A stretch of 64,000 nt of DNA, from assembly GCA_012719345.1 (NCBI GenBank), contig JAAYAN010000232.1, positions 1 through 64,000 on the forward strand, in the 5' to 3' direction. This DNA comes from Ignavibacteria bacterium. GTDB lineage: Bacteria; Bacteroidota; Ignavibacteria; Ignavibacteriales; Melioribacteraceae. This document shows, piece by piece, positions 1-64,000 of this stretch (position 1 is its first letter; each line of letters opens with the position of its first letter). Below the pieces are notes generated by a model. It did not search any database. It was not told the DNA's origin and worked only from the letters and a program-made list of their open reading frames with translations. A program made the translations under genes and the position numbers.

Positions 1-599
1 ATAAAGCTTATTCCGGCAATAAGCACAACCATATACCAAATTTTACGCGGATTAAAAACATCGAGCGGCGGAAATGTTTTATCCGGCAGAAGCGGAAGAA
101 CAATTACTGTAATTATTGCAAATTTGATTGCAGCATAAAAATCTTCCTGATCTATCTTTCCGGCAAACGCGCGGAACTCGGCTTTGAGCGCGAGGAAAAT
201 TAGCATTATGACAGATATTGCAACAGGAAGAAGCAGGAAACCCCAATAGACAAGTGAGCCGAGAATAAATACAAGAATCAGTGTAATTTCAGTTGTTCCG
301 CCGGGTTTACCGTCTCGTGCTGCAAAATAGTAGGATATTGAGATAAGCATTCCGAAAACAAAAAACATTATTACGTACACGTAAATGCTCATTATCCCTG
401 CAATAAAAGCCGCTAAAAACCCGTAAACTGCAATAAGCGGAAACGTGCGAATTCCTGCAAAAGAGTGCGACCCGATTTTCTTTTTGGTTTCACGTTCAAG
501 ACCAATTAAAAGTCCGATTAACAAAGCAACAAGTATTTTATACCAGAATTCCGGTAAGGTCGGGTCAAGTCCGGCAGGGTTTTGAATAGCTCCATTCAT
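1..599 (-). CDS. MgtC/SapB-DUF4010 family membrane protein (partial, C-terminus outside window)
   Basis: Only the first 199 residues are inside the window; the frame stays open to base 1. The N-terminus has the MgtC-type signature of a hydrophobic helix followed by GLLIGLERE (about residues 28-36), then several hydrophobic segments. The visible end contains LPDKTFPP and KIWYMVVLIAGISF, which resembles DUF4010. Such proteins are polytopic inner-membrane proteins of uncertain role, some linked to magnesium or acid stress. The ATG at 599 lies directly after the U-tract of the htpG terminator, so no Shine-Dalgarno sequence is present. Family assignment is good; function is unknown. Confidence 0.8.
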   Translation of the reverse strand, partial: MNGAIQNPAGLDPTLPEFWYKILVALLIGLLIGLERETKKKIGSHSFAGIRTFPLIAVYGFLAAFIAGIMSIYVYVIMFFVFGMLISISYYFAARDGKPGGTTEITLILVFILGSLVYWGFLLLPVAISVIMLIFLALKAEFRAFAGKIDQEDFYAAIKFAIITVIVLPLLPDKTFPPLDVFNPRKIWYMVVLIAGISF

Positions 600-630
600 A
601 AAAAAAAAGTCCCGTTAATTTACGGGACTT
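600..630 (-). terminator. Rho-independent terminator of htpG
   Basis: Read leftward, a perfect 9-bp stem (AAGTCCCGT with ACGGGACTT, 607-630, loop of 6) is followed by a run of seven to eight U. It lies 33 bases after the htpG stop. The U-run touches the start codon of the next leftward gene at 599. Confidence 0.85.
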
Positions 631-662
631 ATATTACTTAATTAAAAGTTTAATTTCAAGAT

Positions 663-2573
663 TTACATATCTTTTAATTTCGTGTACCAGTCGCTTGATT
701 TGTTCAGCAAATCGTTAATTCTGTTCACAAGTTTATGCGGGTCGGTTAAGTATCCTTCCATCAAAAGAGAAGATTCGTAAAGCTGCTCGGCAACGTTAGT
801 TATGTACTCATCTGTCGGGTTGCTTTTATAAACTTTCAAAAGATTTCGCATAAGATTATGGTCGCGGTTCACTTCAAGTATTTTTTGCGGAATCGAAGAA
901 TCTTTTGACATTGTCTGCATTATCTTCTGCATTGTTGCAGACATGCTTCCATCAGGGTTTACAAGACAGGCAGGACTATCCTGTAATCTTTTGGAAATCC
1001 TGACTTCTTTCACTCTATCGCCGAGAATCTCTTTAATCTTCGACATCAAGCTGTCAAAATGCAAAGAATCGTCCTTCGATAATTCTTCGGCTTTTTCTTC
1101 GTTTTTTTCGATATTTTCAAACTTATCGAGATTAGAAAGGTCGGCTTGGTCAACTGATTTCATTTCGTAATCTTTGTATTTCATTAAAGAGTTGAGAGCA
1201 AATTCATCAAGCGGATCGAACAAATAGAGCACTTCAATTCCTTTATTCTTAAAAATTTCGAGATGCGGATTAACCTCAACCGAAGCGCGGTTTGTGCCGG
1301 ATATATAATAAATTTCCTTCTGATCTTTTTTCATTCTTTCGGCATATTCAGCAAGAGAAGTAAAATCCGTGGTCTCTTTACATTCCGAAGAATTGAAACG
1401 TAATAACTCGGCATATTTTTCCCTGTTCGCGTAATCGGAATATCCAAGTTTGAAAATACGGTTGTGTTCTTTCCAGAATTTGCCGAATTTCTCTTTCTCG
1501 TCTTTTGCCATTTTATCGAGATGCGAAAGAACCTGCGCTGTCACGCTCTGAGATATTTTCGTAAATATTATGTTTTCCTGTAAAGTCTCGCGCGAAATAT
1601 TCAGCGGCAAATCCTCGCTGTCAACAACTCCTTTTATGAAACTGAGATATTCCGGCAGCAATTCTTTGTTTTGATGCTGGATTAAAACCCGGCGAACATA
1701 TAAATCGAGCCCGTAATCCTCGCGGTTAAAGCCAAACATATCCATATTGCGCGAGGGGATAAAAAGCAAAGTGTTAAACTGAATAGGCGCATCAACCGAA
1801 CGGTGGATTATATCGAGCGGTTCGTCGTTATCGTAAGTTAAAAATTTATAAAACTCGTTGTATTGTTCTTTTGTTACCGAAGTTTTTGGTTCGCGCCAGA
1901 TTGCAGATACTTTGTTTATCTGCTCATTTTCAACTTTAATCGGGAAATTGATAAAGTTCGAATGTTTTTTAATCGTGGATTCAATCCTGTATTTCTCGGT
2001 AAATTCTTTTTCTTCTTCTTTAAGATGAATAATTATTTTTGTCCCGCGTTTTTTTGCATCTTCAAGTTCTTCAATTTCGTAACTGCCAAGTCCATCCGAT
2101 TTCCAGTGAATAGCGGCTGAGTCTTCTTTGAATGATTTTGAGATTATTTCCACTTCGGAAGCAACCATAAATACAGAATAGAACCCGACACCGAATTTGC
2201 CGATTATGTTATCCGCGCTTTGTTTGTTTTCTGCAAGCTGTTTAATAAAATCGGCAGAACCAGATTTTGCAATCGTACCAATATTGGCAATAAGTTCATC
2301 GCGAGTTAAACCAATCCCGGTATCTTCAATTGTAATTGTATTGTTTTTATTATCGAGACTGATGGCTATTTCCAGCGGAAGTTCGTTATCCACAATCTTT
2401 GTTCCGCGGTTCGATTCAAATCTCAATTTATCCAAAGCATCCGAAGCATTCGAAATAAGCTCGCGCAGGAATATTTCTTTGTGGGTGTACAGAGAATGAA
2501 CCAGAATATTTAAAAGCTGTTTTACCTCAGCTTTAAACTCGTGCTGTTCGGTATGAGTTTTTTCATTTGCCAT
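663..2573 (-). CDS. htpG: Molecular chaperone HtpG (Hsp90)
   Basis: At 636 residues this is full length for bacterial Hsp90. The N-terminal GHKL ATPase shows the expected motifs: RELISNASDALDKLR (catalytic Glu38, Asn42), DTGIG at 84-88 and GKFGVGFYS near 125. The middle domain and the C-terminal dimerisation domain follow without breaks. It acts in the cytoplasm as an ATP-driven dimeric chaperone on partly folded clients. The start is set by a strong AGGAGG six bases upstream of the ATG. It is the last gene of the leftward run that includes the protease at 2708 and ends at a clear terminator. Confidence 0.98.
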   Translation of the reverse strand: MANEKTHTEQHEFKAEVKQLLNILVHSLYTHKEIFLRELISNASDALDKLRFESNRGTKIVDNELPLEIAISLDNKNNTITIEDTGIGLTRDELIANIGTIAKSGSADFIKQLAENKQSADNIIGKFGVGFYSVFMVASEVEIISKSFKEDSAAIHWKSDGLGSYEIEELEDAKKRGTKIIIHLKEEEKEFTEKYRIESTIKKHSNFINFPIKVENEQINKVSAIWREPKTSVTKEQYNEFYKFLTYDNDEPLDIIHRSVDAPIQFNTLLFIPSRNMDMFGFNREDYGLDLYVRRVLIQHQNKELLPEYLSFIKGVVDSEDLPLNISRETLQENIIFTKISQSVTAQVLSHLDKMAKDEKEKFGKFWKEHNRIFKLGYSDYANREKYAELLRFNSSECKETTDFTSLAEYAERMKKDQKEIYYISGTNRASVEVNPHLEIFKNKGIEVLYLFDPLDEFALNSLMKYKDYEMKSVDQADLSNLDKFENIEKNEEKAEELSKDDSLHFDSLMSKIKEILGDRVKEVRISKRLQDSPACLVNPDGSMSATMQKIMQTMSKDSSIPQKILEVNRDHNLMRNLLKVYKSNPTDEYITNVAEQLYESSLLMEGYLTDPHKLVNRINDLLNKSSDWYTKLKDM

Positions 2574-2707
2574 AAATTCCTCCTAATTTTGTCATCAATT
2601 ATCTTCTGATATTTCTTAACATTTTTATATTACTTTCCGAAATGTTGATTTTTTGCGCGCTAAAAATAATAAGATTTTTAGATAAAATGAATTCTGTTTA
2701 TAAAATA

Positions 2708-4360
2708 TTACTCTAATTCTTTTAAGAAATTTTTATAATTCTTTTCTTTTTTTAGCAGCGAAATGGCGGCTGCAAATTGCTTATCATATTTTAACGATTC
2801 TTCAATTCTGCCTTTTCTTCCATTGCTGCGGGCAGCTATTTCTTCATTAATTTGGGCAAGAATATCACCTTTAAATTTAATAAGCTCGTTCTGTTTTTCT
2901 TTTTCAATTTCACCAAGTATTTCTTTTGCTTTTAACGAAATCTCTTTGTTGGAAGCGATAGATTCTTCCGCCTCTTTTTCAAGCTGTTTTGCCAGACTTT
3001 CAATTTTGGAAGTGTATTCGAATTCCTGAGTTTTAAGATATTTTAAAAACTTCTCAAAAAGCTGATCCTGCGAAGTTGATAATTTAGTTTCAGGATTTGT
3101 TGTGTTGAAATAGTTTGTAGCAAATTTAAAAAACATTCCCCGTGCAAGAAGATTTGTTACCTGATCGGACTCGGATGTATTAGAAACAAGAGTATCCGGG
3201 CTTATTCCTCCGGCGCCTTTAACAATTCTTTTATTTCCGGTAAAATAATCGATGCTGTCAATAACTTCCTGTCTGTCTTCGTTCAAATTGTGATTGCTGT
3301 AATCTATTTTTTGAATACATCTTCCGCTTGGGGTGTAATATTTAGCTGTGGTCATCTTTAAAGAAGTTTTTGCCGTTACCGGAATTATAGACTGCACAAG
3401 TCCTTTTCCGAACGATTTTGTTCCCAGAATTACTCCTCTGTCGTGATCCTGAATTGCTCCTGCAACAATTTCGGAAGCCGATGCTGAATTTTGATCGATT
3501 AAAACAACAAGTTTTGTATCGCCGGCAAGTGGTTTTTCTTTGGAGTTAAATTTCTTCATATCAGTTGAATCCCTGCCTATAACAGATACTATTAATGAAT
3601 TGCTTTCAACAAATTTTTCTGTTACATCCACTGCTGCATCAAGCAATCCGCCCGGGTTTCCGCGCAAATCGAGCACGATGGAATTTATTTCACCTTTGTC
3701 TTTCAGCTCGATAAGAGCTTTTTTAATTTCGTCGCCGGCAGTTCTCGAAAAGCTTGTAAGTTTAAGATAAACATTACCCGATTTTTCGGGATAAAAACCG
3801 TAATACGATAAATTTTTAATTTCAATTTCTTCGCGGAGAAGATTAAAAACCATTTTCCCTTCATTGCCTTCGCGCTGAATTATAATGACCACTTCCGTAC
3901 CGGCATCTCCTTTTATTAGCGAACTTATTGTGCTGTAATTCTTCTCGTTTACATCAACGCCGTTTATGTTTACAATTTCATCACCTATCATTATTCCCTG
4001 TCTGTATGCCGAATAGCCTTCAATTAAATCCACAACAATTACTTTTTTATTTCTAACGCCTATTGTTGCACCTACGCCGCCGTATTTTCCGTTTGTTATA
4101 ATTTCAATATCTTCTTGTTTTTGTTCATCGTAATAACTTGTATAAGGATCAAGCGTAGAAAGCATTCCTTCAATTCCTGCTTTCATAAAAACCTCCGGGT
4201 CTACAACATCCACATAATTAAGTGATATTTCGCGGTAAATTTTCCCGAATATATCAATGCTCTTGTTCATTTTGAAGTAAATATCGCTATCACCCTGTAC
4301 AAAAGCCGTAATTATTATTAAAACAGGAACCAGAAAGAATTTAGCGTTTATATTTTTCAT
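2708..4360 (-). CDS. S41 family carboxy-terminal processing protease (CtpA-like)
   Basis: The protein has an N-terminal signal anchor (residues 3-20), a PDZ domain (about 85-175, with GYSAYRQGIMIGDEIV) and an S41 catalytic core. The Ser/Lys dyad is visible as Ser294 in NSASASEI and Lys319 in GTKSFGKG, 25 residues apart as in known Ctp proteases. A charged, coiled-coil-rich tail (about 420-550) follows the core. These enzymes cut C-terminal tails of envelope proteins. The frame opens upstream at a TTG (4381) that overlaps the tmk stop, but the ATG at 4360 starts directly at the signal anchor and is preferred. tmk and this gene are probably cotranscribed. Confidence 0.93.
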   Translation of the reverse strand: MKNINAKFFLVPVLIIITAFVQGDSDIYFKMNKSIDIFGKIYREISLNYVDVVDPEVFMKAGIEGMLSTLDPYTSYYDEQKQEDIEIITNGKYGGVGATIGVRNKKVIVVDLIEGYSAYRQGIMIGDEIVNINGVDVNEKNYSTISSLIKGDAGTEVVIIIQREGNEGKMVFNLLREEIEIKNLSYYGFYPEKSGNVYLKLTSFSRTAGDEIKKALIELKDKGEINSIVLDLRGNPGGLLDAAVDVTEKFVESNSLIVSVIGRDSTDMKKFNSKEKPLAGDTKLVVLIDQNSASASEIVAGAIQDHDRGVILGTKSFGKGLVQSIIPVTAKTSLKMTTAKYYTPSGRCIQKIDYSNHNLNEDRQEVIDSIDYFTGNKRIVKGAGGISPDTLVSNTSESDQVTNLLARGMFFKFATNYFNTTNPETKLSTSQDQLFEKFLKYLKTQEFEYTSKIESLAKQLEKEAEESIASNKEISLKAKEILGEIEKEKQNELIKFKGDILAQINEEIAARSNGRKGRIEESLKYDKQFAAAISLLKKEKNYKNFLKELE

Positions 4361-4377
4361 AAATTTCCATTTCCCTT

Positions 4378-4986
4378 TCAAATACTTAAAACCTTATTTT
4401 GTATTATTTCGTGAATTTCGCTTATGGACTTTGTTCCGTCTATAGTTACAAACCTTTTTTCGGTATCTGCCAGATACAAATATCCTTCGCGCACTTTCTT
4501 GTAAAAATCGCCTTTTGTGTTTTCAATCCGGTCAAGCTCAAGTGCTGCAATAGCTTTTTTCCTTTCCGAAATCACCTCGAGAGGAATATCGATAAAAAAA
4601 GTAATATCGGGAACAGCTTCCGAAATAACGAATTTCATTAAGTCATTAATAAACTGAACAGGAATTCCGCGTCCGAAACCTTGATAAGCAAAAGACGAAT
4701 CGTGAAACCTGTCCGAAATTACATATTCATTGTTTTTCAATTTCGGAAGAATCACTTCCCGTACAAGCTGCGCGCGCGCAGATGCAAATAACAACAATTC
4801 GCAATCTTCAAACATTCCCGAATTTTTCTTATCTAATAGTATTTCGCGAATTTTTTCCGAGATTAAAGTGCCGCCCGGTTCGCGTATTAAATTTACTTTT
4901 TTATTTTGTTTTTCAAGAAAATCCGATAAAAGTTTTACCTGCGTCGATTTTCCGCAAAAATCCAATCCTTCAAATGTTATGAACAT
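4378..4986 (-). CDS. tmk: Thymidylate kinase
   Basis: This 202-residue enzyme phosphorylates dTMP to dTDP in the cytoplasm. The P-loop is GLDFCGKST (residues 7-15), which fits GxxxxGK[ST] although Phe and Cys replace the usual small residues. The REPGGT motif and the DR motif in ISDRFHDSSFAYQGFGRG are intact. The lid region is short and basic (SERKKAIAALELDRIE). One base separates it from the upstream ybbR-like gene, and its stop falls just before the start of the S41 protease, so the three form an operon. Confidence 0.95.
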   Translation of the reverse strand: MFITFEGLDFCGKSTQVKLLSDFLEKQNKKVNLIREPGGTLISEKIREILLDKKNSGMFEDCELLLFASARAQLVREVILPKLKNNEYVISDRFHDSSFAYQGFGRGIPVQFINDLMKFVISEAVPDITFFIDIPLEVISERKKAIAALELDRIENTKGDFYKKVREGYLYLADTEKRFVTIDGTKSISEIHEIIQNKVLSI

Positions 4987-4987
4987 A

Positions 4988-5899
4988 TCATTTCTGTTTA
5001 ATTATATAATCAAGTCTTCTTGGCTGATAATCAATTACCGTAACATAATCGGGAACCTTAATAACGGGCTTTAAAGTTCCTAAAGTATCGTAAATTGCCG
5101 CGGAAAAATTTATTTCTGCAGCAATATCCGTATCTTTCATCGAAGCAAGTTTTTTTATCCCGCCGCGCAAAGTAATTTCCAGCGTTCCTGGTAACAACAT
5201 AAGTTCCTTGCCGGCAGGCGAATTTGTAACTTTTACCAAAATTTTGTCAAACTTTTTATCAACAATTTTCTGGACTTCGAAGTTTACCGAGCAGCCGTTA
5301 AATTCGTAAGAAATCCCCTGCTCCATAATTATCGGCAGAAAAATGGAGTAATCTTTTTCAAGATTTTTAAGCTCGAGACGTTCGGTTTTAACCTCGTCAA
5401 TTATTTGCACAAGTGTTTCGGGTCCGCTTATTCTTATTGAATCGGGAAAATAAAACACATCCGATGCAAGTCCGTAACCTTCTCTAAAATTTAATTTTAT
5501 ATCAGTTTTAACCTTAACTGTTTTTTTTACAATTCTATCAACGTAGTAATCAATTTTTTCGGGGTAAATTTCCAAAATCTGCCCCGTGCTTGTTAACCAT
5601 ATATTCTGGTCAAGCTCGTTCCTTATATAAGCGTGTTTCATTCCAATTTCGTTTTTAGCGGAAATTTCGTAATCTCCCGTATTGCTCCAAATCTGCTTAA
5701 CAAGTTTAATTCCGCGCCCTTTAATTGTAAAATCAATTTCATCGGAACTTTTATATCCAACTGCAAATCCTTCGGGAAGATGAATGAATTTAACTTTTGC
5801 TTTAACTACCGCGCGGTATTCATCGGCAAGCGATACATAAACCCAAAGAATAACCGAAAACAGCGATACAAAAATAATAGTTAATGATTTTCTTTTCAT
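4988..5899 (-). CDS. YbbR-like domain protein
   Basis: A single N-terminal membrane segment (residues 5-25) is followed by repeated beta-rich modules of the YbbR type. Each module has the characteristic run of short strands and the DIKLNFREGYG and YFPDSIRISGPETLVQ stretch near 145-180. YbbR proteins in Firmicutes regulate the c-di-AMP cyclase CdaA and usually sit next to its gene. No cdaA is present here, and the neighbours are tmk downstream and the shell genes upstream. Role in this organism is unknown. Confidence 0.82.
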   Translation of the reverse strand: MKRKSLTIIFVSLFSVILWVYVSLADEYRAVVKAKVKFIHLPEGFAVGYKSSDEIDFTIKGRGIKLVKQIWSNTGDYEISAKNEIGMKHAYIRNELDQNIWLTSTGQILEIYPEKIDYYVDRIVKKTVKVKTDIKLNFREGYGLASDVFYFPDSIRISGPETLVQIIDEVKTERLELKNLEKDYSIFLPIIMEQGISYEFNGCSVNFEVQKIVDKKFDKILVKVTNSPAGKELMLLPGTLEITLRGGIKKLASMKDTDIAAEINFSAAIYDTLGTLKPVIKVPDYVTVIDYQPRRLDYIIKQK

Positions 5900-5948
5900 G
5901 GTATGAAATATAAAAAAAATGAATCTCTTTTATCCGGTTTTTATAAAT

Positions 5949-6710
5949 TTATTTAAGAATTGTCCTGAAATAATCCAGCAGTTCTTTTCTGTTGGCTTTC
6001 GAAATATCTCTTCCGAAAATAGGAAAATTTTCTGTAATCCTTGCCAAGTGACGCAATTCGTGCACATTCATATTATCCATTTCTTCGATAGGAGGAATAT
6101 TCGAAATGCTCAGTTTTTCCTCACTGCTTTCTTCCGGAAATAATGTATCTCTTTCTGTTTCCTTTAACGGTAATTCAACACTTTTCTTGTAAGATTCCGA
6201 AAAAGATCCGTCTTTAACCGCTTCTGTTTCTTTATAAATTATTTCTCCGGAATTTTCAGCATCAGAGTTTATCGGATTTCCCTGTTCAATTTCTTTTTCA
6301 ATTTCTTTTTCAGGTTTTTCTTGCGGTATTGCTTTTTCGTCAATGCTTTCAGTTTCTTCGTGTAAAATCAGTGTTTCGCTTTTACTTTTAGTTTTTTCCT
6401 GATTGTCTTGTTCTTTTTCTTCTTCACAGGATATCGTTTTTTCCTTTTCAGTTGAGGAATTTATTACTGCAGCAGGATTAATGATTATGCGCGTATTAAC
6501 AAATATCGACATCCGTTTTACGGCTTCTTCCGCTGCTTCTATTGCATACTGAACCGAAACGGATTCTCCCTCTATCTGCAAAAAAACAGTGCCGCCGGAT
6601 AAGTATTCTTTATTCATCAGTTTTATATCGGCAGTTTTAAACATTGCATCCGCTGCGGCAATTACTGCGGCAAAACCTTTTATTTCGATCAATCCAAATG
6701 CCATTTCCAT
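5949..6710 (-). CDS. BMC-domain shell protein with long acidic linker and C-terminal helical domain
   Basis: Residues 1-88 are a BMC (hexamer-forming microcompartment shell) domain closely related to the upstream gene product: both share IE/T-KG, a run of Ala around AAADAMFKTADIKL, and K-E-x-x-x-GG. The pore-lining stretch reads YLSGGTV. Residues about 95-210 are a highly acidic, Glu/Lys/Ser-rich linker that is probably disordered. The last 40 residues (LRHLARITENFPIFGRD, then SKANRKELLDYFRTIL) look like two helices joined by a loop, resembling Rho-N or SAP-type modules; I cannot name the family. An attachment role for cargo or nucleic acid is inference only. The gene starts 10 bases after the preceding shell gene. 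Confidence 0.85.
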   Translation of the reverse strand: MEMAFGLIEIKGFAAVIAAADAMFKTADIKLMNKEYLSGGTVFLQIEGESVSVQYAIEAAEEAVKRMSIFVNTRIIINPAAVINSSTEKEKTISCEEEKEQDNQEKTKSKSETLILHEETESIDEKAIPQEKPEKEIEKEIEQGNPINSDAENSGEIIYKETEAVKDGSFSESYKKSVELPLKETERDTLFPEESSEEKLSISNIPPIEEMDNMNVHELRHLARITENFPIFGRDISKANRKELLDYFRTILK

Positions 6711-6719
6711 AGCTTTTAT

Positions 6720-6998
6720 TTATCCCTTTTTTGGCAGTAAACTTTCGGTATCATGGTGCGGACGCGGAATAACGAGAACCGAAACAAGTTCGCCGGTTTT
6801 TCTCGCTGCTTCGGCTCCAGCTTCTGTTGCTGCTTTTACCGAACCTACATCCCCGCGGATTATTACGCTAACATAACCGCCGCCTATAATTTCTTTTCCA
6901 GTTAATTTAATATCTGCAGTTTTTAACATTGTATCGGCGGCTTCTATTGCGCTTGCCAAACCTTTTGTTTCAATTATCCCGAGCGCTTCAATCGTCAT
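6720..6998 (-). CDS. BMC-domain hexameric shell protein (PduA/CcmK type)
   Basis: This 92-residue protein is a single BMC domain of standard length. It matches PduA-type proteins along its whole length: [19 protein letters not shown], then [16 protein letters not shown], and the end VIPRPHHD. The central pore loop reads IGGG where PduA has IGSG, so the pore should admit small polar metabolites. The frame opens at an ATG at 7013, but the ATG at 6998 has GGGGAG seven bases upstream and gives the usual short N-terminus. A good sigma70-like promoter lies just upstream. No vertex protein, no encapsulated enzyme and no other shell gene is visible in the window. Confidence 0.95.
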
Positions 6999-7033
6999 CT
7001 TTTTGCTCCCCATTTTTATTTTATTTCTGCCCG

Positions 7034-7062
7034 AAAATAGTTTAATAGCCCTTAAATGTCAA
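7034..7062 (-). promoter_or_regulatory. Sigma70-like promoter of the shell-gene operon
   Basis: Leftward, a consensus TTGACA (7062-7057) is separated by exactly 17 bases from TATTTT (7039-7034). Transcription would start near 7027, about 30 bases before the preferred start codon at 6998. This is the best promoter match I found in the window. Confidence 0.65.
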
Positions 7063-7125
7063 TTTAAAAACAGGAATATTGGTAATTTTTGTAAAAGGAA
7101 TAGTTAACATCTGGCGGAAAGTATA

Positions 7126-7512
7126 TTATATTGTGTACGGTATCAGAACATACTCCAAGTCCGGATTGAAATCTTTTGTATTTCGCGTTACTAATTTAAG
7201 CTTGTTTTTTATTGAAATTGCCGCTTGAAACGCATCAGGCAGTTTCAATTTATTTTTTCTGCGTAATTCCGCTGCAAGGTCTGCAATATCATTGTCAATA
7301 TTCAAAGAAACAAAACTGTCCAATAACATTTTAATTAGTTTTATTTCATTATCGTCAGCCCCAGCTAAAACTTCTGCCCTTGTAATAAAGGATATTGCGC
7401 ATCCTTTACTTAAACTGTCTTCCAGCCATTTTGTAGCCTTAGCTTCTCCGTTAAGGTGATCAATAATAATGACCGAATCTACTAAGAATGTCAAATGCGT
7501 TTTCATTCCCAT
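7126..7512 (-). CDS. vapC: PIN-domain toxin ribonuclease (VapC-like)
   Basis: The 128-residue protein has the four acidic residues of PIN nucleases: Asp12 (FLVDSV), Glu47 (RAEVLAG), Asp93 (LPDAFQAA) and Asp114 (TRNTKDF). VapC toxins are magnesium-dependent RNases that cut tRNA or rRNA and are held inactive by their antitoxin. The reading frame overlaps the end of the upstream ribbon-helix-helix gene by 10 bases from the ATG at 7512. A second in-frame ATG at 7506 gives a 4-base ATGA overlap. It is the last gene of a two-gene module. Confidence 0.93.
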   Translation of the reverse strand: MGMKTHLTFLVDSVIIIDHLNGEAKATKWLEDSLSKGCAISFITRAEVLAGADDNEIKLIKMLLDSFVSLNIDNDIADLAAELRRKNKLKLPDAFQAAISIKNKLKLVTRNTKDFNPDLEYVLIPYTI

Positions 7513-7736
7513 TCGGATCTCATTTTATCAATATATTCTAACGCATCTCTCTCTCTGCCCCTCCAAATTCCCGATGTTTCACTTAAAATGGAATTATCAC
7601 CGCTCTTTTCTATCCGGTTTTTATATTCTAAAATCGCTTGCCGGATTGTTTCGGCTGCGGTTTTTTTATTTATATGACTGTAATTATCAATCCAATTTTT
7701 TAATTCGGATGGTAACGATATTATTGTCCTTAACAT
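7503..7736 (-). CDS. vapB: Ribbon-helix-helix antitoxin (VapB-like)
   Basis: The N-terminal half (MLRTIISLPSELKNWID, then NKKTAAETIRQAILEY) fits a ribbon-helix-helix DNA-binding domain. The C-terminal half (RGRERDALEYIDKMRSEWE) is charged and is expected to wrap the toxin. The frame extends upstream to a GTG at 7760, but the ATG at 7736 has GAGG five bases before it and is preferred, giving 77 residues. An 8-bp inverted repeat at 7763-7782 lies directly upstream and is a plausible autoregulatory operator. It pairs with the PIN toxin. Confidence 0.88.
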   Translation of the reverse strand: MLRTIISLPSELKNWIDNYSHINKKTAAETIRQAILEYKNRIEKSGDNSILSETSGIWRGRERDALEYIDKMRSEWE

Positions 7737-7762
7737 TTTAACCTCACTATTTACCGGCACAA

Positions 7763-7782
7763 TATATCACCTATGTGATATA
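7763..7782. promoter_or_regulatory. Inverted repeat, candidate TA operator
   Basis: TATATCAC (7763-7770) and GTGATATA (7775-7782) form a perfect 8-bp inverted repeat with a 4-base centre. It sits 27 bases upstream of the antitoxin start at 7736 and overlaps the last codons and stop of the preceding ParE-like gene. Ribbon-helix-helix antitoxins commonly bind such palindromes. Binding is inferred. Confidence 0.5.
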
Positions 7783-8000
7783 CAATCAAGGTAAAAAATA
7801 ATAAAGTAAAAATATTTATTAACACTTTCCTTGGTATTAACGTTATATTCTGAAAATAATTCAGGATAGTTACTTATAATTGAAATAGTTCGATTTATTT
7901 CTTCAATGAATCTGTCACCCAAATCATCATTTTGCAAATTATAATATTTTATTGCTTCTTGATATTCTTTATAAGCAGGTTCAAGAAAATCTATTTTCAT
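7767..8000 (-). CDS. RelE/ParE-family toxin, short C-terminus
   Basis: The first 55 residues match ParE/RelE toxins well: EPAYKEYQEAIKYYNLQ, LGDRFIEEI and ISNYPELFSEY. The end (KYFYFIIFYLDCISHR) is compressed. The family normally continues with a strand, a conserved His and an Arg-x-Pro tail, so about 10 to 15 residues seem to be missing. At 77 residues it is shorter than the usual 90 to 100. It may be a weakened or inactive toxin. It overlaps the antitoxin gene by 20 bases, as is common in this family. Confidence 0.8.
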   Translation of the reverse strand: MKIDFLEPAYKEYQEAIKYYNLQNDDLGDRFIEEINRTISIISNYPELFSEYNVNTKESVNKYFYFIIFYLDCISHR

Positions 8001-8199
8001 TTTTCAGGATTTCGCTATAAGGAATGCTTTTAATTTTGTCGCTGCTAAATAAATTATACCTTCTTTCTGCTTCATCTTTCCACAGTTCTTCAATATCTTT
8101 ATTTGGTTCGCTTAAACTTTTTGAAAGCATCTCAATAATTACAATTTTTTCAGAAGCGCTTAAATTTAAAGCATTGTCTAAAATATTTTTTGTATTCAT
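7981..8199 (-). CDS. Addiction-module antitoxin (TIGR02574/PF09720 type)
   Basis: This 72-residue acidic protein has the features of the small unstable antitoxins that partner RelE/ParE toxins: a helical N-terminus (LNLSASEKIVIIEMLSKSL) followed by EELWKDEAERRYNLF and a short tail. It overlaps the downstream ParE-like gene. No SD sequence stands out before the ATG. Together they form the first of two adjacent toxin-antitoxin modules. Confidence 0.85.
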   Translation of the reverse strand: MNTKNILDNALNLSASEKIVIIEMLSKSLSEPNKDIEELWKDEAERRYNLFSSDKIKSIPYSEILKNENRFS

Positions 8200-8331
8200 T
8201 TATTTCTCAAAATCATTTTTTTAATAATAAAAAAGAAGAAGCTCAATTTCAAGTGAAAGGAAAGTAATAAATATACGCTTTTTCTCGCTCCGTGAAATCA
8301 TTAGCAGCTAACAGCAAATCATTCTTTACTT

Positions 8332-8760
8332 TTACGCAATTTCATTAAGATAATCTTCCAAAATTACTGCCGCTGCATTTTTGTCAATCAGACTTTTATC
8401 GCGTCTTTTCATTTTGGATTTTACAGTTTCTATTATTCTTTGCTGGGCAATACCCGATGAATAACGCTCGTCCCTGTAAAGAACTTCAATTTTGGTTTTA
8501 GCGGTAAGTTCAATAAAAAACTTTTCAACCTTTTCGGTGGCGTGTGTTTTTTCGCCGCTTTCTTTAAGAGGATAGCCTAGAATTATCAGTTTAACTTCGT
8601 AATCTGAAAGAATCTTCAAAAATCTTTGCCAGAAGTTTTCGTTATTTTCTAATGTTATAAGGGGCTGGGCAAACATTCTGAGAGGATCGGTAACAGCAAT
8701 GCCAATCCTTTTTTCGCCGAAATCAATTGCAAGTATTCTTTCGCCTGTTTTTAGCTGCAT
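8332..8760 (-). CDS. ruvX: Putative pre-16S rRNA nuclease / Holliday junction resolvase-like YqgF
   Basis: The RNase H-like fold is shown by ILAIDFGEKRIGIAVTD (first catalytic Asp13), a middle VKLIILGYPL, the conserved YRDERYSS and the ending KSLIDKNAAAVILEDYL with the last Asp. In E. coli this essential family processes the 5' end of 16S rRNA. The frame extends to a TTG at 8766 overlapping the rel stop; the ATG at 8760 is preferred, giving 142 residues. It is translationally close to, and likely cotranscribed with, the (p)ppGpp enzyme gene upstream. Confidence 0.93.
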   Translation of the reverse strand: MQLKTGERILAIDFGEKRIGIAVTDPLRMFAQPLITLENNENFWQRFLKILSDYEVKLIILGYPLKESGEKTHATEKVEKFFIELTAKTKIEVLYRDERYSSGIAQQRIIETVKSKMKRRDKSLIDKNAAAVILEDYLNEIA

Positions 8761-8762
8761 CT

Positions 8763-10937
8763 TCAAGAATTGCTGTTATCAAAACGTTCTGCCACAAATA
8801 CGCCTTTAATCTTTTTCATCCGCTCAATCAACCGCTGAAGATGATTAATATCTTTTACATAAACAGTTATGGTCCCATCGAAAGAGTTATCGCTGCTGCC
8901 TATATTTATAGCTTTAATATTTGTATTAAGATATGTAGTAATGGAATTAGTAATTTCCGAGAGAAGTCCGGGCATATCCTCGCCGCTTATTTTTATTCCG
9001 GCAACAAAATAATCTCCGTTACTCTGTGGCCATTCCACATCCAGAAGCCGCTGCTCCTCTTTTTTAAGCATATTAAAAAGATTTTTACAGTTTTTACGGT
9101 GGATTTTTAATCCCTCGCCTATGGTTATATAACCTACAATAGGATCTCCGGGAATAGGATTACAGCACTTTGCATAACTGTAAACTATGCCTTTTGCGTC
9201 CCCCGAAACCATAACTCCGCCGGCGGTATTGCGCGCAAGGTTTGCAAATCTGTCAAATTCCATCGGGGCTGTCTGATCTTTATGCTCAGTTGTTTCCGGG
9301 TCGAGAATCTGATCGAGATCAACTTTTTCGTGATAAATGGCAGTAAAAAACAGATTGGGATTATCGAATTTATTTTTCCGCGCAATTTTGGAAATTTCAT
9401 CGGAATTAAAACTCTTTTTAAGTTTCTTAATTTTTCGTTCCCAAATAGCTTTCCCTCCGTCAATTATCTTTTGTTCTTCGCTGTTAATAAATTTACGTAT
9501 TAAAGATTTTGCTTTGTAAGTCTGAACAAATTTAAGCCAGCTTTTATTCGGTATCTGGTTTTTGGAAGTTATAATTTCAACCTGATCGCCGCTGTTAAGT
9601 TTTGTATCAAGCGGAACAATCTTTCCGTTAACTTTTGCGCCGATGCAGTTAAATCCAACGCGTGTGTGTATTTCAAATGCAAAATCTACCGGAGTGGAAT
9701 CTACAGGAAGCCTTTTTAAATCGCCGAGAGGTGTAAAAACGTAAATTTCATCTTGATAAAGATTAAGTTTGAAACTTGCAAGAATATCTTTTGTAGCTTC
9801 ATCTTTCGAAGCATTTTCGAAAATATCGCGTACCCAGTTAACCCATTCTTCAAGGTCTTTATCGGATGATAATTTTTTTTCTTTGTATTTCCAGTGCGCT
9901 GCAACACCCTTTTCGGCAATTTCGTGCATCTTCCGGGTACGTATCTGTATTTCTACAAGTTTGCCTTCGGGACCGATTACAGTGTTATGAATTGACTGAT
10001 AATTATTCTTTTTGGGAATTGAAATGTAATCTTTAAAGCGGTCAGAAATAGGTTTATAAAGCTGGTTTGTTATTCCCAAAACGAGGTAGCACTCATTCGG
10101 GTCGTCAGTTTCAAGAACAATACGTACCGCAAGAAGATCAAAAATTTCCTCGAACGATTTATTCTGCTGAATCATCTTTTTATAAATGCTGTAAAGATGC
10201 TTTGCGCGTCCGCCAATATCAAATTTAAGATTATGCTCTTTTAATTTTTCGGCAATAGGCGTATTAAATTTCTTTAAATAAGCTTCTCTTTCCCTGCGTT
10301 TGCTTTTTATTTTTTTAGCTAAATCGTCGTAAGCATCTCTGTTAAGATACTTGAATGCGAGATCTTCCAACTCCCATTTGACGCTTCCCAAACCGAATCG
10401 GTGAGTAAAAGGCGCGTAAATTTCAAGCGTTTCCTGAGCGATACGGCGCTGTTTATGCGGCTTTACATATTCCAGAGTCCGCATATTATGAAGTCTGTCG
10501 GCAAATTTTACAAGAATTACTCTTACATCGTTTACCATCGAAAGAAGCAGTTTGCGGTAATTTTCTGCCTGGGTAATTTCGTGTCCCTTAAAAACTCCGC
10601 CTATTTTTGTAACACCGTTAACTATTTCGGCAACTTCGGCTCCGAACTCTTTTTCAACAAAATCAATTTTAAATTCCGTATCCTCAACAACATCGTGCAA
10701 TAAAGCAGCAATTACCGAAATATCATCAAGAGGAATTTCGCGGGCAACTACTGTTGCAACTTGGTAGGGATGATAAAAATAAGGCTCCCCCGATGCCCTG
10801 AAATCGTTTTTATGGGCTTCGTAACTGAGGTTAAATGCTTTTTCAACAAGGGCTTCGTTAACCGACGGCAGATTCATTCTGCAATTATTAAGAAGCTCAT
10901 CTAGCATAGCCTTATGTTTCGGGTTTGTAATTTCCAT
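8763..10937 (-). CDS. relA: Bifunctional (p)ppGpp synthetase/hydrolase (Rel/SpoT type)
   Basis: The 724-residue protein has the full Rel architecture. The HD hydrolase domain keeps its metal-binding motifs (YHPYQVA with His56, HDVVED at 81-86). The synthetase domain spans about 240-370 and has KNNYQSIHNTV and VEIQIRT. A TGS domain (about 410-470, FTPLGDLKRLP) and a C-terminal ACT domain (about 650-724) follow. Because the HD motif is intact it should both make and break down the alarmone. It is probably the only long Rel enzyme, but the rest of the genome is not visible. Confidence 0.96.
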   Translation of the reverse strand: MEITNPKHKAMLDELLNNCRMNLPSVNEALVEKAFNLSYEAHKNDFRASGEPYFYHPYQVATVVAREIPLDDISVIAALLHDVVEDTEFKIDFVEKEFGAEVAEIVNGVTKIGGVFKGHEITQAENYRKLLLSMVNDVRVILVKFADRLHNMRTLEYVKPHKQRRIAQETLEIYAPFTHRFGLGSVKWELEDLAFKYLNRDAYDDLAKKIKSKRREREAYLKKFNTPIAEKLKEHNLKFDIGGRAKHLYSIYKKMIQQNKSFEEIFDLLAVRIVLETDDPNECYLVLGITNQLYKPISDRFKDYISIPKKNNYQSIHNTVIGPEGKLVEIQIRTRKMHEIAEKGVAAHWKYKEKKLSSDKDLEEWVNWVRDIFENASKDEATKDILASFKLNLYQDEIYVFTPLGDLKRLPVDSTPVDFAFEIHTRVGFNCIGAKVNGKIVPLDTKLNSGDQVEIITSKNQIPNKSWLKFVQTYKAKSLIRKFINSEEQKIIDGGKAIWERKIKKLKKSFNSDEISKIARKNKFDNPNLFFTAIYHEKVDLDQILDPETTEHKDQTAPMEFDRFANLARNTAGGVMVSGDAKGIVYSYAKCCNPIPGDPIVGYITIGEGLKIHRKNCKNLFNMLKKEEQRLLDVEWPQSNGDYFVAGIKISGEDMPGLLSEITNSITTYLNTNIKAINIGSSDNSFDGTITVYVKDINHLQRLIERMKKIKGVFVAERFDNSNS

Positions 10938-11011
10938 AAATATCCGAATAATCCTTTAATCAAAAGCATTATAATATATTTTTAAGATATTAAAATGCAA
11001 TAAAAATATTT

Positions 11012-12046
11012 TTACTGTGAACTAAGCAATTCTTCCCAAAGTTCATTAACCCGTTTCATTCTGTCTTCGAGGGAAGATTTTACAAATTCGGATGTAACTT
11101 TTGTTTTAAATATTTCGCGGCAGTATTCAATTGCCTGAACATTTTTTCCCGAAGCATGCAAAAGCATCGCAATTTTATGACGTAAAACTATTTCATTATA
11201 GCTGTTGCTGTTTTTTCTTCCTAAATGGGAGTTTAATATTTCCTGATATACAAGAACAGCTTCATCTTTATTTATATCTTCAAGCGCCCGGGCTAAACCC
11301 CATTTGAAAAATCTGCTTTCGGGAAAGCTTTTTAATTCATCCCGGGCAATTTTTACAGCATCTTTATATTGTTTTTTATCGATATAAATCCAGATTAAAG
11401 AGTTTAGCGCAAGATGCCTGCTGTAGTTTTGATTTTCTGCAGCTGCTTTAATCAATTTTATCGCTTCGCCGGTATCATCTTCAAAAAAAGGCAAAACGTT
11501 CAGTATATCTGTTTTTCTGCTTTTCCAATAACGGTAAGTACCAATCGCGGTATAGGCTTCGTAAAACTTTTTATCTTTTTCTAGCAAGTCTTTGAATTTG
11601 TTTATCGAGCTGAATCCCTCGGAAAAAGCAACAAGATAATTTTCGCTGAGAGCATAAAAATATGCGTTGTAACCGGAAATTAAAGCTGAATAATACATAT
11701 TCCATTTATCATCCGGGTTATGGCTGTTAAGGGAATCGGATAATCTTTCTGCCGCCATAAGCAGACCGGTAATTTTAAAGCTGTTAAATTTTTCACCGTA
11801 ATCAACGCTTTTTGCTATTTCAACCGCCGCCTGATAAACCAAGCCCAAAGGATTTGCGGGATAATCTTTTGAAAGCTGCTTAAATGTAAATTCAGCTTCA
11901 TCATATTTCTGATTTAGAATATCGCTTATTCCGTTTTTTAATATTTTGTCTATTTTCTCATCGGGGAACTCCTGAGCAAAAAGAATTGAAGCGGACAGAA
12001 ACAATATGAAATACTTAAAAAGTCCCAAAAACTCTGTCCCCCGCAT
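11012..12046 (-). CDS. Secreted tetratricopeptide-repeat protein, function unknown
   Basis: After a hydrophobic signal (about residues 7-22, ending ASILFAQ) the protein is almost entirely helical, with pairs of helices typical of TPR repeats: KYDEAEFTFKQLSKDYPANP, QYKDAVKIARDELKSFPES and GKNVQAIEYCREIFK. It likely works in the periplasm as a protein-protein scaffold. The start is uncertain: the ATG at 12046 overlaps upp by 32 bases, whereas a TTG at 12028 would start directly at the signal peptide. It is the last gene of the long leftward operon from porU. Confidence 0.75.
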   Translation of the reverse strand: MRGTEFLGLFKYFILFLSASILFAQEFPDEKIDKILKNGISDILNQKYDEAEFTFKQLSKDYPANPLGLVYQAAVEIAKSVDYGEKFNSFKITGLLMAAERLSDSLNSHNPDDKWNMYYSALISGYNAYFYALSENYLVAFSEGFSSINKFKDLLEKDKKFYEAYTAIGTYRYWKSRKTDILNVLPFFEDDTGEAIKLIKAAAENQNYSRHLALNSLIWIYIDKKQYKDAVKIARDELKSFPESRFFKWGLARALEDINKDEAVLVYQEILNSHLGRKNSNSYNEIVLRHKIAMLLHASGKNVQAIEYCREIFKTKVTSEFVKSSLEDRMKRVNELWEELLSSQ

Positions 12047-12641
12047 CACCAAGTCCTGGCAGAATATAGCCTTTAGAATTTAATTGTCTATCTAAACAAG
12101 CCGTAAATATTTTCACATCCGGATGTTCTGTATTTATTTTTTTTATACCTTCAGGTGCCGAAATAACGCTGACTAAAAAACATTCGCCCGCGCCTCTTTC
12201 TTTAAGAATTTTCAATGCTGCCGAAGCGCTGCCGCCGGTTGCAAGCATCGGATCGAGTACAACAGTCTGAGAAATATTTAACTTTTCAGGCGCTTTGAAA
12301 TAGTAATCAACAGGCTGTAAAGTATTTTCATCTCTCTGAATTCCAATATGCCCTACTTTTGCTTCGGGAATTATTTCAAGAAAGGAATTAAGGAGGCTTA
12401 ATCCTGCGCGTAAAATCGGGACAATAACCACCGGTTTTTCCAAAATATAGCCGTTTGTTTTTTCGAGCGGTGTTTCTACCTCTGATTCTTTTAGCTTTAT
12501 ATTGATACCAAATTCAGATGCAAGAATAAATGCAATTCTGTTTAAAGCATTCCTGAAATGTTCCGGGTCTGTTTCTTTATTCCGGAGAATGGTTAAATCT
12601 TTTTTTACTAAAGGGTTCGAAGACACAATTAAATTTTTCAT
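12015..12641 (-). CDS. upp: Uracil phosphoribosyltransferase
   Basis: This enzyme converts uracil and PRPP to UMP for pyrimidine salvage. The PRPP loop is visible as VVLDPMLATGGSASAA (Asp130 onward), and the uracil-binding end reads GYILPGLGDAGDR. PILRAGLSL (75-83) is the second conserved loop. Length (208) is standard. It follows der by 30 bases in the same direction and is overlapped by the start of the TPR gene downstream. Confidence 0.97.
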   Translation of the reverse strand: MKNLIVSSNPLVKKDLTILRNKETDPEHFRNALNRIAFILASEFGINIKLKESEVETPLEKTNGYILEKPVVIVPILRAGLSLLNSFLEIIPEAKVGHIGIQRDENTLQPVDYYFKAPEKLNISQTVVLDPMLATGGSASAALKILKERGAGECFLVSVISAPEGIKKINTEHPDVKIFTACLDRQLNSKGYILPGLGDAGDRVFGTF

Positions 12642-12671
12642 ATTTGTAACAGCACCCTGTTCCCGTAAAAG

Positions 12672-13985
12672 TTATTTTTCCTTGAAACTGACTGTTATTG
12701 CAACTCCTTCAAATCCGTATTTTCTTCTTATAAGCTTTTCTATAAATCTTCTGTAAGAATCGGGAATATATTTTATATCATTTGCAAAAAGAAGAAATAC
12801 AGGATATTTGCTGCCTACTTGATTAATAAATTTAATCCGTATTTCCTTTCCGTTTGGTGTTGTTGGCGGAGGAGTTTTTTCAATTTCCTCGCGTAGTGCT
12901 TCGGTGAGTTCATCCGGAGAAATCTGTTTTTTCCTTTCCGATTCTATTTCTTTCGCCATTTCAATGAGTTTGTAAATCCTTTGTTTGTTAAGAGCAGAAA
13001 TAAATATTATCGGAACGTAATCTATCGATCCTAAAGTCTGCCGTAATTCTATTTCAAATTTTCGAGCTGTATTTGTATCTTTTTCTATCAAATCCCATTT
13101 GTTTACGGCAAGAATCATCCCTTTTCTTCTCTGAACCGCTTCCTGAATAATTTTCTGATCCTGGTTACCCAGACCTTCAACAGCATCGACAAGAATAATG
13201 CATACATCACTTTCGGCAATTGCTCTGTAGGTTCTTACACTTGAATAAAATTCTAGATTCTCGGTAATTCTAGCTTTTTTTCGCAGACCAGCAGTATCAA
13301 CCAAAACAAATTCTTCGCCGTAATATTTTAAAACCGAGTTCACGCTGTCGCGGGTTGTACCGGGAATATTTGTAACAATACTTCTGTCGTAACCCAGCAA
13401 GGCATTTGTAAGTGACGATTTCCCAACATTGGGTTTTCCTACAATAGCTATTTTTAAACGTTCATCCGCTTCGTATTCTCCTTCCGAAAAATCAACTCGT
13501 GTAATAAGATCATCAAGAACATCTCCGAGATTTCTTCCGCTGAGAGCAGAAATATCATAAACATCCGAAAGCCCCAGTTTGTAAAACTCAGCTTTGTTTA
13601 AACCCTGCTCAACATTATCCGATTTATTTACTAAAATAAAAACAGGTTTATTTGAACCGCGCAGCATTCCTGCAATTTCTGCATCGGAAGGAGTCAGCCC
13701 TGCTCTGCCGTCGGTCATAAAAAAAACCGCATCGGCTTCTTTAACGGCAATTTCCACCTGCTCGCGTATTGCCGATTCAAAAAGGTCTGCCGATTTTGGC
13801 ACATACCCGCCTGTATCAATCAGCTGAAATATTTTTCCGTTCCAGTCAACATCTCCATGAAGCCTGTCGCGAGTAACACCGCTGAAATCTTCAACAATGG
13901 CTATATTGCTTTTTGTAAGACGGTTAAAAAGAGTTGACTTACCGACATTCGGTCTGCCGATAATTACAACAAGGGGTATTTTCAT
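12672..13985 (-). CDS. der: GTPase Der (EngA), ribosome assembly
   Basis: Two tandem GTPase domains are present. The first has GRPNVGKST (10-18), DTGG and NKSD (120-123). The second has GKPNVGKSS (183-191), DTAGLRKKAR and NKWD. A C-terminal KH-like domain (about 350-437) completes the family architecture. Der binds the 50S subunit during late assembly. It lies between upp and a DUF5683-like gene, 14 bases from the latter, so it seems to be transcribed together with the T9SS genes. Confidence 0.97.
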   Translation of the reverse strand: MKIPLVVIIGRPNVGKSTLFNRLTKSNIAIVEDFSGVTRDRLHGDVDWNGKIFQLIDTGGYVPKSADLFESAIREQVEIAVKEADAVFFMTDGRAGLTPSDAEIAGMLRGSNKPVFILVNKSDNVEQGLNKAEFYKLGLSDVYDISALSGRNLGDVLDDLITRVDFSEGEYEADERLKIAIVGKPNVGKSSLTNALLGYDRSIVTNIPGTTRDSVNSVLKYYGEEFVLVDTAGLRKKARITENLEFYSSVRTYRAIAESDVCIILVDAVEGLGNQDQKIIQEAVQRRKGMILAVNKWDLIEKDTNTARKFEIELRQTLGSIDYVPIIFISALNKQRIYKLIEMAKEIESERKKQISPDELTEALREEIEKTPPPTTPNGKEIRIKFINQVGSKYPVFLLFANDIKYIPDSYRRFIEKLIRRKYGFEGVAITVSFKEK

Positions 13986-13999
13986 TATTCATCCTAAAA

Positions 14000-14860
14000 T
14001 TAAAATCGTATCTGCAAATTTAACTCAGGATGATAATCAATTACAAATCCGTAGTTTGTTTTTTCGAGACTTACTTTTGCTGAAACCGATTTATTGTATC
14101 TGCTTGCCGACCATACGGCATCTGCAGCGCTTAAAATATGATTTGCTACTACTATTATTACAGCTGTTGAAGCAATATTATAATAATCATTTGCTTTGCC
14201 GCGCATATTGCTGTATTCTTCAAATCTTTGAGTTACTTTATCATTATAATAGTCGAAAGAACCGTTTACTCCGCCGGGAAAATCGTTCCAGCCTACATTA
14301 AACTGTTTATATTTCCCGATCATTTCGTAGTATTGCTGGTCGCCTTTGGGAGCAAGTTTGTGGGAATAATATCTTCCTTCCAAGGTTCTTCCGACTTCTT
14401 CTTCCATTTCGTTAAGCACATTCCAATTAACTCCGCTGCTAAAATCGTACTTTGCAGGATTTTGAAAATTCTGTTCAAACCTGTTTTTTGTCCATTGTGC
14501 ATATTGTTGCACATTCCAATGTTGATCGGCATAATCTTCGAACTCGGAAGTTTTATCATCACCTTTATTGTTATATATAATCGCTCCCGATACAGCTGCA
14601 ACTTCCACCGCAAAAAATATGGCAGCTTTAAGATAGCTTTCCGTATAAAATTCTCCTGCCCCCGGAACAGCAAACGAGAGAACACCTGCAAGAAATCCTG
14701 ATTTTTTTTGAACCGGCTGCAAAGTATTTTCGGGAATATTATCTTGATCATTTTCTAATCCGACAATTTTTGAATCCACCGATAACACCCCGGTAAAATT
14801 ATTATCATTCTGCTGGGCAAAAATCGAAAGTGTAAAAAACAAGATTAATAATTTTTTCAT
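14000..14860 (-). CDS. DUF5683-like secreted or membrane-associated protein
   Basis: A short signal peptide (residues 1-15, FFTLSIFAQ) precedes a hydrophobic segment with the pattern SFAVPGAGEFYTESYLKAAIF, which is the hallmark of DUF5683 and related envelope proteins. The middle is polar and Tyr/Asn/Gln rich, and a second hydrophobic stretch (STAVIIVVANHILSAADAVW) lies near 240. The end is beta-like (KVSLEKTNYGFVIDYHPELNLQIRF). Function is unknown. It sits in the porU operon, 11 bases from the metallopeptidase gene. Confidence 0.7.
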   Translation of the reverse strand: MKKLLILFFTLSIFAQQNDNNFTGVLSVDSKIVGLENDQDNIPENTLQPVQKKSGFLAGVLSFAVPGAGEFYTESYLKAAIFFAVEVAAVSGAIIYNNKGDDKTSEFEDYADQHWNVQQYAQWTKNRFEQNFQNPAKYDFSSGVNWNVLNEMEEEVGRTLEGRYYSHKLAPKGDQQYYEMIGKYKQFNVGWNDFPGGVNGSFDYYNDKVTQRFEEYSNMRGKANDYYNIASTAVIIVVANHILSAADAVWSASRYNKSVSAKVSLEKTNYGFVIDYHPELNLQIRF

Positions 14861-14871
14861 AATCTTTCCGT

Positions 14872-17800
14872 TTATAAACTAAAATCAAATAATATTCCGC
14901 CGTAAAACTGCCATTCTTTACCGTATTTAACAGTTTCTCTTCTTACTACCTTTTCTACAGTATCAAATGAATAAGCTGCATTAAAAAACAAAGTTGTCGG
15001 GAAAAGATAAAACGAATTCATTTGGATTCTTAGTTCTGCGCCTGCGCCTTTTTTAAATTTATTTAATGAAGGCATTTTCCCGTTCCATGCATTTCCTATG
15101 TCGCCGTAAACAGACATAAAAATCTTATCTATATATATATGTCCTAACCGCGAATCAATATTCCTGTACAACGGAAACCGGTACGATAGATTAAACCAGC
15201 CGAGTTCATTTCCCGAAATTGCATAAAACGGATAGGCTTTCATTCCTATTAAACCGCCCAGGTAAAAATCGAAGAAATCATCTACCGTTGGGCCGAAAAT
15301 TGTTGCTGCCCGTAATGTTGCATTCAGTGTATGCCCTTTCCCTAAACTGAAATAATTCTTCTGAAGAAAATCGAGTTTGTGAAAATCGAAATCGGTATAC
15401 TTTCCTATATATCCCACACTTTCGTCGTATTCATATTCCTGTGTGGAATTAAACTTATTCATTTCATAATTATAAGTAATTTCTGTTTCCATCCCGATCG
15501 GGTTAATATCAGAGTCGATATACGGCATCTCTGCAGAGAAAGTATATTTTATCTGAAAATTACTTCCTTTTAAATAGACATCATTAAAAGCAGGACTGTT
15601 CAAGTATTTTTCTTCAACAAAAGAGTAATAGTTAAAACTTCCAACTGTAGAAGTATAACGGCTGTAAATATACCTGAATTCTATGTTGCTGTTTTCTATA
15701 AATAGTCTGTGTTTTGCAGCAATATCAAATTCAAATAAATTATAAGCTACTTCAGTTTTTAATTGGTAATCTGCAATAGCAGTTCCGCTTGTGGAATCTA
15801 CATTGAACATAATATCGGCATCTGCCTTACGGCTGATACTGTAAAGTTCAAGTGAAAGTTCAGGTTTAAGCCCGAGGTTGTAAATTAAAGGAAGTTTGTT
15901 TCTGTAATTAAACTGAAGGAACAAATCCCTTTCCATACGGGAATTAATCGAACCTCCTGCAAAAATATCCATTCGGTTAAGCATATCGGAAGACATTAAA
16001 TAAACGCCGGGTTTAAATTTCTCGAGGGTTGTATTTCCTGTGCTGTAATTATCATAACGGATAAAAGGGACAGCCATAATTTTTGTAAACGAACCTGAAT
16101 ATCGTTTTTTTTCATAATCAGGGGTTTCTCTGTCGTTATAGTTTTTGAGATAATCTATATTGAAATTTGCAATATCGCCTTTGGCTTTTTCATCAGTAAA
16201 AATTACTCCGCCGGATTGATAAGAATATTCCGGTGATACCTGAACCAGATTTTCATTTTTCAAATAACATAACTTGTAACCTGAAGAAGTATAACCGGCA
16301 TAAGCTATATTTCCATACGAATCTGTTGCAGGCATAAATGCACCGCCCGTAACATTTGTAATTTGTGTTTCTTCACCGGTTTCTAAATCTTTTCTGTAAA
16401 TATTAAATATTCCGGTTTTATCAGATGAATAGTAAAACTTACCGTCTTTGCCGAATACTGGATTTCTTTCTTCATATTTTTCATTTAATACAGCAGTCAG
16501 ATTTGTACCATTTGTATCAATTTTATAAATATCCTGCCCGTTTCCTTCAGCAAAACCGAAAACTATAAAGGAGTCATCGGGTGAAAAACGCGGATTAAAA
16601 ACCTGCTCGCCATTTTCAAAAACTGTAATTCTTCTGAAATTTTTGCCATCAATATTTACCATCCCAATATTTGTTGTACCGTCTTTCTGGTAAACAAACA
16701 CAATATTTTTACCGTCATTCGAAACAAATGAATTATTCGCGCGAAGTCCGAAAGTAATTCTTGTCTCTTCTTCAGTTTCAGTATCGTAAACATATAAATC
16801 GTGAATATTTACCCAGCGTGGATTGTCGTCATCAAGTTTAGAATAAACGATTTTTTTTGTACCCGGTATTAAACTTGCTGTTGTTTTAACTTTTGGTGAT
16901 ATAAGTTTTTCTTCACCGGATTTTAAATTGTATTCATATAATGAAGTAAGACTTAAATAATCCATTCCTTTATTCGAAAGGTAAAATACTTTGCTTCCGT
17001 CTTCGGTAAATACAGGATAAAAATTGCCGAAACCTTCCTTTCCTATTTGCTCGCCTTCCACTAAATTATTACGCAATCCGGAAGTTCTTGCATTATAATC
17101 TTTTGTTATAAAGTCTTTCCATTCATCGTAAATTTCATCGCCATCTTTACCAAGAACATCTTTAAAAGCAGCATCAACAGTAAAATTTGTAAGCTTCCCA
17201 AGTTTTTCGGTTATGAGCCTTAATTTATCTTCACCGTATATTCCCGAAATATAGCGGGTTAAAGCAAAACCGGAATTGTAAACAGATTCGTTGCCAAGAC
17301 TTGTTTTTCCGAATACCCCCATTTCATCCCAGGTAAGCATTTTGTCATCAAGAGCATAACATCGTAAAATCATATCGCGGTGCGAATCCCAATTTTCGTA
17401 ATTTAATTCTTTTCGTTGATATTGCGCAGTTCCTTCGGCAAACCAAGCAGGCATATTTACAGTAGCTACAGGATACGATGCAACAAAATTAGGGAATCCG
17501 TAAAGAATATCAGGACGGCGTTTATCTTCGTAATTAAGGAATTGAAGATAAATTGCAGGAATTGATCTGCTTATTTTCATTGCCGCTTGTATTTGTACCA
17601 TATGAGTAAATTCGTGTGTTATTACATTGCGAAGCCAGTTATGCGTGCCCCGCAAATCAAAATCCAGCGCAGATGCCCATATTTCAATTTTGTTGTCGAA
17701 AAAGTATGTTGCACCGTTGCTGTAATCGTCAATATCTTTTATTACATAATGAACTTTATCAGGTTCGTACTGATAAAGAGATGTAATAGGTCCCCATACT

Positions 17801-17979
17801 TCATCGGCAATTTTTGCAACAACACGGGCAGTTCTTTCAGCTTCTTCGTGGTAATGCACTTCCACATTTTTACCTTTTATGGTGTACCAATCGTATTCGG
17901 GATGATATTCATTAAACTGGGCAAATATTTTATAAGAACTGAATAAACTCAGCAGAACAAAAAGATGTATTTTTTTCAT
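14872..17979 (-). CDS. Outer-membrane MA-type metallopeptidase with TolB-like propeller and beta-barrel
   Basis: A signal peptide (1-20) is followed by a peptidase domain with HEFTHMVQ (His122, Glu123, His126), matching the HExxH zinc site of gluzincin MA peptidases. Residues about 330-610 carry repeats such as GSKVFYLSNKG, DSFIVFGFAEGNGQDIYKID and DGKFYYSSDKTGIFNIYR, a WD40/TolB-like propeller. The last 400 residues are beta-rich with alternating aromatic residues and end in GGILFDFSL, an outer-membrane barrel terminus. It probably acts at the cell surface on an unknown substrate. The operon position suggests a link to type IX secretion, but this is inference. Confidence 0.85.
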   Translation of the reverse strand: MKKIHLFVLLSLFSSYKIFAQFNEYHPEYDWYTIKGKNVEVHYHEEAERTARVVAKIADEVWGPITSLYQYEPDKVHYVIKDIDDYSNGATYFFDNKIEIWASALDFDLRGTHNWLRNVITHEFTHMVQIQAAMKISRSIPAIYLQFLNYEDKRRPDILYGFPNFVASYPVATVNMPAWFAEGTAQYQRKELNYENWDSHRDMILRCYALDDKMLTWDEMGVFGKTSLGNESVYNSGFALTRYISGIYGEDKLRLITEKLGKLTNFTVDAAFKDVLGKDGDEIYDEWKDFITKDYNARTSGLRNNLVEGEQIGKEGFGNFYPVFTEDGSKVFYLSNKGMDYLSLTSLYEYNLKSGEEKLISPKVKTTASLIPGTKKIVYSKLDDDNPRWVNIHDLYVYDTETEEETRITFGLRANNSFVSNDGKNIVFVYQKDGTTNIGMVNIDGKNFRRITVFENGEQVFNPRFSPDDSFIVFGFAEGNGQDIYKIDTNGTNLTAVLNEKYEERNPVFGKDGKFYYSSDKTGIFNIYRKDLETGEETQITNVTGGAFMPATDSYGNIAYAGYTSSGYKLCYLKNENLVQVSPEYSYQSGGVIFTDEKAKGDIANFNIDYLKNYNDRETPDYEKKRYSGSFTKIMAVPFIRYDNYSTGNTTLEKFKPGVYLMSSDMLNRMDIFAGGSINSRMERDLFLQFNYRNKLPLIYNLGLKPELSLELYSISRKADADIMFNVDSTSGTAIADYQLKTEVAYNLFEFDIAAKHRLFIENSNIEFRYIYSRYTSTVGSFNYYSFVEEKYLNSPAFNDVYLKGSNFQIKYTFSAEMPYIDSDINPIGMETEITYNYEMNKFNSTQEYEYDESVGYIGKYTDFDFHKLDFLQKNYFSLGKGHTLNATLRAATIFGPTVDDFFDFYLGGLIGMKAYPFYAISGNELGWFNLSYRFPLYRNIDSRLGHIYIDKIFMSVYGDIGNAWNGKMPSLNKFKKGAGAELRIQMNSFYLFPTTLFFNAAYSFDTVEKVVRRETVKYGKEWQFYGGILFDFSL

Positions 17980-17990
17980 TTTATAACAGA

Positions 17991-20771
17991 TTATTTAACA
18001 ATAGCTATTTTAATTATTTTTTCGGCAGATTTACCGGAAACGGATTCTGCTTTAATTCGTGCAAGATAAACCCCGCTTTGAATATTCGAAACATTCCATA
18101 TAGTTTCGTTATCAAGTCCGCCTGAAGCATTATCCTCAAGCTCGGCAACTAAAGTGCCGGAAATATCCAATATCTTAATATTTACTCTGGAATCTTCCGA
18201 AACGAAATATCGGATATTCGTTTCGCTGCCGTAAACCGGATTTGGCCAGTTATATGCAGATTCTTCCGGAAAATATTGTGTTTTAAGGTTTTGGAAAGAA
18301 GCTTCAGGAACATCAGAAGTGTTACCGTAATTAGCAAATTCGGATGTCCAGCCAAGTTTGCTAGGTATATTCATTATTTCCCAACGCGAAAGCTTTCCTT
18401 CTTCCGTAACTGCATTTAAATATAAAGAATTGTTACTGAAAGATAATTCGGGATACGATCCGGGTTTTCCGCCGAGACTAACGCTGTAATCATCTAAAAT
18501 ATTTCCATCTTTGCCTGATACTGAAATGATTCTTCCGTCCTCGGTTATAGAAATAATATCTTCCATGCCGTCATTATTTAAATCGGCAGACAATAAATAC
18601 TTGCTAAACTCTTGTTCCTGAGAATCACTATACGGAAAATTATCTGCCATTACACCTTGGCTGTTAACTGCATTAAGTTTTTCGTTCGAAGTATAAACGA
18701 AATAATTTTCGCCGTCATTTTTTATATCGGATAAGATAAAGTTTTTTATATCTAAATTTTCCGAACTACTGATATTATATAATTCAGAAGGATATTGACT
18801 TAAATATGCAACCGAAATATTCAGATCTTCAAGTTTAATTGTAAATTCAACAAAGCTATTTGAATTGACCTCAGAAACTATTTTAAAATCTGAATTATTT
18901 GATGAAATTAAAACCGGCTTATTAATTAATGTTTGTTCAACTTCCAACTCCGATGAAAGAATTTGAGCCTCTTTAATCTGAACAACTTTAACCTTTTTAC
19001 CAATAAATCCTGCAAAAATAATATTGTCTGTATCAATCAACATCACCGGTCTGAACTCTGTAAAATTTTCAGAAATTAAAACAGGTGAATTTTGGCCTGT
19101 TTTGCTGTAAAGTGAAGTACCTGCAACATAGAAAGTATGTAACGGATTTAACGGTGAAACAAAAGAATATTTAACAGGCTGTTCAGAACCCAAATCCTGC
19201 CGTAAAGCAAGCTTCAATTTCTCACTTCCGAATTTCACGGAGAAGCTCATTTTCTGTCCGATAGAAGAAAAATCCGAAATTGTTACAAGGCTCGAAGTTC
19301 CGTCGTTTGCATCGGTGTTAGGTTTTGAATCCGGACTGAAAACGTTTTTATAAAACTTTGAGGGATTACCTTTATACCAAGTATCCTGCCGGTTGCCTTC
19401 CAGAATTACATTATCACCGAAAACTGTTTTAAGTTCTTCGCCGATATCATAAATACCGTCGGCTTCAACAAGTTTTACTGCACGGTTATCTTTAAGGTTA
19501 ATTTTATTTTCTTCAATATTCTGCCGAATTATCTTTTCATCAATATGCCAGATTAAAATCCCCACATCCTGAAAACTATGTTTAAGAGGATCGTAATCAT
19601 CATTAACCCCTGGTAAAGCCCAGTCAGCATCGTCAACATCAACTATAACACCTCTTAATGAATCGGTATTGTAGCTGTAAAAGCCTACAGTATCCTTTAA
19701 GAATTTTTTTGTATAAACATTATTCCCGTCTTTAATAGTAACTGTAATGCCATCTTTATTTAAATCGCGGGTTCTTCTTTCAACCAGAAAATATTCATCC
19801 GAATTGATTGGTATTTTAACAATGGAGGTATCTCCCGCTCCGGCAATGGCCATCGGTGTAATGTTTATTTTATGTTCTCCCGGATTTACAACTACCGGTT
19901 GAACCCATCCCAGTTCTACCTTTTCCCAAGCAGAAGGTTCAGGTAAAAAAGTTCCCGAAAAACCAAAAATCGATTGTCCGTCCATCAGCCCGAATCGTCC
20001 GATTGAACTTTTCCCTGTTTCGGTATCAAAAAGATCGGGAAGTCCCATATGGCTGGCAATACTTGATACAATTAAACCGTTAATTGAAAGTTCAAGCAGA
20101 GCTGAACCTGTAAGTCCATCAATCTCGCGGCTTTCTGTTTCAGGGATAATCATCGAATTTTTAACTCGTTTATTATTAACAGGAAATCCTTGAAATTCTG
20201 CTCCAAAAGTGTTTTTTAAAGTTTTTTCACTAATATATATCGAAGGAATATCGCGTGAAGAAATAATGCTTCCCGGAGTGATTACATCGCCGCCTGTGCC
20301 GGCGTGAAATATTACAAACAAGTCATATTCCGTAAGATCGGTATTTACCAATAAAGGAGCGGCAAGCGTCCATACTTCCTGGGCAAGATTGCTTAACTGC
20401 CCCGGTGTTTCGCTTTTATTCAGCGAAGTATAATTACGCATTGTTTTTGAAACAGTAATTATCTGGTTAAATACCGTGTAATTAACTTCCAGCTTCCCGT
20501 TGGAAGCCTTATTGAAATAATTCTTTGCAAAAAGCAGATGATTTTCAAAATACAAAGCATCGTGCGGAAGCGGATCGAGTATTTTTTTTCCGTAATCTTT
20601 GGAATATATTGTACCAAATTTACCATTTCCGGCAGTAGCATTATCCTTGTCTTCCTGAAAATCGACCATTACGGCAAAGATATTTATCTCTGATGGTGCC
20701 TCCGGAATAAAACCTTGAGATAATATTATTCCAGTAAAAACTGTGTATAGGAAAAACGATTTTAATTTCAT
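17991..20771 (-). CDS. M6-like secreted protein with degenerate zinc motif and T9SS sorting domain
   Basis: After a signal peptide the first 400 residues follow the M6 (immune inhibitor A-like) fold: AKNYFNKASNGKLEVNY, YDLFVIFHAGTGGD, and MGLPDLFDTETG then GRFGLMDG. Where active members have HExxH before GLPDLYD, this protein reads SSIAS (236-240), so both His and the Glu are gone. It is probably not a protease. A region with FG-GAP-like DLNNDGMEDIISI (near 745) follows. The last 85 residues (YNWPNPVYGSETNIRY to AEKIIKIAIVK) are a T9SS type A sorting domain. It is encoded right after porV, with 3 bases between them. Confidence 0.88.
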   Translation of the reverse strand: MKLKSFFLYTVFTGIILSQGFIPEAPSEINIFAVMVDFQEDKDNATAGNGKFGTIYSKDYGKKILDPLPHDALYFENHLLFAKNYFNKASNGKLEVNYTVFNQIITVSKTMRNYTSLNKSETPGQLSNLAQEVWTLAAPLLVNTDLTEYDLFVIFHAGTGGDVITPGSIISSRDIPSIYISEKTLKNTFGAEFQGFPVNNKRVKNSMIIPETESREIDGLTGSALLELSINGLIVSSIASHMGLPDLFDTETGKSSIGRFGLMDGQSIFGFSGTFLPEPSAWEKVELGWVQPVVVNPGEHKINITPMAIAGAGDTSIVKIPINSDEYFLVERRTRDLNKDGITVTIKDGNNVYTKKFLKDTVGFYSYNTDSLRGVIVDVDDADWALPGVNDDYDPLKHSFQDVGILIWHIDEKIIRQNIEENKINLKDNRAVKLVEADGIYDIGEELKTVFGDNVILEGNRQDTWYKGNPSKFYKNVFSPDSKPNTDANDGTSSLVTISDFSSIGQKMSFSVKFGSEKLKLALRQDLGSEQPVKYSFVSPLNPLHTFYVAGTSLYSKTGQNSPVLISENFTEFRPVMLIDTDNIIFAGFIGKKVKVVQIKEAQILSSELEVEQTLINKPVLISSNNSDFKIVSEVNSNSFVEFTIKLEDLNISVAYLSQYPSELYNISSSENLDIKNFILSDIKNDGENYFVYTSNEKLNAVNSQGVMADNFPYSDSQEQEFSKYLLSADLNNDGMEDIISITEDGRIISVSGKDGNILDDYSVSLGGKPGSYPELSFSNNSLYLNAVTEEGKLSRWEIMNIPSKLGWTSEFANYGNTSDVPEASFQNLKTQYFPEESAYNWPNPVYGSETNIRYFVSEDSRVNIKILDISGTLVAELEDNASGGLDNETIWNVSNIQSGVYLARIKAESVSGKSAEKIIKIAIVK

Positions 20772-20774
20772 TTT

Positions 20775-21980
20775 TTAATATCCTCGCGGAAATCCTTCCT
20801 GACTTTTCGGACTTGCATCCCAGTTAATCAATAGTGTAAATCTCATAGTATCCGAAAGCGGATGATTATCGCCTCCTTCAAAAACGTCTGTTGTAATATA
20901 TCCGAAATCAAATCCGTAAACATCGTACCGGATACCTGCTCCGAAAGTTACAAATTTACGATTTCCGTAACTTGGATCTTCATAGAAAAATCCAGCTCTG
21001 AGTGCAAATTGGAAATCCATCGGATCGCCGTAAACATATTCAATACCCATAGAAGTATTTATATCACGCAATTCTTCTGAAAACGATTGATCGCCCCAGG
21101 CTGTAAAAATTGCCTCGTAAAATTCTTTACGGTTTTTAGTATCGTATGTATTAGTTACTTTTCCTGTTGAATCTGTATCAGTAATCGGTTTGCCACGGTC
21201 AACAAGAAGTTTACCAAAATCTATTGTATATGTAAGCGAATTGAACTCGTCTTCATATAATCTGAATGCCATACCGAGTTTAAATTTTGTAGGAATCGGG
21301 TCTGCCTGTGCTTGATCGATATATGTAAGTTTAGGACCAAGATTACTTAAATTAATACCCAAACTGAATTTATTACTTAAATCGATACCGGCAAATGGAA
21401 TCTCCAGCTGTTCCGGACGCCACATAGTTGCTATGTCGAAACTGACAGAAGTAGCTTTACCCGAACCTTTTTCATTTTCTGTAGGTTTATCCGAAAGGTT
21501 ACTGTGAATTACTCTGAAATTGAAACCTAAACCCCAATCATTATGAATTTTTGTGGCATATCCAACAGTCAAAGCTCCGTCGAACGCTTTAAATGTACCA
21601 AGTTCATTTCCTGCAGAACTTGTTCTTACAAATGTACCGAAATTCATATAAGTAACGCTTGCTGTAATGTGTCCGTCAAGCGATTCAACATATCCGCGAT
21701 ATGCTAAATAATCGTAAAACAAATCATCTAAATTGAATTGAGGCAGCCAGTTACTGTGCGTAATAGAAACTTCGGAACCGGTAAGAAATGCAATACCTGC
21801 CGGATTCCAAAAAACTGCTGCGGCATTATCTGCCAAGCCAGTACCCGATTCACCCAAACCTCCGGCTCTGGAATCCGGGGCAAGCTGAAGAAAAGGAACC
21901 GCTGCTTCGCCTTGGGCAAATATCCCTTTAGCCGATATGAAAAATAAAAACAAAAAAATCCATTTAATTCTGCTGCTCAT
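20775..21980 (-). CDS. porV: PorV/PorQ-family outer-membrane protein (T9SS)
   Basis: The mature N-terminus (AAVPFLQLAPDSRAGGLGESGTG, then DNAAAVFWNPAGIAFL) is the signature of PorV/PorQ proteins, which are FadL-like 14-strand barrels. PorV carries secreted cargo from the translocon to the PorU attachment complex. The C-terminal strand pattern (FGAGIRYDVYGFDFGY, RFTLLINW) fits an outer-membrane barrel. The frame opens at 22007, but the ATG at 21980 is preferred because GGAGG lies six bases upstream and the signal peptide then starts properly. It follows porU directly, as in known T9SS loci. Confidence 0.92.
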   Translation of the reverse strand: MSSRIKWIFLFLFFISAKGIFAQGEAAVPFLQLAPDSRAGGLGESGTGLADNAAAVFWNPAGIAFLTGSEVSITHSNWLPQFNLDDLFYDYLAYRGYVESLDGHITASVTYMNFGTFVRTSSAGNELGTFKAFDGALTVGYATKIHNDWGLGFNFRVIHSNLSDKPTENEKGSGKATSVSFDIATMWRPEQLEIPFAGIDLSNKFSLGINLSNLGPKLTYIDQAQADPIPTKFKLGMAFRLYEDEFNSLTYTIDFGKLLVDRGKPITDTDSTGKVTNTYDTKNRKEFYEAIFTAWGDQSFSEELRDINTSMGIEYVYGDPMDFQFALRAGFFYEDPSYGNRKFVTFGAGIRYDVYGFDFGYITTDVFEGGDNHPLSDTMRFTLLINWDASPKSQEGFPRGY

Positions 21981-22016
21981 TTCATTCCTCCAAAATATTA
22001 TTCGCATTACTTATTT

Positions 22017-25000
22017 TTACCTAATTACTGCAAGTTTGCCCAAAACGCTTTTTGTTTCGTTTTGAGATCCGGTTTTAATAATTAACTTGTAAAGATACGT
22101 TCCGTTCGCCAGAAGATCACCGTCTTCGTCCCGTCCGTCCCAATCTATTTTCACAAATTTATCTAATACCTGATTTTGTTCAATCTCTTTTATAAGCCTT
22201 CCTGCTATAGTATATATTTTTATTTTTACATCAATAAAATCGCTTATGTTATGTTGAAAAGTAAATAAGGTTTTGTCCGAGAAAGGATTTGGATAATTAT
22301 AGACATCTTTAATTGCAAGCGATTCATTGCTAACAACTGTAAAATTTACATCTTCAATTGTTAAATTATTAAAAACATCCCAAGCTTTCACACTCAGTGT
22401 GTGATTTCCTACCGGCATATCAATAAAATTATATTCTATTTTACCGCTTTTCCCGCCGGAATTTAGATCTCCAGAAAAGTAATTGGAAAGGTCTATTGAA
22501 TTTTTAATATCATTATTTAATGTTGCTTCAATTTTATGTCCTATTCCTAATCCTGTTGTGTTAAGTCCGGTTTCATCTGATAAATCGACAATAAGTTTAA
22601 AATTTTGATTAACCAAATATGCATTTTCAAATTTTGTATCATCAAAGTAAATATTTACATCGGGTCCTTTTTTGTCATCTGTTGCCGTCGAATCGGATCC
22701 GCCTATTATTACATTTTTCGTAAACCCAATACCGTCAGTGCTTTCGTTATAAACATAAACAACCATTTTACCATTGCTGTTGGTGTATGAAATATCTTTT
22801 GGGACAATAAAATCTGCTTCGTAAAACCCATCAACAACATTAACTCTGCCCTTAAATATTGCTCCCCCTTCCTTCACCATTTTTATACCCATAAAATCTG
22901 GTATTGTAATTGTTGTGCGGGCATCATAAACAGAGATATAGGCTTCACCGCTAAAATTTTGATCAATATTTCCGAATTTATCAATTACTTTTCCTTTGAT
23001 TTTAGAATGGCTGAGTGCTTTAAGTTGAACATTGCTGCTAAGTGAACTTCCATTTAACGAATCTATTTCAACAGGCATAACCGGAATATTAAGTCTTAGA
23101 TAAGGATCGCATAATAAATGAAAAACGCTCGTATTAATCAAGCTCGAATTTATATTTGCATTTTTTGCTTGAACTGAAGCCTGACCTAAAGTTACCCGGT
23201 TATAATCAATATCTCTCTGATTTAGTAAAGTAGTAAAAAAACTTTTATTCAATGCCGCATTGTAACTTGAGTAAGCTTTTCTTGTTGCTGCAAAAACACC
23301 AACAGCGCCTGTATTTTCTTTAAGCAGCATCATTTCAGCGCCGCTTGTTTCATCGGTAAAATCAAATTTGGCAAAATCGCACGTAGCTGCAACAAGGAAA
23401 AATAGTTTATCATTATTAAATTCAGGGATAGTCTTAGAGCGGGTTAATACATACTCGTGTGTCCATACATCAGGACTTCCGTGACCTACAAAATTCATTA
23501 TTAATGTACCATCATTAACTGCATTAATAATAGCTTTTGTTACTTCGGGACGTCTTTTGCCAGCTCCTGTTTCTTCTAAAGGATATGTTGCCAAATAGAT
23601 TTTGTTTATTTCCATAAAGTCCGGAATATTTCGAGATAAGTCTTCACATTGCGTTGTATGTTCATCTTCACTTGAAGATTCAAATGTGTAATTGTCATCA
23701 GCAACTAAAGATATCTTGTTTCTCCAAATGCCGCTGGTAATATCCTTTTCGTAATTGATAATTTTCGATATAAGATTATCAGCTTCCTCAGCAGAATTTA
23801 TAGGGAATCTCCCTATTGTCAAGTCTAAAAACTTATCATTCCCTGCAACTTTTACATAATAATCGTCCGTTCCGTACGATGATAATTCGTACAAGGTTTC
23901 AATAGTCTGGTAAGTTGGGATAAAATTGTTATTCTTACCTTCAGCATTAAAATAATCATATGTTCCGTCACCCATTAGTAAAACATGTTTCGGTTTAACA
24001 GACCAATTTTCGAAAGCATATCTTATAAAATTGCGAATAGCCGAAGGATCTCTCTGACCGCAACCGAATTCATTAAATATTTCTTCTACCAGAACAACCT
24101 TTGAAGTAACAGGATATTTGTTGGAATTGCTTCCCCTGTATGTTTTTAATCTCTGCGATTGAGTTTCGAATTCAGCAGGAGTGATAATAATATATTCTGC
24201 TCCGGATGTTTCAGATTTTAAATATGAATTTTTTACCTTTTCAGCAGTACCGGGCGACCTGTACTTAGCAGTAGATGTTCCAAAATATTTCGAAATTACT
24301 CCTTCAGTTTCGTTTGCAGTAAAAGAAAAATCTCCCCCGCTTACATCAGCAGATGATATTTCCATAACATTAGCATAATCGGTAATATCATAAACACGGA
24401 TTTCTGTTGTATTAGTAAAATTAGTAAGTTTATATTTTACTGCAGCAGTTGTATCTTTTCCAAAAACAAAAACAGAATCTCCTGAAGAAGAGAGATCTCG
24501 CTTATATTGAATTTCAAAATAATCAAGATATCCGTTCAATTCACTATTCGATTCACAAGCAATTCTAAGCATGCTTCTGTTTGAAGGCAGGTTCATTGAA
24601 GAAGTAAAACTAAACGTTCCTGCTATTCCGATTTTATACTTACCATTAATGCTTGCACTTGTACTTATAATTGTACCTGTTTTAATAAGCGATTCATTTT
24701 CGTACATCTTCAGGTTTAAAGTTCCCTTTTGGCTTGCGTTTACCATTTGAACAGAATAATTTATGGAGGTTCCCGGAATCCTGCCAGAAAGTGTATTGAT
24801 AAATGTCCTTTGCGAATTTGCACTCGTAAAGTCTTCTCCCAAATACATCCTTCCCGATTTGCCAATATTTCTGTTATCAATCTCGTAATATACTAAATTA
24901 TTCGTCACGGTTTGCTCATAAAAACCATCTGTATCGACTGATGATTTCACCTGCATCCGTTTCCCCTTGTTTCCCCCCGAGGTTATAAAATAATAATTAC

Positions 25001-25988
25001 TTTTAGAAAAATGGTTATAAACTCTCTTTAAATTTCCATTGCTCAATGGGTCAACAAAATTTGTTGTTCTTGCATAAAACAATATGTAATCATTATCATT
25101 AAATACACCGTCTTCTTCACCAACTACTTTTATTGCAATTTCATTAAAGTTTTCTGAATCCAGATCAACATCTTCCGGAAGCTGATAACCTCCGTTGTTA
25201 AATATTTTTATTGTACGCGGATCAACATCTGCAGGTATACCGTAAGATTGAAGCATATTTTTAGAAATTTTATAAATCCCTTCTGTGCCCACAGTGAACT
25301 TATACCAATTTCCTGAAGATAAATCCGCCGATGCATTTATTTTATTATATGATTTCTTTGCAGTGACTTTCCCCCAATTTTTTGCTGCATCACAATTAAT
25401 TATACCCGAAATAATAAGATCATCACCCGGAATCTTTACTCCGGAACCGGAACCTGAGAAAACTACTTCGAAAATAATTTCTTTTAAAATTGATATTTTC
25501 CCTGAATTATCAAGCGTCATTGGATAAATTTTAACCTGTTGAACAGGAACAGAAGCAGCATAACCGAAATTGCCGAACATTATTGTTTCGGGATAAATAA
25601 AATTATTATAGTTTTCATTTTTAATATATCTTTCTTCTAAAAGACCTTCATTATTTGATAACTCAGGAACCGGTGCCGGCATTCCGTTGATTTGCGAACG
25701 TTTTTCCGAAATGATTTTAATCTGACTCCCATATTCAGAAGGCACCCCCAGATTCAAAATTTTAACCGGTATTTCGGGCATTCCGGTTTCTCCGGCGTTA
25801 TCTATGCTTGTCCCCGAAAAAACCAGCCTTACAAAATTATCTCTAATGCCTTTTAAATTAAGCGTATCGGTAGATTCTGGAATATACTGTATAACAATGC
25901 GGCTTTGGTCCGATGAGATTATTTTAATATCCTGAGAAAAGCTAAAACTGGATATAAAAAAAAGAATTATAAAAATTTTTCGCTTCAT
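22017..25988 (-). CDS. porU: Type IX secretion sortase PorU (C25 gingipain family)
   Basis: The 1323-residue protein has a signal peptide, an N-terminal prodomain-like region and a C25 cysteine peptidase domain. The catalytic dyad is visible as His836 (NFVGHGSPDVW) and Cys870 (AATCDFAKFDF), with the family sequence LLMGDGTYDYF upstream. The C-terminus (YNYPNPFSDKTLF to LGKLAVIR) resembles a sorting domain. PorU removes sorting domains from T9SS cargo at the surface and links cargo to lipopolysaccharide. The start at 25988 has GGAG seven bases upstream; an upstream TTG at 26015 gives a longer, less likely form. Confidence 0.95.
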   Translation of the reverse strand: MKRKIFIILFFISSFSFSQDIKIISSDQSRIVIQYIPESTDTLNLKGIRDNFVRLVFSGTSIDNAGETGMPEIPVKILNLGVPSEYGSQIKIISEKRSQINGMPAPVPELSNNEGLLEERYIKNENYNNFIYPETIMFGNFGYAASVPVQQVKIYPMTLDNSGKISILKEIIFEVVFSGSGSGVKIPGDDLIISGIINCDAAKNWGKVTAKKSYNKINASADLSSGNWYKFTVGTEGIYKISKNMLQSYGIPADVDPRTIKIFNNGGYQLPEDVDLDSENFNEIAIKVVGEEDGVFNDNDYILFYARTTNFVDPLSNGNLKRVYNHFSKSNYYFITSGGNKGKRMQVKSSVDTDGFYEQTVTNNLVYYEIDNRNIGKSGRMYLGEDFTSANSQRTFINTLSGRIPGTSINYSVQMVNASQKGTLNLKMYENESLIKTGTIISTSASINGKYKIGIAGTFSFTSSMNLPSNRSMLRIACESNSELNGYLDYFEIQYKRDLSSSGDSVFVFGKDTTAAVKYKLTNFTNTTEIRVYDITDYANVMEISSADVSGGDFSFTANETEGVISKYFGTSTAKYRSPGTAEKVKNSYLKSETSGAEYIIITPAEFETQSQRLKTYRGSNSNKYPVTSKVVLVEEIFNEFGCGQRDPSAIRNFIRYAFENWSVKPKHVLLMGDGTYDYFNAEGKNNNFIPTYQTIETLYELSSYGTDDYYVKVAGNDKFLDLTIGRFPINSAEEADNLISKIINYEKDITSGIWRNKISLVADDNYTFESSSEDEHTTQCEDLSRNIPDFMEINKIYLATYPLEETGAGKRRPEVTKAIINAVNDGTLIMNFVGHGSPDVWTHEYVLTRSKTIPEFNNDKLFFLVAATCDFAKFDFTDETSGAEMMLLKENTGAVGVFAATRKAYSSYNAALNKSFFTTLLNQRDIDYNRVTLGQASVQAKNANINSSLINTSVFHLLCDPYLRLNIPVMPVEIDSLNGSSLSSNVQLKALSHSKIKGKVIDKFGNIDQNFSGEAYISVYDARTTITIPDFMGIKMVKEGGAIFKGRVNVVDGFYEADFIVPKDISYTNSNGKMVVYVYNESTDGIGFTKNVIIGGSDSTATDDKKGPDVNIYFDDTKFENAYLVNQNFKLIVDLSDETGLNTTGLGIGHKIEATLNNDIKNSIDLSNYFSGDLNSGGKSGKIEYNFIDMPVGNHTLSVKAWDVFNNLTIEDVNFTVVSNESLAIKDVYNYPNPFSDKTLFTFQHNISDFIDVKIKIYTIAGRLIKEIEQNQVLDKFVKIDWDGRDEDGDLLANGTYLYKLIIKTGSQNETKSVLGKLAVIR

Positions 25989-26205
25989 TATATAACTCCA
26001 ATCAGTTTGCTTCAACTAATTTCGTTTTCCGAATTTTGAGTAACGTTTCAATAATGTAGCAAATATTTCTATAACTCTTTCCTTTTTTGTGCCAAAAATA
26101 ACTAAGAATTTATAAAGATGTCAAGTCATTTTAATTTTAGTGTAAAAATAATTGAATCTGTTTTACTAGATTTCAGATATAAACTTATTCTTGCTACTAA
26201 AATTT

Positions 26206-26214
26206 TGCTATAAT
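26206..26214 (+). promoter_or_regulatory. Extended -10 promoter candidate for the T9SS cargo gene
   Basis: TGCTATAAT matches an extended -10 element (TGn plus TATAAT). Transcription would start near 26221, about 40 bases before the ATG at 26260. No convincing -35 is present, as is typical of extended -10 promoters. It lies in the 271-base gap between the divergent porU and cargo genes. Confidence 0.45.
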
Positions 26215-26259
26215 TGAATATTTTTTTCATTACTTTAAAATAATAAAATCGGAGACAAT

Positions 26260-27840
26260 ATGAAAAGAGCGGCACTGTTTATTGCACTTTTATCAACTTT
26301 TTTGTTATCACAGGAAAATTCGAATAATAAGTTCGAAAACTTAAGCAAAACAAATGCAGATTGGGAACAGCTTAATCATCCGGTTTCAGGTGCAGGTTAT
26401 TGTTACGCATCCTGGGCAACTGATTTAAATACATTATATCTTTGCAACGGATCAAGAGCCGATATTCACAAATCTACAGACGGAGGCAGCAACTGGAATA
26501 CCTATACTTTAGAAAATTCAGAGGGTGTTTTGGGTGGCATAATGGATATTTTTTTTATAAGCCCCGAAAACGGTTATTTAGTAACATCAGATAACTATTT
26601 TGCAAAAACAACAGATGCCGGAGTAAATTGGGATACTTTATCTTTGTCATCTGTTGGTGTCAATAATTGCAGCTCAGTCCAATTCACTAATCTTTTAACC
26701 GGTTATATTCTTACACAAACTCAGATTGTTAAAACTACCGACGGAGGCGATAGCTGGTCAGTGATAAAAGATAACTTCAGTTCAATAATACTAACTGGGC
26801 TTTATTTTACAGATTCTGATAACGGATATATATGCGGTTTTAACCCGGAAGGAGAGATTCACAAGACTACTGACGGAGGGGACACCTGGGCTACCGCCAC
26901 TTATAGTCCCACTCCTATTTACTCAATCCATTTTTATGATGCCAACAACGGAGTTGCGTGCGGAGAATTTGGAACCTTGCTGAAAACAACAAATGCCGGA
27001 GCTGATTGGATTGACTGCAGCAAACCTGGAGAGGGAAGAGATTTAAATAAAATCAAATACATCGCGAACGGGGAAATATTCTGTTGCGGTTATGATGGAG
27101 CAGCTTTACTTTCTCTTAACAACGGACTTAGCTGGTCAAATGAAAGTTTTGCTGATGAAACAGACGTCTTTTTTACTTTTGCTAATTTCGGTGAACAAGT
27201 TTGGGCAATAAAAGATCAAGACTTCTTATTTAAAAACACTTCGCCGTTGCCGGTGGAATTAAATTCATTTTCAGCAAATGTTAACGGTTCTTCAGTTGAA
27301 CTTGTATGGCAGACTGTTTCGGAACATAACAATTACGGTTTCGAGGTTGAACGGAGAATGGGAACCGGAGACCGAAAAATGGAATGGGAAGTTCTCGGTT
27401 TTATTGCAGGCGCAGGAAATTCGAACAGCCCAAAAGAATATTCGTTCAGCGACAATAATCTTACTCTTACTTCTTACTCATACTCTTATAGATTAAAGCA
27501 AATTGACCTTGACGGTAAGTTCACCTATTCCAAAGAAATTTCCGTTGAGCAGTTGCTTCTACCAACAGAATTTTCACTTTCACAGAATTATCCGAATCCT
27601 TTTAATCCTTCTACAGTGATCAAATACCAATTACCAATGAATGGTTTTGTCAGTTTGAAAATTTACGATATTTTAGGGAGTGAAATAGCAACCCTTGTAA
27701 GCGAGCAAAAACCTGCTGGTACGTACGAAGTGAAATTCGATGCATCTGCCCTTACATCAGGGGTATATGTTTACAGATTATCTTCATCAAGCGAAGCAGG
27801 AGATTTTTCACAAGCCAAGAAATTAACTTTAATAAAATAA
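26260..27840 (+). CDS. T9SS-secreted protein with Ycf48-like (BNR-type) repeats
   Basis: A signal peptide (1-17) is followed by at least five repeats of the form TTDGGDSW or STDGGSNW, each with an upstream beta pattern (for example GYLVTSDNYFAKTTDAGVNW), which build a beta-propeller of the Ycf48/sialidase-BNR type. A fibronectin-like segment (PVELNSFSANVNGSSVELVW, about 330-430) leads to the T9SS sorting domain beginning FSLSQNYPNPFNPSTVIKYQ and ending KKLTLIK. It is therefore a predicted surface or secreted protein. GGAGA sits four bases before the ATG. Its function is unknown; the photosystem role of Ycf48 does not apply. Confidence 0.9.
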   Translation: MKRAALFIALLSTFLLSQENSNNKFENLSKTNADWEQLNHPVSGAGYCYASWATDLNTLYLCNGSRADIHKSTDGGSNWNTYTLENSEGVLGGIMDIFFISPENGYLVTSDNYFAKTTDAGVNWDTLSLSSVGVNNCSSVQFTNLLTGYILTQTQIVKTTDGGDSWSVIKDNFSSIILTGLYFTDSDNGYICGFNPEGEIHKTTDGGDTWATATYSPTPIYSIHFYDANNGVACGEFGTLLKTTNAGADWIDCSKPGEGRDLNKIKYIANGEIFCCGYDGAALLSLNNGLSWSNESFADETDVFFTFANFGEQVWAIKDQDFLFKNTSPLPVELNSFSANVNGSSVELVWQTVSEHNNYGFEVERRMGTGDRKMEWEVLGFIAGAGNSNSPKEYSFSDNNLTLTSYSYSYRLKQIDLDGKFTYSKEISVEQLLLPTEFSLSQNYPNPFNPSTVIKYQLPMNGFVSLKIYDILGSEIATLVSEQKPAGTYEVKFDASALTSGVYVYRLSSSSEAGDFSQAKKLTLIK

Positions 27841-27872
27841 AAGGGACAGCTTTTTGCTGTCCCCTTACTTTA
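27841..27872 (+). terminator. Hairpin after the T9SS cargo gene
   Basis: AAGGGACAGC (27841-27850) pairs with GCTGTCCCCTT (27856-27866) with one bulged C and a 5-base loop, immediately after the stop codon. The following ACTTTAC is a poor U-tract, so termination may be partial. Confidence 0.6.
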
Positions 27873-27897
27873 CCCACCACCTTACTACAATTAACCT

Positions 27898-28266
27898 TTA
27901 TCTGTCGTAATAACCAGGACGGTTATATAATTTTGTTCCATAAAGCCGCTGATTTCCAATTTGATTTACAATATAATGTTTTTCAGGCTTCCCGTTAACT
28001 TCGCGTATTTCGTAACCGATTACGCCTTTTTGTATTAAAGCAGCAATCATTTTAACGTATTCTTCCTTTTCTTCAGGACTCAGGTCAGAAGTATCCAATC
28101 TGTTAGGTTTTCCTAAATTTAAAAAATCATTAACCCTTTCAAAAACCTTAGAGGTATTCGATATTTCTATTTTGTCCTTTTTTTCGGAGGTTTTAATTTG
28201 TTTATTGCTCCCCGGAATCAGTTTTTCGGTCTGCAAAAACATTTTCATATTTTCATTTATTTTCAT
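27898..28266 (-). CDS. Conserved-looking hypothetical protein
   Basis: I do not recognise this 122-residue protein. The first 45 residues are Lys/Glu rich and look unstructured. The rest looks folded, with helices in TSDLSPEEKEEYVKMIAAL and IQKGVIGYE, followed by strands in REVNGKPEKHYIVN and QIGNQRLYGTKLY. There is no signal peptide, membrane segment or metal motif. It lies alone between the rightward T9SS gene and the radical SAM gene. Coding is supported by codon composition like its neighbours and a clear ATG start; no function is assigned. Confidence 0.7.
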   Translation of the reverse strand: MKINENMKMFLQTEKLIPGSNKQIKTSEKKDKIEISNTSKVFERVNDFLNLGKPNRLDTSDLSPEEKEEYVKMIAALIQKGVIGYEIREVNGKPEKHYIVNQIGNQRLYGTKLYNRPGYYDR

Positions 28267-28323
28267 AATAATAACTTCTTTTTTAATATTTTCGTAATAT
28301 TTTCTTAAAAGTTTAGGTTTTAT

Positions 28324-29247
28324 TTATCTGTTAAATAATCTGCCTTGCTGCTTATTTCCCGTTTTCATAACTGATATAATCATTTTTAAAATATCGTTAT
28401 GCCTAATCCCTTTCCAGTCGGGAGCAATTCTAAATATCGGAGGTGTTTCACTTATAAATCTTTCAACAGCTGTTTCGGGGTTAAGAAATTCAAGAAATTC
28501 TGCAATAAACTCCGAATATTCTTCCGGTGAGAAAAAAATAAATAACTCTGGGTTTTTACAAAACTGCCTAGCCATAATTGTGTTTTTAATTATCTGAAGC
28601 TGATGAATTTTCAGCGTTTTCAGCGGAAGCTGCGAAATTTGAACCGCTGTTTCAAGCATCATCTTTTTCGTTTCTCCCGGTAAATTTAAAATTAAATGAG
28701 CTCCTGTATGAATCCCCTTTTTATCTGCAGAAAGAACTGCTTTTTCAGAATCCCTGTATGTATGTCCCCTGTTTACAAATTTTAGTGTTTTTTCGTGAAT
28801 AGTTTCAATTCCAAACTCAACTGCTATAAATAATTTTTCGGATAATTTTTTAAGATAATCAAGAATTTCTTCGTTTATACAATCCGGTCTGGTTCCTATT
28901 ATCAGCCCTACAACATCATTACTGTTAGCTGCTTGAGTAAATATTTTATTCATTTCTTTAATGCTGCTGTAAGTATTTGTATAGCTTTGAAAATAAACGA
29001 GATATTTGCCTTTGCCGTATTTATCCGAAAAGAAATTGATTCCTTTTTCAATCTGCGACAAAATAGATTCATTTTGCTTCGTATACCAAGGACTAAAGGA
29101 TTCATTATTGCAGTAAGTACATCCGCCAAAGCTTTTTGCGCCGTCTCTTGTAGGACAAGTAAAACCTGAATTTACTGGTATTTTTCGAACTTTATATGGG
29201 AATATTTCGCTGAGGTAATCCTGATAACTTTTATATATATTTTTCAT
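28324..29247 (-). CDS. TIGR01212-family radical SAM protein (YhcC-like)
   Basis: The N-terminus has the family's variant radical SAM motif: FTCPTRDG, then GGCTYCNN, giving Cys residues spaced as in TIGR01212 rather than plain CxxxCxxC. GTRPDCINEEILDYL and VEFGIETIHEKTLKFVNRGH follow, both typical of the family. The protein binds a 4Fe-4S cluster and cleaves S-adenosylmethionine; its substrate is not established. A GTG at 29253 adds two residues, but the ATG at 29247 is preferred. It stands alone in the leftward direction. Confidence 0.9.
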   Translation of the reverse strand: MKNIYKSYQDYLSEIFPYKVRKIPVNSGFTCPTRDGAKSFGGCTYCNNESFSPWYTKQNESILSQIEKGINFFSDKYGKGKYLVYFQSYTNTYSSIKEMNKIFTQAANSNDVVGLIIGTRPDCINEEILDYLKKLSEKLFIAVEFGIETIHEKTLKFVNRGHTYRDSEKAVLSADKKGIHTGAHLILNLPGETKKMMLETAVQISQLPLKTLKIHQLQIIKNTIMARQFCKNPELFIFFSPEEYSEFIAEFLEFLNPETAVERFISETPPIFRIAPDWKGIRHNDILKMIISVMKTGNKQQGRLFNR

Positions 29248-29391
29248 TCCCACATTATTTGATAATTTAAATTTATATAAGTAACGGAATCAAGAATTAT
29301 ATCAGTGATAATTATAATAATATTTATAAATGATTTTTAAAAAGTTATAAATTTGAGAAGTTAACTTTTAATTTTTTTCCAAATCAGAATA

Positions 29392-29422
29392 CACTTTTAT
29401 AATTTATATATTTATAAAAGTG
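29392..29422. repeat. AT-rich inverted repeat between TerC and radical SAM genes
   Basis: CACTTTTATA (29392-29401) and TATAAAAGTG (29413-29422) form a perfect 10-bp stem with an 11-base loop. It lies seven bases after the TerC stop and could end that transcript, but no clear U-tract follows in either direction. Confidence 0.5.
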
Positions 29423-29428
29423 AATTCA

Positions 29429-30385
29429 TTATTTTTTACTTCTTATCATCGAAGCAATAATTCCTACAGCAAGAATAACAGCAATAAATATCAGCGAAAC
29501 CCAGGATGGTATGGGATAATGATGCGATAAAACCATTTTTACGCCGACATACGAAAGTATAAAAACAAGACTTATTTTCAGATAACGGAATTTTTGAATC
29601 ATAGCTGCCAATGCAAAATATAACGACCGTAAGCCGAGAATTGCAAAAATATTAGAGGTAAAAACGATAAAAGGTTCTTTTGTAACAGCAAAAATTGCCG
29701 GTATCGAATCAACAGCAAAAAGTACATCGCTGCTTTCAACAATAATTAAAGCAATAAAAAGAGGTGTAACTGCCTTTTTGCCGTCAACTTTGGCAAAAAA
29801 ATGCATCCCGTCAATTTTGTCAGTAATTTTATAAAACTTTTTTACAATTTTATATATAGGATTTTTATCCGGATCAATCTTTTCATCGCCCGAAATAAGC
29901 ATTTTAATTGCAGTAAAAATAAGAAAAAGCCCGAATACATAAACTGTCCAAGTGAATTGGCTTATCATAATAGCACCGGCAGAAATCATAATTCCGCGCA
30001 ATAGTAAAGCGCCAACTATTCCCCAAAATAAAACTCTGTGCTGGTATATTAAAGGAATTTTAAAATATTCAAATATCAGGGCTATTACAAAAATATTATC
30101 TAAACTTAGCGATTTCTCAATTATATAACCAGTAAGATATTCGAACAAAGCTTTTTGCCCGGAAATATTATCAGCTTTTAAATCTCCAATATCAAGCCAA
30201 TGATGTTCGTATATATAGTAAACCGCCAAACTGAAAAGCAACCCTAAACATATCCAAAATGCGGACCAGCCGAGAGCTTCTCTAATTCCTATAACATGCA
30301 ATTTTTTATTAAATACTCCTAGATCTAGAGCAAGTAATAAAAGGACAATAAGAATGAAAGCTCCGTAAACAAGATAAATATTCAT
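29429..30385 (-). CDS. TerC/Alx-family integral membrane protein
   Basis: The 318-residue protein has about nine hydrophobic segments and the TerC hallmarks: EKSLSLDNIFVIALIF, then ESSDVLFAVDSIPAIFAVT, then TSNIFAILGLRSLYF. The Asp residues in these motifs are the proposed metal-binding sites. Members such as Alx export manganese in E. coli; others were named for tellurite resistance. It acts in the inner membrane. AAAGG precedes the ATG. No yybP-ykoY type riboswitch fits in the 56 bases upstream. Confidence 0.93.
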   Translation of the reverse strand: MNIYLVYGAFILIVLLLLALDLGVFNKKLHVIGIREALGWSAFWICLGLLFSLAVYYIYEHHWLDIGDLKADNISGQKALFEYLTGYIIEKSLSLDNIFVIALIFEYFKIPLIYQHRVLFWGIVGALLLRGIMISAGAIMISQFTWTVYVFGLFLIFTAIKMLISGDEKIDPDKNPIYKIVKKFYKITDKIDGMHFFAKVDGKKAVTPLFIALIIVESSDVLFAVDSIPAIFAVTKEPFIVFTSNIFAILGLRSLYFALAAMIQKFRYLKISLVFILSYVGVKMVLSHHYPIPSWVSLIFIAVILAVGIIASMIRSKK

Positions 30386-30427
30386 AAATTCCTTTAAATT
30401 TATTCACTGCAAAAATAACACCTCTAA

Positions 30428-30453
30428 TCGCGAAAAAAAAATTATTTTCGCGA
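30428..30453. repeat. GC-arm hairpin spanning the stop codon of the DUF2179 gene
   Basis: TCGCGAAAA (30428-30436) and TTTTCGCGA (30445-30453) form a perfect 9-bp stem with an 8-base A/T loop. The loop begins next to the stop codon at 30442-30444. The stem lies 43 bases upstream of the TerC start. It could control read-through or TerC expression; no consensus regulator is recognised. Confidence 0.5.
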
Positions 30454-30960
30454 CCCGTGAACAAAACCTCTGAAAGGGCGCGAATGCTGAACGGTAATAA
30501 AACACTTCGGGTCTATCGATTCAATCAGCTGTATTACTCTTTTCATTTCGCGTCGCTTAATCAAAATAACTAAAACAGAAACTCCTCCCCTGCCTCCTTC
30601 GGCTGGAAGAATTGTAACCCCGAAGTTACTTTTTCGAAGTGTATCAGCTATAAAATCGGTAAATTTAAGAGAAATTACATTTAACTGAACAAATCCAAGA
30701 GCAACTTTTTCTTCGAGAGTTATTCCTAAAATATTTCCTAATGCAAACCCTGTAGCATAAGCAACTAAATTAACATTTTGATCCATATGGCTAACGATAT
30801 ATTTCATTGAAGAAATCCAAATTAATACTTCGCAAAAACCTGCCATAGCAGCATAATATTTTTTTCCCTGTACCACCAAGATTGTACGAAAAGTACCTAA
30901 TGTAACATCGCATATACGAAGACACATTATTAAAAGCGCACCTAATATTATTTCATTCAT
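30442..30960 (-). CDS. UPF0316/DUF2179-like membrane protein
   Basis: The first 100 residues contain three or four membrane segments (LLIMCLRICDVTLGTFRTILV, then FCEVLIWISSMKYIV and LVAYATGFALGNILG), matching the UPF0316 membrane part. The C-terminal 65 residues form a DUF2179-like soluble domain with GVTILPAEGGRGGVSVLVILIKRREMKRV. DUF2179 domains are proposed to sense small molecules. Function is unknown. It is 56 bases upstream of the TerC gene in the same direction. Confidence 0.85.
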   Translation of the reverse strand: MNEIILGALLIMCLRICDVTLGTFRTILVVQGKKYYAAMAGFCEVLIWISSMKYIVSHMDQNVNLVAYATGFALGNILGITLEEKVALGFVQLNVISLKFTDFIADTLRKSNFGVTILPAEGGRGGVSVLVILIKRREMKRVIQLIESIDPKCFITVQHSRPFRGFVHGSRK

Positions 30961-31141
30961 TAAGTTTAATCCTTATTTGCGAATAAAATGATGCGTAACA
31001 TTGAATAATTTCAAAAATAATGTTGCTCGATAGGGAATCAATAAAATATTCAGTCTGTAAAACTGTAATAAAATATTTATCAAGATTTAAATGTGAAATT
31101 TAGACAAAAAAACAATTATCTAATAACACTAATAATCTAAC

Positions 31142-32575
31142 TTATAAACTTTTAGTTTTCTTTCCAAGTATTAAATCAATAACATCTGATGCCGAATATT
31201 CATTACAACCTTTAAGGAAATTATTTTTTATCGAGTTTAAAGCGTCACCAGAAGTAACTACTGGAGGTTCAGTGTAACCATCTTTTCGAATCTGCGGCAT
31301 CCCTGCTGTTGCAAACAAGTTATTGCAAAGACATACTGTCCCTTCTAGTTCTTCAGCCTTGCCGCCCTTAGATATAAAGGCATCTTCCGGTTCTGCTGAA
31401 CATCTGAAACCAACTTCTCCGTCTTCTTTTTTATACGCCTGCCTCAAAAGTCCTATATCGCAAATACGGCATCTTTCATTATAAACATCTTTATCGGTAA
31501 CAGATCCGCTGTGCTGAACTACTTTAAACGGAAATCCTGTTGGTGAAGCTTTAAAATCCGTAACAATTTCAATGCTGTCTTTTTTTATTTTTTCAATTAT
31601 CGATTTTCTAATTTCAGGATCCATTCCAGATTCTTTGCAAAACGCAAACGCTGTACCCACTTGCACTCCGGCAGCTCCTTGTTCAATAGCCGCTAGAAAC
31701 TTTTCGTGTGAATAGTAATCACCGGCAAGCCAAAATGGCAAGCCAATTTCCTTAATCTGTTGTAAATCTACTTCATCTTTTGCACCGTAAACAGCTTTTC
31801 CTTCTGCAGAAACACTTCTTGGTGGTGCATTGTGTCCTCCGGCAGTACTGTTTTCTATAACAAATCCGTCAATTTTTCCAGAAGCTCGTTTCAACAAAGC
31901 TTTTGCTAATACAACAGATGAAATTATAGGGACAAAATAAGGTTTGCAAAGATTTCCAATTTTTTCTCCTATTTCAGGGAATATTTTTCCTGGTTCGAAG
32001 TTAATTCTGAAATCATCTTCTTTGCTGCTTCCAGTTACATCAAGTTTATAGTTTACATCTTCGTGGTTCGATAATTTTTCTATTATTGCAGGTATCTGCA
32101 TAGGAATTCCTGCACCCATAAAAATATAATTAACACCCGCAAGCATTGCACCATAAATTGAAGCCAATGTAGGAAGCTGGATTTTTTCCAGAAAATTTAT
32201 ACCTACCGCATTTTTATGATTTTCTTTTGCAAGAAACACTTCAACAAAATTAGCAATTACTGTCAATTCGTTTATTGAATTCGTAGGTTTAATACCCCAC
32301 ATCTGAGGTCTTTTATATCCGGTTTTTCTTTTGCCGGAATAAGGCACAAAATATTTATCCAATATTTTTTTTACCGGTTCTTGAAAAGGAAAATTATCTA
32401 GCGCCCTTCTTACATTTCCTTCGCGGTCACCATCCATTAATCGCGCAATAAGGGTTATGTGCAAGCCTGTGCCTGATATTACCCCAAGCTGGCCTGTCAT
32501 CGAAACAGTTTTTGCTAAATACCAATCGGAAATGGAAATACCCATTCCGCCCTGAATAATTTTTGGAATCTGCAT
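31142..32575 (-). CDS. Nitronate monooxygenase-like flavoprotein with extra Cys-rich C-terminus
   Basis: This TIM-barrel FMN protein has family features: IIQGGMGISISDWYLAKTV at the start, VIENSTAGGHNAPP (near 240) and EQGAAGVQVGTAFAF (near 295). It is longer (477) than simple nitronate monooxygenases. Residues about 365-435 hold Cys residues in CRICD, RCSAEP and CLCNN, which could bind an iron-sulfur cluster or zinc. The FabK and PfaD families share this fold, so the substrate is open. It has no close operon partner; 172 bases upstream ends the polyferredoxin gene. Confidence 0.85.
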   Translation of the reverse strand: MQIPKIIQGGMGISISDWYLAKTVSMTGQLGVISGTGLHITLIARLMDGDREGNVRRALDNFPFQEPVKKILDKYFVPYSGKRKTGYKRPQMWGIKPTNSINELTVIANFVEVFLAKENHKNAVGINFLEKIQLPTLASIYGAMLAGVNYIFMGAGIPMQIPAIIEKLSNHEDVNYKLDVTGSSKEDDFRINFEPGKIFPEIGEKIGNLCKPYFVPIISSVVLAKALLKRASGKIDGFVIENSTAGGHNAPPRSVSAEGKAVYGAKDEVDLQQIKEIGLPFWLAGDYYSHEKFLAAIEQGAAGVQVGTAFAFCKESGMDPEIRKSIIEKIKKDSIEIVTDFKASPTGFPFKVVQHSGSVTDKDVYNERCRICDIGLLRQAYKKEDGEVGFRCSAEPEDAFISKGGKAEELEGTVCLCNNLFATAGMPQIRKDGYTEPPVVTSGDALNSIKNNFLKGCNEYSASDVIDLILGKKTKSL

Positions 32576-32747
32576 ATACTAAAAACTCCTGAACTAAATC
32601 AATAAATTTCTGCAATCTAAATTCAGGCTTAAAATAAACTTGTCATATAAAATGAATTGATTATTTAATTCAGCATAAAAAAAAATTACATATACAAAGT
32701 TATTAAAATTATTCTAACTATCGAGTGTTAATTTTTAGTGCTGTATT

Positions 32748-34310
32748 TTAAAATGGAAAATCTTCCTTTATATTTACTTTTTGTTCTTCGGAATCGCTTT
32801 TGGGCAACAAAGCTTTTTTATGTACCGGATTACCGTCAACATATATGGCTTTATTCGGAATTGTTGGACAAGCGTACTCGCAGGCTCCGCAACCGATACA
32901 AATATTTCCGGTAACCTTAGGAATACGAAGCTTTCCTTCGGGCACCATTTTTACGGCTTTTGTAGGACAGTGCTCAGAACAAGCCCCACAGTCTGTGCCT
33001 TCTGTTACAACAACACAATTATCGTGAATAAACTTTGCAATGCCTATCTGAGTAACTTTTTTCTTCTCTAGTGTAATTGGCATTATTGCTCCGTTCGGAC
33101 ATACCTCGCTGCAAACATTACATTCAAAATTACAGAATCCTTTCTTGTTGTTCATCCTTGGTTGAAGCATACCGCTTAAACCATATTCTAAAAACGAAGG
33201 TTGCAGCACCTGAGTGGGACAAGCACTTACGCATAAATGGCAGGCAGTGCATCTGTCATTAAATTGTTCGATGCTTCCTGCACCGGGAGGTGCAATAGGG
33301 AAATGTCTATCTGGTTTTATTTTATTTTCGACATAAACTTTTATTTTTTCGCTTGCTTTCGAAATTGAAGTTAAAGCTACAAAAAACAAAGTGGAGTTCT
33401 TAAAAAATTCGCGTTTCGAATTGTCTGTTTCATTCCCCTTTTTTCGATGAAATGAAAATTTGTAAGTGTATTTAAGTCCGTCTGTAGGACAAACTTGAAA
33501 ACAATTAAAGCAGCTTACGCATCTTGAAAAATCTACTTCTTTTGTTTCAGAATCTATGCAATTTGCTTTGCAAACTTTTTCACAAGCTCCGCAACTTCTG
33601 CAATTTTCTTCATCAATCTGAATTTTAAACAATGAAAATTTTGATAAAAATCCCAGAAAACTTCCTACGGGACAAACAGTATTGCAGAATAACCTTCCAT
33701 ATTTAAAAGACATATAAAAAACTATTCCCAAAACAGTTAGTGAAAACAAAGAAACAGCAATTTTTACTTTTCTTAATTCCAGCGGATAGACAGAATAATT
33801 GCCGAAAAGTTCAAATATATACGAAACAACATTATTTGTAAAAATTACTATGGGATAAAAAATATTTGCTGCAATTCTTCCATAATTGGAATAAGGATCA
33901 AGCAGGCTTAAACCTAATATGCTGCCTGTAAAAAACAGGATTACTGAGATAATTAAAATTGAATATCTTAATTTATTGTGTGGCTTTTCACTCTTATATC
34001 TTCTTTTCTTCTTTTTTGTCCGGGTTGCAAACCAAGTAAAAACATCCTGTAAAATGCCAAGAGGACAAACCGAAGAGCAGTAAACCCTGCCTATCAATAA
34101 TGTAAAAATAATTACTATAATAAATCCGGAAGATATAATTCCGCCGATTGTTAAAAACTGCAGAAATGATGGGATAAATTGAAGAAACAACACTTTCCCG
34201 CTTATATTTTCAGCAGAATATCCCGAAAAATCGACAAAAGATAATGTTACAAGAGTTATAACAATTAATGAAATTACTACACGGATTTTTTTCAGATGTT
34301 CATATTTCAT
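32748..34310 (-). CDS. Membrane polyferredoxin, NapH-like half fused to NapG/MauM-like half
   Basis: The N-terminal 230 residues hold about five membrane segments and two NapH-type loops, GRVYCSSVCPLG and GRLFCNTVCPVG. A double 4Fe-4S unit follows (CRSCGACEKVC, CVSCFNCFQVCP). After a linker, the C-terminal half begins IAPPGAGS and carries four more cluster motifs (CTACHLCVSACP, CNVCSEVCP, CGACSEHCP, CIGCGACEYACP), the pattern of NapG/MauM ferredoxins. It should move electrons from the quinone pool or ferredoxin across the membrane; the partner reductase is not seen. It follows the DUF362 gene after three bases. Confidence 0.9.
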   Translation of the reverse strand: MKYEHLKKIRVVISLIVITLVTLSFVDFSGYSAENISGKVLFLQFIPSFLQFLTIGGIISSGFIIVIIFTLLIGRVYCSSVCPLGILQDVFTWFATRTKKKKRRYKSEKPHNKLRYSILIISVILFFTGSILGLSLLDPYSNYGRIAANIFYPIVIFTNNVVSYIFELFGNYSVYPLELRKVKIAVSLFSLTVLGIVFYMSFKYGRLFCNTVCPVGSFLGFLSKFSLFKIQIDEENCRSCGACEKVCKANCIDSETKEVDFSRCVSCFNCFQVCPTDGLKYTYKFSFHRKKGNETDNSKREFFKNSTLFFVALTSISKASEKIKVYVENKIKPDRHFPIAPPGAGSIEQFNDRCTACHLCVSACPTQVLQPSFLEYGLSGMLQPRMNNKKGFCNFECNVCSEVCPNGAIMPITLEKKKVTQIGIAKFIHDNCVVVTEGTDCGACSEHCPTKAVKMVPEGKLRIPKVTGNICIGCGACEYACPTIPNKAIYVDGNPVHKKALLPKSDSEEQKVNIKEDFPF

Positions 34311-34313
34311 ATT

Positions 34314-35240
34314 TTATAATATTATTCTATCAATTGAAAGTTTTTGTAAATCTGTTTTCCCTAAATTCATTTCCGATGCAATTTTTATGTAAGGAACATC
34401 TTCGGGAGTTAAACCCAAAAGCTTTGCTGCAGCAGTATCCGCTGCAACTATATCCGTAGAAATTATCATCGATTTCATTAAAGTTAAATCCGATAGAGAA
34501 ACTCCTCTTGGTCCGTTCTGGTGCATTACTTTATAAGCATCTATAACATTTAAGGTAGGCTTGCAAAATGTTGAATAATCCGCAATACACTGATGAAGAT
34601 CATTTCTGTGCCAGAATCCTCTGTCCCAGTTTGTCCCCATTAAATTTTTCATACCCATCGTAAGTCTTGCCGAACTGTGATCTTTAAGAATAGGAACATT
34701 AATAAAAACATCAGAGTCGAGAACAAGTTCATGTACTTTATCTTTTTTCAATCTTTTTCCGTTTTTAATTTCAACTTCCTGATAATAACTTTCAGTATTT
34801 CCCTGAACTATTTTTCCGCCGGCATCTTTAACAGCCTTTTCAATTCCGCTGTTTTCGTAGCTTTTTTTCCAGGCATCGCAAGTATGGTCGAATACAAATA
34901 CATCTTTTGCGCCAGCATCTTTGCACATTTTTATTATTTTATAAACGAGTTTCGGATTTGTATTTGCGGCCTTTTCAGGAACAACATCCCAGCCTATGTT
35001 AGGTTTAATTAACACTTTCTGATTAGGTTTAACAAAATTCTTGATTCCGCCCAAAGATTTTATGGCGCGTTCAAACATTTCATCAGGTTCACCGCCTTTA
35101 ATTGCAACCATATCATACGTTTTCTTTTCCGAAAGACTTTTACGGCTGCTAACTATATTTGCATAACTGCCTGCCGAAAAGACTGCTCCGGCTGCAATTC
35201 CTGCTACTAAACTTTTTTTTACAAAATCCCTTCTTTTCAT
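34314..35240 (-). CDS. Tat-exported DUF362 domain protein
   Basis: A twin-arginine signal (RRDFVKKSLVAGIAAGAVFSAG, split as RRDFVKK plus a hydrophobic stretch) opens the protein, so a folded or cofactor-bearing product is expected outside the cytoplasm. The rest matches DUF362: VLIKPNIGWD, a stretch KDVFVFDHTCD, and the middle VPILKDHSSARLTMGMKNLMG. Some DUF362 proteins carry iron-sulfur clusters, but this one has few Cys residues. GGAG precedes the ATG. It is cotranscribed with the polyferredoxin that follows, which suggests a shared electron-transfer role. Confidence 0.88.
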   Translation of the reverse strand: MKRRDFVKKSLVAGIAAGAVFSAGSYANIVSSRKSLSEKKTYDMVAIKGGEPDEMFERAIKSLGGIKNFVKPNQKVLIKPNIGWDVVPEKAANTNPKLVYKIIKMCKDAGAKDVFVFDHTCDAWKKSYENSGIEKAVKDAGGKIVQGNTESYYQEVEIKNGKRLKKDKVHELVLDSDVFINVPILKDHSSARLTMGMKNLMGTNWDRGFWHRNDLHQCIADYSTFCKPTLNVIDAYKVMHQNGPRGVSLSDLTLMKSMIISTDIVAADTAAAKLLGLTPEDVPYIKIASEMNLGKTDLQKLSIDRIIL

Positions 35241-35509
35241 AAAAACTCCGTTCTAATAAAATGGATTTAATACATTTTTTTCGGACTTAAGGATAAAAAA
35301 TTAAAGTCTCAAATTCAATTACAATTCATAATCAGCCTTAAAGAATTTTTTCATTTCTCTTTATGATTTATACACTTGTTTCCAGAAAACACCTACTGAA
35401 TATTTCAAGATAAAGTTATTAATAAAGTTAGATCTGGGTACTTTTAGGAATTTTACTTTTTTGAGAATCATTATTATACCTTAACTATACCTTTTAAAGT
35501 TTAACCCAA

Positions 35510-35541
35510 ATCCGCCATTAGAACAAAAAACAATGGCGGAT
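35510..35541. repeat. Inverted repeat with 10-bp arms
   Basis: ATCCGCCATT (35510-35519) and AATGGCGGAT (35532-35541) are perfect complements around a 12-base A-rich loop. The GC content of the arms stands out from the AT-rich surroundings. It could be a terminator-like hairpin or a regulator site; no U-tract follows directly. Confidence 0.6.
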
Positions 35542-35620
35542 CCGTAAAAAGCCGGATAAATCGACTTAATAATCCATACATTCCTTAGAAACTGAATGTA
35601 TAATTTTCTAATTCGGGATT

Positions 35621-35684
35621 ACCCAAAATAGTCAATAATAAAAGCTCAGCCACAATATTGTATTTTCTAATGACTATTTTGGGT
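35621..35684. repeat. 64-bp element with 14-bp perfect terminal inverted repeats
   Basis: ACCCAAAATAGTCA (35621-35634) and TGACTATTTTGGGT (35671-35684) are exact complements separated by 36 bases. The interior contains the 10-bp palindrome ACAATATTGT (35652-35661). The layout resembles a miniature inverted-repeat element or a bipartite operator. No clear target-site duplication is adjacent. Confidence 0.6.
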
Positions 35685-35727
35685 TTAATTTTCGCAATAT
35701 TATCCAAATCACACAAAATCTTAATTC

Positions 35728-35766
35728 AATATTTTTTATAAATATTTTTTATAAATATTTTCTATA
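35728..35766. repeat. Three tandem copies of a 13-bp AT repeat
   Basis: AATATTTTTTATA occurs at 35728-35740 and 35741-35753, and a third copy with one T to C change at 35754-35766. It lies about 130 bases upstream of the beta-helix gene start. It may create curvature or an UP-like element. Confidence 0.7.
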
Positions 35767-35777
35767 AAAAAATTCTA

Positions 35778-35819
35778 AACAATATATATAAGTTCGATTA
35801 TCCAAAAAAATATATTGTT
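35778..35819. repeat. Inverted repeat with 10-bp arms upstream of the beta-helix gene
   Basis: AACAATATAT (35778-35787) and ATATATTGTT (35810-35819) are perfect complements with 22 bases between them. The right arm ends 76 bases before the start codon at 35896, so it is placed for an operator or a 5' leader hairpin. Confidence 0.5.
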
Positions 35820-35895
35820 AAAAGCTAAATAATTTTAAAAAAATAATATCAATAAAATCCAAAATAAGCCACTAATAATAAACTTGGAGAAAATA

Positions 35896-38319
35896 ATGAG
35901 AAAAAAGATACTCAATTTAGCATTAATATTATTTTTTGTTTTTGTATCAACGCAAAATATATTGATATGTAAAACGGTATATGTTGATAACGCAAGACCT
36001 AACGACGGCGGAAACGGTTTGACTTGGGCTACTGCGGAGAAAACAATTATTGCAGGTTTGATTGACTGTTCCGCAGGGGATGTATTGCTTATTAAATATG
36101 GCACATATACCTTAGCAAATACGATAACTCTATCTGCAAACATAAAGATTTCTTCGGATGACGGAGATGGAACCGAATGGGATGATGCGGAACCGGATTC
36201 TAGTTTGTGCATTCTTGACGGAGCAAATCTATATAGGGTCTTGCAGTTCACATCATCAGCTACAACCAATTCACTTGTTGTTAGAGGGTTTAAGATATAC
36301 AGAGGCAATGCTACATCTTCAAGTACTAATGGACGATCGGGTGGTGGAATTTTAATAAAAGGCGGTGCAGATCCGATTATTGAAAGATGTTGGATTACAG
36401 AATGCCGAGCAAACACAACAGCACCATCACCAGCAAGTTATGCAACATCTGGCGGCGGAATATTTATTCAAGACAGCGAACCGATAATACGCAATAACAG
36501 AATTGATAACAATTATGCTACTTACACAAACAATCCAGGTTACGGTGGCGGAATATCAGTTTATAACACCAATACTAGTGGCGGTAACCCGGCAATAACA
36601 GGAAATTATATTGCAAATAATGTTGCCACTTATGTTGTTGGAGAAGGTTTTTATTCAAACGGACCAAGTTTAGGAGGCGGATTACAAGTTTCAATGAGTT
36701 CACCATTAATCGAAAATAATATTTTTTATAATAATTGGGGGTTCAGGCGTTATATTACCAGCGGTTCTACCGATTCGTATGCCTGCGGCGGTGCAATAGC
36801 TTTAGACCAAAGTTCATCTCTAATTAAAAACAATACATTTAATTCAAACTATGCTTTTTATGAAAATGAAGGGAGATATGGATTAGGGGCCACTGGACGC
36901 GGGGGGGCATTGTATTTAACCTCTTTTAATGGGACAATTGAAAATAACGTCTTCTATAAAAATACTGCAGTTTATTATAATGCAAATAATGCAACATATC
37001 TTGGAAATGCTATTAATGCAGTATCTGGAACACCTGTTATAAAAAATAATATTTTTTCAGAAAACAAATATTTAACTCGTCTTACCGAAGCCTGCATTCG
37101 AAATTCTTCGTTAACATCAATTACTATAGATTATAATTGTTTTTACAATAACCACCCAAATGAAAATGTTACTTCCAATAATGAAGTAACAACAGACCCT
37201 CTATTCACTAATGCAGCCTCAAATAATTTCACTCTTCAATCATCATCACCTTGTATTAATACAGGGGATCCGCTTTCAGCAGTTGAATCCGGAGGTGAAC
37301 CAATAATCGATATGGGTATAGAAGAATTTATTTCATTTGCTTCTGCAACTTATAATTCTATCGATAATTCTATTTCAGATAATATCATTCCAGGAAAAAG
37401 TCTTGCTGTTGCATCTGTTGGCAGCAATATTAGTTCTATAATAGAATTATCAATTTCAACACCGCCAAACTCTTCAGGAGAAAGAACTGTGGGGCGATAC
37501 TGGGATATCAGTTCAACAGGAGATGCAAATATCAGGCTTTATTTTCCAACCTCTGCAATTTCTGAATTTACAGGAGCCCCGACAATTTTTCATTATAATG
37601 GAAGCAACTGGGAAGCTATTCCTACTGGAGCAGTTCAGTCTGCAGGAACATCAAGTTATGTTGAATCATCTTCTCCTATAACCAGTTGGTCATATTTTAC
37701 AGTTGGCGACAGCGAAGATCCTCTCCCTGTAGAACTCACTTCTTTCGCTGCCTCTGTTTCTAACGGTAAGGTTATTCTTAACTGGAAAACATCAACAGAA
37801 GTGAATAATTACGGATTTGAAATACAAAAAATGGCAAAGGGCAAAGCGCAGAGCGCCGTGCCTAACGGCAGGCAGGCAGAGTGGGAAATGGTTGGTTTTA
37901 TTGAAGGTTCAGGAAATTCGAATACTCCAAAATCTTATTCATTTACTGATAATCTTACATCTTACTCATACGCTTATCGCATAAAACAAATTGATCTTGA
38001 CGGTTCTTTCACATATTCAAAAGAAATTAGTGTTGATGCTGCATCATTTCTACCAACAGAATTTATACTTTCTCAAAACTACCCGAATCCGTTCAATCCG
38101 GTAACAACTATCAAGTATTCAGTACCGAGTACCGTGTACGTAGTACTTAAAATTTTTGATATGCTTGGCCGAGAAACAACAACACTTGTAAACGCCCAGC
38201 AACCAGCAGGATATTATGAAGTTAAGTTCGATGCCTCAAATCTTGCGAGCGGAATTTATTTGTATAATTTGCAGGCGGGAGAATTTTCATCGGTGAAGAA
38301 ACTAATTTTGATGAAATAA
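35896..38319 (+). CDS. T9SS-secreted right-handed beta-helix protein
   Basis: A signal peptide (about 1-20) is followed by DNARPNDGGNGLTWATAEKTI, a typical opening of parallel beta-helix proteins, and by repeated short coils such as GGGIFIQDSEPIIRNNRIDNN and GGALYLTSFNGTIENNVFYKN (about 95-420). A linker with fibronectin-like strands (PVELTSFAASVSNGKVILNW) leads to a T9SS sorting domain starting FILSQNYPNPFNPVTTIKYS and ending KKLILMK. The ATG at 35896 has TTGGAG seven bases upstream; a TTG at 35884 in the same frame is part of that SD. Two heptamer-repeat tracts lie inside the gene. The surface role is unknown. Confidence 0.9.
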   Translation: MRKKILNLALILFFVFVSTQNILICKTVYVDNARPNDGGNGLTWATAEKTIIAGLIDCSAGDVLLIKYGTYTLANTITLSANIKISSDDGDGTEWDDAEPDSSLCILDGANLYRVLQFTSSATTNSLVVRGFKIYRGNATSSSTNGRSGGGILIKGGADPIIERCWITECRANTTAPSPASYATSGGGIFIQDSEPIIRNNRIDNNYATYTNNPGYGGGISVYNTNTSGGNPAITGNYIANNVATYVVGEGFYSNGPSLGGGLQVSMSSPLIENNIFYNNWGFRRYITSGSTDSYACGGAIALDQSSSLIKNNTFNSNYAFYENEGRYGLGATGRGGALYLTSFNGTIENNVFYKNTAVYYNANNATYLGNAINAVSGTPVIKNNIFSENKYLTRLTEACIRNSSLTSITIDYNCFYNNHPNENVTSNNEVTTDPLFTNAASNNFTLQSSSPCINTGDPLSAVESGGEPIIDMGIEEFISFASATYNSIDNSISDNIIPGKSLAVASVGSNISSIIELSISTPPNSSGERTVGRYWDISSTGDANIRLYFPTSAISEFTGAPTIFHYNGSNWEAIPTGAVQSAGTSSYVESSSPITSWSYFTVGDSEDPLPVELTSFAASVSNGKVILNWKTSTEVNNYGFEIQKMAKGKAQSAVPNGRQAEWEMVGFIEGSGNSNTPKSYSFTDNLTSYSYAYRIKQIDLDGSFTYSKEISVDAASFLPTEFILSQNYPNPFNPVTTIKYSVPSTVYVVLKIFDMLGRETTTLVNAQQPAGYYEVKFDASNLASGIYLYNLQAGEFSSVKKLILMK
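37833..37874 (+). repeat. Intragenic heptamer repeat tract (GGCAAAG type)
   Basis: Two exact copies of GGCAAAG (37833-37846) are followed by degenerate 7-base units CGCAGAG, CGCCGTG, CCTAACG and GCAGGCA. The tract is far more GC-rich than its gene and encodes a low-complexity piece (KGKAQSAVPNGRQ) in the linker before the sorting domain. Confidence 0.65.
38121..38148 (+). repeat. Intragenic heptamer repeat tract (AGTACCG type)
   Basis: Two exact copies of AGTACCG (38121-38134) are followed by TGTACGT and AGTACTT, so GTAC recurs every seven bases over 28 bases. It encodes VPSTVYVV inside the sorting domain. Confidence 0.65.
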
Positions 38320-38334
38320 TTTAATAGCAAAAAT

Positions 38335-38364
38335 TAAAAAAGGCTGCATTCAGCAGCCTTTTTC
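38335..38364. terminator. Bidirectional terminator shared with dnaK
   Basis: AGGCTGC (38341-38347) pairs with GCAGCCT (38353-38359) around a 5-base loop, with a run of A on the left and a run of T on the right. It therefore serves the rightward beta-helix gene and the leftward dnaK, which converge here. Confidence 0.9.
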
Positions 38365-38373
38365 TTTATATAT

Positions 38374-40311
38374 TTATTTATCATCATCCACAACTTCGTA
38401 CGAAGCATCTTGAACTTCCGGACCGTCGGATTTCTTTTCGGATTTCGGTTCTTCTTTCGGAGGTTCGTTATTTGCAGCTCCTTCATTAGGTGCTTGCTGA
38501 CCCTGGGCAGACTGTGCTTTATAAAGTTCCTGAGATATTTCGCTCCATACTTTTTCCATATTTTCTGTTGCAGTTTTAATATTGGCTGTATCGTTTGTAG
38601 CAATTGCATCTTCAACTTTTTTAATTTCGCTTTCAAGTCTGTTCTTTAAGTCTGCAGGTATTTTATCACCTAAGTCGGCAATTTGTTTTTTTGTTGAAAA
38701 AACTAAATTATCGGCTTTATTTCTTATTTCAACAGATTCTTTTTTCTTTATATCTTCAGCAGCATGTTCTTTTGCAGCCTGTTTCATTTTTTCTATTTCA
38801 TCTTTAGCCAAACCGCTCGAAGAAGTAATTCTGATACTCTGCTCTTTACCTGTAGCTTTATCTTTAGCTGCAACGTGCAATATACCGTTTGCATCTATAT
38901 CAAAAGTAACTTCAATCTGAGGAATACCTCTTGGTGCCGGCGGAATACCGTCGAGATGAAATCTTCCAAGCGAACGATTATCGCCCGCCATCGGTCTTTC
39001 ACCTTGCAGAATATGGATTTCAACAGAAGGCTGATTATCGGATGCGGTTGAAAATGTTTCGCTTTTTTTTGTAGGAATTGTTGTGTTCGATTCGATTAAT
39101 TTAGTCATCACACCGCCAAGAGTTTCAATTCCAAGTGAAAGAGGCGTAACATCTAGCAAAAGAACATCTTTAACATCGCCGGCAAGAACACCGCCCTGAA
39201 TAGCAGCTCCAATAGCAACAACTTCATCGGGATTAACACCTTTATGAGGTTCTTTTCCGAAAATTTCTTTTACTTTTTCCTGTACTTTAGGAATTCTGAT
39301 TGAACCTCCAACAAGTATAACCTCATCAATTTGCGATGCAGTAACGCCTGCATCCTTTAATGCATTTACACAAGGTTTAACAGTTCTTTCTATTAAGTCA
39401 TCCACAAGCTGCTCAAATTTCGCGCGTGTAATGTTAATGTTAAGATGTTTTGGTCCATCCTGTGTTGCAGTAATAAAAGGAAGATTTACATCTGTCTGCA
39501 TTGAAGATGAAAGTTCAATTTTGGCTTTTTCGGCAGCTTCTTTAAGCCTTTGCAGTGCCATTGGATCTTTGCGCAAATCAATTCCTTCCTGTTTCTGGAA
39601 TTCATCTGCAAGAAAATTAATTAATCTCTGATCGAAATCGTCACCGCCAAGATGAGTATCGCCGTTGGTAGATTTTACTTCGAATACCCCGTCTCCGAGC
39701 TGCAAAATTGAAATATCGAATGTACCGCCCCCTAGGTCGTAAACTGCTACAAGCTCTTCTTTATTTTTTTTGTCGAGTCCGTACGCCAAAGCGGCAGCTG
39801 TAGGCTCATTAATTATTCTTTTTACTGTCAGTCCGGCAATTTCTCCGGCATCTTTTGTTGCCTGTCTCTGCGCATCGTTAAAATAAGCGGGAACTGTAAT
39901 AACTGCTTCAGTTACTGTTTGACCTAAATAATCTTCAGCAGTCTTTTTCATTTTCTGAAGTACCATTGCGCTGATTTCTTGAGGACTGTAAAGTCTGTCA
40001 TCAATTTTTACACGCGCCGTGCTGTTATCACCCTGAACTACTTTATAAGGCACTTCAGTTAATTCCTGCTGAACTTCATTTATTGTTCTTCCCATAAATC
40101 TCTTTATCGAAAAAACAGTGTTGTTTGGATTTGTAACTGCCTGTCGTTTTGCAGGCTGTCCTACTAATCTTTCGCCGCTTTTTGTAAATCCAACTACCGA
40201 AGGCGTTGTTCTTCCTCCTTCGGAATTAGGTATTACAACCGGTTCATTTCCTTCCATAACCGAAACACACGAATTCGTGGTTCCTAAGTCGATTCCAATA
40301 ATTTTTCCCAT
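38374..40311 (-). CDS. dnaK: Chaperone protein DnaK (Hsp70)
   Basis: The 645-residue protein is a full Hsp70: [12 protein letters not shown] at the start, the ATPase signatures [14 protein letters not shown] and [13 protein letters not shown], and a substrate-binding domain from about 385 ([17 protein letters not shown]). The helical lid and a Gln/Asn/Glu-rich tail end in EVVDDDK, close to the usual EEVKDDK that binds co-chaperones. GGAG precedes the ATG. grpE and dnaJ are not adjacent. No CIRCE element is seen upstream, so heat-shock control is not via HrcA at this promoter. Confidence 0.98.
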
Positions 40312-40335
40312 ATTAACTCCATATTTTAAAAAATC

Positions 40336-40363
40336 TGTATAAACACAACCATAATAGTGCCAA
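40336..40363 (-). promoter_or_regulatory. Candidate dnaK promoter
   Basis: Leftward, TTGGCA (40363-40358) and TATACA (40341-40336) are separated by 16 bases, 25 bases before the dnaK ATG. It is a moderate sigma70-like match; a role in heat shock is not shown. Confidence 0.4.
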
Positions 40364-40432
40364 TTTTATTAAAACAGGTTAAGTTATTATGATATAATGA
40401 ATTAACATTAATTTTGTTTTTACATTGTGTTT

Positions 40433-40480
40433 GCCATTATTACTTTTTGCCTGCCATTATGGCTGTTATATTACTTTTTG
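40433..40480. repeat. Short direct repeats between dnaK and birA
   Basis: GCCATTAT occurs at 40433-40440 and 40453-40460, and ATTACTTTTTG at 40439-40449 and 40470-40480. They lie in the divergent promoter region and could be paired regulator sites. They may also be chance in AT-rich sequence. Confidence 0.3.
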
Positions 40481-40569
40481 TCATTGACTGTGACAAATAT
40501 TAAAATTTGATTTTAAGGTTTATTAAATATTATATTTTAATTTAATTATATAACATTAATGGAGTTTAC

Positions 40570-41337
40570 TTGTTTAATCTTGAACAATTTGATATTAAGC
40601 TTGATACAGATATAATCGGACGAAATTTTATTTATTGCGAAGAAATTGAATCCACGAACAACTTTTTACTTAACAGCAAAGAGTATAATACCGAAGGCAC
40701 AGTGCTTTTTGCCGAATATCAGACAAAAGGGAAAGGGAGGAAAGACAGAACCTGGATAAGTAACAACGCACAGAATCTTACTTTTTCGATATTGCTTAAG
40801 GAATCTTTTATATATTCCAAACCAAATGTTCTGAATCTTGCTTCCTCAATGGCTGTTGCCTCGTCAATCGAAAATTTATTCCAGCTTAAAACAAACCTAA
40901 AATGGCCTAACGATGTTCTGGTTAACGAGAAAAAAATATCTGGAATTCTTCTTGAATCCGTTTCTACCGGAAAAAAAATGGAAAAAATTGTGTTAGGAAT
41001 AGGAATAAATGTAAACCAGCCGTCCTTTCAGGGAAAATTTAATTTCACCCCGACTTCAATTAAACAGGAATATCGTAAAGAGGTTGAACGAGAATATCTG
41101 TTAAGCGAAGTTTTAAACAATCTTGAAGAATTACTTTTTACCGCAAAAGATAATCCCGAAAAAATAATAAACGACTGGAAAAACAAAAGCAGATTTTTAG
41201 GCGAAAAGGTTAAAGTTCAAGACGGCGACAACCTTAAGTACGGTTTGTTTGAAGAAGTTGATGAAAACGGCTTTATGCTTTTAAGAACAGCTACTGCACT
41301 TGAAACAATTTATTGCGGTGATGTGAGTCAGCTTTGA
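40570..41337 (+). CDS. birA: Biotin-[acetyl-CoA carboxylase] ligase
   Basis: The 255-residue protein is the catalytic part of BirA without an N-terminal DNA-binding domain, so it should not repress biotin genes. Motifs include CEEIESTNNFLL, the loop QTKGKGRKDRTWIS (biotinyl-AMP binding, normally GRGRxGRxW), LKWPNDVLVNEKKISGILLE and GIGINVNQP. It attaches biotin to the carboxyl-carrier protein of acetyl-CoA carboxylase. The start is a TTG at 40570 with TGGAG five bases upstream; the nearby ATG at 40559 is out of frame. It is coupled to coaX by a TTGA overlap. Confidence 0.93.
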   Translation: MFNLEQFDIKLDTDIIGRNFIYCEEIESTNNFLLNSKEYNTEGTVLFAEYQTKGKGRKDRTWISNNAQNLTFSILLKESFIYSKPNVLNLASSMAVASSIENLFQLKTNLKWPNDVLVNEKKISGILLESVSTGKKMEKIVLGIGINVNQPSFQGKFNFTPTSIKQEYRKEVEREYLLSEVLNNLEELLFTAKDNPEKIINDWKNKSRFLGEKVKVQDGDNLKYGLFEEVDENGFMLLRTATALETIYCGDVSQL

Positions 41338-42071
41338 AATTATTAGCCTGCGATATTGGCAATTCGTTTACGAAGTTTATTTCATTCGATGGCGATAAAA
41401 TCAAATGCAAGTATTCCCTCTCAAATTCAGAAATTGATTCGCTAAGAATAGAGCGGTTTGAATTTGACAGTGTTGCAATTTCATCCGTTGTTCCCGAAAT
41501 AACTAAAGTTTTATCAAACTTTTTGATAAAGAAGAATATTACGCCTTTTATTATCACAAAAAATGCTAAACTGAATTTTACTATCGATTACGATACACCT
41601 GAGACATTGGGAATTGACCGTATTTGCGGAACAGCGGGAGCAATAAGTTTAATTGAAAGCAGTGTTATTTCATTCAATAGGAAAATATTATTTGCAGATT
41701 TAGGGACGGCAACAACAATAAATTTTATAGAGGAAAACATTTTAAAAGGCGGGATTATTGCGCCGGGAATGCGGACTATGTTGGAAGCGCTGAATAATAA
41801 AACCGCCCAACTGCCATTAGTAAATTTGGGAGATTATTCCGGAATTATCGGGAAATCAACTCAATCGGCAATTACAAGCGGGATAATTAATTCTTCAACC
41901 GGACTTCTCGAAAAAGTTTATCATTCCGTGTATTCCGACGCTGAGAAACAGCCGATTATTTTAACCGGAGGAAATGCAGAATTTATTTTGGAATACTTGA
42001 ACATTCCTTATTTATTTGTTGAAAATCTTGTTCCTACCGGAATTAAAAAAATTGCTGAATTAAACCAATGA
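41334..42071 (+). CDS. coaX: Type III pantothenate kinase
   Basis: This enzyme phosphorylates pantothenate in the first step of coenzyme A synthesis. It has the ASKHA motifs LLACDIGNSFTKF (phosphate 1, residues 3-15), DYDTPETLGIDRICGTAGA and FADLGTATTINF, and the helix GGIIAPGMRTMLEAL. The start is a TTG (41334) whose bases overlap the birA stop as TTGA. The stop overlaps the next start as ATGA, so birA, coaX and the desulfurase are translationally coupled. Confidence 0.95.
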   Translation: MKLLACDIGNSFTKFISFDGDKIKCKYSLSNSEIDSLRIERFEFDSVAISSVVPEITKVLSNFLIKKNITPFIITKNAKLNFTIDYDTPETLGIDRICGTAGAISLIESSVISFNRKILFADLGTATTINFIEENILKGGIIAPGMRTMLEALNNKTAQLPLVNLGDYSGIIGKSTQSAITSGIINSSTGLLEKVYHSVYSDAEKQPIILTGGNAEFILEYLNIPYLFVENLVPTGIKKIAELNQ

Positions 42072-43225
42072 AAAGAGTTTATTTTGATAATGCTGCAACA
42101 ACAGTAATCCATCCAAAAGTATTCGATAAAATGCTGCCTTTCCTCAAAGAGAATTTTGGAAATCCATCTTCAATCCATTATCACGGGCGGAATGCCCGGG
42201 TTGCAGTCGAATCTGCACGTGAAATAATTGCAGATTTTATAAATGCTGACCCCGGAGAAATTTATTTTTGCAGCAACGGAACCGAGGCAAACAATTTTCC
42301 GGTTTTGGGAATTGCGCGGGCGAACAAAAACGAAACCGGGAAAACCGGAATTATTATCTCCGAAGGTGAACATCTTTGCATTCTGGAACCTGCTAATGTC
42401 TTAATAAAAGAAGGCTATTCAATAAAAAGAATTCCGTTAAATAGAAATGGAGGGAATAATCTTGAATATTTCCCAAATTCCATTTCTGAAAACACTTCGC
42501 TTGTTTCGATAATCCACATTAATAACGAAACCGGGGCGGAAAATGATATACACAAGATTGCATCCTTGACTAAAGAAGAAAACACCTATTTTCATACAGA
42601 TGCGGTACAATCTTTTGGAAAAATTAAAATTGATGTAAAAAAACTTGGTGTAGATTCATTATCCGCTACAGGACATAAAATATACGGACCAAAGGGAATC
42701 GGCTTTGCATATATCAAATCGGGTACGCCAGTAAACCCTTTAATTGTCGGCGGATCGCAGGAACGAAACCGGAGGGGCGGAACGGAAAATGTTGCCGCAA
42801 TAGTCGGGCTTGCCGAAGCTGTTAAAATTGCAGAATTGGAAATGGAAAATAATTCAGGAATCGTGCAGACTTTAAGAACGAGATTAATCTCGGGTATTAA
42901 AAATCTTGATAACCAAGGAATTTTAATAAATAATGAAGTTACCGGTTTCCCGTATGTTTTAAGTATAACTTTAAAAAATAATTTTTATAAAAACGATGCG
43001 GAATCGATTTTAATGTATTTGGATATTAATGGAATTTCGGCTTCAAACGGAGCAGCTTGCAGCTCGGGTACATTGAAAATATCGCACGTAATTTCGGCAA
43101 TGGGATTATCTGACGAAGATGCAAAAGGAACGATTAGATTCTCGTTTTCTCCCGAAAATACTTTTGAGGAAGTTGATTACTGTCTCGAGATTATTTCAAA
43201 TATGCTAAGAAATTTCAAAAAGTAA
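42068..43225 (+). CDS. Cysteine desulfurase (NifS/IscS family)
   Basis: A PLP-dependent enzyme that moves sulfur from cysteine to iron-sulfur assembly or tRNA thiolation. Visible features are YFDNAATT at the start, the catalytic base His102 (SEGEHLCIL), the PLP lysine Lys204 (SATGHKIYGPKG), RRGGTENVA and the active Cys331 in ASNGAACSSGT, on a short loop as in the NifS/IscS class. No iscU or tRNA thiolase gene is adjacent, so the acceptor is unknown. Confidence 0.94.
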   Translation: MKRVYFDNAATTVIHPKVFDKMLPFLKENFGNPSSIHYHGRNARVAVESAREIIADFINADPGEIYFCSNGTEANNFPVLGIARANKNETGKTGIIISEGEHLCILEPANVLIKEGYSIKRIPLNRNGGNNLEYFPNSISENTSLVSIIHINNETGAENDIHKIASLTKEENTYFHTDAVQSFGKIKIDVKKLGVDSLSATGHKIYGPKGIGFAYIKSGTPVNPLIVGGSQERNRRGGTENVAAIVGLAEAVKIAELEMENNSGIVQTLRTRLISGIKNLDNQGILINNEVTGFPYVLSITLKNNFYKNDAESILMYLDINGISASNGAACSSGTLKISHVISAMGLSDEDAKGTIRFSFSPENTFEEVDYCLEIISNMLRNFKK

Positions 43226-43326
43226 TTCGATTTTTAACATTTTGTAATTACCTCTCAATTTCATAAATTTCGTATCTACTTCTAATTTTCTGAATCATTA
43301 TCCACGCAAATAAACAGGAGAAATAA

Positions 43327-44349
43327 ATGTCACAAAAAAAAGATTACCTTAAAGAAACAATTCAACATTTCGATATCAAAAAACATAATGTTGTTCCGGT
43401 AGTAGAAGCTATGGAGAAAATGGCTTTCAGCGCGCGCGATTTAAACAGAGCTGCCCAAATTTACGATAAAATGCTTGCGGATAAAGATTGCACAGTAATT
43501 CTAACTCTTGCCGGAAGTTTGTTCAGTGCCGGTTTGAAAAAAATAGTTTTTGATCTTGTTAATAATAACATGGTTGACGCTATTGTCTCAACAGGTGCAA
43601 TAATGGTCGATCAGGATTTCTTTGAAGCGCTCGGGTTTAAACACTACATTGGAACTCCTTTTGTTGATGACAATGAAATGCGCGATCTGCACATCGATAG
43701 AATTTACGATACTTTTATTGATGAAGATGAATTAAGAATTTGCGACGATACAACAGCTAAAATATTCGAAAGCCTTGAGCCGCGTCCCTATTCATCGCGT
43801 GAACTTTTATACGAGTTCGGCAGATACCTTGAAAATAACGGCGGACCGAAAGTTGACGACAGCGTTGTTTACACTGCTTACAAAAAGAATGTGCCAATCT
43901 TCGTTCCTGCCTTTTCCGATTGTTCCGCAGGCTTCGGTTTTGTGGTTCATCAGACAAAAAATCCGGATAAGCACGTTTCAATTGATTCTGCCAAGGATTT
44001 TCTTGAACTGACAAAAATAAAACTTGCCAGCAAAGAAACAGGTATATTTATGGTTGGCGGCGGCGTTCCTAAAAACTTCACGCAGGATATTGTTGTTGCT
44101 GCAGATATTTTACAGGAAGACGCACCGATGCACAAATACGCGATACAAATTACAGTTGCAGATGTTCGCGACGGAGCTCTTTCAAGTTCAACATTAAAAG
44201 AAGCAAGCAGCTGGGGAAAAGTTGAAACCACTTACGAGCAAATGGTTTACTCTGAAGCAACTTTAGCTTTGCCGTTGATTGCCGGATACGCTTACCATAA
44301 AGGAAGTTGGAAAGTAAGAAGCCCGAAAGAATTGGCTAAGATTTATTGA
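43327..44349 (+). CDS. Deoxyhypusine synthase family protein
   Basis: The 340-residue protein shows the fold of deoxyhypusine synthase: TLAGSLFSAGLKKIVFDLV and AIVSTGA (NAD binding), VPIFVPAFSDCSAGFGF and GIFMVGGGVPKNF. The catalytic lysine appears as Lys298 in SSWGKV, equivalent to Lys329 of the human enzyme. Bacteria lack eIF5A, and bacterial relatives include homospermidine synthases, so a polyamine reaction is likely but not proven. AGGAG precedes the ATG. It is 101 bases after the desulfurase gene and ends at a strong terminator. Confidence 0.9.
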   Translation: MSQKKDYLKETIQHFDIKKHNVVPVVEAMEKMAFSARDLNRAAQIYDKMLADKDCTVILTLAGSLFSAGLKKIVFDLVNNNMVDAIVSTGAIMVDQDFFEALGFKHYIGTPFVDDNEMRDLHIDRIYDTFIDEDELRICDDTTAKIFESLEPRPYSSRELLYEFGRYLENNGGPKVDDSVVYTAYKKNVPIFVPAFSDCSAGFGFVVHQTKNPDKHVSIDSAKDFLELTKIKLASKETGIFMVGGGVPKNFTQDIVVAADILQEDAPMHKYAIQITVADVRDGALSSSTLKEASSWGKVETTYEQMVYSEATLALPLIAGYAYHKGSWKVRSPKELAKIY

Positions 44350-44360
44350 AATATTTAAAA

Positions 44361-44391
44361 TAAAAAAGGGGCTTATTCAGCCCCTTTTTTA
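44361..44391. terminator. Bidirectional terminator
   Basis: GGGGC (44368-44372) pairs with GCCCC (44380-44384) around a 7-base loop, flanked by six A on the left and six T on the right that extend the stem. It serves the converging deoxyhypusine synthase-like gene and the outer-membrane protein gene. Confidence 0.9.
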
Positions 44392-44412
44392 ATACATAAT
44401 CATATCTAATAA

Positions 44413-44964
44413 TTATAAAGCTACTTGAACACCTGCATTAATGCCAATGATATTTGTGCTTGTGCCTTCTGTCATAACCATAATATATTTTGCATTAACA
44501 TCAACACCAACATTTGGGCTTACAGGAATAACGATACCTGCACCAGGAGCTATTGCAAAATCTGAACCTGATTCGTCAACTTCATAAGTATATCCATAAA
44601 ATGAAACTTCACCAGACATTGATGACATTGCTAAACCAACTTCTGCAGAAACGTAAGGTTTTACACTGCCGGCTTCAAAATTATATCTGCCGCCAACCAT
44701 TATAGGGATAATTGAGAAATCAAATCCGTCATATAAATCTTTTCCGCTGAACATTAAGTATCCAACAGAACCTGTTAACTGAATTTCTGGAGTTACGGAA
44801 TATAAAAATGTACCTGTTCCGCCGAATCCCATATCATACAAATCTCCAACATCGCCAGTAGGTAATGCCAACGAACCTTGAATTCCAACAGCCATTTGTG
44901 CGTTTGTGTTTACTGCGAATGCCATCATAACAACGGCAGCTACTAATAGAAAAGATTTTTTCAT
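44413..44964 (-). CDS. Small outer-membrane beta-barrel protein
   Basis: A signal peptide (1-22, ending NTNAQ) precedes alternating strands typical of an 8-strand barrel: GIQGSLALPTGD, TGSVGYLMFSG, IIPIMVGGRYNF, PYVSAEVGLAMSS and GINAGVQVAL at the end. The barrel resembles the OmpW/porin-family opacity proteins. Function is unknown; such proteins are often abundant and stress-regulated. It is a single gene with a strong terminator. Confidence 0.82.
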   Translation of the reverse strand: MKKSFLLVAAVVMMAFAVNTNAQMAVGIQGSLALPTGDVGDLYDMGFGGTGTFLYSVTPEIQLTGSVGYLMFSGKDLYDGFDFSIIPIMVGGRYNFEAGSVKPYVSAEVGLAMSSMSGEVSFYGYTYEVDESGSDFAIAPGAGIVIPVSPNVGVDVNAKYIMVMTEGTSTNIIGINAGVQVAL

Positions 44965-45128
44965 CTTTTTTGATCCTTATGTTTATTGTAAAATAGTGAA
45001 TTAAGAACTGTGCTAAAATATATCAGTTTTACGAGACTTCAAAGTAAAATATTACTTTTTTATTAGTTTTTTTCATTTTTTGTCAAGAATCACAATACTT
45101 TTAACCTGATTTGGGAAATTCATTAGTT

Positions 45129-45893
45129 TTATTCAGTTACTTTGTGTTCAAAAATAATACTTTCAATATTTATAAATGTGCTTTCCCAATGCGAGCCGGC
45201 AGCAGACTGAGTCATTGCACTTAAAAACCCTCCGAATCCGCTTTCCTCTTTTACTTCTTTTTTAGCTGCATTTAAATCCACCGACGAAGGGATTTGGAAA
45301 AAGACAAGTAAAGTAGTATTCCCATTTTCAATTACAGATTTTACTGATTTTTTTACACCGTCAACACCAACAACTTCAAAATCGGGCATTTTTGTTTCAA
45401 TCAAACAATCAAAATCTTCGTAATCGAATTCCTTATCAGAATCAAATTCTGCAACCTCACCATCCTCAATCAAGCACTCCAATGCATCTTCAAATCCCGA
45501 TTCAACGCCTTTCCCGTTTATTGCCATTAAATCATCACTTCTGTTTAACTCGCCTTGCCAAGCTCCTACTCCGTTTTTGTCGAATAGTGTAGAATAAAAG
45601 CGAAGATCTCTTTCGTCCCACCATTTACTTAACAGTTCAGGTTTTCCTTCAAAAACTTCGCGTGTTGCATCTTCAGCCAATAGTGCAAGTGCCGATTTAC
45701 CTGTTTCACTTATTTCCGCTTTCGAAATTAATTCGGGGGTGTAATAAAATTCAATATGCGGAAATTTCTTTTCATCGAAAGTAGGGTTCTTTGTGCCAAT
45801 ACCTACCGCAACAACTTTTAAGGATGATATTTCCTGTGCAAAAAGACTAAAAGACATTACGACACATAAAATAACTATATTTCTATTTATCAT
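45129..45893 (-). CDS. Secreted protein of unknown function, possible degenerate redoxin fold
   Basis: A signal peptide (MINRNIVILCVVMSFSLFAQ, residues 1-20) is clear and GGAGG precedes the ATG. I do not recognise the family. The stretch TKMPDFEVVGVDG, then KSVIENGNTTLLVFFQIPS, resembles the start of TlpA/AhpC-type redoxins, but no CxxC is present; the two Cys residues of the mature part lie elsewhere. The middle is very acidic (EDGEVAEFDSDKEFDYEDFD). No partner gene is adjacent. Confidence 0.7.
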   Translation of the reverse strand: MINRNIVILCVVMSFSLFAQEISSLKVVAVGIGTKNPTFDEKKFPHIEFYYTPELISKAEISETGKSALALLAEDATREVFEGKPELLSKWWDERDLRFYSTLFDKNGVGAWQGELNRSDDLMAINGKGVESGFEDALECLIEDGEVAEFDSDKEFDYEDFDCLIETKMPDFEVVGVDGVKKSVKSVIENGNTTLLVFFQIPSSVDLNAAKKEVKEESGFGGFLSAMTQSAAGSHWESTFINIESIIFEHKVTE

Positions 45894-46046
45894 TATTCCT
45901 CCAATAATCTTATTTTTAATGACTTTAATACTCCATAAAAAATATTTTGGTTTTATTTATCGGCTGAAATCTTTATATGTTTAGATTTTTTTTAGTTTCT
46001 GTTTTTTTATTAGACACTAAAAACAATTTCGCATGCGATGTTTAAT

Positions 46047-49000
46047 TTAGATTATCGGTTTTATTTTTTTTTGCATTTTCGTAAAATATACCGAAAATGT
46101 GGAGCCGGTTCCTTTTTCGCTGGCAAACTCAATTCGTGTATTATTCATTTCGCAATAACTTTTTACAAGAGCCAGCCCCAAACCATTCCCTTCAAAATTA
46201 CGGGAATATCCGGTATTTTCCTGCGAAAAGACATTGAATATTTTTGCAAAAAATTCTTCGGATATTCCAGCTCCGGTATCAATAAAATCTATTCTAACTT
46301 CAGCTTCATTTATAATATCGAGGTTAACTTTAACTTTTCCTGTATTTGTAAATTTGATTGCATTATCTAAAAGATGATAAAATATACTTCTAACTGAATT
46401 ATAATCGGCATAAACATTAATGTTTTCGTATTTGGCAGTGTACCACAAAACAATATTCTTGTCTGCTGCAGTCTGTTCAAGTTCGTTTATTACAGTTGTA
46501 AGGCAATTTACAATATTAAAATCCGAAAATTCTGCCTGATACAAACCGCTTTGAATTTTTGCAATTTCCACTATTGAATCTATCGTTTTAATAAGTCTTT
46601 TGCTGCTTTGTTCTATATAAGAAATCCTTTCAAAGACGTGGGGCGAAAGTTTATCGGCAAGATTTTCTCGAATTAATTCCGCAAAATTCACAATAGAGTT
46701 CACAGGAGTACGGATTTCGTGGGACATTTGCGCAAGGAATTCTGTTTTCAGTTTATCCGATTTTTCAGCTTCTTCTTTAGCCAGGATAATATCTTTTTCG
46801 TAAAGTTTTTGCTGTGTTACATCGCGTAAAATTACAAGTACGGTTTTTTCATCATTCCGGATAAGCCGGCACTCGTAATATTTTTCAGTTCCGTTTAATC
46901 CGAATTTATAATCGAATTTCATAAGTTTATTCAGTTTAACCATCTTCATTACATTATCAAACAATAAATCAGCAAATCCATGCGGAAAAACTTCTTTGAT
47001 ATTTTTACCGATATTATCCGCTATATCCGAAAAATGCATAATATCTTCGCAATAGTGGCATCCTTTAAGCCGTCCGTCAATTGACACCTGCATTAACGGG
47101 TCTGGAATTGCATTTAATATTGCTTTAATTTTTGCTTCACTTTTTATTAAATCTTCCTGTGCATTTTTCTTTTCGGTAATGTCTTCTTCAATTGCAAGGA
47201 AGTGCGAAATTCTGTTATCTGTTGTCCGCACCGGCGTTACCAATGCAGATACCCATATAAATTCGCCGTTTTTGGTTTTATTAAGAAACTCTCCGCTCCA
47301 AATATTTCCGGCTGATATGGTATTCCACATTTTCTTGTAATCTTCATTATTTCGTTTACCCGATTTTAATATTCTCGGATTATTCCCTAGTGCTTCTTCT
47401 TTTAGAAATCCTGTTTTACTGCAAAAAGTCGGATTTACATATTCTATTATCCCGTCTGTATTTGTAATAAATATAATATGCGAACTTTGTTCTACTGCCG
47501 CCGTAAGCTTTTTAAGCTGTTTCTCGCTTTGCAGTTTTTCCGTAATGTCGTGAATTATTATAAAGAACAAATCTTCTGCTTCCGATGAAAAACGGCTTAT
47601 ATAAATTTCAACATCCTTTATAATACCGTTTTTCGCTTTATGTTTAATTGTATAATAAATTTTTTCGAGACTGATTTTATGGTTTTTAATGTTTTCAACG
47701 TCCGCATTAAGTTCGGAAAATTTTATTTTTACATTTTTATTAAAATCTTTACCGTAAAATTCTTTTGCCGAATTGTTCGCATCAACAATGTCGTCTGTTT
47801 TCCCATCAACTATTAAAAGTACAGCCTGATTATTTTCGAACATCAGATGATATCTTTTGCGCGAATCTTCAACCTGTTTAGTGCGTTCTGCAACTTCAGT
47901 TTCAAGCTTTCCAGCATAACGGGCTCTTTCAAAATAGATAACCAGGCTGAATATTATTATTCCGGTAAGAATAATCAGCGATAAAAAGAACCAAGTTTCT
48001 TTATAAAATGGAATTTTTATATTAATTGTACCGGTTGCAATCGGACTGCTCCAGTTCCCTATAGCATCTTTAGCTTTTACCAGCAATTTATACTTTCCCG
48101 GAGGCAGGTTGGAATACTGTAAAAATTTCTGATTTGCAGGAATATTCTCAATCCATTCGCTGTCGTATCCGTCAAGTTTTACCGAATACCGGTTCAGTCT
48201 TTCATCAACAAAAGAACCAATATTTACCTTAAATATTAAATTATTATTATTGAATGAAACCGAATTATTTTCGAAAATGCTTATTCGTTTCCCTCCTGCT
48301 TCAACAGATTCAATACTTACAATTGGTCCTGAAAAATTATTATAATCAAATTCCAAGCTATAAACCGAAAGACCGTTATCGGTACCGATAAGAATATTTT
48401 CGCTGCTCTGAATAATTGAATTTACACCAATTTCCAAACCTGCAAGCCCTTGTCTGGGACCATAATTCGTCATTTTTGTCCCATTATATTTATATACTCC
48501 CGAACTGGTACCAATCCATAATGTGTTATTTTTATCGGGGAAAAGAGCATAAACCGCTTCCTGTAAATTTTTCCCGCCGATTTCAAAACTCTGCAAATCA
48601 TTTCCCTGAATTGAAGCTATCCCTTCAGCCGTGCCTGCAAATAATATGTTACCAATAACAACTACTGTGTAAACAGTATTGTTAGAATAAACTTCTTTCG
48701 AAAATATCTGCTGCCATTTATTATCTCTGTTAAAACGAATAATACCATCGCCGTTTGTTGCAATATAAATATTACCTTTATCTGCTGTTATATTATTTAT
48801 TTTAATTCCATCAAAATTTTCGGGCAAAGGAATTTTGATAAGATTAAACCCATTTATTTCGTAAAGCGAAGCATCGGTAACACAATAAATTTTTCCGGAA
48901 TTATCCTCCGAAACTGCAACAGCTTTTTCATTCTTGTGTTCTGCCGGGTTAATCCATTGTATTTTATCATTATTTAAATACCCGAATCCGTTTGCGGAAG

Positions 49001-50177
49001 ACGACACAATTATTCCGTTTGAAGTTTTATATAAATTAGCATATTCCGAACTTTTGCTGATACGCAGATTAGTTATAGGAAATTTTATGCTGGAAATTTT
49101 CGATCCGTGCAGTACAGAAATTCCTTCTGGATGTCCTGCAAATATTTTTCCTTCAAAACTAATTAAAGACGTAACTTTGTCGTTAAGCAGATTTTGCATC
49201 TGGGTATAGTTACTGAAACGGAAACTTGCAACTTTATTTACACCTTTATTTCCTGCAATCCACAGATTCTTTTCCATATCTGCAAAAACTTCATTTGCTC
49301 TGTCGGCAGATAACCCGTTATCGCTGCTTAATCTTTTTATATTTTTGTCCTCTTTATCCCATAAAATAATTGCATCGCTGCCGCCTAAAACAAGAGAGCC
49401 GAAAAAATCATCAATAAAGATTTTTTCCGGAGAATAACCTAATTTGTGAATAATCATTTTTGTATCGGAAATTTCTGCAATTTCACTTTCTCCCAAAAAG
49501 TATATTCTTCCTTTCGCATCAATGCTTATATCTTTAATTTTAAAATTTGCTGGTAATTTTTCGGATATGTTTAAAACAGGAAAGGTATTACCGTCCGACG
49601 TTGTGTACACAAGTTTTTCTGTAACAATATAGCATATCCGGTTAAATATTTTTAAAGAATTTATCCGGATTTTTGAAAGTTTTTGAACTAAATTCAGGTT
49701 GTTATCGGAAAGGACAAACAAACCGCCGCCATCCGAAGCGTATATAGGAATTGTTTTTTCATCTGTTTCGAATAACACAAAAGAAGTTACTGCTCCTGTA
49801 TAAAATTCAAGAGTATCTGAACTGAATATTTCATTCCACGAGTTTCCGTTGTAATTAGAAACACTAAGATTATCATTATCGGAAATTGCCCATATATTGC
49901 CATTGCTGTCGTTGGATATAAATTTATATTCTTTTTTTGCCGAGGGGTTATTCTGCTTGAAATACGTCCATTCTGTGCCATCGTATTTTGTTATGCCCGA
50001 TTTTGTAGAAAACCACATATTTGCATTTTTATCCTGGCAGACATCAAAAACAATGTTACTTGGAAGTCCGTCTTCTTTAAGATATTTATGAACAAGATAT
50101 GTTTGCGCTTGCAAATATATGGGGCTAAACATAAAATAATTTAAGAGGAGAAGAAAGTAGTATATGTTTTTTTTCAT
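46047..50177 (-). CDS. Sensor histidine kinase with periplasmic two-component-regulator propeller and three PAS domains
   Basis: After a signal peptide the periplasmic part (about 22-610) holds Reg_prop repeats such as DKNANMWFSTKSGITKYDG and DKNNTLWIGTSSGVYKY, followed by a Y_Y_Y domain (about 615-715, DGYDSEWIEN and LPPGKYKLLVKAKD). One membrane helix lies near 728-746. Three PAS domains (about 776-1130), HisKA with His1153 in MSHEIRTPVNS and a HATPase with GNGLGLALVKSY complete the 1376 residues. There is no receiver or AraC domain, unlike many Bacteroidota hybrid sensors. The ATG at 50177 begins the signal peptide; an upstream TTG at 50219 is less likely. Confidence 0.92.
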   Translation of the reverse strand: MKKNIYYFLLLLNYFMFSPIYLQAQTYLVHKYLKEDGLPSNIVFDVCQDKNANMWFSTKSGITKYDGTEWTYFKQNNPSAKKEYKFISNDSNGNIWAISDNDNLSVSNYNGNSWNEIFSSDTLEFYTGAVTSFVLFETDEKTIPIYASDGGGLFVLSDNNLNLVQKLSKIRINSLKIFNRICYIVTEKLVYTTSDGNTFPVLNISEKLPANFKIKDISIDAKGRIYFLGESEIAEISDTKMIIHKLGYSPEKIFIDDFFGSLVLGGSDAIILWDKEDKNIKRLSSDNGLSADRANEVFADMEKNLWIAGNKGVNKVASFRFSNYTQMQNLLNDKVTSLISFEGKIFAGHPEGISVLHGSKISSIKFPITNLRISKSSEYANLYKTSNGIIVSSSANGFGYLNNDKIQWINPAEHKNEKAVAVSEDNSGKIYCVTDASLYEINGFNLIKIPLPENFDGIKINNITADKGNIYIATNGDGIIRFNRDNKWQQIFSKEVYSNNTVYTVVVIGNILFAGTAEGIASIQGNDLQSFEIGGKNLQEAVYALFPDKNNTLWIGTSSGVYKYNGTKMTNYGPRQGLAGLEIGVNSIIQSSENILIGTDNGLSVYSLEFDYNNFSGPIVSIESVEAGGKRISIFENNSVSFNNNNLIFKVNIGSFVDERLNRYSVKLDGYDSEWIENIPANQKFLQYSNLPPGKYKLLVKAKDAIGNWSSPIATGTINIKIPFYKETWFFLSLIILTGIIIFSLVIYFERARYAGKLETEVAERTKQVEDSRKRYHLMFENNQAVLLIVDGKTDDIVDANNSAKEFYGKDFNKNVKIKFSELNADVENIKNHKISLEKIYYTIKHKAKNGIIKDVEIYISRFSSEAEDLFFIIIHDITEKLQSEKQLKKLTAAVEQSSHIIFITNTDGIIEYVNPTFCSKTGFLKEEALGNNPRILKSGKRNNEDYKKMWNTISAGNIWSGEFLNKTKNGEFIWVSALVTPVRTTDNRISHFLAIEEDITEKKNAQEDLIKSEAKIKAILNAIPDPLMQVSIDGRLKGCHYCEDIMHFSDIADNIGKNIKEVFPHGFADLLFDNVMKMVKLNKLMKFDYKFGLNGTEKYYECRLIRNDEKTVLVILRDVTQQKLYEKDIILAKEEAEKSDKLKTEFLAQMSHEIRTPVNSIVNFAELIRENLADKLSPHVFERISYIEQSSKRLIKTIDSIVEIAKIQSGLYQAEFSDFNIVNCLTTVINELEQTAADKNIVLWYTAKYENINVYADYNSVRSIFYHLLDNAIKFTNTGKVKVNLDIINEAEVRIDFIDTGAGISEEFFAKIFNVFSQENTGYSRNFEGNGLGLALVKSYCEMNNTRIEFASEKGTGSTFSVYFTKMQKKIKPII

Positions 50178-50293
50178 TATCTGCTTATAACAATTTGCAA
50201 AATTGCATTTATTCCACAAATAAAGATTGAAAAATTATTTCACTTTGTAAAGGATTTACTTTTTGTTTGGAAGTTTAATTTTTGTAAGCATCT

Positions 50294-51934
50294 TTAATTT
50301 TTTGTTGAATATTGAGAAAGAAGACAATTTTTAAATATTACTGAAAATACAGTTCCTTTCCCTTTTTTGCTTTTTACTTCTATTTCTGCTTCATTTAAAT
50401 CTGCAAATTTTTTTACTAAAGCCAAACCAAGTCCGTTGCCATCGTATTTTCTGGTATAACCCCTTTCTTCCTGCAGAAACACAGAAAATAATTTAGGAAT
50501 ATATTCTTCCGATATTCCGATGCCTGTATCTTCAATTTCAACAACAAGTTTATTCAAATTGAGTGAATAGAGTTTACAAGCAACCCCGCCGTAATCAGTA
50601 AACTTAATTGCATTTTCAATCAGGTTTAAGAATATCTGATTCACAGAATAGTAATCGCATATAACATTGGGATTTTCAATTTCACAATAAAAATCAAGCT
50701 TAATACCTTTAATTTGAGCAAGATTCTGGAATTGAGCAATAATCGGGATAAGGATGTCGTGTTGCAGATTGCATTTTTTAAATTCAAGATATTTTTCGTA
50801 ATTATGTATCTGCGACATATTTAAAATCATATCAATCGTTCTGATAAGCCTTTTGCCGCCTCTTTCTATCATCAAGAAGGAATCGTTAAGTTCATCGGTA
50901 ACGTGAGGTTTTAAGTCGTTTTTCAGCAATTCCGAAAAACTTAAAATTGAATTTATAGGTGTGCGTATTTCGTGAGAAATCTGGGTTAAAAATTCCGATT
51001 TCAATTTGTCCGATTCTTCGGCTTTGTTTTTTGCTTTTATCAACTCATCCTGAATTCTTCTTCTTTCAATAACATGTGCAATCTGTTCAGCAACAAATTC
51101 AAGAATTTCTTTTGTCTGTTCGGTAAAAGCGTTTTTACCCGAAAAACTGAACAAAGCGATTATCCCAATTATTTTTTCTTTGATGTATAAAGGAACGCCT
51201 ATCCATACTTCAGGTATATTTTTAATATTATCAATTTTCCCGAGAGCCGATAATTTGATAATTTTTTCTTTGTTTACAAGTAACGACATACCTGTATTGA
51301 GAACAAAATTAAGCAGGCTTTCAAATTGAAGATTATCGTACTTGGAAAAAAGTTCACCCGAATGATTTTTTTCAATATAAGAGAATTTTCCTGTTGCTTC
51401 ATTTATTAGTCCGATATAAAAACTATCTGCCGGAATAATTTCGTTTAAGGTTTCGCAAATGTTATTATAAATTTCAAAAGTATTTTGCGATAGACCTGAC
51501 TGGTGGGAAATTTCCAGAAGTACAGATTGGATAACTTCGTTTCTTTTAAATTCAGTAATGTCTGTAATTGTCGTTAATCTGTAAAACTCGCTTTCCGATG
51601 CCTTAATTCGTTTTTTTGCAACTTTAAGATAGATTTCCGAACCATCTTTTTTGCGAAATCGTGTTTCACCGTCAACGGAAATACCGGTTGAAAGAATTTC
51701 ATTCAATTGATCGTACGACGATTGGACTTTATCGAAAGGAATAACTTCTGAAATTGACTTGCCTTTCAGCTGATTAATTTCAAGATCGTATAAATTACAG
51801 TAAGCTTGGTTTACATAAACAAATATTCCGTTTTTATCAACAACGCTAATTCCTATATCTGTAATTTCAACTATGGATTTAAAGAATTCGTTAAAATTAT
51901 TTGAATGAACATCAGCGAAACCATTATAATTCAA
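50294..51934 (-). CDS. Soluble PAS-GAF sensor histidine kinase
   Basis: No membrane segment is seen. A PAS domain (about 17-130), a GAF domain (about 135-295, with WIGVPLYIKEKIIGIIALFS), HisKA with His321 in ISHEIRTPINS and a HATPase (DTGIGISEEYIP, GNGLGLALVKKFA) follow in order. The kinase core is closely similar to that of the next gene, so the pair arose by duplication. The start is a TTG at 51934 with GGAG seven bases upstream. No response regulator gene is in the window. Confidence 0.9.
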   Translation of the reverse strand: MNYNGFADVHSNNFNEFFKSIVEITDIGISVVDKNGIFVYVNQAYCNLYDLEINQLKGKSISEVIPFDKVQSSYDQLNEILSTGISVDGETRFRKKDGSEIYLKVAKKRIKASESEFYRLTTITDITEFKRNEVIQSVLLEISHQSGLSQNTFEIYNNICETLNEIIPADSFYIGLINEATGKFSYIEKNHSGELFSKYDNLQFESLLNFVLNTGMSLLVNKEKIIKLSALGKIDNIKNIPEVWIGVPLYIKEKIIGIIALFSFSGKNAFTEQTKEILEFVAEQIAHVIERRRIQDELIKAKNKAEESDKLKSEFLTQISHEIRTPINSILSFSELLKNDLKPHVTDELNDSFLMIERGGKRLIRTIDMILNMSQIHNYEKYLEFKKCNLQHDILIPIIAQFQNLAQIKGIKLDFYCEIENPNVICDYYSVNQIFLNLIENAIKFTDYGGVACKLYSLNLNKLVVEIEDTGIGISEEYIPKLFSVFLQEERGYTRKYDGNGLGLALVKKFADLNEAEIEVKSKKGKGTVFSVIFKNCLLSQYSTKN

Positions 51935-52016
51935 AGGGCAACTCCAAAACCAATATCGGATATTTATATATTATTTAAAATCTTGTGGTTAAAAATATCA
52001 GAATATATTAAACTTC

Positions 52017-52093
52017 ACAACATAAACTGTAATTCAAGAGTAAATTTTTTCTACATAATTAAATATGGTATAAATTTTTCTCTTTTATGTTGT
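52017..52093. repeat. Distant inverted repeat between rseC and kinase gene
   Basis: ACAACATAAA (52017-52026) and TTTATGTTGT (52084-52093) are exact complements with 57 AT-rich bases between. It lies in the 194-base gap upstream of the kinase start and could form a leader stem. Chance is possible. Confidence 0.3.
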
Positions 52094-52128
52094 AGCAAAT
52101 CACAAATATTCCAAAAATCCGCATTCCT

Positions 52129-52560
52129 TTAATCGGTTTTAGATATTTCTATGAAGCAGTTTTTAAGATATTTTTTGCGGGCAGTAAAATATAAAGTTAT
52201 GTAATATAAAATCGAAAGCAATAAACCCGATAAAAAAGATATCAGGTCTTTGATACCTGAGTTTTTAATAAAATAATCCGAAATAATTATTCCGGTAATA
52301 AGCAAGACAAGAGGAATGCCGTAATAAAGCAAGGAAAATAATACTATTTGCGAGCCCTTTACAGATATTTTAACTTCATCACCTTTTTTAAAATTTTTGT
52401 TGGAACGCACTTCAATAATTTTTTTTATTTCGCAGGGATTACAGAATATTTTCGCGCTGCAATCTTCGCAATTTACGTTTGAATTGATTTGGATGCGTAT
52501 TTTCTCTCCGGATTTTTCTAACACCTGCCCTTTTTCAGCTAATTGCTCGTTAAACATCAA
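52129..52560 (-). CDS. rseC: RseC-family redox accessory protein
   Basis: The N-terminal half has the Cys-rich motif CEDCSAKIFCNPC expected for RseC/MucC, then KGDEVKISVKGSQIVLFSLLYYGIPLVLL with two membrane helices (about 73-95 and 105-125). In E. coli RseC, with Rnf, keeps SoxR reduced. It follows rnfB after one base, so it is part of the rnf operon, consistent with that role. Confidence 0.9.
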   Translation of the reverse strand: MMFNEQLAEKGQVLEKSGEKIRIQINSNVNCEDCSAKIFCNPCEIKKIIEVRSNKNFKKGDEVKISVKGSQIVLFSLLYYGIPLVLLITGIIISDYFIKNSGIKDLISFLSGLLLSILYYITLYFTARKKYLKNCFIEISKTD

Positions 52561-52561
52561 T

Positions 52562-53368
52562 TCAGCTCAATTTTTTCAAATTTACGATGGCACCAGTCTT
52601 GCATTTATCGAAAGGGATTAATCCTTCATCCAGCTTATCATAATTAATAACTGGCAAATATCCCCTCATCTCAATACCTCCCTCAGATTTTCTGGCACAA
52701 ATGCCGCAGCCAATACAAGCAACCGAACATACTTCTTTGGCAGTCTTCGGTTCATCCTGATTTTTACAAAGGACAAATACTGTTCTGGTGGCAGGATGCA
52801 TCTCAATAACATTGCGCGGGCATACTTTTGCACAAATACCGCATCCAGTGCAAATATCTTCCAATATTTCAGGCAAACCGTTATCGTTCATGTACATTGC
52901 ATCAAAAGGACATGCATTAACACAATCTCCGCCGCCTACACAACCGTAAGCACACAGCTTATCGCCTCCCGAAATTATTGTAATTGCTTCGCAGCTTACC
53001 GGACCCAGATATTCTGTCATTTTCTTAACAGCTTCTTTGTTTCCTCCGCGGCATAAAACACGGGGCAACATTTTTTCGGATACACCTTTTTCAACACCAA
53101 GTATTTGTGCAATTTTTTCCGCGGTTTCGTTTCCTCCAACGGGACAACCATTAATTTTAGCTTTCCCTTCAACAACATTTACAGCAAAATCGTAACATCC
53201 GGCTTTACCGCATCCTCCGCAGTTTGCTCCCGGCAAAACCTCAAAAACTTTTCCTATCAAAGGATTTTCAGTTACACGCAATTTTTTATCGGCAAATGCA
53301 AGACCCCCGGCAAATAATAATCCTAATCCGCCCATTGTTGCAATTGCTATTATTAATCCAGTTTCCAA
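52562..53368 (-). CDS. rnfB: Rnf electron transport complex subunit B
   Basis: A single N-terminal anchor (GLIIAIATMGGLGLLFAG) is followed by the Rnf/Ars-type Fe-S motif NCGGCGKAGC and GCPVGG, and by ferredoxin clusters (CAYGCVGGGDC, CTGCGICAKVCP, CIGCGICARK). RnfB passes electrons from ferredoxin into the complex. The frame opens upstream at 53410, but a TTG at 53368 with AAGAGG six bases before it starts exactly at the anchor, as in other RnfB proteins, and gives 268 residues. Confidence 0.95.
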   Translation of the reverse strand: METGLIIAIATMGGLGLLFAGGLAFADKKLRVTENPLIGKVFEVLPGANCGGCGKAGCYDFAVNVVEGKAKINGCPVGGNETAEKIAQILGVEKGVSEKMLPRVLCRGGNKEAVKKMTEYLGPVSCEAITIISGGDKLCAYGCVGGGDCVNACPFDAMYMNDNGLPEILEDICTGCGICAKVCPRNVIEMHPATRTVFVLCKNQDEPKTAKEVCSVACIGCGICARKSEGGIEMRGYLPVINYDKLDEGLIPFDKCKTGAIVNLKKLS

Positions 53369-53378
53369 AAAATACCTC

Positions 53379-53951
53379 TTATAATAGTCCCGAAAATCCC
53401 ATAAAGGCAAGCGCTAGAATTCCGGCAACAATTAAAGTAATTGGCGCACCTTTAAAAGCATCAGGCACGTTAGCAAGTTCTAATTCTTCTCTAATTCCAG
53501 CCATTATTGTAATTGCCATTGTAAAACCGGTGCCGGCTCCTAATCCAAAAAAGATACTTTCAATAAATGAGTAATTTCTTAAAACAATAAAAAGCGCCAA
53601 TCCCAAGATTGCGCAGTTTGTAGTAATAAGAGGCAAAAATATGCCTAATGCTCTGTATAAAGGCTGGCTAACTTTTTTTATAACCATTTCAACCAATTGA
53701 ACAAGCGAAGCAATTACAAGAATAAAAGCTACATACTGCAAAAATTCGAGCTTGAACGGAAGCAAAATCATAAAATATATAAGCCATGATACAATTGCAG
53801 TAACTGTTAAAACAAACGTAGTTGCAATTCCCATAGAAAATGCAGATGATATTTTATTTGAAACTCCAATAAAAGGACATATCCCTAAAAAATAGGAAAG
53901 AACGAAATTATTAATTATGGCAGCCGAAATAAATATCAGAATCACTTCCAT
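53379..53951 (-). CDS. rnfA: Rnf electron transport complex subunit A
   Basis: Six membrane helices and the family sequence NNFVLSYFLGICPFIGVS near the start identify RnfA. TTNCAILGLALFI and GTGFTMAITIMAGIREELE are also conserved. RnfA and RnfE are homologous and sit as an inverted pair in the membrane around a [2Fe-2S] site formed by Cys residues of both. Its ATG follows the rnfE stop without a gap. Confidence 0.97.
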   Translation of the reverse strand: MEVILIFISAAIINNFVLSYFLGICPFIGVSNKISSAFSMGIATTFVLTVTAIVSWLIYFMILLPFKLEFLQYVAFILVIASLVQLVEMVIKKVSQPLYRALGIFLPLITTNCAILGLALFIVLRNYSFIESIFFGLGAGTGFTMAITIMAGIREELELANVPDAFKGAPITLIVAGILALAFMGFSGLL

Positions 53952-54632
53952 TTAAGATGCCACCTCCGAAAGTAAAACACTTTCCTTTTTTTTGCCGATG
54001 ATTTCCTCAATCATTTTTTCTTTTTTTATTCGCTTTTTCCGGATTGAAATTTGATTGATTGAAGCCAATAAAAGTCCGTATGTTATAAAAGCGCCTGCCG
54101 GTAAAATCATAACAAGCCAGGGATTAAATTCTGCAGGTAATATTCCGAAATTGAAAATTTTCCCCGACCCGATTAATTCCCGGATTGAACCTATAAGTGT
54201 TAATGCTAACAGGAATCCGGTTCCATTTCCCAAAGCATCTAAAAATGAACGGAATATGGTATTCTTTGATGAAAATGCTTCTGCCCTTCCAAGAATTATG
54301 CAATTAACAACAATAAGAGGAATATATGGGCCCAGTTCTTTACTTAGTTCCGGAAATCGCGCTTTCATTACAAGATCTACAATGGTTACAAACGATGCAA
54401 TAATTACAATATATGAAGCTATACGTACTTGCGAAGGAATCAGTTTCCGAATCATTGAAATTATCACGCTGGAAAAAACTAGGACGAATGATGTTGCCAA
54501 AGCCATAGCAATTCCGTTAACAGCACTTACTGTGACAGCCAGAGTAGGACAAGTTCCTAATAACTGTCTGAAAGTAGGATTTTGATCAAGAATTCCTTTA
54601 ACAAATTCGCGCCAATATGATATTCTAATCAC
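53952..54632 (-). CDS. rnfE: Rnf electron transport complex subunit E
   Basis: The polytopic protein (226 residues) has WREFVKGILDQNPTFRQLLGTCPTLAVT at its start (seen in two pieces), then IPLIVVNCIILGRAEAF and the conserved GNGTGFLLALTLIGSIRELIG. It pairs with RnfA. The start is a GTG (54632) preceded by GAGG and overlapping the rnfG stop region. A Lys-rich tail ends in the cytoplasm. Confidence 0.96.
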   Translation of the reverse strand: MIRISYWREFVKGILDQNPTFRQLLGTCPTLAVTVSAVNGIAMALATSFVLVFSSVIISMIRKLIPSQVRIASYIVIIASFVTIVDLVMKARFPELSKELGPYIPLIVVNCIILGRAEAFSSKNTIFRSFLDALGNGTGFLLALTLIGSIRELIGSGKIFNFGILPAEFNPWLVMILPAGAFITYGLLLASINQISIRKKRIKKEKMIEEIIGKKKESVLLSEVAS

Positions 54633-55193
54633 TTAATTTTCCTCTTTAACAATTTCCTGAAGTTTTTTTATTCCTTCATTTAAAATTTTAACAACACTTT
54701 TAGAAGAAATTGTGGCTCCGGTTATTGCTTGAATTTCATTTGGATTTTCAGCAGGTTTGCCTTTTACACAGCCAATTTTCGGCAGCACCTCTAAACCGAC
54801 AAATTGTCCTGAAAAACCATTATCAGTTATTTTGCTTCCTAAACCAGGGGTTTCTGTTTGTTCCAGTATTTTTATTCCTGTAATCTTTTCAATATCGGGG
54901 GATAATCCTGCCATTAATTTAATTTTTCCCTGAAAACCATTCCCTTCACAAGGAAGAGCATAACCGGCAAGTTTGTTTTTATTATCGAAAACTTCAAAAT
55001 ATTTTAATTTCCCAGATGTTTTTGTTTTATAATCGGAAGCACCCGGAATAACTTGGAATATTGCATCTTTTGTTGAATTGTCGCTGTGTTCGCGGATATA
55101 GTCTTCCGACCATTTATTAACAGCAAACAATACCCCCCCCGAAATAACACCAATAAGCGTTAAAGTTATAACCATTTTAAGTGTATTATTCAT
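54633..55193 (-). CDS. rnfG: Rnf electron transport complex subunit G
   Basis: One N-terminal helix (VITLTLIGVISGGVLFAVN) anchors a periplasmic FMN-binding domain. The covalent flavin site is the Thr in ITGATISSKSVV near the end, and EQTETPGLGSKI is the usual upstream motif. The ATG at 55193 has GGAGG five bases upstream and is preferred to a TTG at 55205, which falls in the SD. It overlaps the rnfD end by 8 bases. Confidence 0.96.
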   Translation of the reverse strand: MNNTLKMVITLTLIGVISGGVLFAVNKWSEDYIREHSDNSTKDAIFQVIPGASDYKTKTSGKLKYFEVFDNKNKLAGYALPCEGNGFQGKIKLMAGLSPDIEKITGIKILEQTETPGLGSKITDNGFSGQFVGLEVLPKIGCVKGKPAENPNEIQAITGATISSKSVVKILNEGIKKLQEIVKEEN

Positions 55194-56148
55194 CTTTACC
55201 TCCAAATATTAACGGTACTGTAAATTTGTTTATCAACGGTACAAAAGCATTCATCAACAGAATCGAATACATTACTCCTTCGGGAAGTCCCCCGAAAACT
55301 CGGATAACAATAACTAAAAAGGCAATCCCAAATCCATATATCCATATTCCTTTTGCAGTCAGCGGCGAAGTAACCCAATCGGTCGCCATAAAAAACGAGC
55401 CGAATAAAAGTCCGCCTGCAAGAATATGGAATATTGGATCGGGTGTTTTTCCCATTAAATAAAATATGCCGGAAAAAACCAAACTGCCTGTAATAATTGA
55501 AAATGGGATTCTCCAATTAACAATCTTCATAAAAACTAAAAATATTCCTCCTGCAATAATAGCAATTGCCGATGTTTCGCCGAGCGAGCCGCCGGTATTT
55601 CCTAAAAACATAGGAAATATATCTGTAATAACTTTATCGAATTTATACGCTGATAAAGGTGTAGCCCCTGAAAATGCATCAACTGGAAATTCTGTTTTCA
55701 CCCAAGTTGTCATAGGAACAGGAAATGCAGCTTGAAGGAAAGCTCTCCCCACTAAAGCAGGATTAAAAATGTTGCAGCCAAGTCCGCCAAAAACTTCTTT
55801 TCCAATCACAATAGAAACAACTGCTCCAATTGCTGTAGAACTAAGTGAAAAATCCGGCGGAAGTATAAGCGCAAGTAAAAGACCTGTTAAAAATGCACTT
55901 CCGTCTGATAATGTTGATTCCTGCTTTCTAATTTTTCTTACTGTAAATTCTGCGGAGGCAGTAAAAAAAATGCTTGTTAAAATTATCAAAAACTGTCTTG
56001 CTCCAAAAAAAACCAGCGAAGATATAACACAGGGTAGTAATGCTATTATAACATAAAGCATTGCTTTTTTTGAAGATAAGTCGGAATGAATATGCGGCGA
56101 ACTGGTTAATTTAAGCTTAAGCTGTTTCTTTTCAATAATTTCCATCAT
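55186..56148 (-). CDS. rnfD: Rnf electron transport complex subunit D
   Basis: SSPHIHSDLSSKKAMLYVI at the start and nine or ten membrane helices mark RnfD. The covalent FMN threonine is in AFSGATPLSAYK, and GGLGCNIFNPALVGRAFL and GGLLFGSFFMATDWVTSP are conserved. RnfD with RnfG carries flavin-bound electrons across the membrane and is the likely ion-pumping part. It lies 17 bases after rnfC. Confidence 0.97.
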   Translation of the reverse strand: MMEIIEKKQLKLKLTSSPHIHSDLSSKKAMLYVIIALLPCVISSLVFFGARQFLIILTSIFFTASAEFTVRKIRKQESTLSDGSAFLTGLLLALILPPDFSLSSTAIGAVVSIVIGKEVFGGLGCNIFNPALVGRAFLQAAFPVPMTTWVKTEFPVDAFSGATPLSAYKFDKVITDIFPMFLGNTGGSLGETSAIAIIAGGIFLVFMKIVNWRIPFSIITGSLVFSGIFYLMGKTPDPIFHILAGGLLFGSFFMATDWVTSPLTAKGIWIYGFGIAFLVIVIRVFGGLPEGVMYSILLMNAFVPLINKFTVPLIFGGKDE

Positions 56149-56165
56149 TCTTAAAATTTTCCTAT

Positions 56166-57503
56166 TTAAACAGTTTTTTTCTGCTGGTTTAGTTTAAGCA
56201 GACTTTTTTTACCAATTCTTATCCACTGGACTAAAGGAATGTTAGCCGGGCATCCGTATACGCAGGAACCGCACTCCATACAACTGTTAATTCCTAAACT
56301 TTCTGCTTCCTCAATTCTTCCCAGCTGCGAAAGCTTTGCCAAACGGGTAGGCAGCAGATTCATTGGACAAACCTGAATGCATTTTCCGCAGCGCAGGCAG
56401 TTTGTTTCCTGATGAGAATGGATTTCACTTTCAGTAAGCACGATAATTCCGGAAGTAGCTTTCATAACAGGAGCAGACAATTCATACTGCCCCACGCCCA
56501 TCATAGGACCGCCGGCAATAATTTTCACAGCATCCTGCGTAAGTCCGCCGCAAAAATTTATTACTTGCTCTAAAGGTGTTCCTATTTTCACTTTTAGATT
56601 TTTTGGATTCTTTATCCCTTTGCCAGAAACTGTTAACCAAGTGTACAAAGGAGGATTTCCTTTAACAACAGCTTCATAAACCTCTACTGCAGTCCCTACA
56701 TTTTGAATAACCGCGCCTACCTCAACAGGAAGTTTGCCGGGAGGAACTTCTCTTCCGGTAACTGCTTTAATAAGCATTTTTTCGGCGCCTTGCGGGTATT
56801 TCGTTTTTACAGATTCAACAAATATTCTATTCTCATTTTCAACTAATTTGCTTAAAATATTTATTGCATCTTGTTTATTCTCTTCAATTCCTATAATTCC
56901 GGTTTCTGCACCGGATGCTTTCATCGATATTTTCAAACCGGCAATAATATCAGCAGGTCTTTCTAACATCAGTCTGTAATCGCGGGTTAAGTATGGTTCG
57001 CACTCGCAACCGTTAATAATTAAGTATTCTATTTTTTTTGTTGCCGGCGGACTCAATTTCACAAAAGTGGGAAAAGCTGCCCCTCCCTGTCCTACAATTC
57101 CGGCAATTTTAATCCTTGTACGAATTTCGTCAAGTGATGCATACTCAGGATTTATCGGATCATATTTACGAATTTCACCGTTATCCGATTTCGATATAAA
57201 GATGCATTCTTTTTGAAAACCGCTAACAGTTGAATTCATTCCGATTTTTTCAACTTTACCGCAAACAGAGCTTAATACCGGTGACGATATATAACCGTCA
57301 GCTTCGGCTATAACTTCGCCGGCAGCAACAATTTTTCCTTTTTCGGCAATAATTTTAGCTGGTCTTCCTATGTGCTGAACGGTTGGGAGCACTATCATCT
57401 CGGGATCTGGCATTGTTTCTAAGGGCAGGTCTTTGGTGATTTGTTTTTCTTCGGGCGGATGAATTCCGCCGTTAAAGGTTCTTATATTTTTGAAAAAATT
57501 CAT
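56166..57503 (-). CDS. rnfC: Rnf electron transport complex subunit C
   Basis: FNGGIHPPEEKQ at the start, the NADH/FMN-binding stretch VGQGGAAFPTFVKL and ITNGCECEPYL-type INGCECEPYLTRD (about 170-190) identify RnfC. Two 4Fe-4S motifs (CLRCGKCIQVCP, CMECGSCVYGCP) lie in the last 70 residues. It is the NAD-reducing subunit. The ATG at 57503 is preferred; the frame extends to 57581 with an unrelated sequence. Gene order rnfC-D-G-E-A-B is the one common in Bacteroidota and Clostridia. Confidence 0.96.
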   Translation of the reverse strand: MNFFKNIRTFNGGIHPPEEKQITKDLPLETMPDPEMIVLPTVQHIGRPAKIIAEKGKIVAAGEVIAEADGYISSPVLSSVCGKVEKIGMNSTVSGFQKECIFISKSDNGEIRKYDPINPEYASLDEIRTRIKIAGIVGQGGAAFPTFVKLSPPATKKIEYLIINGCECEPYLTRDYRLMLERPADIIAGLKISMKASGAETGIIGIEENKQDAINILSKLVENENRIFVESVKTKYPQGAEKMLIKAVTGREVPPGKLPVEVGAVIQNVGTAVEVYEAVVKGNPPLYTWLTVSGKGIKNPKNLKVKIGTPLEQVINFCGGLTQDAVKIIAGGPMMGVGQYELSAPVMKATSGIIVLTESEIHSHQETNCLRCGKCIQVCPMNLLPTRLAKLSQLGRIEEAESLGINSCMECGSCVYGCPANIPLVQWIRIGKKSLLKLNQQKKTV

Positions 57504-57689
57504 TTTAAATAAGATACGGCTGTTATTAAAAGATAAAACAATCTTTTGAAATTTAATGAAATCATCTGAATATTCATACAAGTTTAATTTTTTTTGAACT
57601 CATATTCTTATAATAAATAGTCTGAAATATTTATTTTTCTTCTTTTATTTAATAACTTGTTTTTGAAAATATATTTCACTGAGAAATAA

Positions 57690-60050
57690 ATGAGAAAATC
57701 CGTTATAATATTTTTTATTTTGCTTTCAGTTTCAAACTATGCGCAATTTTCGGTAAATGGGATTATTATTGATTCGAAAAAAAAAGAACGCATTCAAAAC
57801 GTAAACATTTCCGAATCCGGCGGAAAAAATACTACAAGCGATGTATCAGGATATTTTTATTTTCGAAATATCAAATCAGGTTTTATAAAATTGCATTTTT
57901 CACATATAAATTATGAACCTGATTCTTCATGTGTTGAAATTTATTCGGATACTGTTTTAACTATTTATTTATCACCCAAAACAATCAGTCTTAAAGATGT
58001 TATTGTAACTTCGGGTAAATTTGAGCAAAAAAAAGAAGATTTAACTTATTCTTCAAGCATAATAACTGAAAAGGACATCTTTAAATCTCCTTCAGCTACT
58101 GTTTCTGAATTATTAAAAAACGAACCGGGACTGGCTCTTATCCGTGATGGAAGCTGGAGTACCGAACTTAATATAAGAGGATTAAGCCGCTCGAACATTG
58201 TAACAATGGTTGACGGCAACCGTATTGAAACTGCCACAGATTTAAGCGCAAGATTATCAATGATTGATGTTTCGGATATCGAAAGGATTGAAGTTATTAA
58301 GGGCGCAGCATCTTATCTTTACGGCAGCGGAGCTACAGGCGGAATGATAAACGCGATTACTAAAACAGCAGTCTATAAAGAAAATTTTTATATCAACGGA
58401 AGCACCGTCAGCTCTTTCAACTCGGTTAACAATAATCTTTCTAACAACATATCGCTCTTTTCCGGTAACAATTTTTTCCGGACAAAACTAAGCGCGTCAT
58501 TCAGAAAGGCCGGAAACACAAAAACCCCGTCTTCTGTGCTTAGAAACAGTCAATTTACAGATTACAGTTTTAATGCGGCTGTATCGTTTATTCCTTTTCA
58601 AAATAACGAAATAAGTTTTAATTTCCAGCAATTTAAAGCCGAAGATGCAGGAATACCCGGAGCTTACGGAGTTTTTCCGGATAATGCTTCTGTCCGCTAC
58701 CCGGTTGAATTACGCAGATTGTTTTCTGTTTCCTATCAAATAAGTAATATCAGCGATTATTTTAATAGATTTTCAGTAAAATATTTCAATCAGTTTGTTT
58801 TGAGAGATGTTGAAAATATTCCAAACACTGTTCAAATTATTCCCGGACAGCCGGTAAGACGAGTGAGCGTGTTAAGTATAAATCCTTCGGCAGAACATAA
58901 TACCAACGGTTTGCAGGCACAGATAAATCTGACCGATAAACGGTCTCATTATTTTATTGCAGGAATTGATCTTTGGCAGAGAAAATATAACGGGAAAAGA
59001 ACCCGAGAACAGAAAATTGATTTTATTAATCCTGCAACAGGCGAAACTAACAATACTATTTATAAAACAGTTTTCGAAAAACCTTTGCCCGATGCTGTTT
59101 ACTCGAATGCCGGTATGTATTTCCAAGATGAAATAAAAGTGACAGATAAAAACCTGCGGATAATAATAGGCGGAAGGTACGACCTAATAAAAATAAAAAA
59201 TAATGAAGTGAGCAGCCCTTTATATGAAATTAATAACGGAATTGTTAATTATAACCCTCCAGGACAAACCAAGCTTTGGAGCAGCAGCAGTTCAATTAAC
59301 GATTCGTACGTTTACAATTTGGGCATTTTGTGGTCTGCCTCCGATAATGTTGTATTTTCATTTAATGTTTCACGCTCTTTCAGGTCTCCTTCGCTCGAAG
59401 AAAGGTTTCAATATATCGATTTAGGAAACATTCTTCGTTTGGGTAATCCGTATTTAAAACCCGAAACAGGTAATTTTTTTGATTTTGGGATCAGGCTTAA
59501 AAATAAAAATGCAAATTTTAACGGAAGTATTTTTGCTAATTTTCTCCGCGAGCTTGTTAGTGAAAAACCAGCGGTATTTGAAGACAGAAATGCATTTGTA
59601 AAAGTAAATATAGGTAAGGCTTTTTTATATGGTTACGATTTCGACTTTTCGGCACAAATTTCTGATAAATTTACAATTTATGGAAACTCATCATTTGTAA
59701 GAGGCGAAAACGTTAAAGACAAATCTAATCTGCCTCAAATTCCTCCGTTAAAGGCTGTTACCGGAATCCGATCGGATATTTTCTCTGAAGTTGAAATTGA
59801 TTTTTCGGGATCATTTATCCACAGCCAGTATAAAACAGCTCCAGGTGAAATTTATTCAACAGGTTACGCATATTACAACTTATATTTAACCTCTGGTAAA
59901 TTTTACTTCGGATTAGTAAATTGTCTTTTTTCGGCAGGCATTGAAAATATTTTTAACCGCGAATACCGCGATCATCTTTCTACAAGCCGCGGATTAGTTA
60001 AAAGTGAACCCGGACGGAATTTTTACTTTAAGATAAACTTAACCTGGTAA
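57690..60050 (+). CDS. TonB-dependent outer-membrane receptor
   Basis: A signal peptide (1-18) precedes a carboxypeptidase-like regulatory domain (about 20-105, VNGIIIDSKKKERIQNVNIS). The plug domain (about 125-225) has ELNIRGLSRSNIVTMVDGNRIE and IERIEVIKGAASYLYGSGATGG. The barrel ends in NIFNREYRDHLSTSRGLVKSEPGRNFYFKINLTW, seen as the usual receptor terminus. Substrate is unknown; no metal or vitamin uptake genes are near. A TATAAT at 57609-57614 is a possible -10. It is followed by an EamA transporter after four bases. Confidence 0.93.
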   Translation: MRKSVIIFFILLSVSNYAQFSVNGIIIDSKKKERIQNVNISESGGKNTTSDVSGYFYFRNIKSGFIKLHFSHINYEPDSSCVEIYSDTVLTIYLSPKTISLKDVIVTSGKFEQKKEDLTYSSSIITEKDIFKSPSATVSELLKNEPGLALIRDGSWSTELNIRGLSRSNIVTMVDGNRIETATDLSARLSMIDVSDIERIEVIKGAASYLYGSGATGGMINAITKTAVYKENFYINGSTVSSFNSVNNNLSNNISLFSGNNFFRTKLSASFRKAGNTKTPSSVLRNSQFTDYSFNAAVSFIPFQNNEISFNFQQFKAEDAGIPGAYGVFPDNASVRYPVELRRLFSVSYQISNISDYFNRFSVKYFNQFVLRDVENIPNTVQIIPGQPVRRVSVLSINPSAEHNTNGLQAQINLTDKRSHYFIAGIDLWQRKYNGKRTREQKIDFINPATGETNNTIYKTVFEKPLPDAVYSNAGMYFQDEIKVTDKNLRIIIGGRYDLIKIKNNEVSSPLYEINNGIVNYNPPGQTKLWSSSSSINDSYVYNLGILWSASDNVVFSFNVSRSFRSPSLEERFQYIDLGNILRLGNPYLKPETGNFFDFGIRLKNKNANFNGSIFANFLRELVSEKPAVFEDRNAFVKVNIGKAFLYGYDFDFSAQISDKFTIYGNSSFVRGENVKDKSNLPQIPPLKAVTGIRSDIFSEVEIDFSGSFIHSQYKTAPGEIYSTGYAYYNLYLTSGKFYFGLVNCLFSAGIENIFNREYRDHLSTSRGLVKSEPGRNFYFKINLTW

Positions 60051-60054
60051 ATAA

Positions 60055-60933
60055 ATGCTCTGGTTTTCAATAGCCCTTTTATCATCTTTTCTTTCAGCTT
60101 TTGCAGCCATTACGCAAAAAAAAGTACTGCTTAAAAGAGATCCGCTTGAATTCTCGTTTCTTCTTTCGGCTGTAAATTTACTTTTTTCAGTTCCGTTTTT
60201 CTTTTTTATCGATTACCGTACAATTAATTCTGCAAATATGATTGTCCTTTTTGTTAAATCTGTTTTGGGGGTCGGCGCTTTTTTATGTGTAATGACTGCT
60301 TTGAAAAATTTGGAAATAAGCAGAGCTCTTCCTTTGCTTGCTTTAACACCGGGCTTTGTTGCTGTTTTTGCATTCTTTTTACTGGGCGAATCTCTTGCCA
60401 TTTCCGAAATAGCCGGATTGGTTTTGCTTACAGCCGGGACATACATCCTTGAAAGTAAAAACTTAAAGGATTTTTCCACACCTTTAAGTTTATTTCTTAC
60501 CTCCAAAGTCCATAGGATAATTCTTTTAGCATTGCTGCTTTTTACAGCTTCGTCAATTCTCGACAAAGTTTTATTGATAAAATTGAACCTTACTCCTGTT
60601 GCTCTCACAGGAATTCAGCATTTATGGTTTGCGTTGCTTTTTGGAGCTGTCTTTTTATTAAAATCAAATAGCAATGGAATAAAATTTTCGAAACCGATCT
60701 TATACGATGCCGGGTGGATTTCGCTTATTTCTATTTTAACTATCGGATACAGATTTACACAAGTGTTAGCAGTAAATCTGGCTTCGGTTGCCTTGGTTTT
60801 ATCTGTAAAACGGACATCGGTTTTATGGGCAACTTTGATAGGAGGAAAAATATTTAAGGAAACTCAATTATTAAAAAGAATAATTGCAGTTTGTTTTATT
60901 CTTGCGGGACTTTTACTGATTTTAAGAGAATAA
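60055..60933 (+). CDS. EamA-family (DMT) transporter
   Basis: About ten hydrophobic helices in two EamA halves are visible. Each half contains family-like pieces: SRALPLLALTPGFVAVFAFFLLGE in the first and VALVLSVKRTSVLWATLIGGKIF in the second. Such transporters export amino acids or other metabolites. Position after the TonB receptor suggests a shared transcript. It converges on panC with a single base between the two stop codons. Confidence 0.88.
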   Translation: MLWFSIALLSSFLSAFAAITQKKVLLKRDPLEFSFLLSAVNLLFSVPFFFFIDYRTINSANMIVLFVKSVLGVGAFLCVMTALKNLEISRALPLLALTPGFVAVFAFFLLGESLAISEIAGLVLLTAGTYILESKNLKDFSTPLSLFLTSKVHRIILLALLLFTASSILDKVLLIKLNLTPVALTGIQHLWFALLFGAVFLLKSNSNGIKFSKPILYDAGWISLISILTIGYRFTQVLAVNLASVALVLSVKRTSVLWATLIGGKIFKETQLLKRIIAVCFILAGLLLILRE

Positions 60934-60934
60934 A

Positions 60935-61798
60935 TTACAACCCGATCAGTTCATTATCAATCAGACGTGTTGCCCCTATTTTACAAGCGATTAAAATATA
61001 GTAAGAATTCCCTTTATCAAGAATTTCAATTTCCTGGAAACTCTTTTCTTCAACAATTCGGATGTACTGAAGTTCTGCAGAATCAACTTTGCTGTACAAA
61101 CCTTTCATTCCCGAAATAATTTTTTTAGTGTTCCTTTCACCCGATTCAATCATCTTAACGGCTGAATCGAGTGATTTTCTTAACACCAACGCATCTTTTC
61201 TTTCTTTACCCGACAAATAAACATTGCGCGAACTCATTGCCAGCCCGTCAATTTCACGAATAATCGGCGCAACAATAACCTTAATCCCGAATTGCAAATC
61301 ATCCGTCATCCTTTTAATAATTGCTGCCTGCTGAGCGTCTTTCCTGCCGAAAACGGCAACATCCGGTTTAACGCAATTAAATAAAATGGATACTATTGTA
61401 GTTACTCCCTTAAAATGCTCGGGTCTGAATTCGCCTTCCTGTTTTTTTGTAATTTCTTCAACTTCAACATAAGTCTGGTAATTTTCGGAATAGATTTCTT
61501 TGGCTGACGGGAAAAATACGGCATCAACTTTTTTTTGTGATAAAAGCTCAATATCTCGTTCAAAGTTTCTGGGATATTTACTAAAATCCTCATTTTTCCC
61601 AAACTGCGTCGGATTCACAAAAATTGAAACAACAACAGCATCGCACTTTTCGGAAGCTGCATCAACCAGCGATAAATGCCCTTCGTGCAAATATCCCATA
61701 GTAGGGACAAGCCCGATTGTTTTATTTTCAGTTTTTAAATTGAGTGAATATTCACGCATTTGGGCGCAGGTTTCAATAATTTTAATTTGGTTTTTCAT
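60935..61798 (-). CDS. panC: Pantoate-beta-alanine ligase
   Basis: The 287-residue enzyme joins pantoate and beta-alanine with ATP to give pantothenate. Motifs: VPTMGYLHEGHLSLV (ATP HIGH-type loop), SIFVNPTQFGKNEDFSKYPR, FGRKDAQQAAIIKRM, and the KMSSR-like MSSRNVYLSG. CoaX in this window uses its product. It follows accD after five bases in the same direction. Confidence 0.96.
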   Translation of the reverse strand: MKNQIKIIETCAQMREYSLNLKTENKTIGLVPTMGYLHEGHLSLVDAASEKCDAVVVSIFVNPTQFGKNEDFSKYPRNFERDIELLSQKKVDAVFFPSAKEIYSENYQTYVEVEEITKKQEGEFRPEHFKGVTTIVSILFNCVKPDVAVFGRKDAQQAAIIKRMTDDLQFGIKVIVAPIIREIDGLAMSSRNVYLSGKERKDALVLRKSLDSAVKMIESGERNTKKIISGMKGLYSKVDSAELQYIRIVEEKSFQEIEILDKGNSYYILIACKIGATRLIDNELIGL

Positions 61799-61803
61799 AG
61801 TTT

Positions 61804-62643
61804 TCAGGTCAGATATTCGAGAAGCAATGATATTTTATTTTTTAAGTCTTTACGGTTAACTATAAAATCGATAAATCCTTTTTCAACAAGAAATTCAGAT
61901 TTCTGAAATCCGGCAGGCAAATCGCGTCCGATTGTTTCTTTTATAACGCGTGGTCCGGCAAAACCAATAAGAGCATTCGGTTCAGCAATATTTACATCGC
62001 CAAGCATAGCATAGCTGGCAGTAATTCCACCGGTTGTTGGATCGGTTAACACTGATATATAAGGGATTCCTGCATCTGCAAGTCTGGCAAGACGCGAACT
62101 GGTTTTTGCCATCTGCATAAGCGAAAAAGCTCCTTCCATCATTCTTGCCCCGCCGCTGGAAGAAATAATTATCAACGGGATTTTATCTTTATATGCTTTA
62201 TCGGCAGCACGAGCAATTTTTTCTCCTACAACCGATCCCATACTTCCGCCGATAAATTTAAAATCCATAACTGCTATAGCTATTTTCTTTCCGTTTATCT
62301 TTCCGGTGCCGGTTTTTACAGCATCATTTAATTTTGTTTTTTTGATGGAACTTTTAATCCTGTCGGAATACTTTTGTGTGTCGGTAAAATCAAGAGGATC
62401 AGCAGAAATCAACTTTCTATCCATTTCGCTGAAAGAATTTTTGTCAAGCAGAAAAGATAAATATTCGTCGCTGCCTATTCTGAAATGGCTTCCGCATTTT
62501 ACGCATACCCATAAATTAAGCTCGAATTGCTTTTTATGCATTATTTCATCGCAATCAACACATTTCACCCATTGTCCGTCGGGAATATTTCGTTTTTGGC
62601 TTTTATCCGAAATATTTTTTTTTGTGCGTTTGAACCAGCCCAT
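61804..62643 (-). CDS. accD: Acetyl-CoA carboxylase carboxyltransferase subunit beta
   Basis: A zinc ribbon with Cys28, Cys31, Cys47 and Cys50 (CVDCDE, CVKCGSHF) starts the protein. The carboxyltransferase core follows with AVMDFKFIGGSMGSVVGEK and SSSGGARMMEGAFSLMQMAK, and PTTGGITASYAMLGD. It works with AccA in malonyl-CoA formation for fatty acids; BirA in this window biotinylates the carrier. Its start overlaps the stop of the DUF1573 gene. Confidence 0.97.
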   Translation of the reverse strand: MGWFKRTKKNISDKSQKRNIPDGQWVKCVDCDEIMHKKQFELNLWVCVKCGSHFRIGSDEYLSFLLDKNSFSEMDRKLISADPLDFTDTQKYSDRIKSSIKKTKLNDAVKTGTGKINGKKIAIAVMDFKFIGGSMGSVVGEKIARAADKAYKDKIPLIIISSSGGARMMEGAFSLMQMAKTSSRLARLADAGIPYISVLTDPTTGGITASYAMLGDVNIAEPNALIGFAGPRVIKETIGRDLPAGFQKSEFLVEKGFIDFIVNRKDLKNKISLLLEYLT

Positions 62644-63356
62644 CAGTTTTTCCGTTTAACAATTTCACCGGTAATTGTAATTGTTTCTTCCTCAGAATTT
62701 TCGGCATCCGAAAAAATTTTAATTCTTTCTGTTACCAATCCTGAACGTCCTTTTGTATTAAACTTAATTTTAAGTGAAGCACTTTCGCCGGGCTGAATTG
62801 TCTGTCTATCTATTTTCACAGTAATTTTATCAGTAGTAGGAGTAATCTTACTTATATTTAGTATTTTTTTGCCTCTGTTGGTTACTACAACTTCGTAATT
62901 CAGCTTCTGACCCTCGGCAACTTCATTTACGCTGAATAATTTTCTGTTTAAAAATATTATTGATCCGGTTATTTCTTTTTCTATAACATTGGCCGCAAAT
63001 TTTAAACGGATTTCCGAATTCTCGGGATCATTAGATTTAACATAAACATATTTTTCTGTTTTACCAACACGGCCTCTTGTGGAATAAATTACTTTTATTT
63101 TCGTAGTTTCATTCGGAGCCAATTCGTTCTTTTCCGGTTTTACTGCAGTACATCCGCAGCTTGCTTTAACACTTTGAATAATAAGTTTTTCATTTCCGGT
63201 ATTTGTAACAATAAAATCGTATGAAACATTTTCGCCTTCAATTACATCTTTGAAATCAAAAAACACTTCATTAAAAGAAATTTTTGGTCCGTTTAACTGA
63301 GCTGAGACAGCAGAAATAAAAGCTAAAAAGATTAAAATTATTTTTTTCATAATCAT
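62643..63356 (-). CDS. DUF1573 domain secreted protein
   Basis: A signal peptide (about 1-20) precedes two immunoglobulin-like modules. The first holds the DUF1573 pattern FFDFKDVIEGENVSYDFIVTNTGNEKLII then ASCGCTAV, seen here in shortened form. The second (about 130-237) repeats the ASH/HYDIN-like pattern NYEVVVTNRGKKILNIS. It is probably periplasmic; function unknown. The ATG overlaps the tsaB stop as ATGA. Confidence 0.88.
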   Translation of the reverse strand: MIMKKIILIFLAFISAVSAQLNGPKISFNEVFFDFKDVIEGENVSYDFIVTNTGNEKLIIQSVKASCGCTAVKPEKNELAPNETTKIKVIYSTRGRVGKTEKYVYVKSNDPENSEIRLKFAANVIEKEITGSIIFLNRKLFSVNEVAEGQKLNYEVVVTNRGKKILNISKITPTTDKITVKIDRQTIQPGESASLKIKFNTKGRSGLVTERIKIFSDAENSEEETITITGEIVKRKN

Positions 63357-64000
63357 ACCTTCGGATTGAAATTTTTCAAATAATACGGTTCTAAATAATC
63401 ATATTCCAAACTTAATAAATCCTTTCCAAAAATATAAGCCCATTTTGCAGTAAAAAAAGCTGAAGAAGATGATATTTTAACAGAACCTTTAAAATCGCTG
63501 TTTCCGTAAATAATTTCATCCTTTTCAATAACATCGGGAAAATTTATATTACTAATTATTTGAACATCTGTAATTTGTCTGTAATTTCCTGAAGAAGAAA
63601 TAAATTTCTGATAATACAATTCGTCGCGGCTAACCTTGTTTGCAATTAGAAATTTTATCCCATCTGGAAGAAAAGTACAAATCTGCAAAGCAAGCGAATA
63701 AAAGGATGGTACCGGCACAATAGGGATTGATGCGCCGCAAGCTATTCCTTTTGCTAAAGAAAAACCTATCCTTAATCCGGTAAATGAACCAGGACCAGAA
63801 GAAACTGCAATACACGATAAATTCTTAATTTCTATTTTTACATCTTCAACAAGACTATTTATGAATAATGGTAATTTTTCGGAATGAACGTGTTTTTGAA
63901 GTGTGTTTTTTTCGGCATAATGGTTTTCGCTAAAAAAAATTGCTGCGCTGCACAACTCCTGAGAAGATTCAATTGCTAATATAGGTGTCTTTAATTTATT
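63353..64000 (-). CDS. tsaB: tRNA threonylcarbamoyladenosine biosynthesis protein TsaB (partial, N-terminus outside window)
   Basis: The frame stays open to base 64000; the first visible residues LKTPILAIESSQELCSAAIF are the ASKHA opening of TsaB, so only a few residues are missing. CIAVSSGPGSFTGLRIGFSLAKGIA is the family signature. TsaB is the scaffold of the TsaBDE complex that makes t6A on tRNA. A TTG at 63955 is not the true start. It overlaps the DUF1573 gene by four bases. Confidence 0.94.
   Translation of the reverse strand, partial: NKLKTPILAIESSQELCSAAIFFSENHYAEKNTLQKHVHSEKLPLFINSLVEDVKIEIKNLSCIAVSSGPGSFTGLRIGFSLAKGIACGASIPIVPVPSFYSLALQICTFLPDGIKFLIANKVSRDELYYQKFISSSGNYRQITDVQIISNINFPDVIEKDEIIYGNSDFKGSVKISSSSAFFTAKWAYIFGKDLLSLEYDYLEPYYLKNFNPKV

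Follow-up and report, generated by a model that had tools for sequence, protein, structure and literature searches.

A family-wide inactivated M6-like protease encoded beside porV is tied in its distribution to a putative outer-membrane metallopeptidase and is independent of the type IX sortase PorU

The protein encoded directly downstream of porV in the 64,000-nucleotide stretch of Ignavibacteria DNA analyzed here (the window) is a 926-residue, inactive M6-like protein of the type IX secretion system (T9SS; 17991–20771, minus strand). For this product we use the label M6i, and for the neighboring protein encoded at 14872–17979 the label MA. The best reading of our data is that the partner of M6i is MA and not the sortase PorU; a physical contact between the two, and its role, are what we infer from this. 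We regard M6i as a conserved pseudoprotease that belongs, alongside PorV and MA, to an accessory T9SS module and acts there as its non-catalytic subunit at the surface, and we assign this reading a probability of roughly 55%. The M6i–MA tie and the PorU independence come from the present analysis; our literature searches, which covered subscription journals thinly, found neither the partnership nor the joint losses nor the independence from PorU. An accessory, sortase-independent T9SS module is indicated in 152 of the 395 sampled genomes of the phylum Bacteroidota. It combines a dead protease and a putative outer-membrane protein in which the protease motif is intact, and the named but unexplained family NF052323 gains a specific, testable partner.

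An M6 domain without its catalytic motif

The open reading frame begins with an ATG, and its product scores 896.8 bits against NF052323 (curated cut-off 600), which makes it a member of the family that NCBIfam calls 'T9SS-dependent M6-like inactivated metalloprotease'. The dead protease itself is thus already a named family, and the name gives neither a function nor a partner. With the same thin coverage of subscription journals, literature searches retrieved no study of the NF052323 family and no paper combining 'M6 family metalloprotease' with 'type IX secretion'. In alignments with homologues and paralogues, the position of the HExxH motif is occupied by SSIAS (residues 236–240; 20052–20066, minus strand), residues 231–246 reading NGLIVSSIASHMGLPD. 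The alignment with active M6 paralogues is ungapped and places S236, S237, and S240 opposite the H, E, and H of the motif, and D246 is what we take to be the would-be third zinc ligand of M6. The M6 flanks GLPDLFD and LMDG are retained on either side, and a type A T9SS sorting domain follows at residues 842–921 (18009–18248, minus strand), with 37.0 bits for TIGR04183 (cut-off 23) and 38.2 bits for PF18962 (cut-off 27). A preliminary description made from the sequence had claimed the change of HExxH to SSIAS, the kept surroundings, and the sorting domain, and all three were borne out by the translated reading frame, the paralogue alignment, and the family scores. With the active M6 peptidases (TIGR03296; InhA-type structures 4yu5 and 4yu6), M6i shares the GLPD and LM flanks, the E(N/R)R, HxD, and ADG motifs and, in the predicted structure, the fold (Z 22). 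It differs from them in the HExxH, which is replaced in all M6i members, and in its TIGR03296 score of 75.4 bits, under the cut-off of 110.8.

The AlphaFold2 model of M6i (54 sequences; mean pLDDT 90.4) is, like that of MA, a single-chain prediction. VIA-align placed residues 24–516 (19224–20702, minus strand) on the M6 peptidase zymogen 4yu5 with a Z of 22.1, an rmsd of 3.5, and 370 aligned residues, and it assigned residues 517–806 (18354–19223, minus strand) as a predicted beta-propeller, residues 517–802 matching beta-propellers at Z up to about 17.5. A single-sequence search of the PDB with M6i gave no match, and a profile search returned propeller chains and, weakly, the C-terminal domain of PorZ (5m11, E 0.047). 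Foldseek on the whole model listed mostly propeller rows with low TM-scores; the M6 domain was resolved by VIA-align.

NF052323 was found over its cut-off in 146 of the 395 genomes in a phylum-wide search, and we fetched 106 loci for genus coverage rather than from every M6i genome, which together with the window gave 107 M6i proteins. None of these 107 has HExxH at the aligned motif and, when 80 further loci are added, the motif is absent from all 187 rows, both at the site and elsewhere in the protein. One of the 187 rows is truncated at the site, and the two locus sets have genomes in common, so that 187 is not a tally of independent cases. The first motif position is A in 138, S in 32, G in 12, and N in 4 rows, and the last is S in 160, N in 25, and G and T in one each. 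A control search with TIGR03296 in 34 genomes led to 30 loci, its best matches: 14 of these were M6i, none with HExxH, and the other 16 were M6-domain proteins, some of them weak TIGR03296 matches, all of which have HExxH (16/16). Judged from the aligned sequences, loss of the catalytic motif is common to the whole M6i family. The homologues, encoded beside porV in nearly every locus, share it (187/187 rows), and an intact HExxH in the same position, which had been named beforehand as an observation that would argue against a conserved non-enzymatic role, occurs in none of the 187 sequences. As HExxH is absent from all 187 aligned homologues, SSIAS is not a sequencing error, and this shared loss together with a dN/dS of 0.04–0.07 rules out both such an error and a decaying pseudogene.

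These dN/dS values were obtained from ten pairs for which dS could be used, in a listing limited to the six closest pairs of each genus; pairs lacking a dS were omitted, and several of the dS values are saturated. Purifying selection on M6i is strong. Mean pairwise identity among 106 M6i sequences (one short sequence omitted) is 44% in the M6 domain and 70% in residues 228–265 around the dead motif, compared to 20% in the propeller and 41% in the sorting domain. From this profile and the dN/dS values it follows that selection keeps the dead domain, and chiefly its former cleft. N231 and D264 occur in every M6i sequence; in five active paralogues, position 231 is V, I, or a gap, and position 264 is A or N. 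One could therefore think of a new catalytic activity in a remodeled cleft, for which the strong conservation of the cleft and the two residues fixed in M6i and differing in active M6 would speak. However, the replaced positions vary between A, S, G, and N and between S, N, T, M, and Q, which is unlike a new catalytic set, and the conservation is equally compatible with binding, so that we consider a new activity highly improbable. Pseudopeptidases are described as generally acting via protein–protein contacts, sometimes regulating active relatives (PMC11266112).

The porV neighborhood and the predicted architecture of MA

Upstream of M6i lie the genes of the T9SS shuttle PorV (20775–22007, minus strand; NF033710 265.1 bits, cut-off 250) and, upstream of porV, the sortase PorU (22017–26015, minus strand; NF033707 967.1 bits, cut-off 420). 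The PorV of the window also matches the FadL family, though below threshold (27.7 bits, cut-off 29.7). MA follows downstream, and after it comes a gene for a DUF5683 protein (14000–14860, minus strand; PF18935 27.1 bits, cut-off 26.7). The porU, porV, M6i, and MA genes all run in one direction and are separated by 9, 3, and 11 bp, and no terminator-like site was predicted in these gaps (9 such sites were predicted overall, versus 12.7 expected by chance). The claimed position between porV and the gene of an MA-type peptidase is therefore correct, with porV upstream and MA downstream. The wording 'inside the porUV operon' holds as to adjacency and should read directly downstream of porU–porV in the same codirectional gene run. 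Divergent from porU, a 526-residue reading frame (26260–27840, plus strand) ends in a region that resembles a sorting domain and matches the C-terminus of M6i (E 1e-4), and the contig also has a match to the N-terminal part of the translocon protein SprA (SprA_N) at a distance of about 48 kb from M6i, just past the window (68298–69563, minus strand).

The neighborhood is highly conserved. In all 106 fetched loci with both genes (window included), M6i lies directly beside porV and in the same direction, the sole locus of this set without porV having its best PorV on another contig (L114 of genome G137), and in the second set they are adjacent in 76 of 76 loci, four loci being without one of the two genes. 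The other pairs of the first set are adjacent and codirectional in 90 of 91 (porU–porV), 88 of 92 (M6i–MA), and 89 of 89 cases (MA–DUF5683), and in about 15 of the 107 loci MA does not adjoin M6i. As M6i is dead family-wide, under strong purifying selection, and adjacent to porV in nearly every locus, it probably has a conserved function in the surface secretion apparatus that is not enzymatic. The DUF5683 gene keeps to MA in three of seven loci in which MA is unlinked from M6i (L281, L282, and L284), and it keeps to porV in three of 20 loci from genomes without M6i and MA (L228, L230, and L243).

MA has 1035 residues, and sequence families together with the structure model point to a metallopeptidase domain, a TolB-like propeller, and a BamA-like barrel. 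Its HEFTH at residues 122–126 (17602–17616, minus strand) belongs to a motif retained as HExxH in all 92 MA proteins, as is the downstream glutamate E182 (92/92), and by these two features, which are features of the sequence, MA fits the Peptidase MA clan. PF13485 was matched in 28 of 31 members; the MA of the window reaches 25.0 bits, under the cut-off of 32.4. In the model (31 sequences; mean pLDDT 84.5), the predicted propeller spans about residues 305–580 (Z about 26), and the predicted outer-membrane barrel at about residues 635–1031 (14887–16077, minus strand) matches BamA chains at Z of about 21–23, for example 8xnb with Z 22.8 and 315 aligned residues. No Omp85 family was found by sequence in the MA of the window, nor among the Pfam matches of the 31 members (E up to 0.001), and the Omp85-type placement of MA is therefore a prediction based on fold. 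The closest parallel in this respect is given by the WD40-Omp85 proteins, in which a TolB-like propeller stands ahead of an Omp85-type barrel (PMC4104836), as it would in MA according to the model. MA has a peptidase domain in addition, whereas the word 'peptidase' does not occur in the available part of that text.

Co-occurrence with MA and independence from PorU

An alignment search with MA matched 152 of the 395 phylum genomes at E up to 1e-100, and at the same threshold, which admits a few M6i below the curated NF052323 cut-off, M6i was found in the identical 152 genomes, neither protein occurring alone in any. The genomes are related, and this match is therefore far from 152 independent events, though it is without exception. 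In an 80-genome sample picked by M6i and PorU status (42 with and 38 without M6i), MA orthologues of more than 1000 bits were present in 42 of 42 and 0 of 38 genomes, respectively, and any match to SprA or to PorV was counted, for each, in 42 of 42 and 36 of 38. For comparison, PorU and PorZ, which are known partners, differ in their presence in one of the 80 genomes. Linkage alone does not explain the co-distribution: in 18 of 21 genomes checked for linkage they lie on different contigs, although three of the 18 resemble contig breaks, and in one single-contig genome (G005) the distance is about 860 kb. In another genome (G180) MA is divergent and adjoins a reading frame with a SprA match. 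Both genes are absent and porV is kept in four genomes of genus g103, in two of which a DUF5683 gene stands beside porV, and one of the four (G227) has only a distant propeller match of 117.5 bits to MA. Both are likewise absent, with porU–porV kept, in two genomes of genus g104. Clear recent joint losses number just two. Taken together, the co-distribution suggests that M6i and MA operate as one device.

A one-to-one distribution would be no less compatible with a factor that serves one client than with a complex, and as the site of MA is intact, M6i might mainly be a client that MA cuts, folds, or releases and that has its task elsewhere on the surface. We think this rather unlikely, since conservation in M6i peaks in the former cleft and not in a linker or terminus, which suggests binding by M6i itself, and since the adjacency to porV would be left unexplained. 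M6i could also be ordinary T9SS cargo, for example an adhesin derived from a retired protease, that came to lie beside porV by chance: its type A sorting domain is normal, its own genome has 80 matches to TIGR04183, and its fast-evolving propeller (20% identity) is cargo-like. Such a chance placement is unlikely, as the adjacency to porV extends across 26 sampled families, and as ordinary cargo would not account for the distribution and the losses shared with MA.

The tie to the sortase is a different matter. Sixteen genomes, all of family f32, have M6i and no PorU over the cut-off. Fourteen of them were in the 80-genome sample, two fragmented assemblies being left out, and all 14 have SprA and PorV, none has PorZ over the cut-off (a weaker match was seen in one), and each has 5–32 sorting-domain matches. 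M6i and MA therefore stay with the shuttle and the translocon where sortase and PorZ are absent. Across the sample, PorU is present in 28 of 42 genomes with and 26 of 38 without M6i, and PorZ in 28 of 42 and 25 of 38, rates that reflect how the sample was chosen. The distribution of M6i does not follow PorU, unlike that of PorZ, and we conclude that the M6i–MA pair is independent of the sortase. Of the proposal that the dead protease is a structural or binding part of the surface secretion complex, one part stands, since M6i is dead family-wide, strongly selected, and encoded beside porV in nearly all loci; the link to the sortase has to be given up, since 16 PorU-less genomes keep M6i.

This bears on the idea that M6i is a subunit of the sortase and attachment complex that helps PorU to process cargo in the manner of PorZ. 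According to the accessible parts of the literature, PorZ is a non-catalytic T9SS surface protein with a propeller and a sorting domain that is tied to an outer-membrane partner (PMC8545088; PMC5562754). M6i resembles it in the propeller, the sorting domain, and the apparent lack of catalysis, and its gene is near porU–porV in most loci. However, PorZ has no M6 domain and tracks PorU with one disagreement in 80 genomes, which M6i does not, and the 14 PorU-less M6i genomes that were analyzed are also without PorZ over the cut-off. In addition, PorZ coexists with M6i in the genome of the window and in 28 of the 42 sampled M6i genomes, and PorU is found in 26 of the 38 genomes chosen for lacking M6i. 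We consider a sortase subunit quite unlikely, and by the same coexistence, M6i as a substitute for a missing PorZ was rejected. The PorU-less lineages raise the question of how cargo is anchored or released by the T9SS there. A T9SS without recognizable sortase was seen in family f32 (loci L040–L044, L046, L047, L049, and L050, from genera g103, g112, g96, and g167).

A candidate surface module with PorV

In the module that we favor, M6i would leave the cell through SprA via its sorting domain, PorV would hold it at the cell surface, and it would dock on or near MA. The dead M6 cleft may then bind a protein or peptide, either cargo or a part of MA, and M6i could in this way present substrate to the MA protease or restrain it. 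The weak point of this arrangement is topology. Domains that precede an Omp85-type barrel are usually periplasmic, and a periplasmic peptidase domain of MA would demand another geometry for a contact with mature M6i, which should be outside.

Type A sorting domains have PorV as their shuttle, and cargo of type B is often encoded beside a shuttle of its own (PMC12618676). The BAM complex of F. johnsoniae contains an Omp85 barrel, a FadL-like barrel, and lipoproteins as its surface subunits, and no T9SS component co-purified with it (PMC12611786). By a parallel of our own, its Omp85 barrel, FadL-like barrel, and extracellular cover might correspond to MA, PorV, and M6i, respectively, with the difference that its surface subunits are lipoproteins and not T9SS cargo, whereas M6i carries a sorting domain. 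One may speculate, and we give the idea little credence, that a second BAM-like machine of the outer membrane, reserved for T9SS products, is made up of M6i, PorV, and MA: MA would supply an Omp85-type barrel and a protease of its own, PorV a FadL-type barrel, and M6i, delivered by the T9SS, a pseudoprotease lid on the outside. Such a machine would receive, check, or release cargo with sorting domains and would be the cargo device remaining in lineages that lost PorU and PorZ. As for the shuttle, matches to the PorV model number 6–24 per genome in the M6i genomes with PorU and 1–3 in those without it (80-genome sample), that is, the shuttle-like family shrinks along with the sortase.
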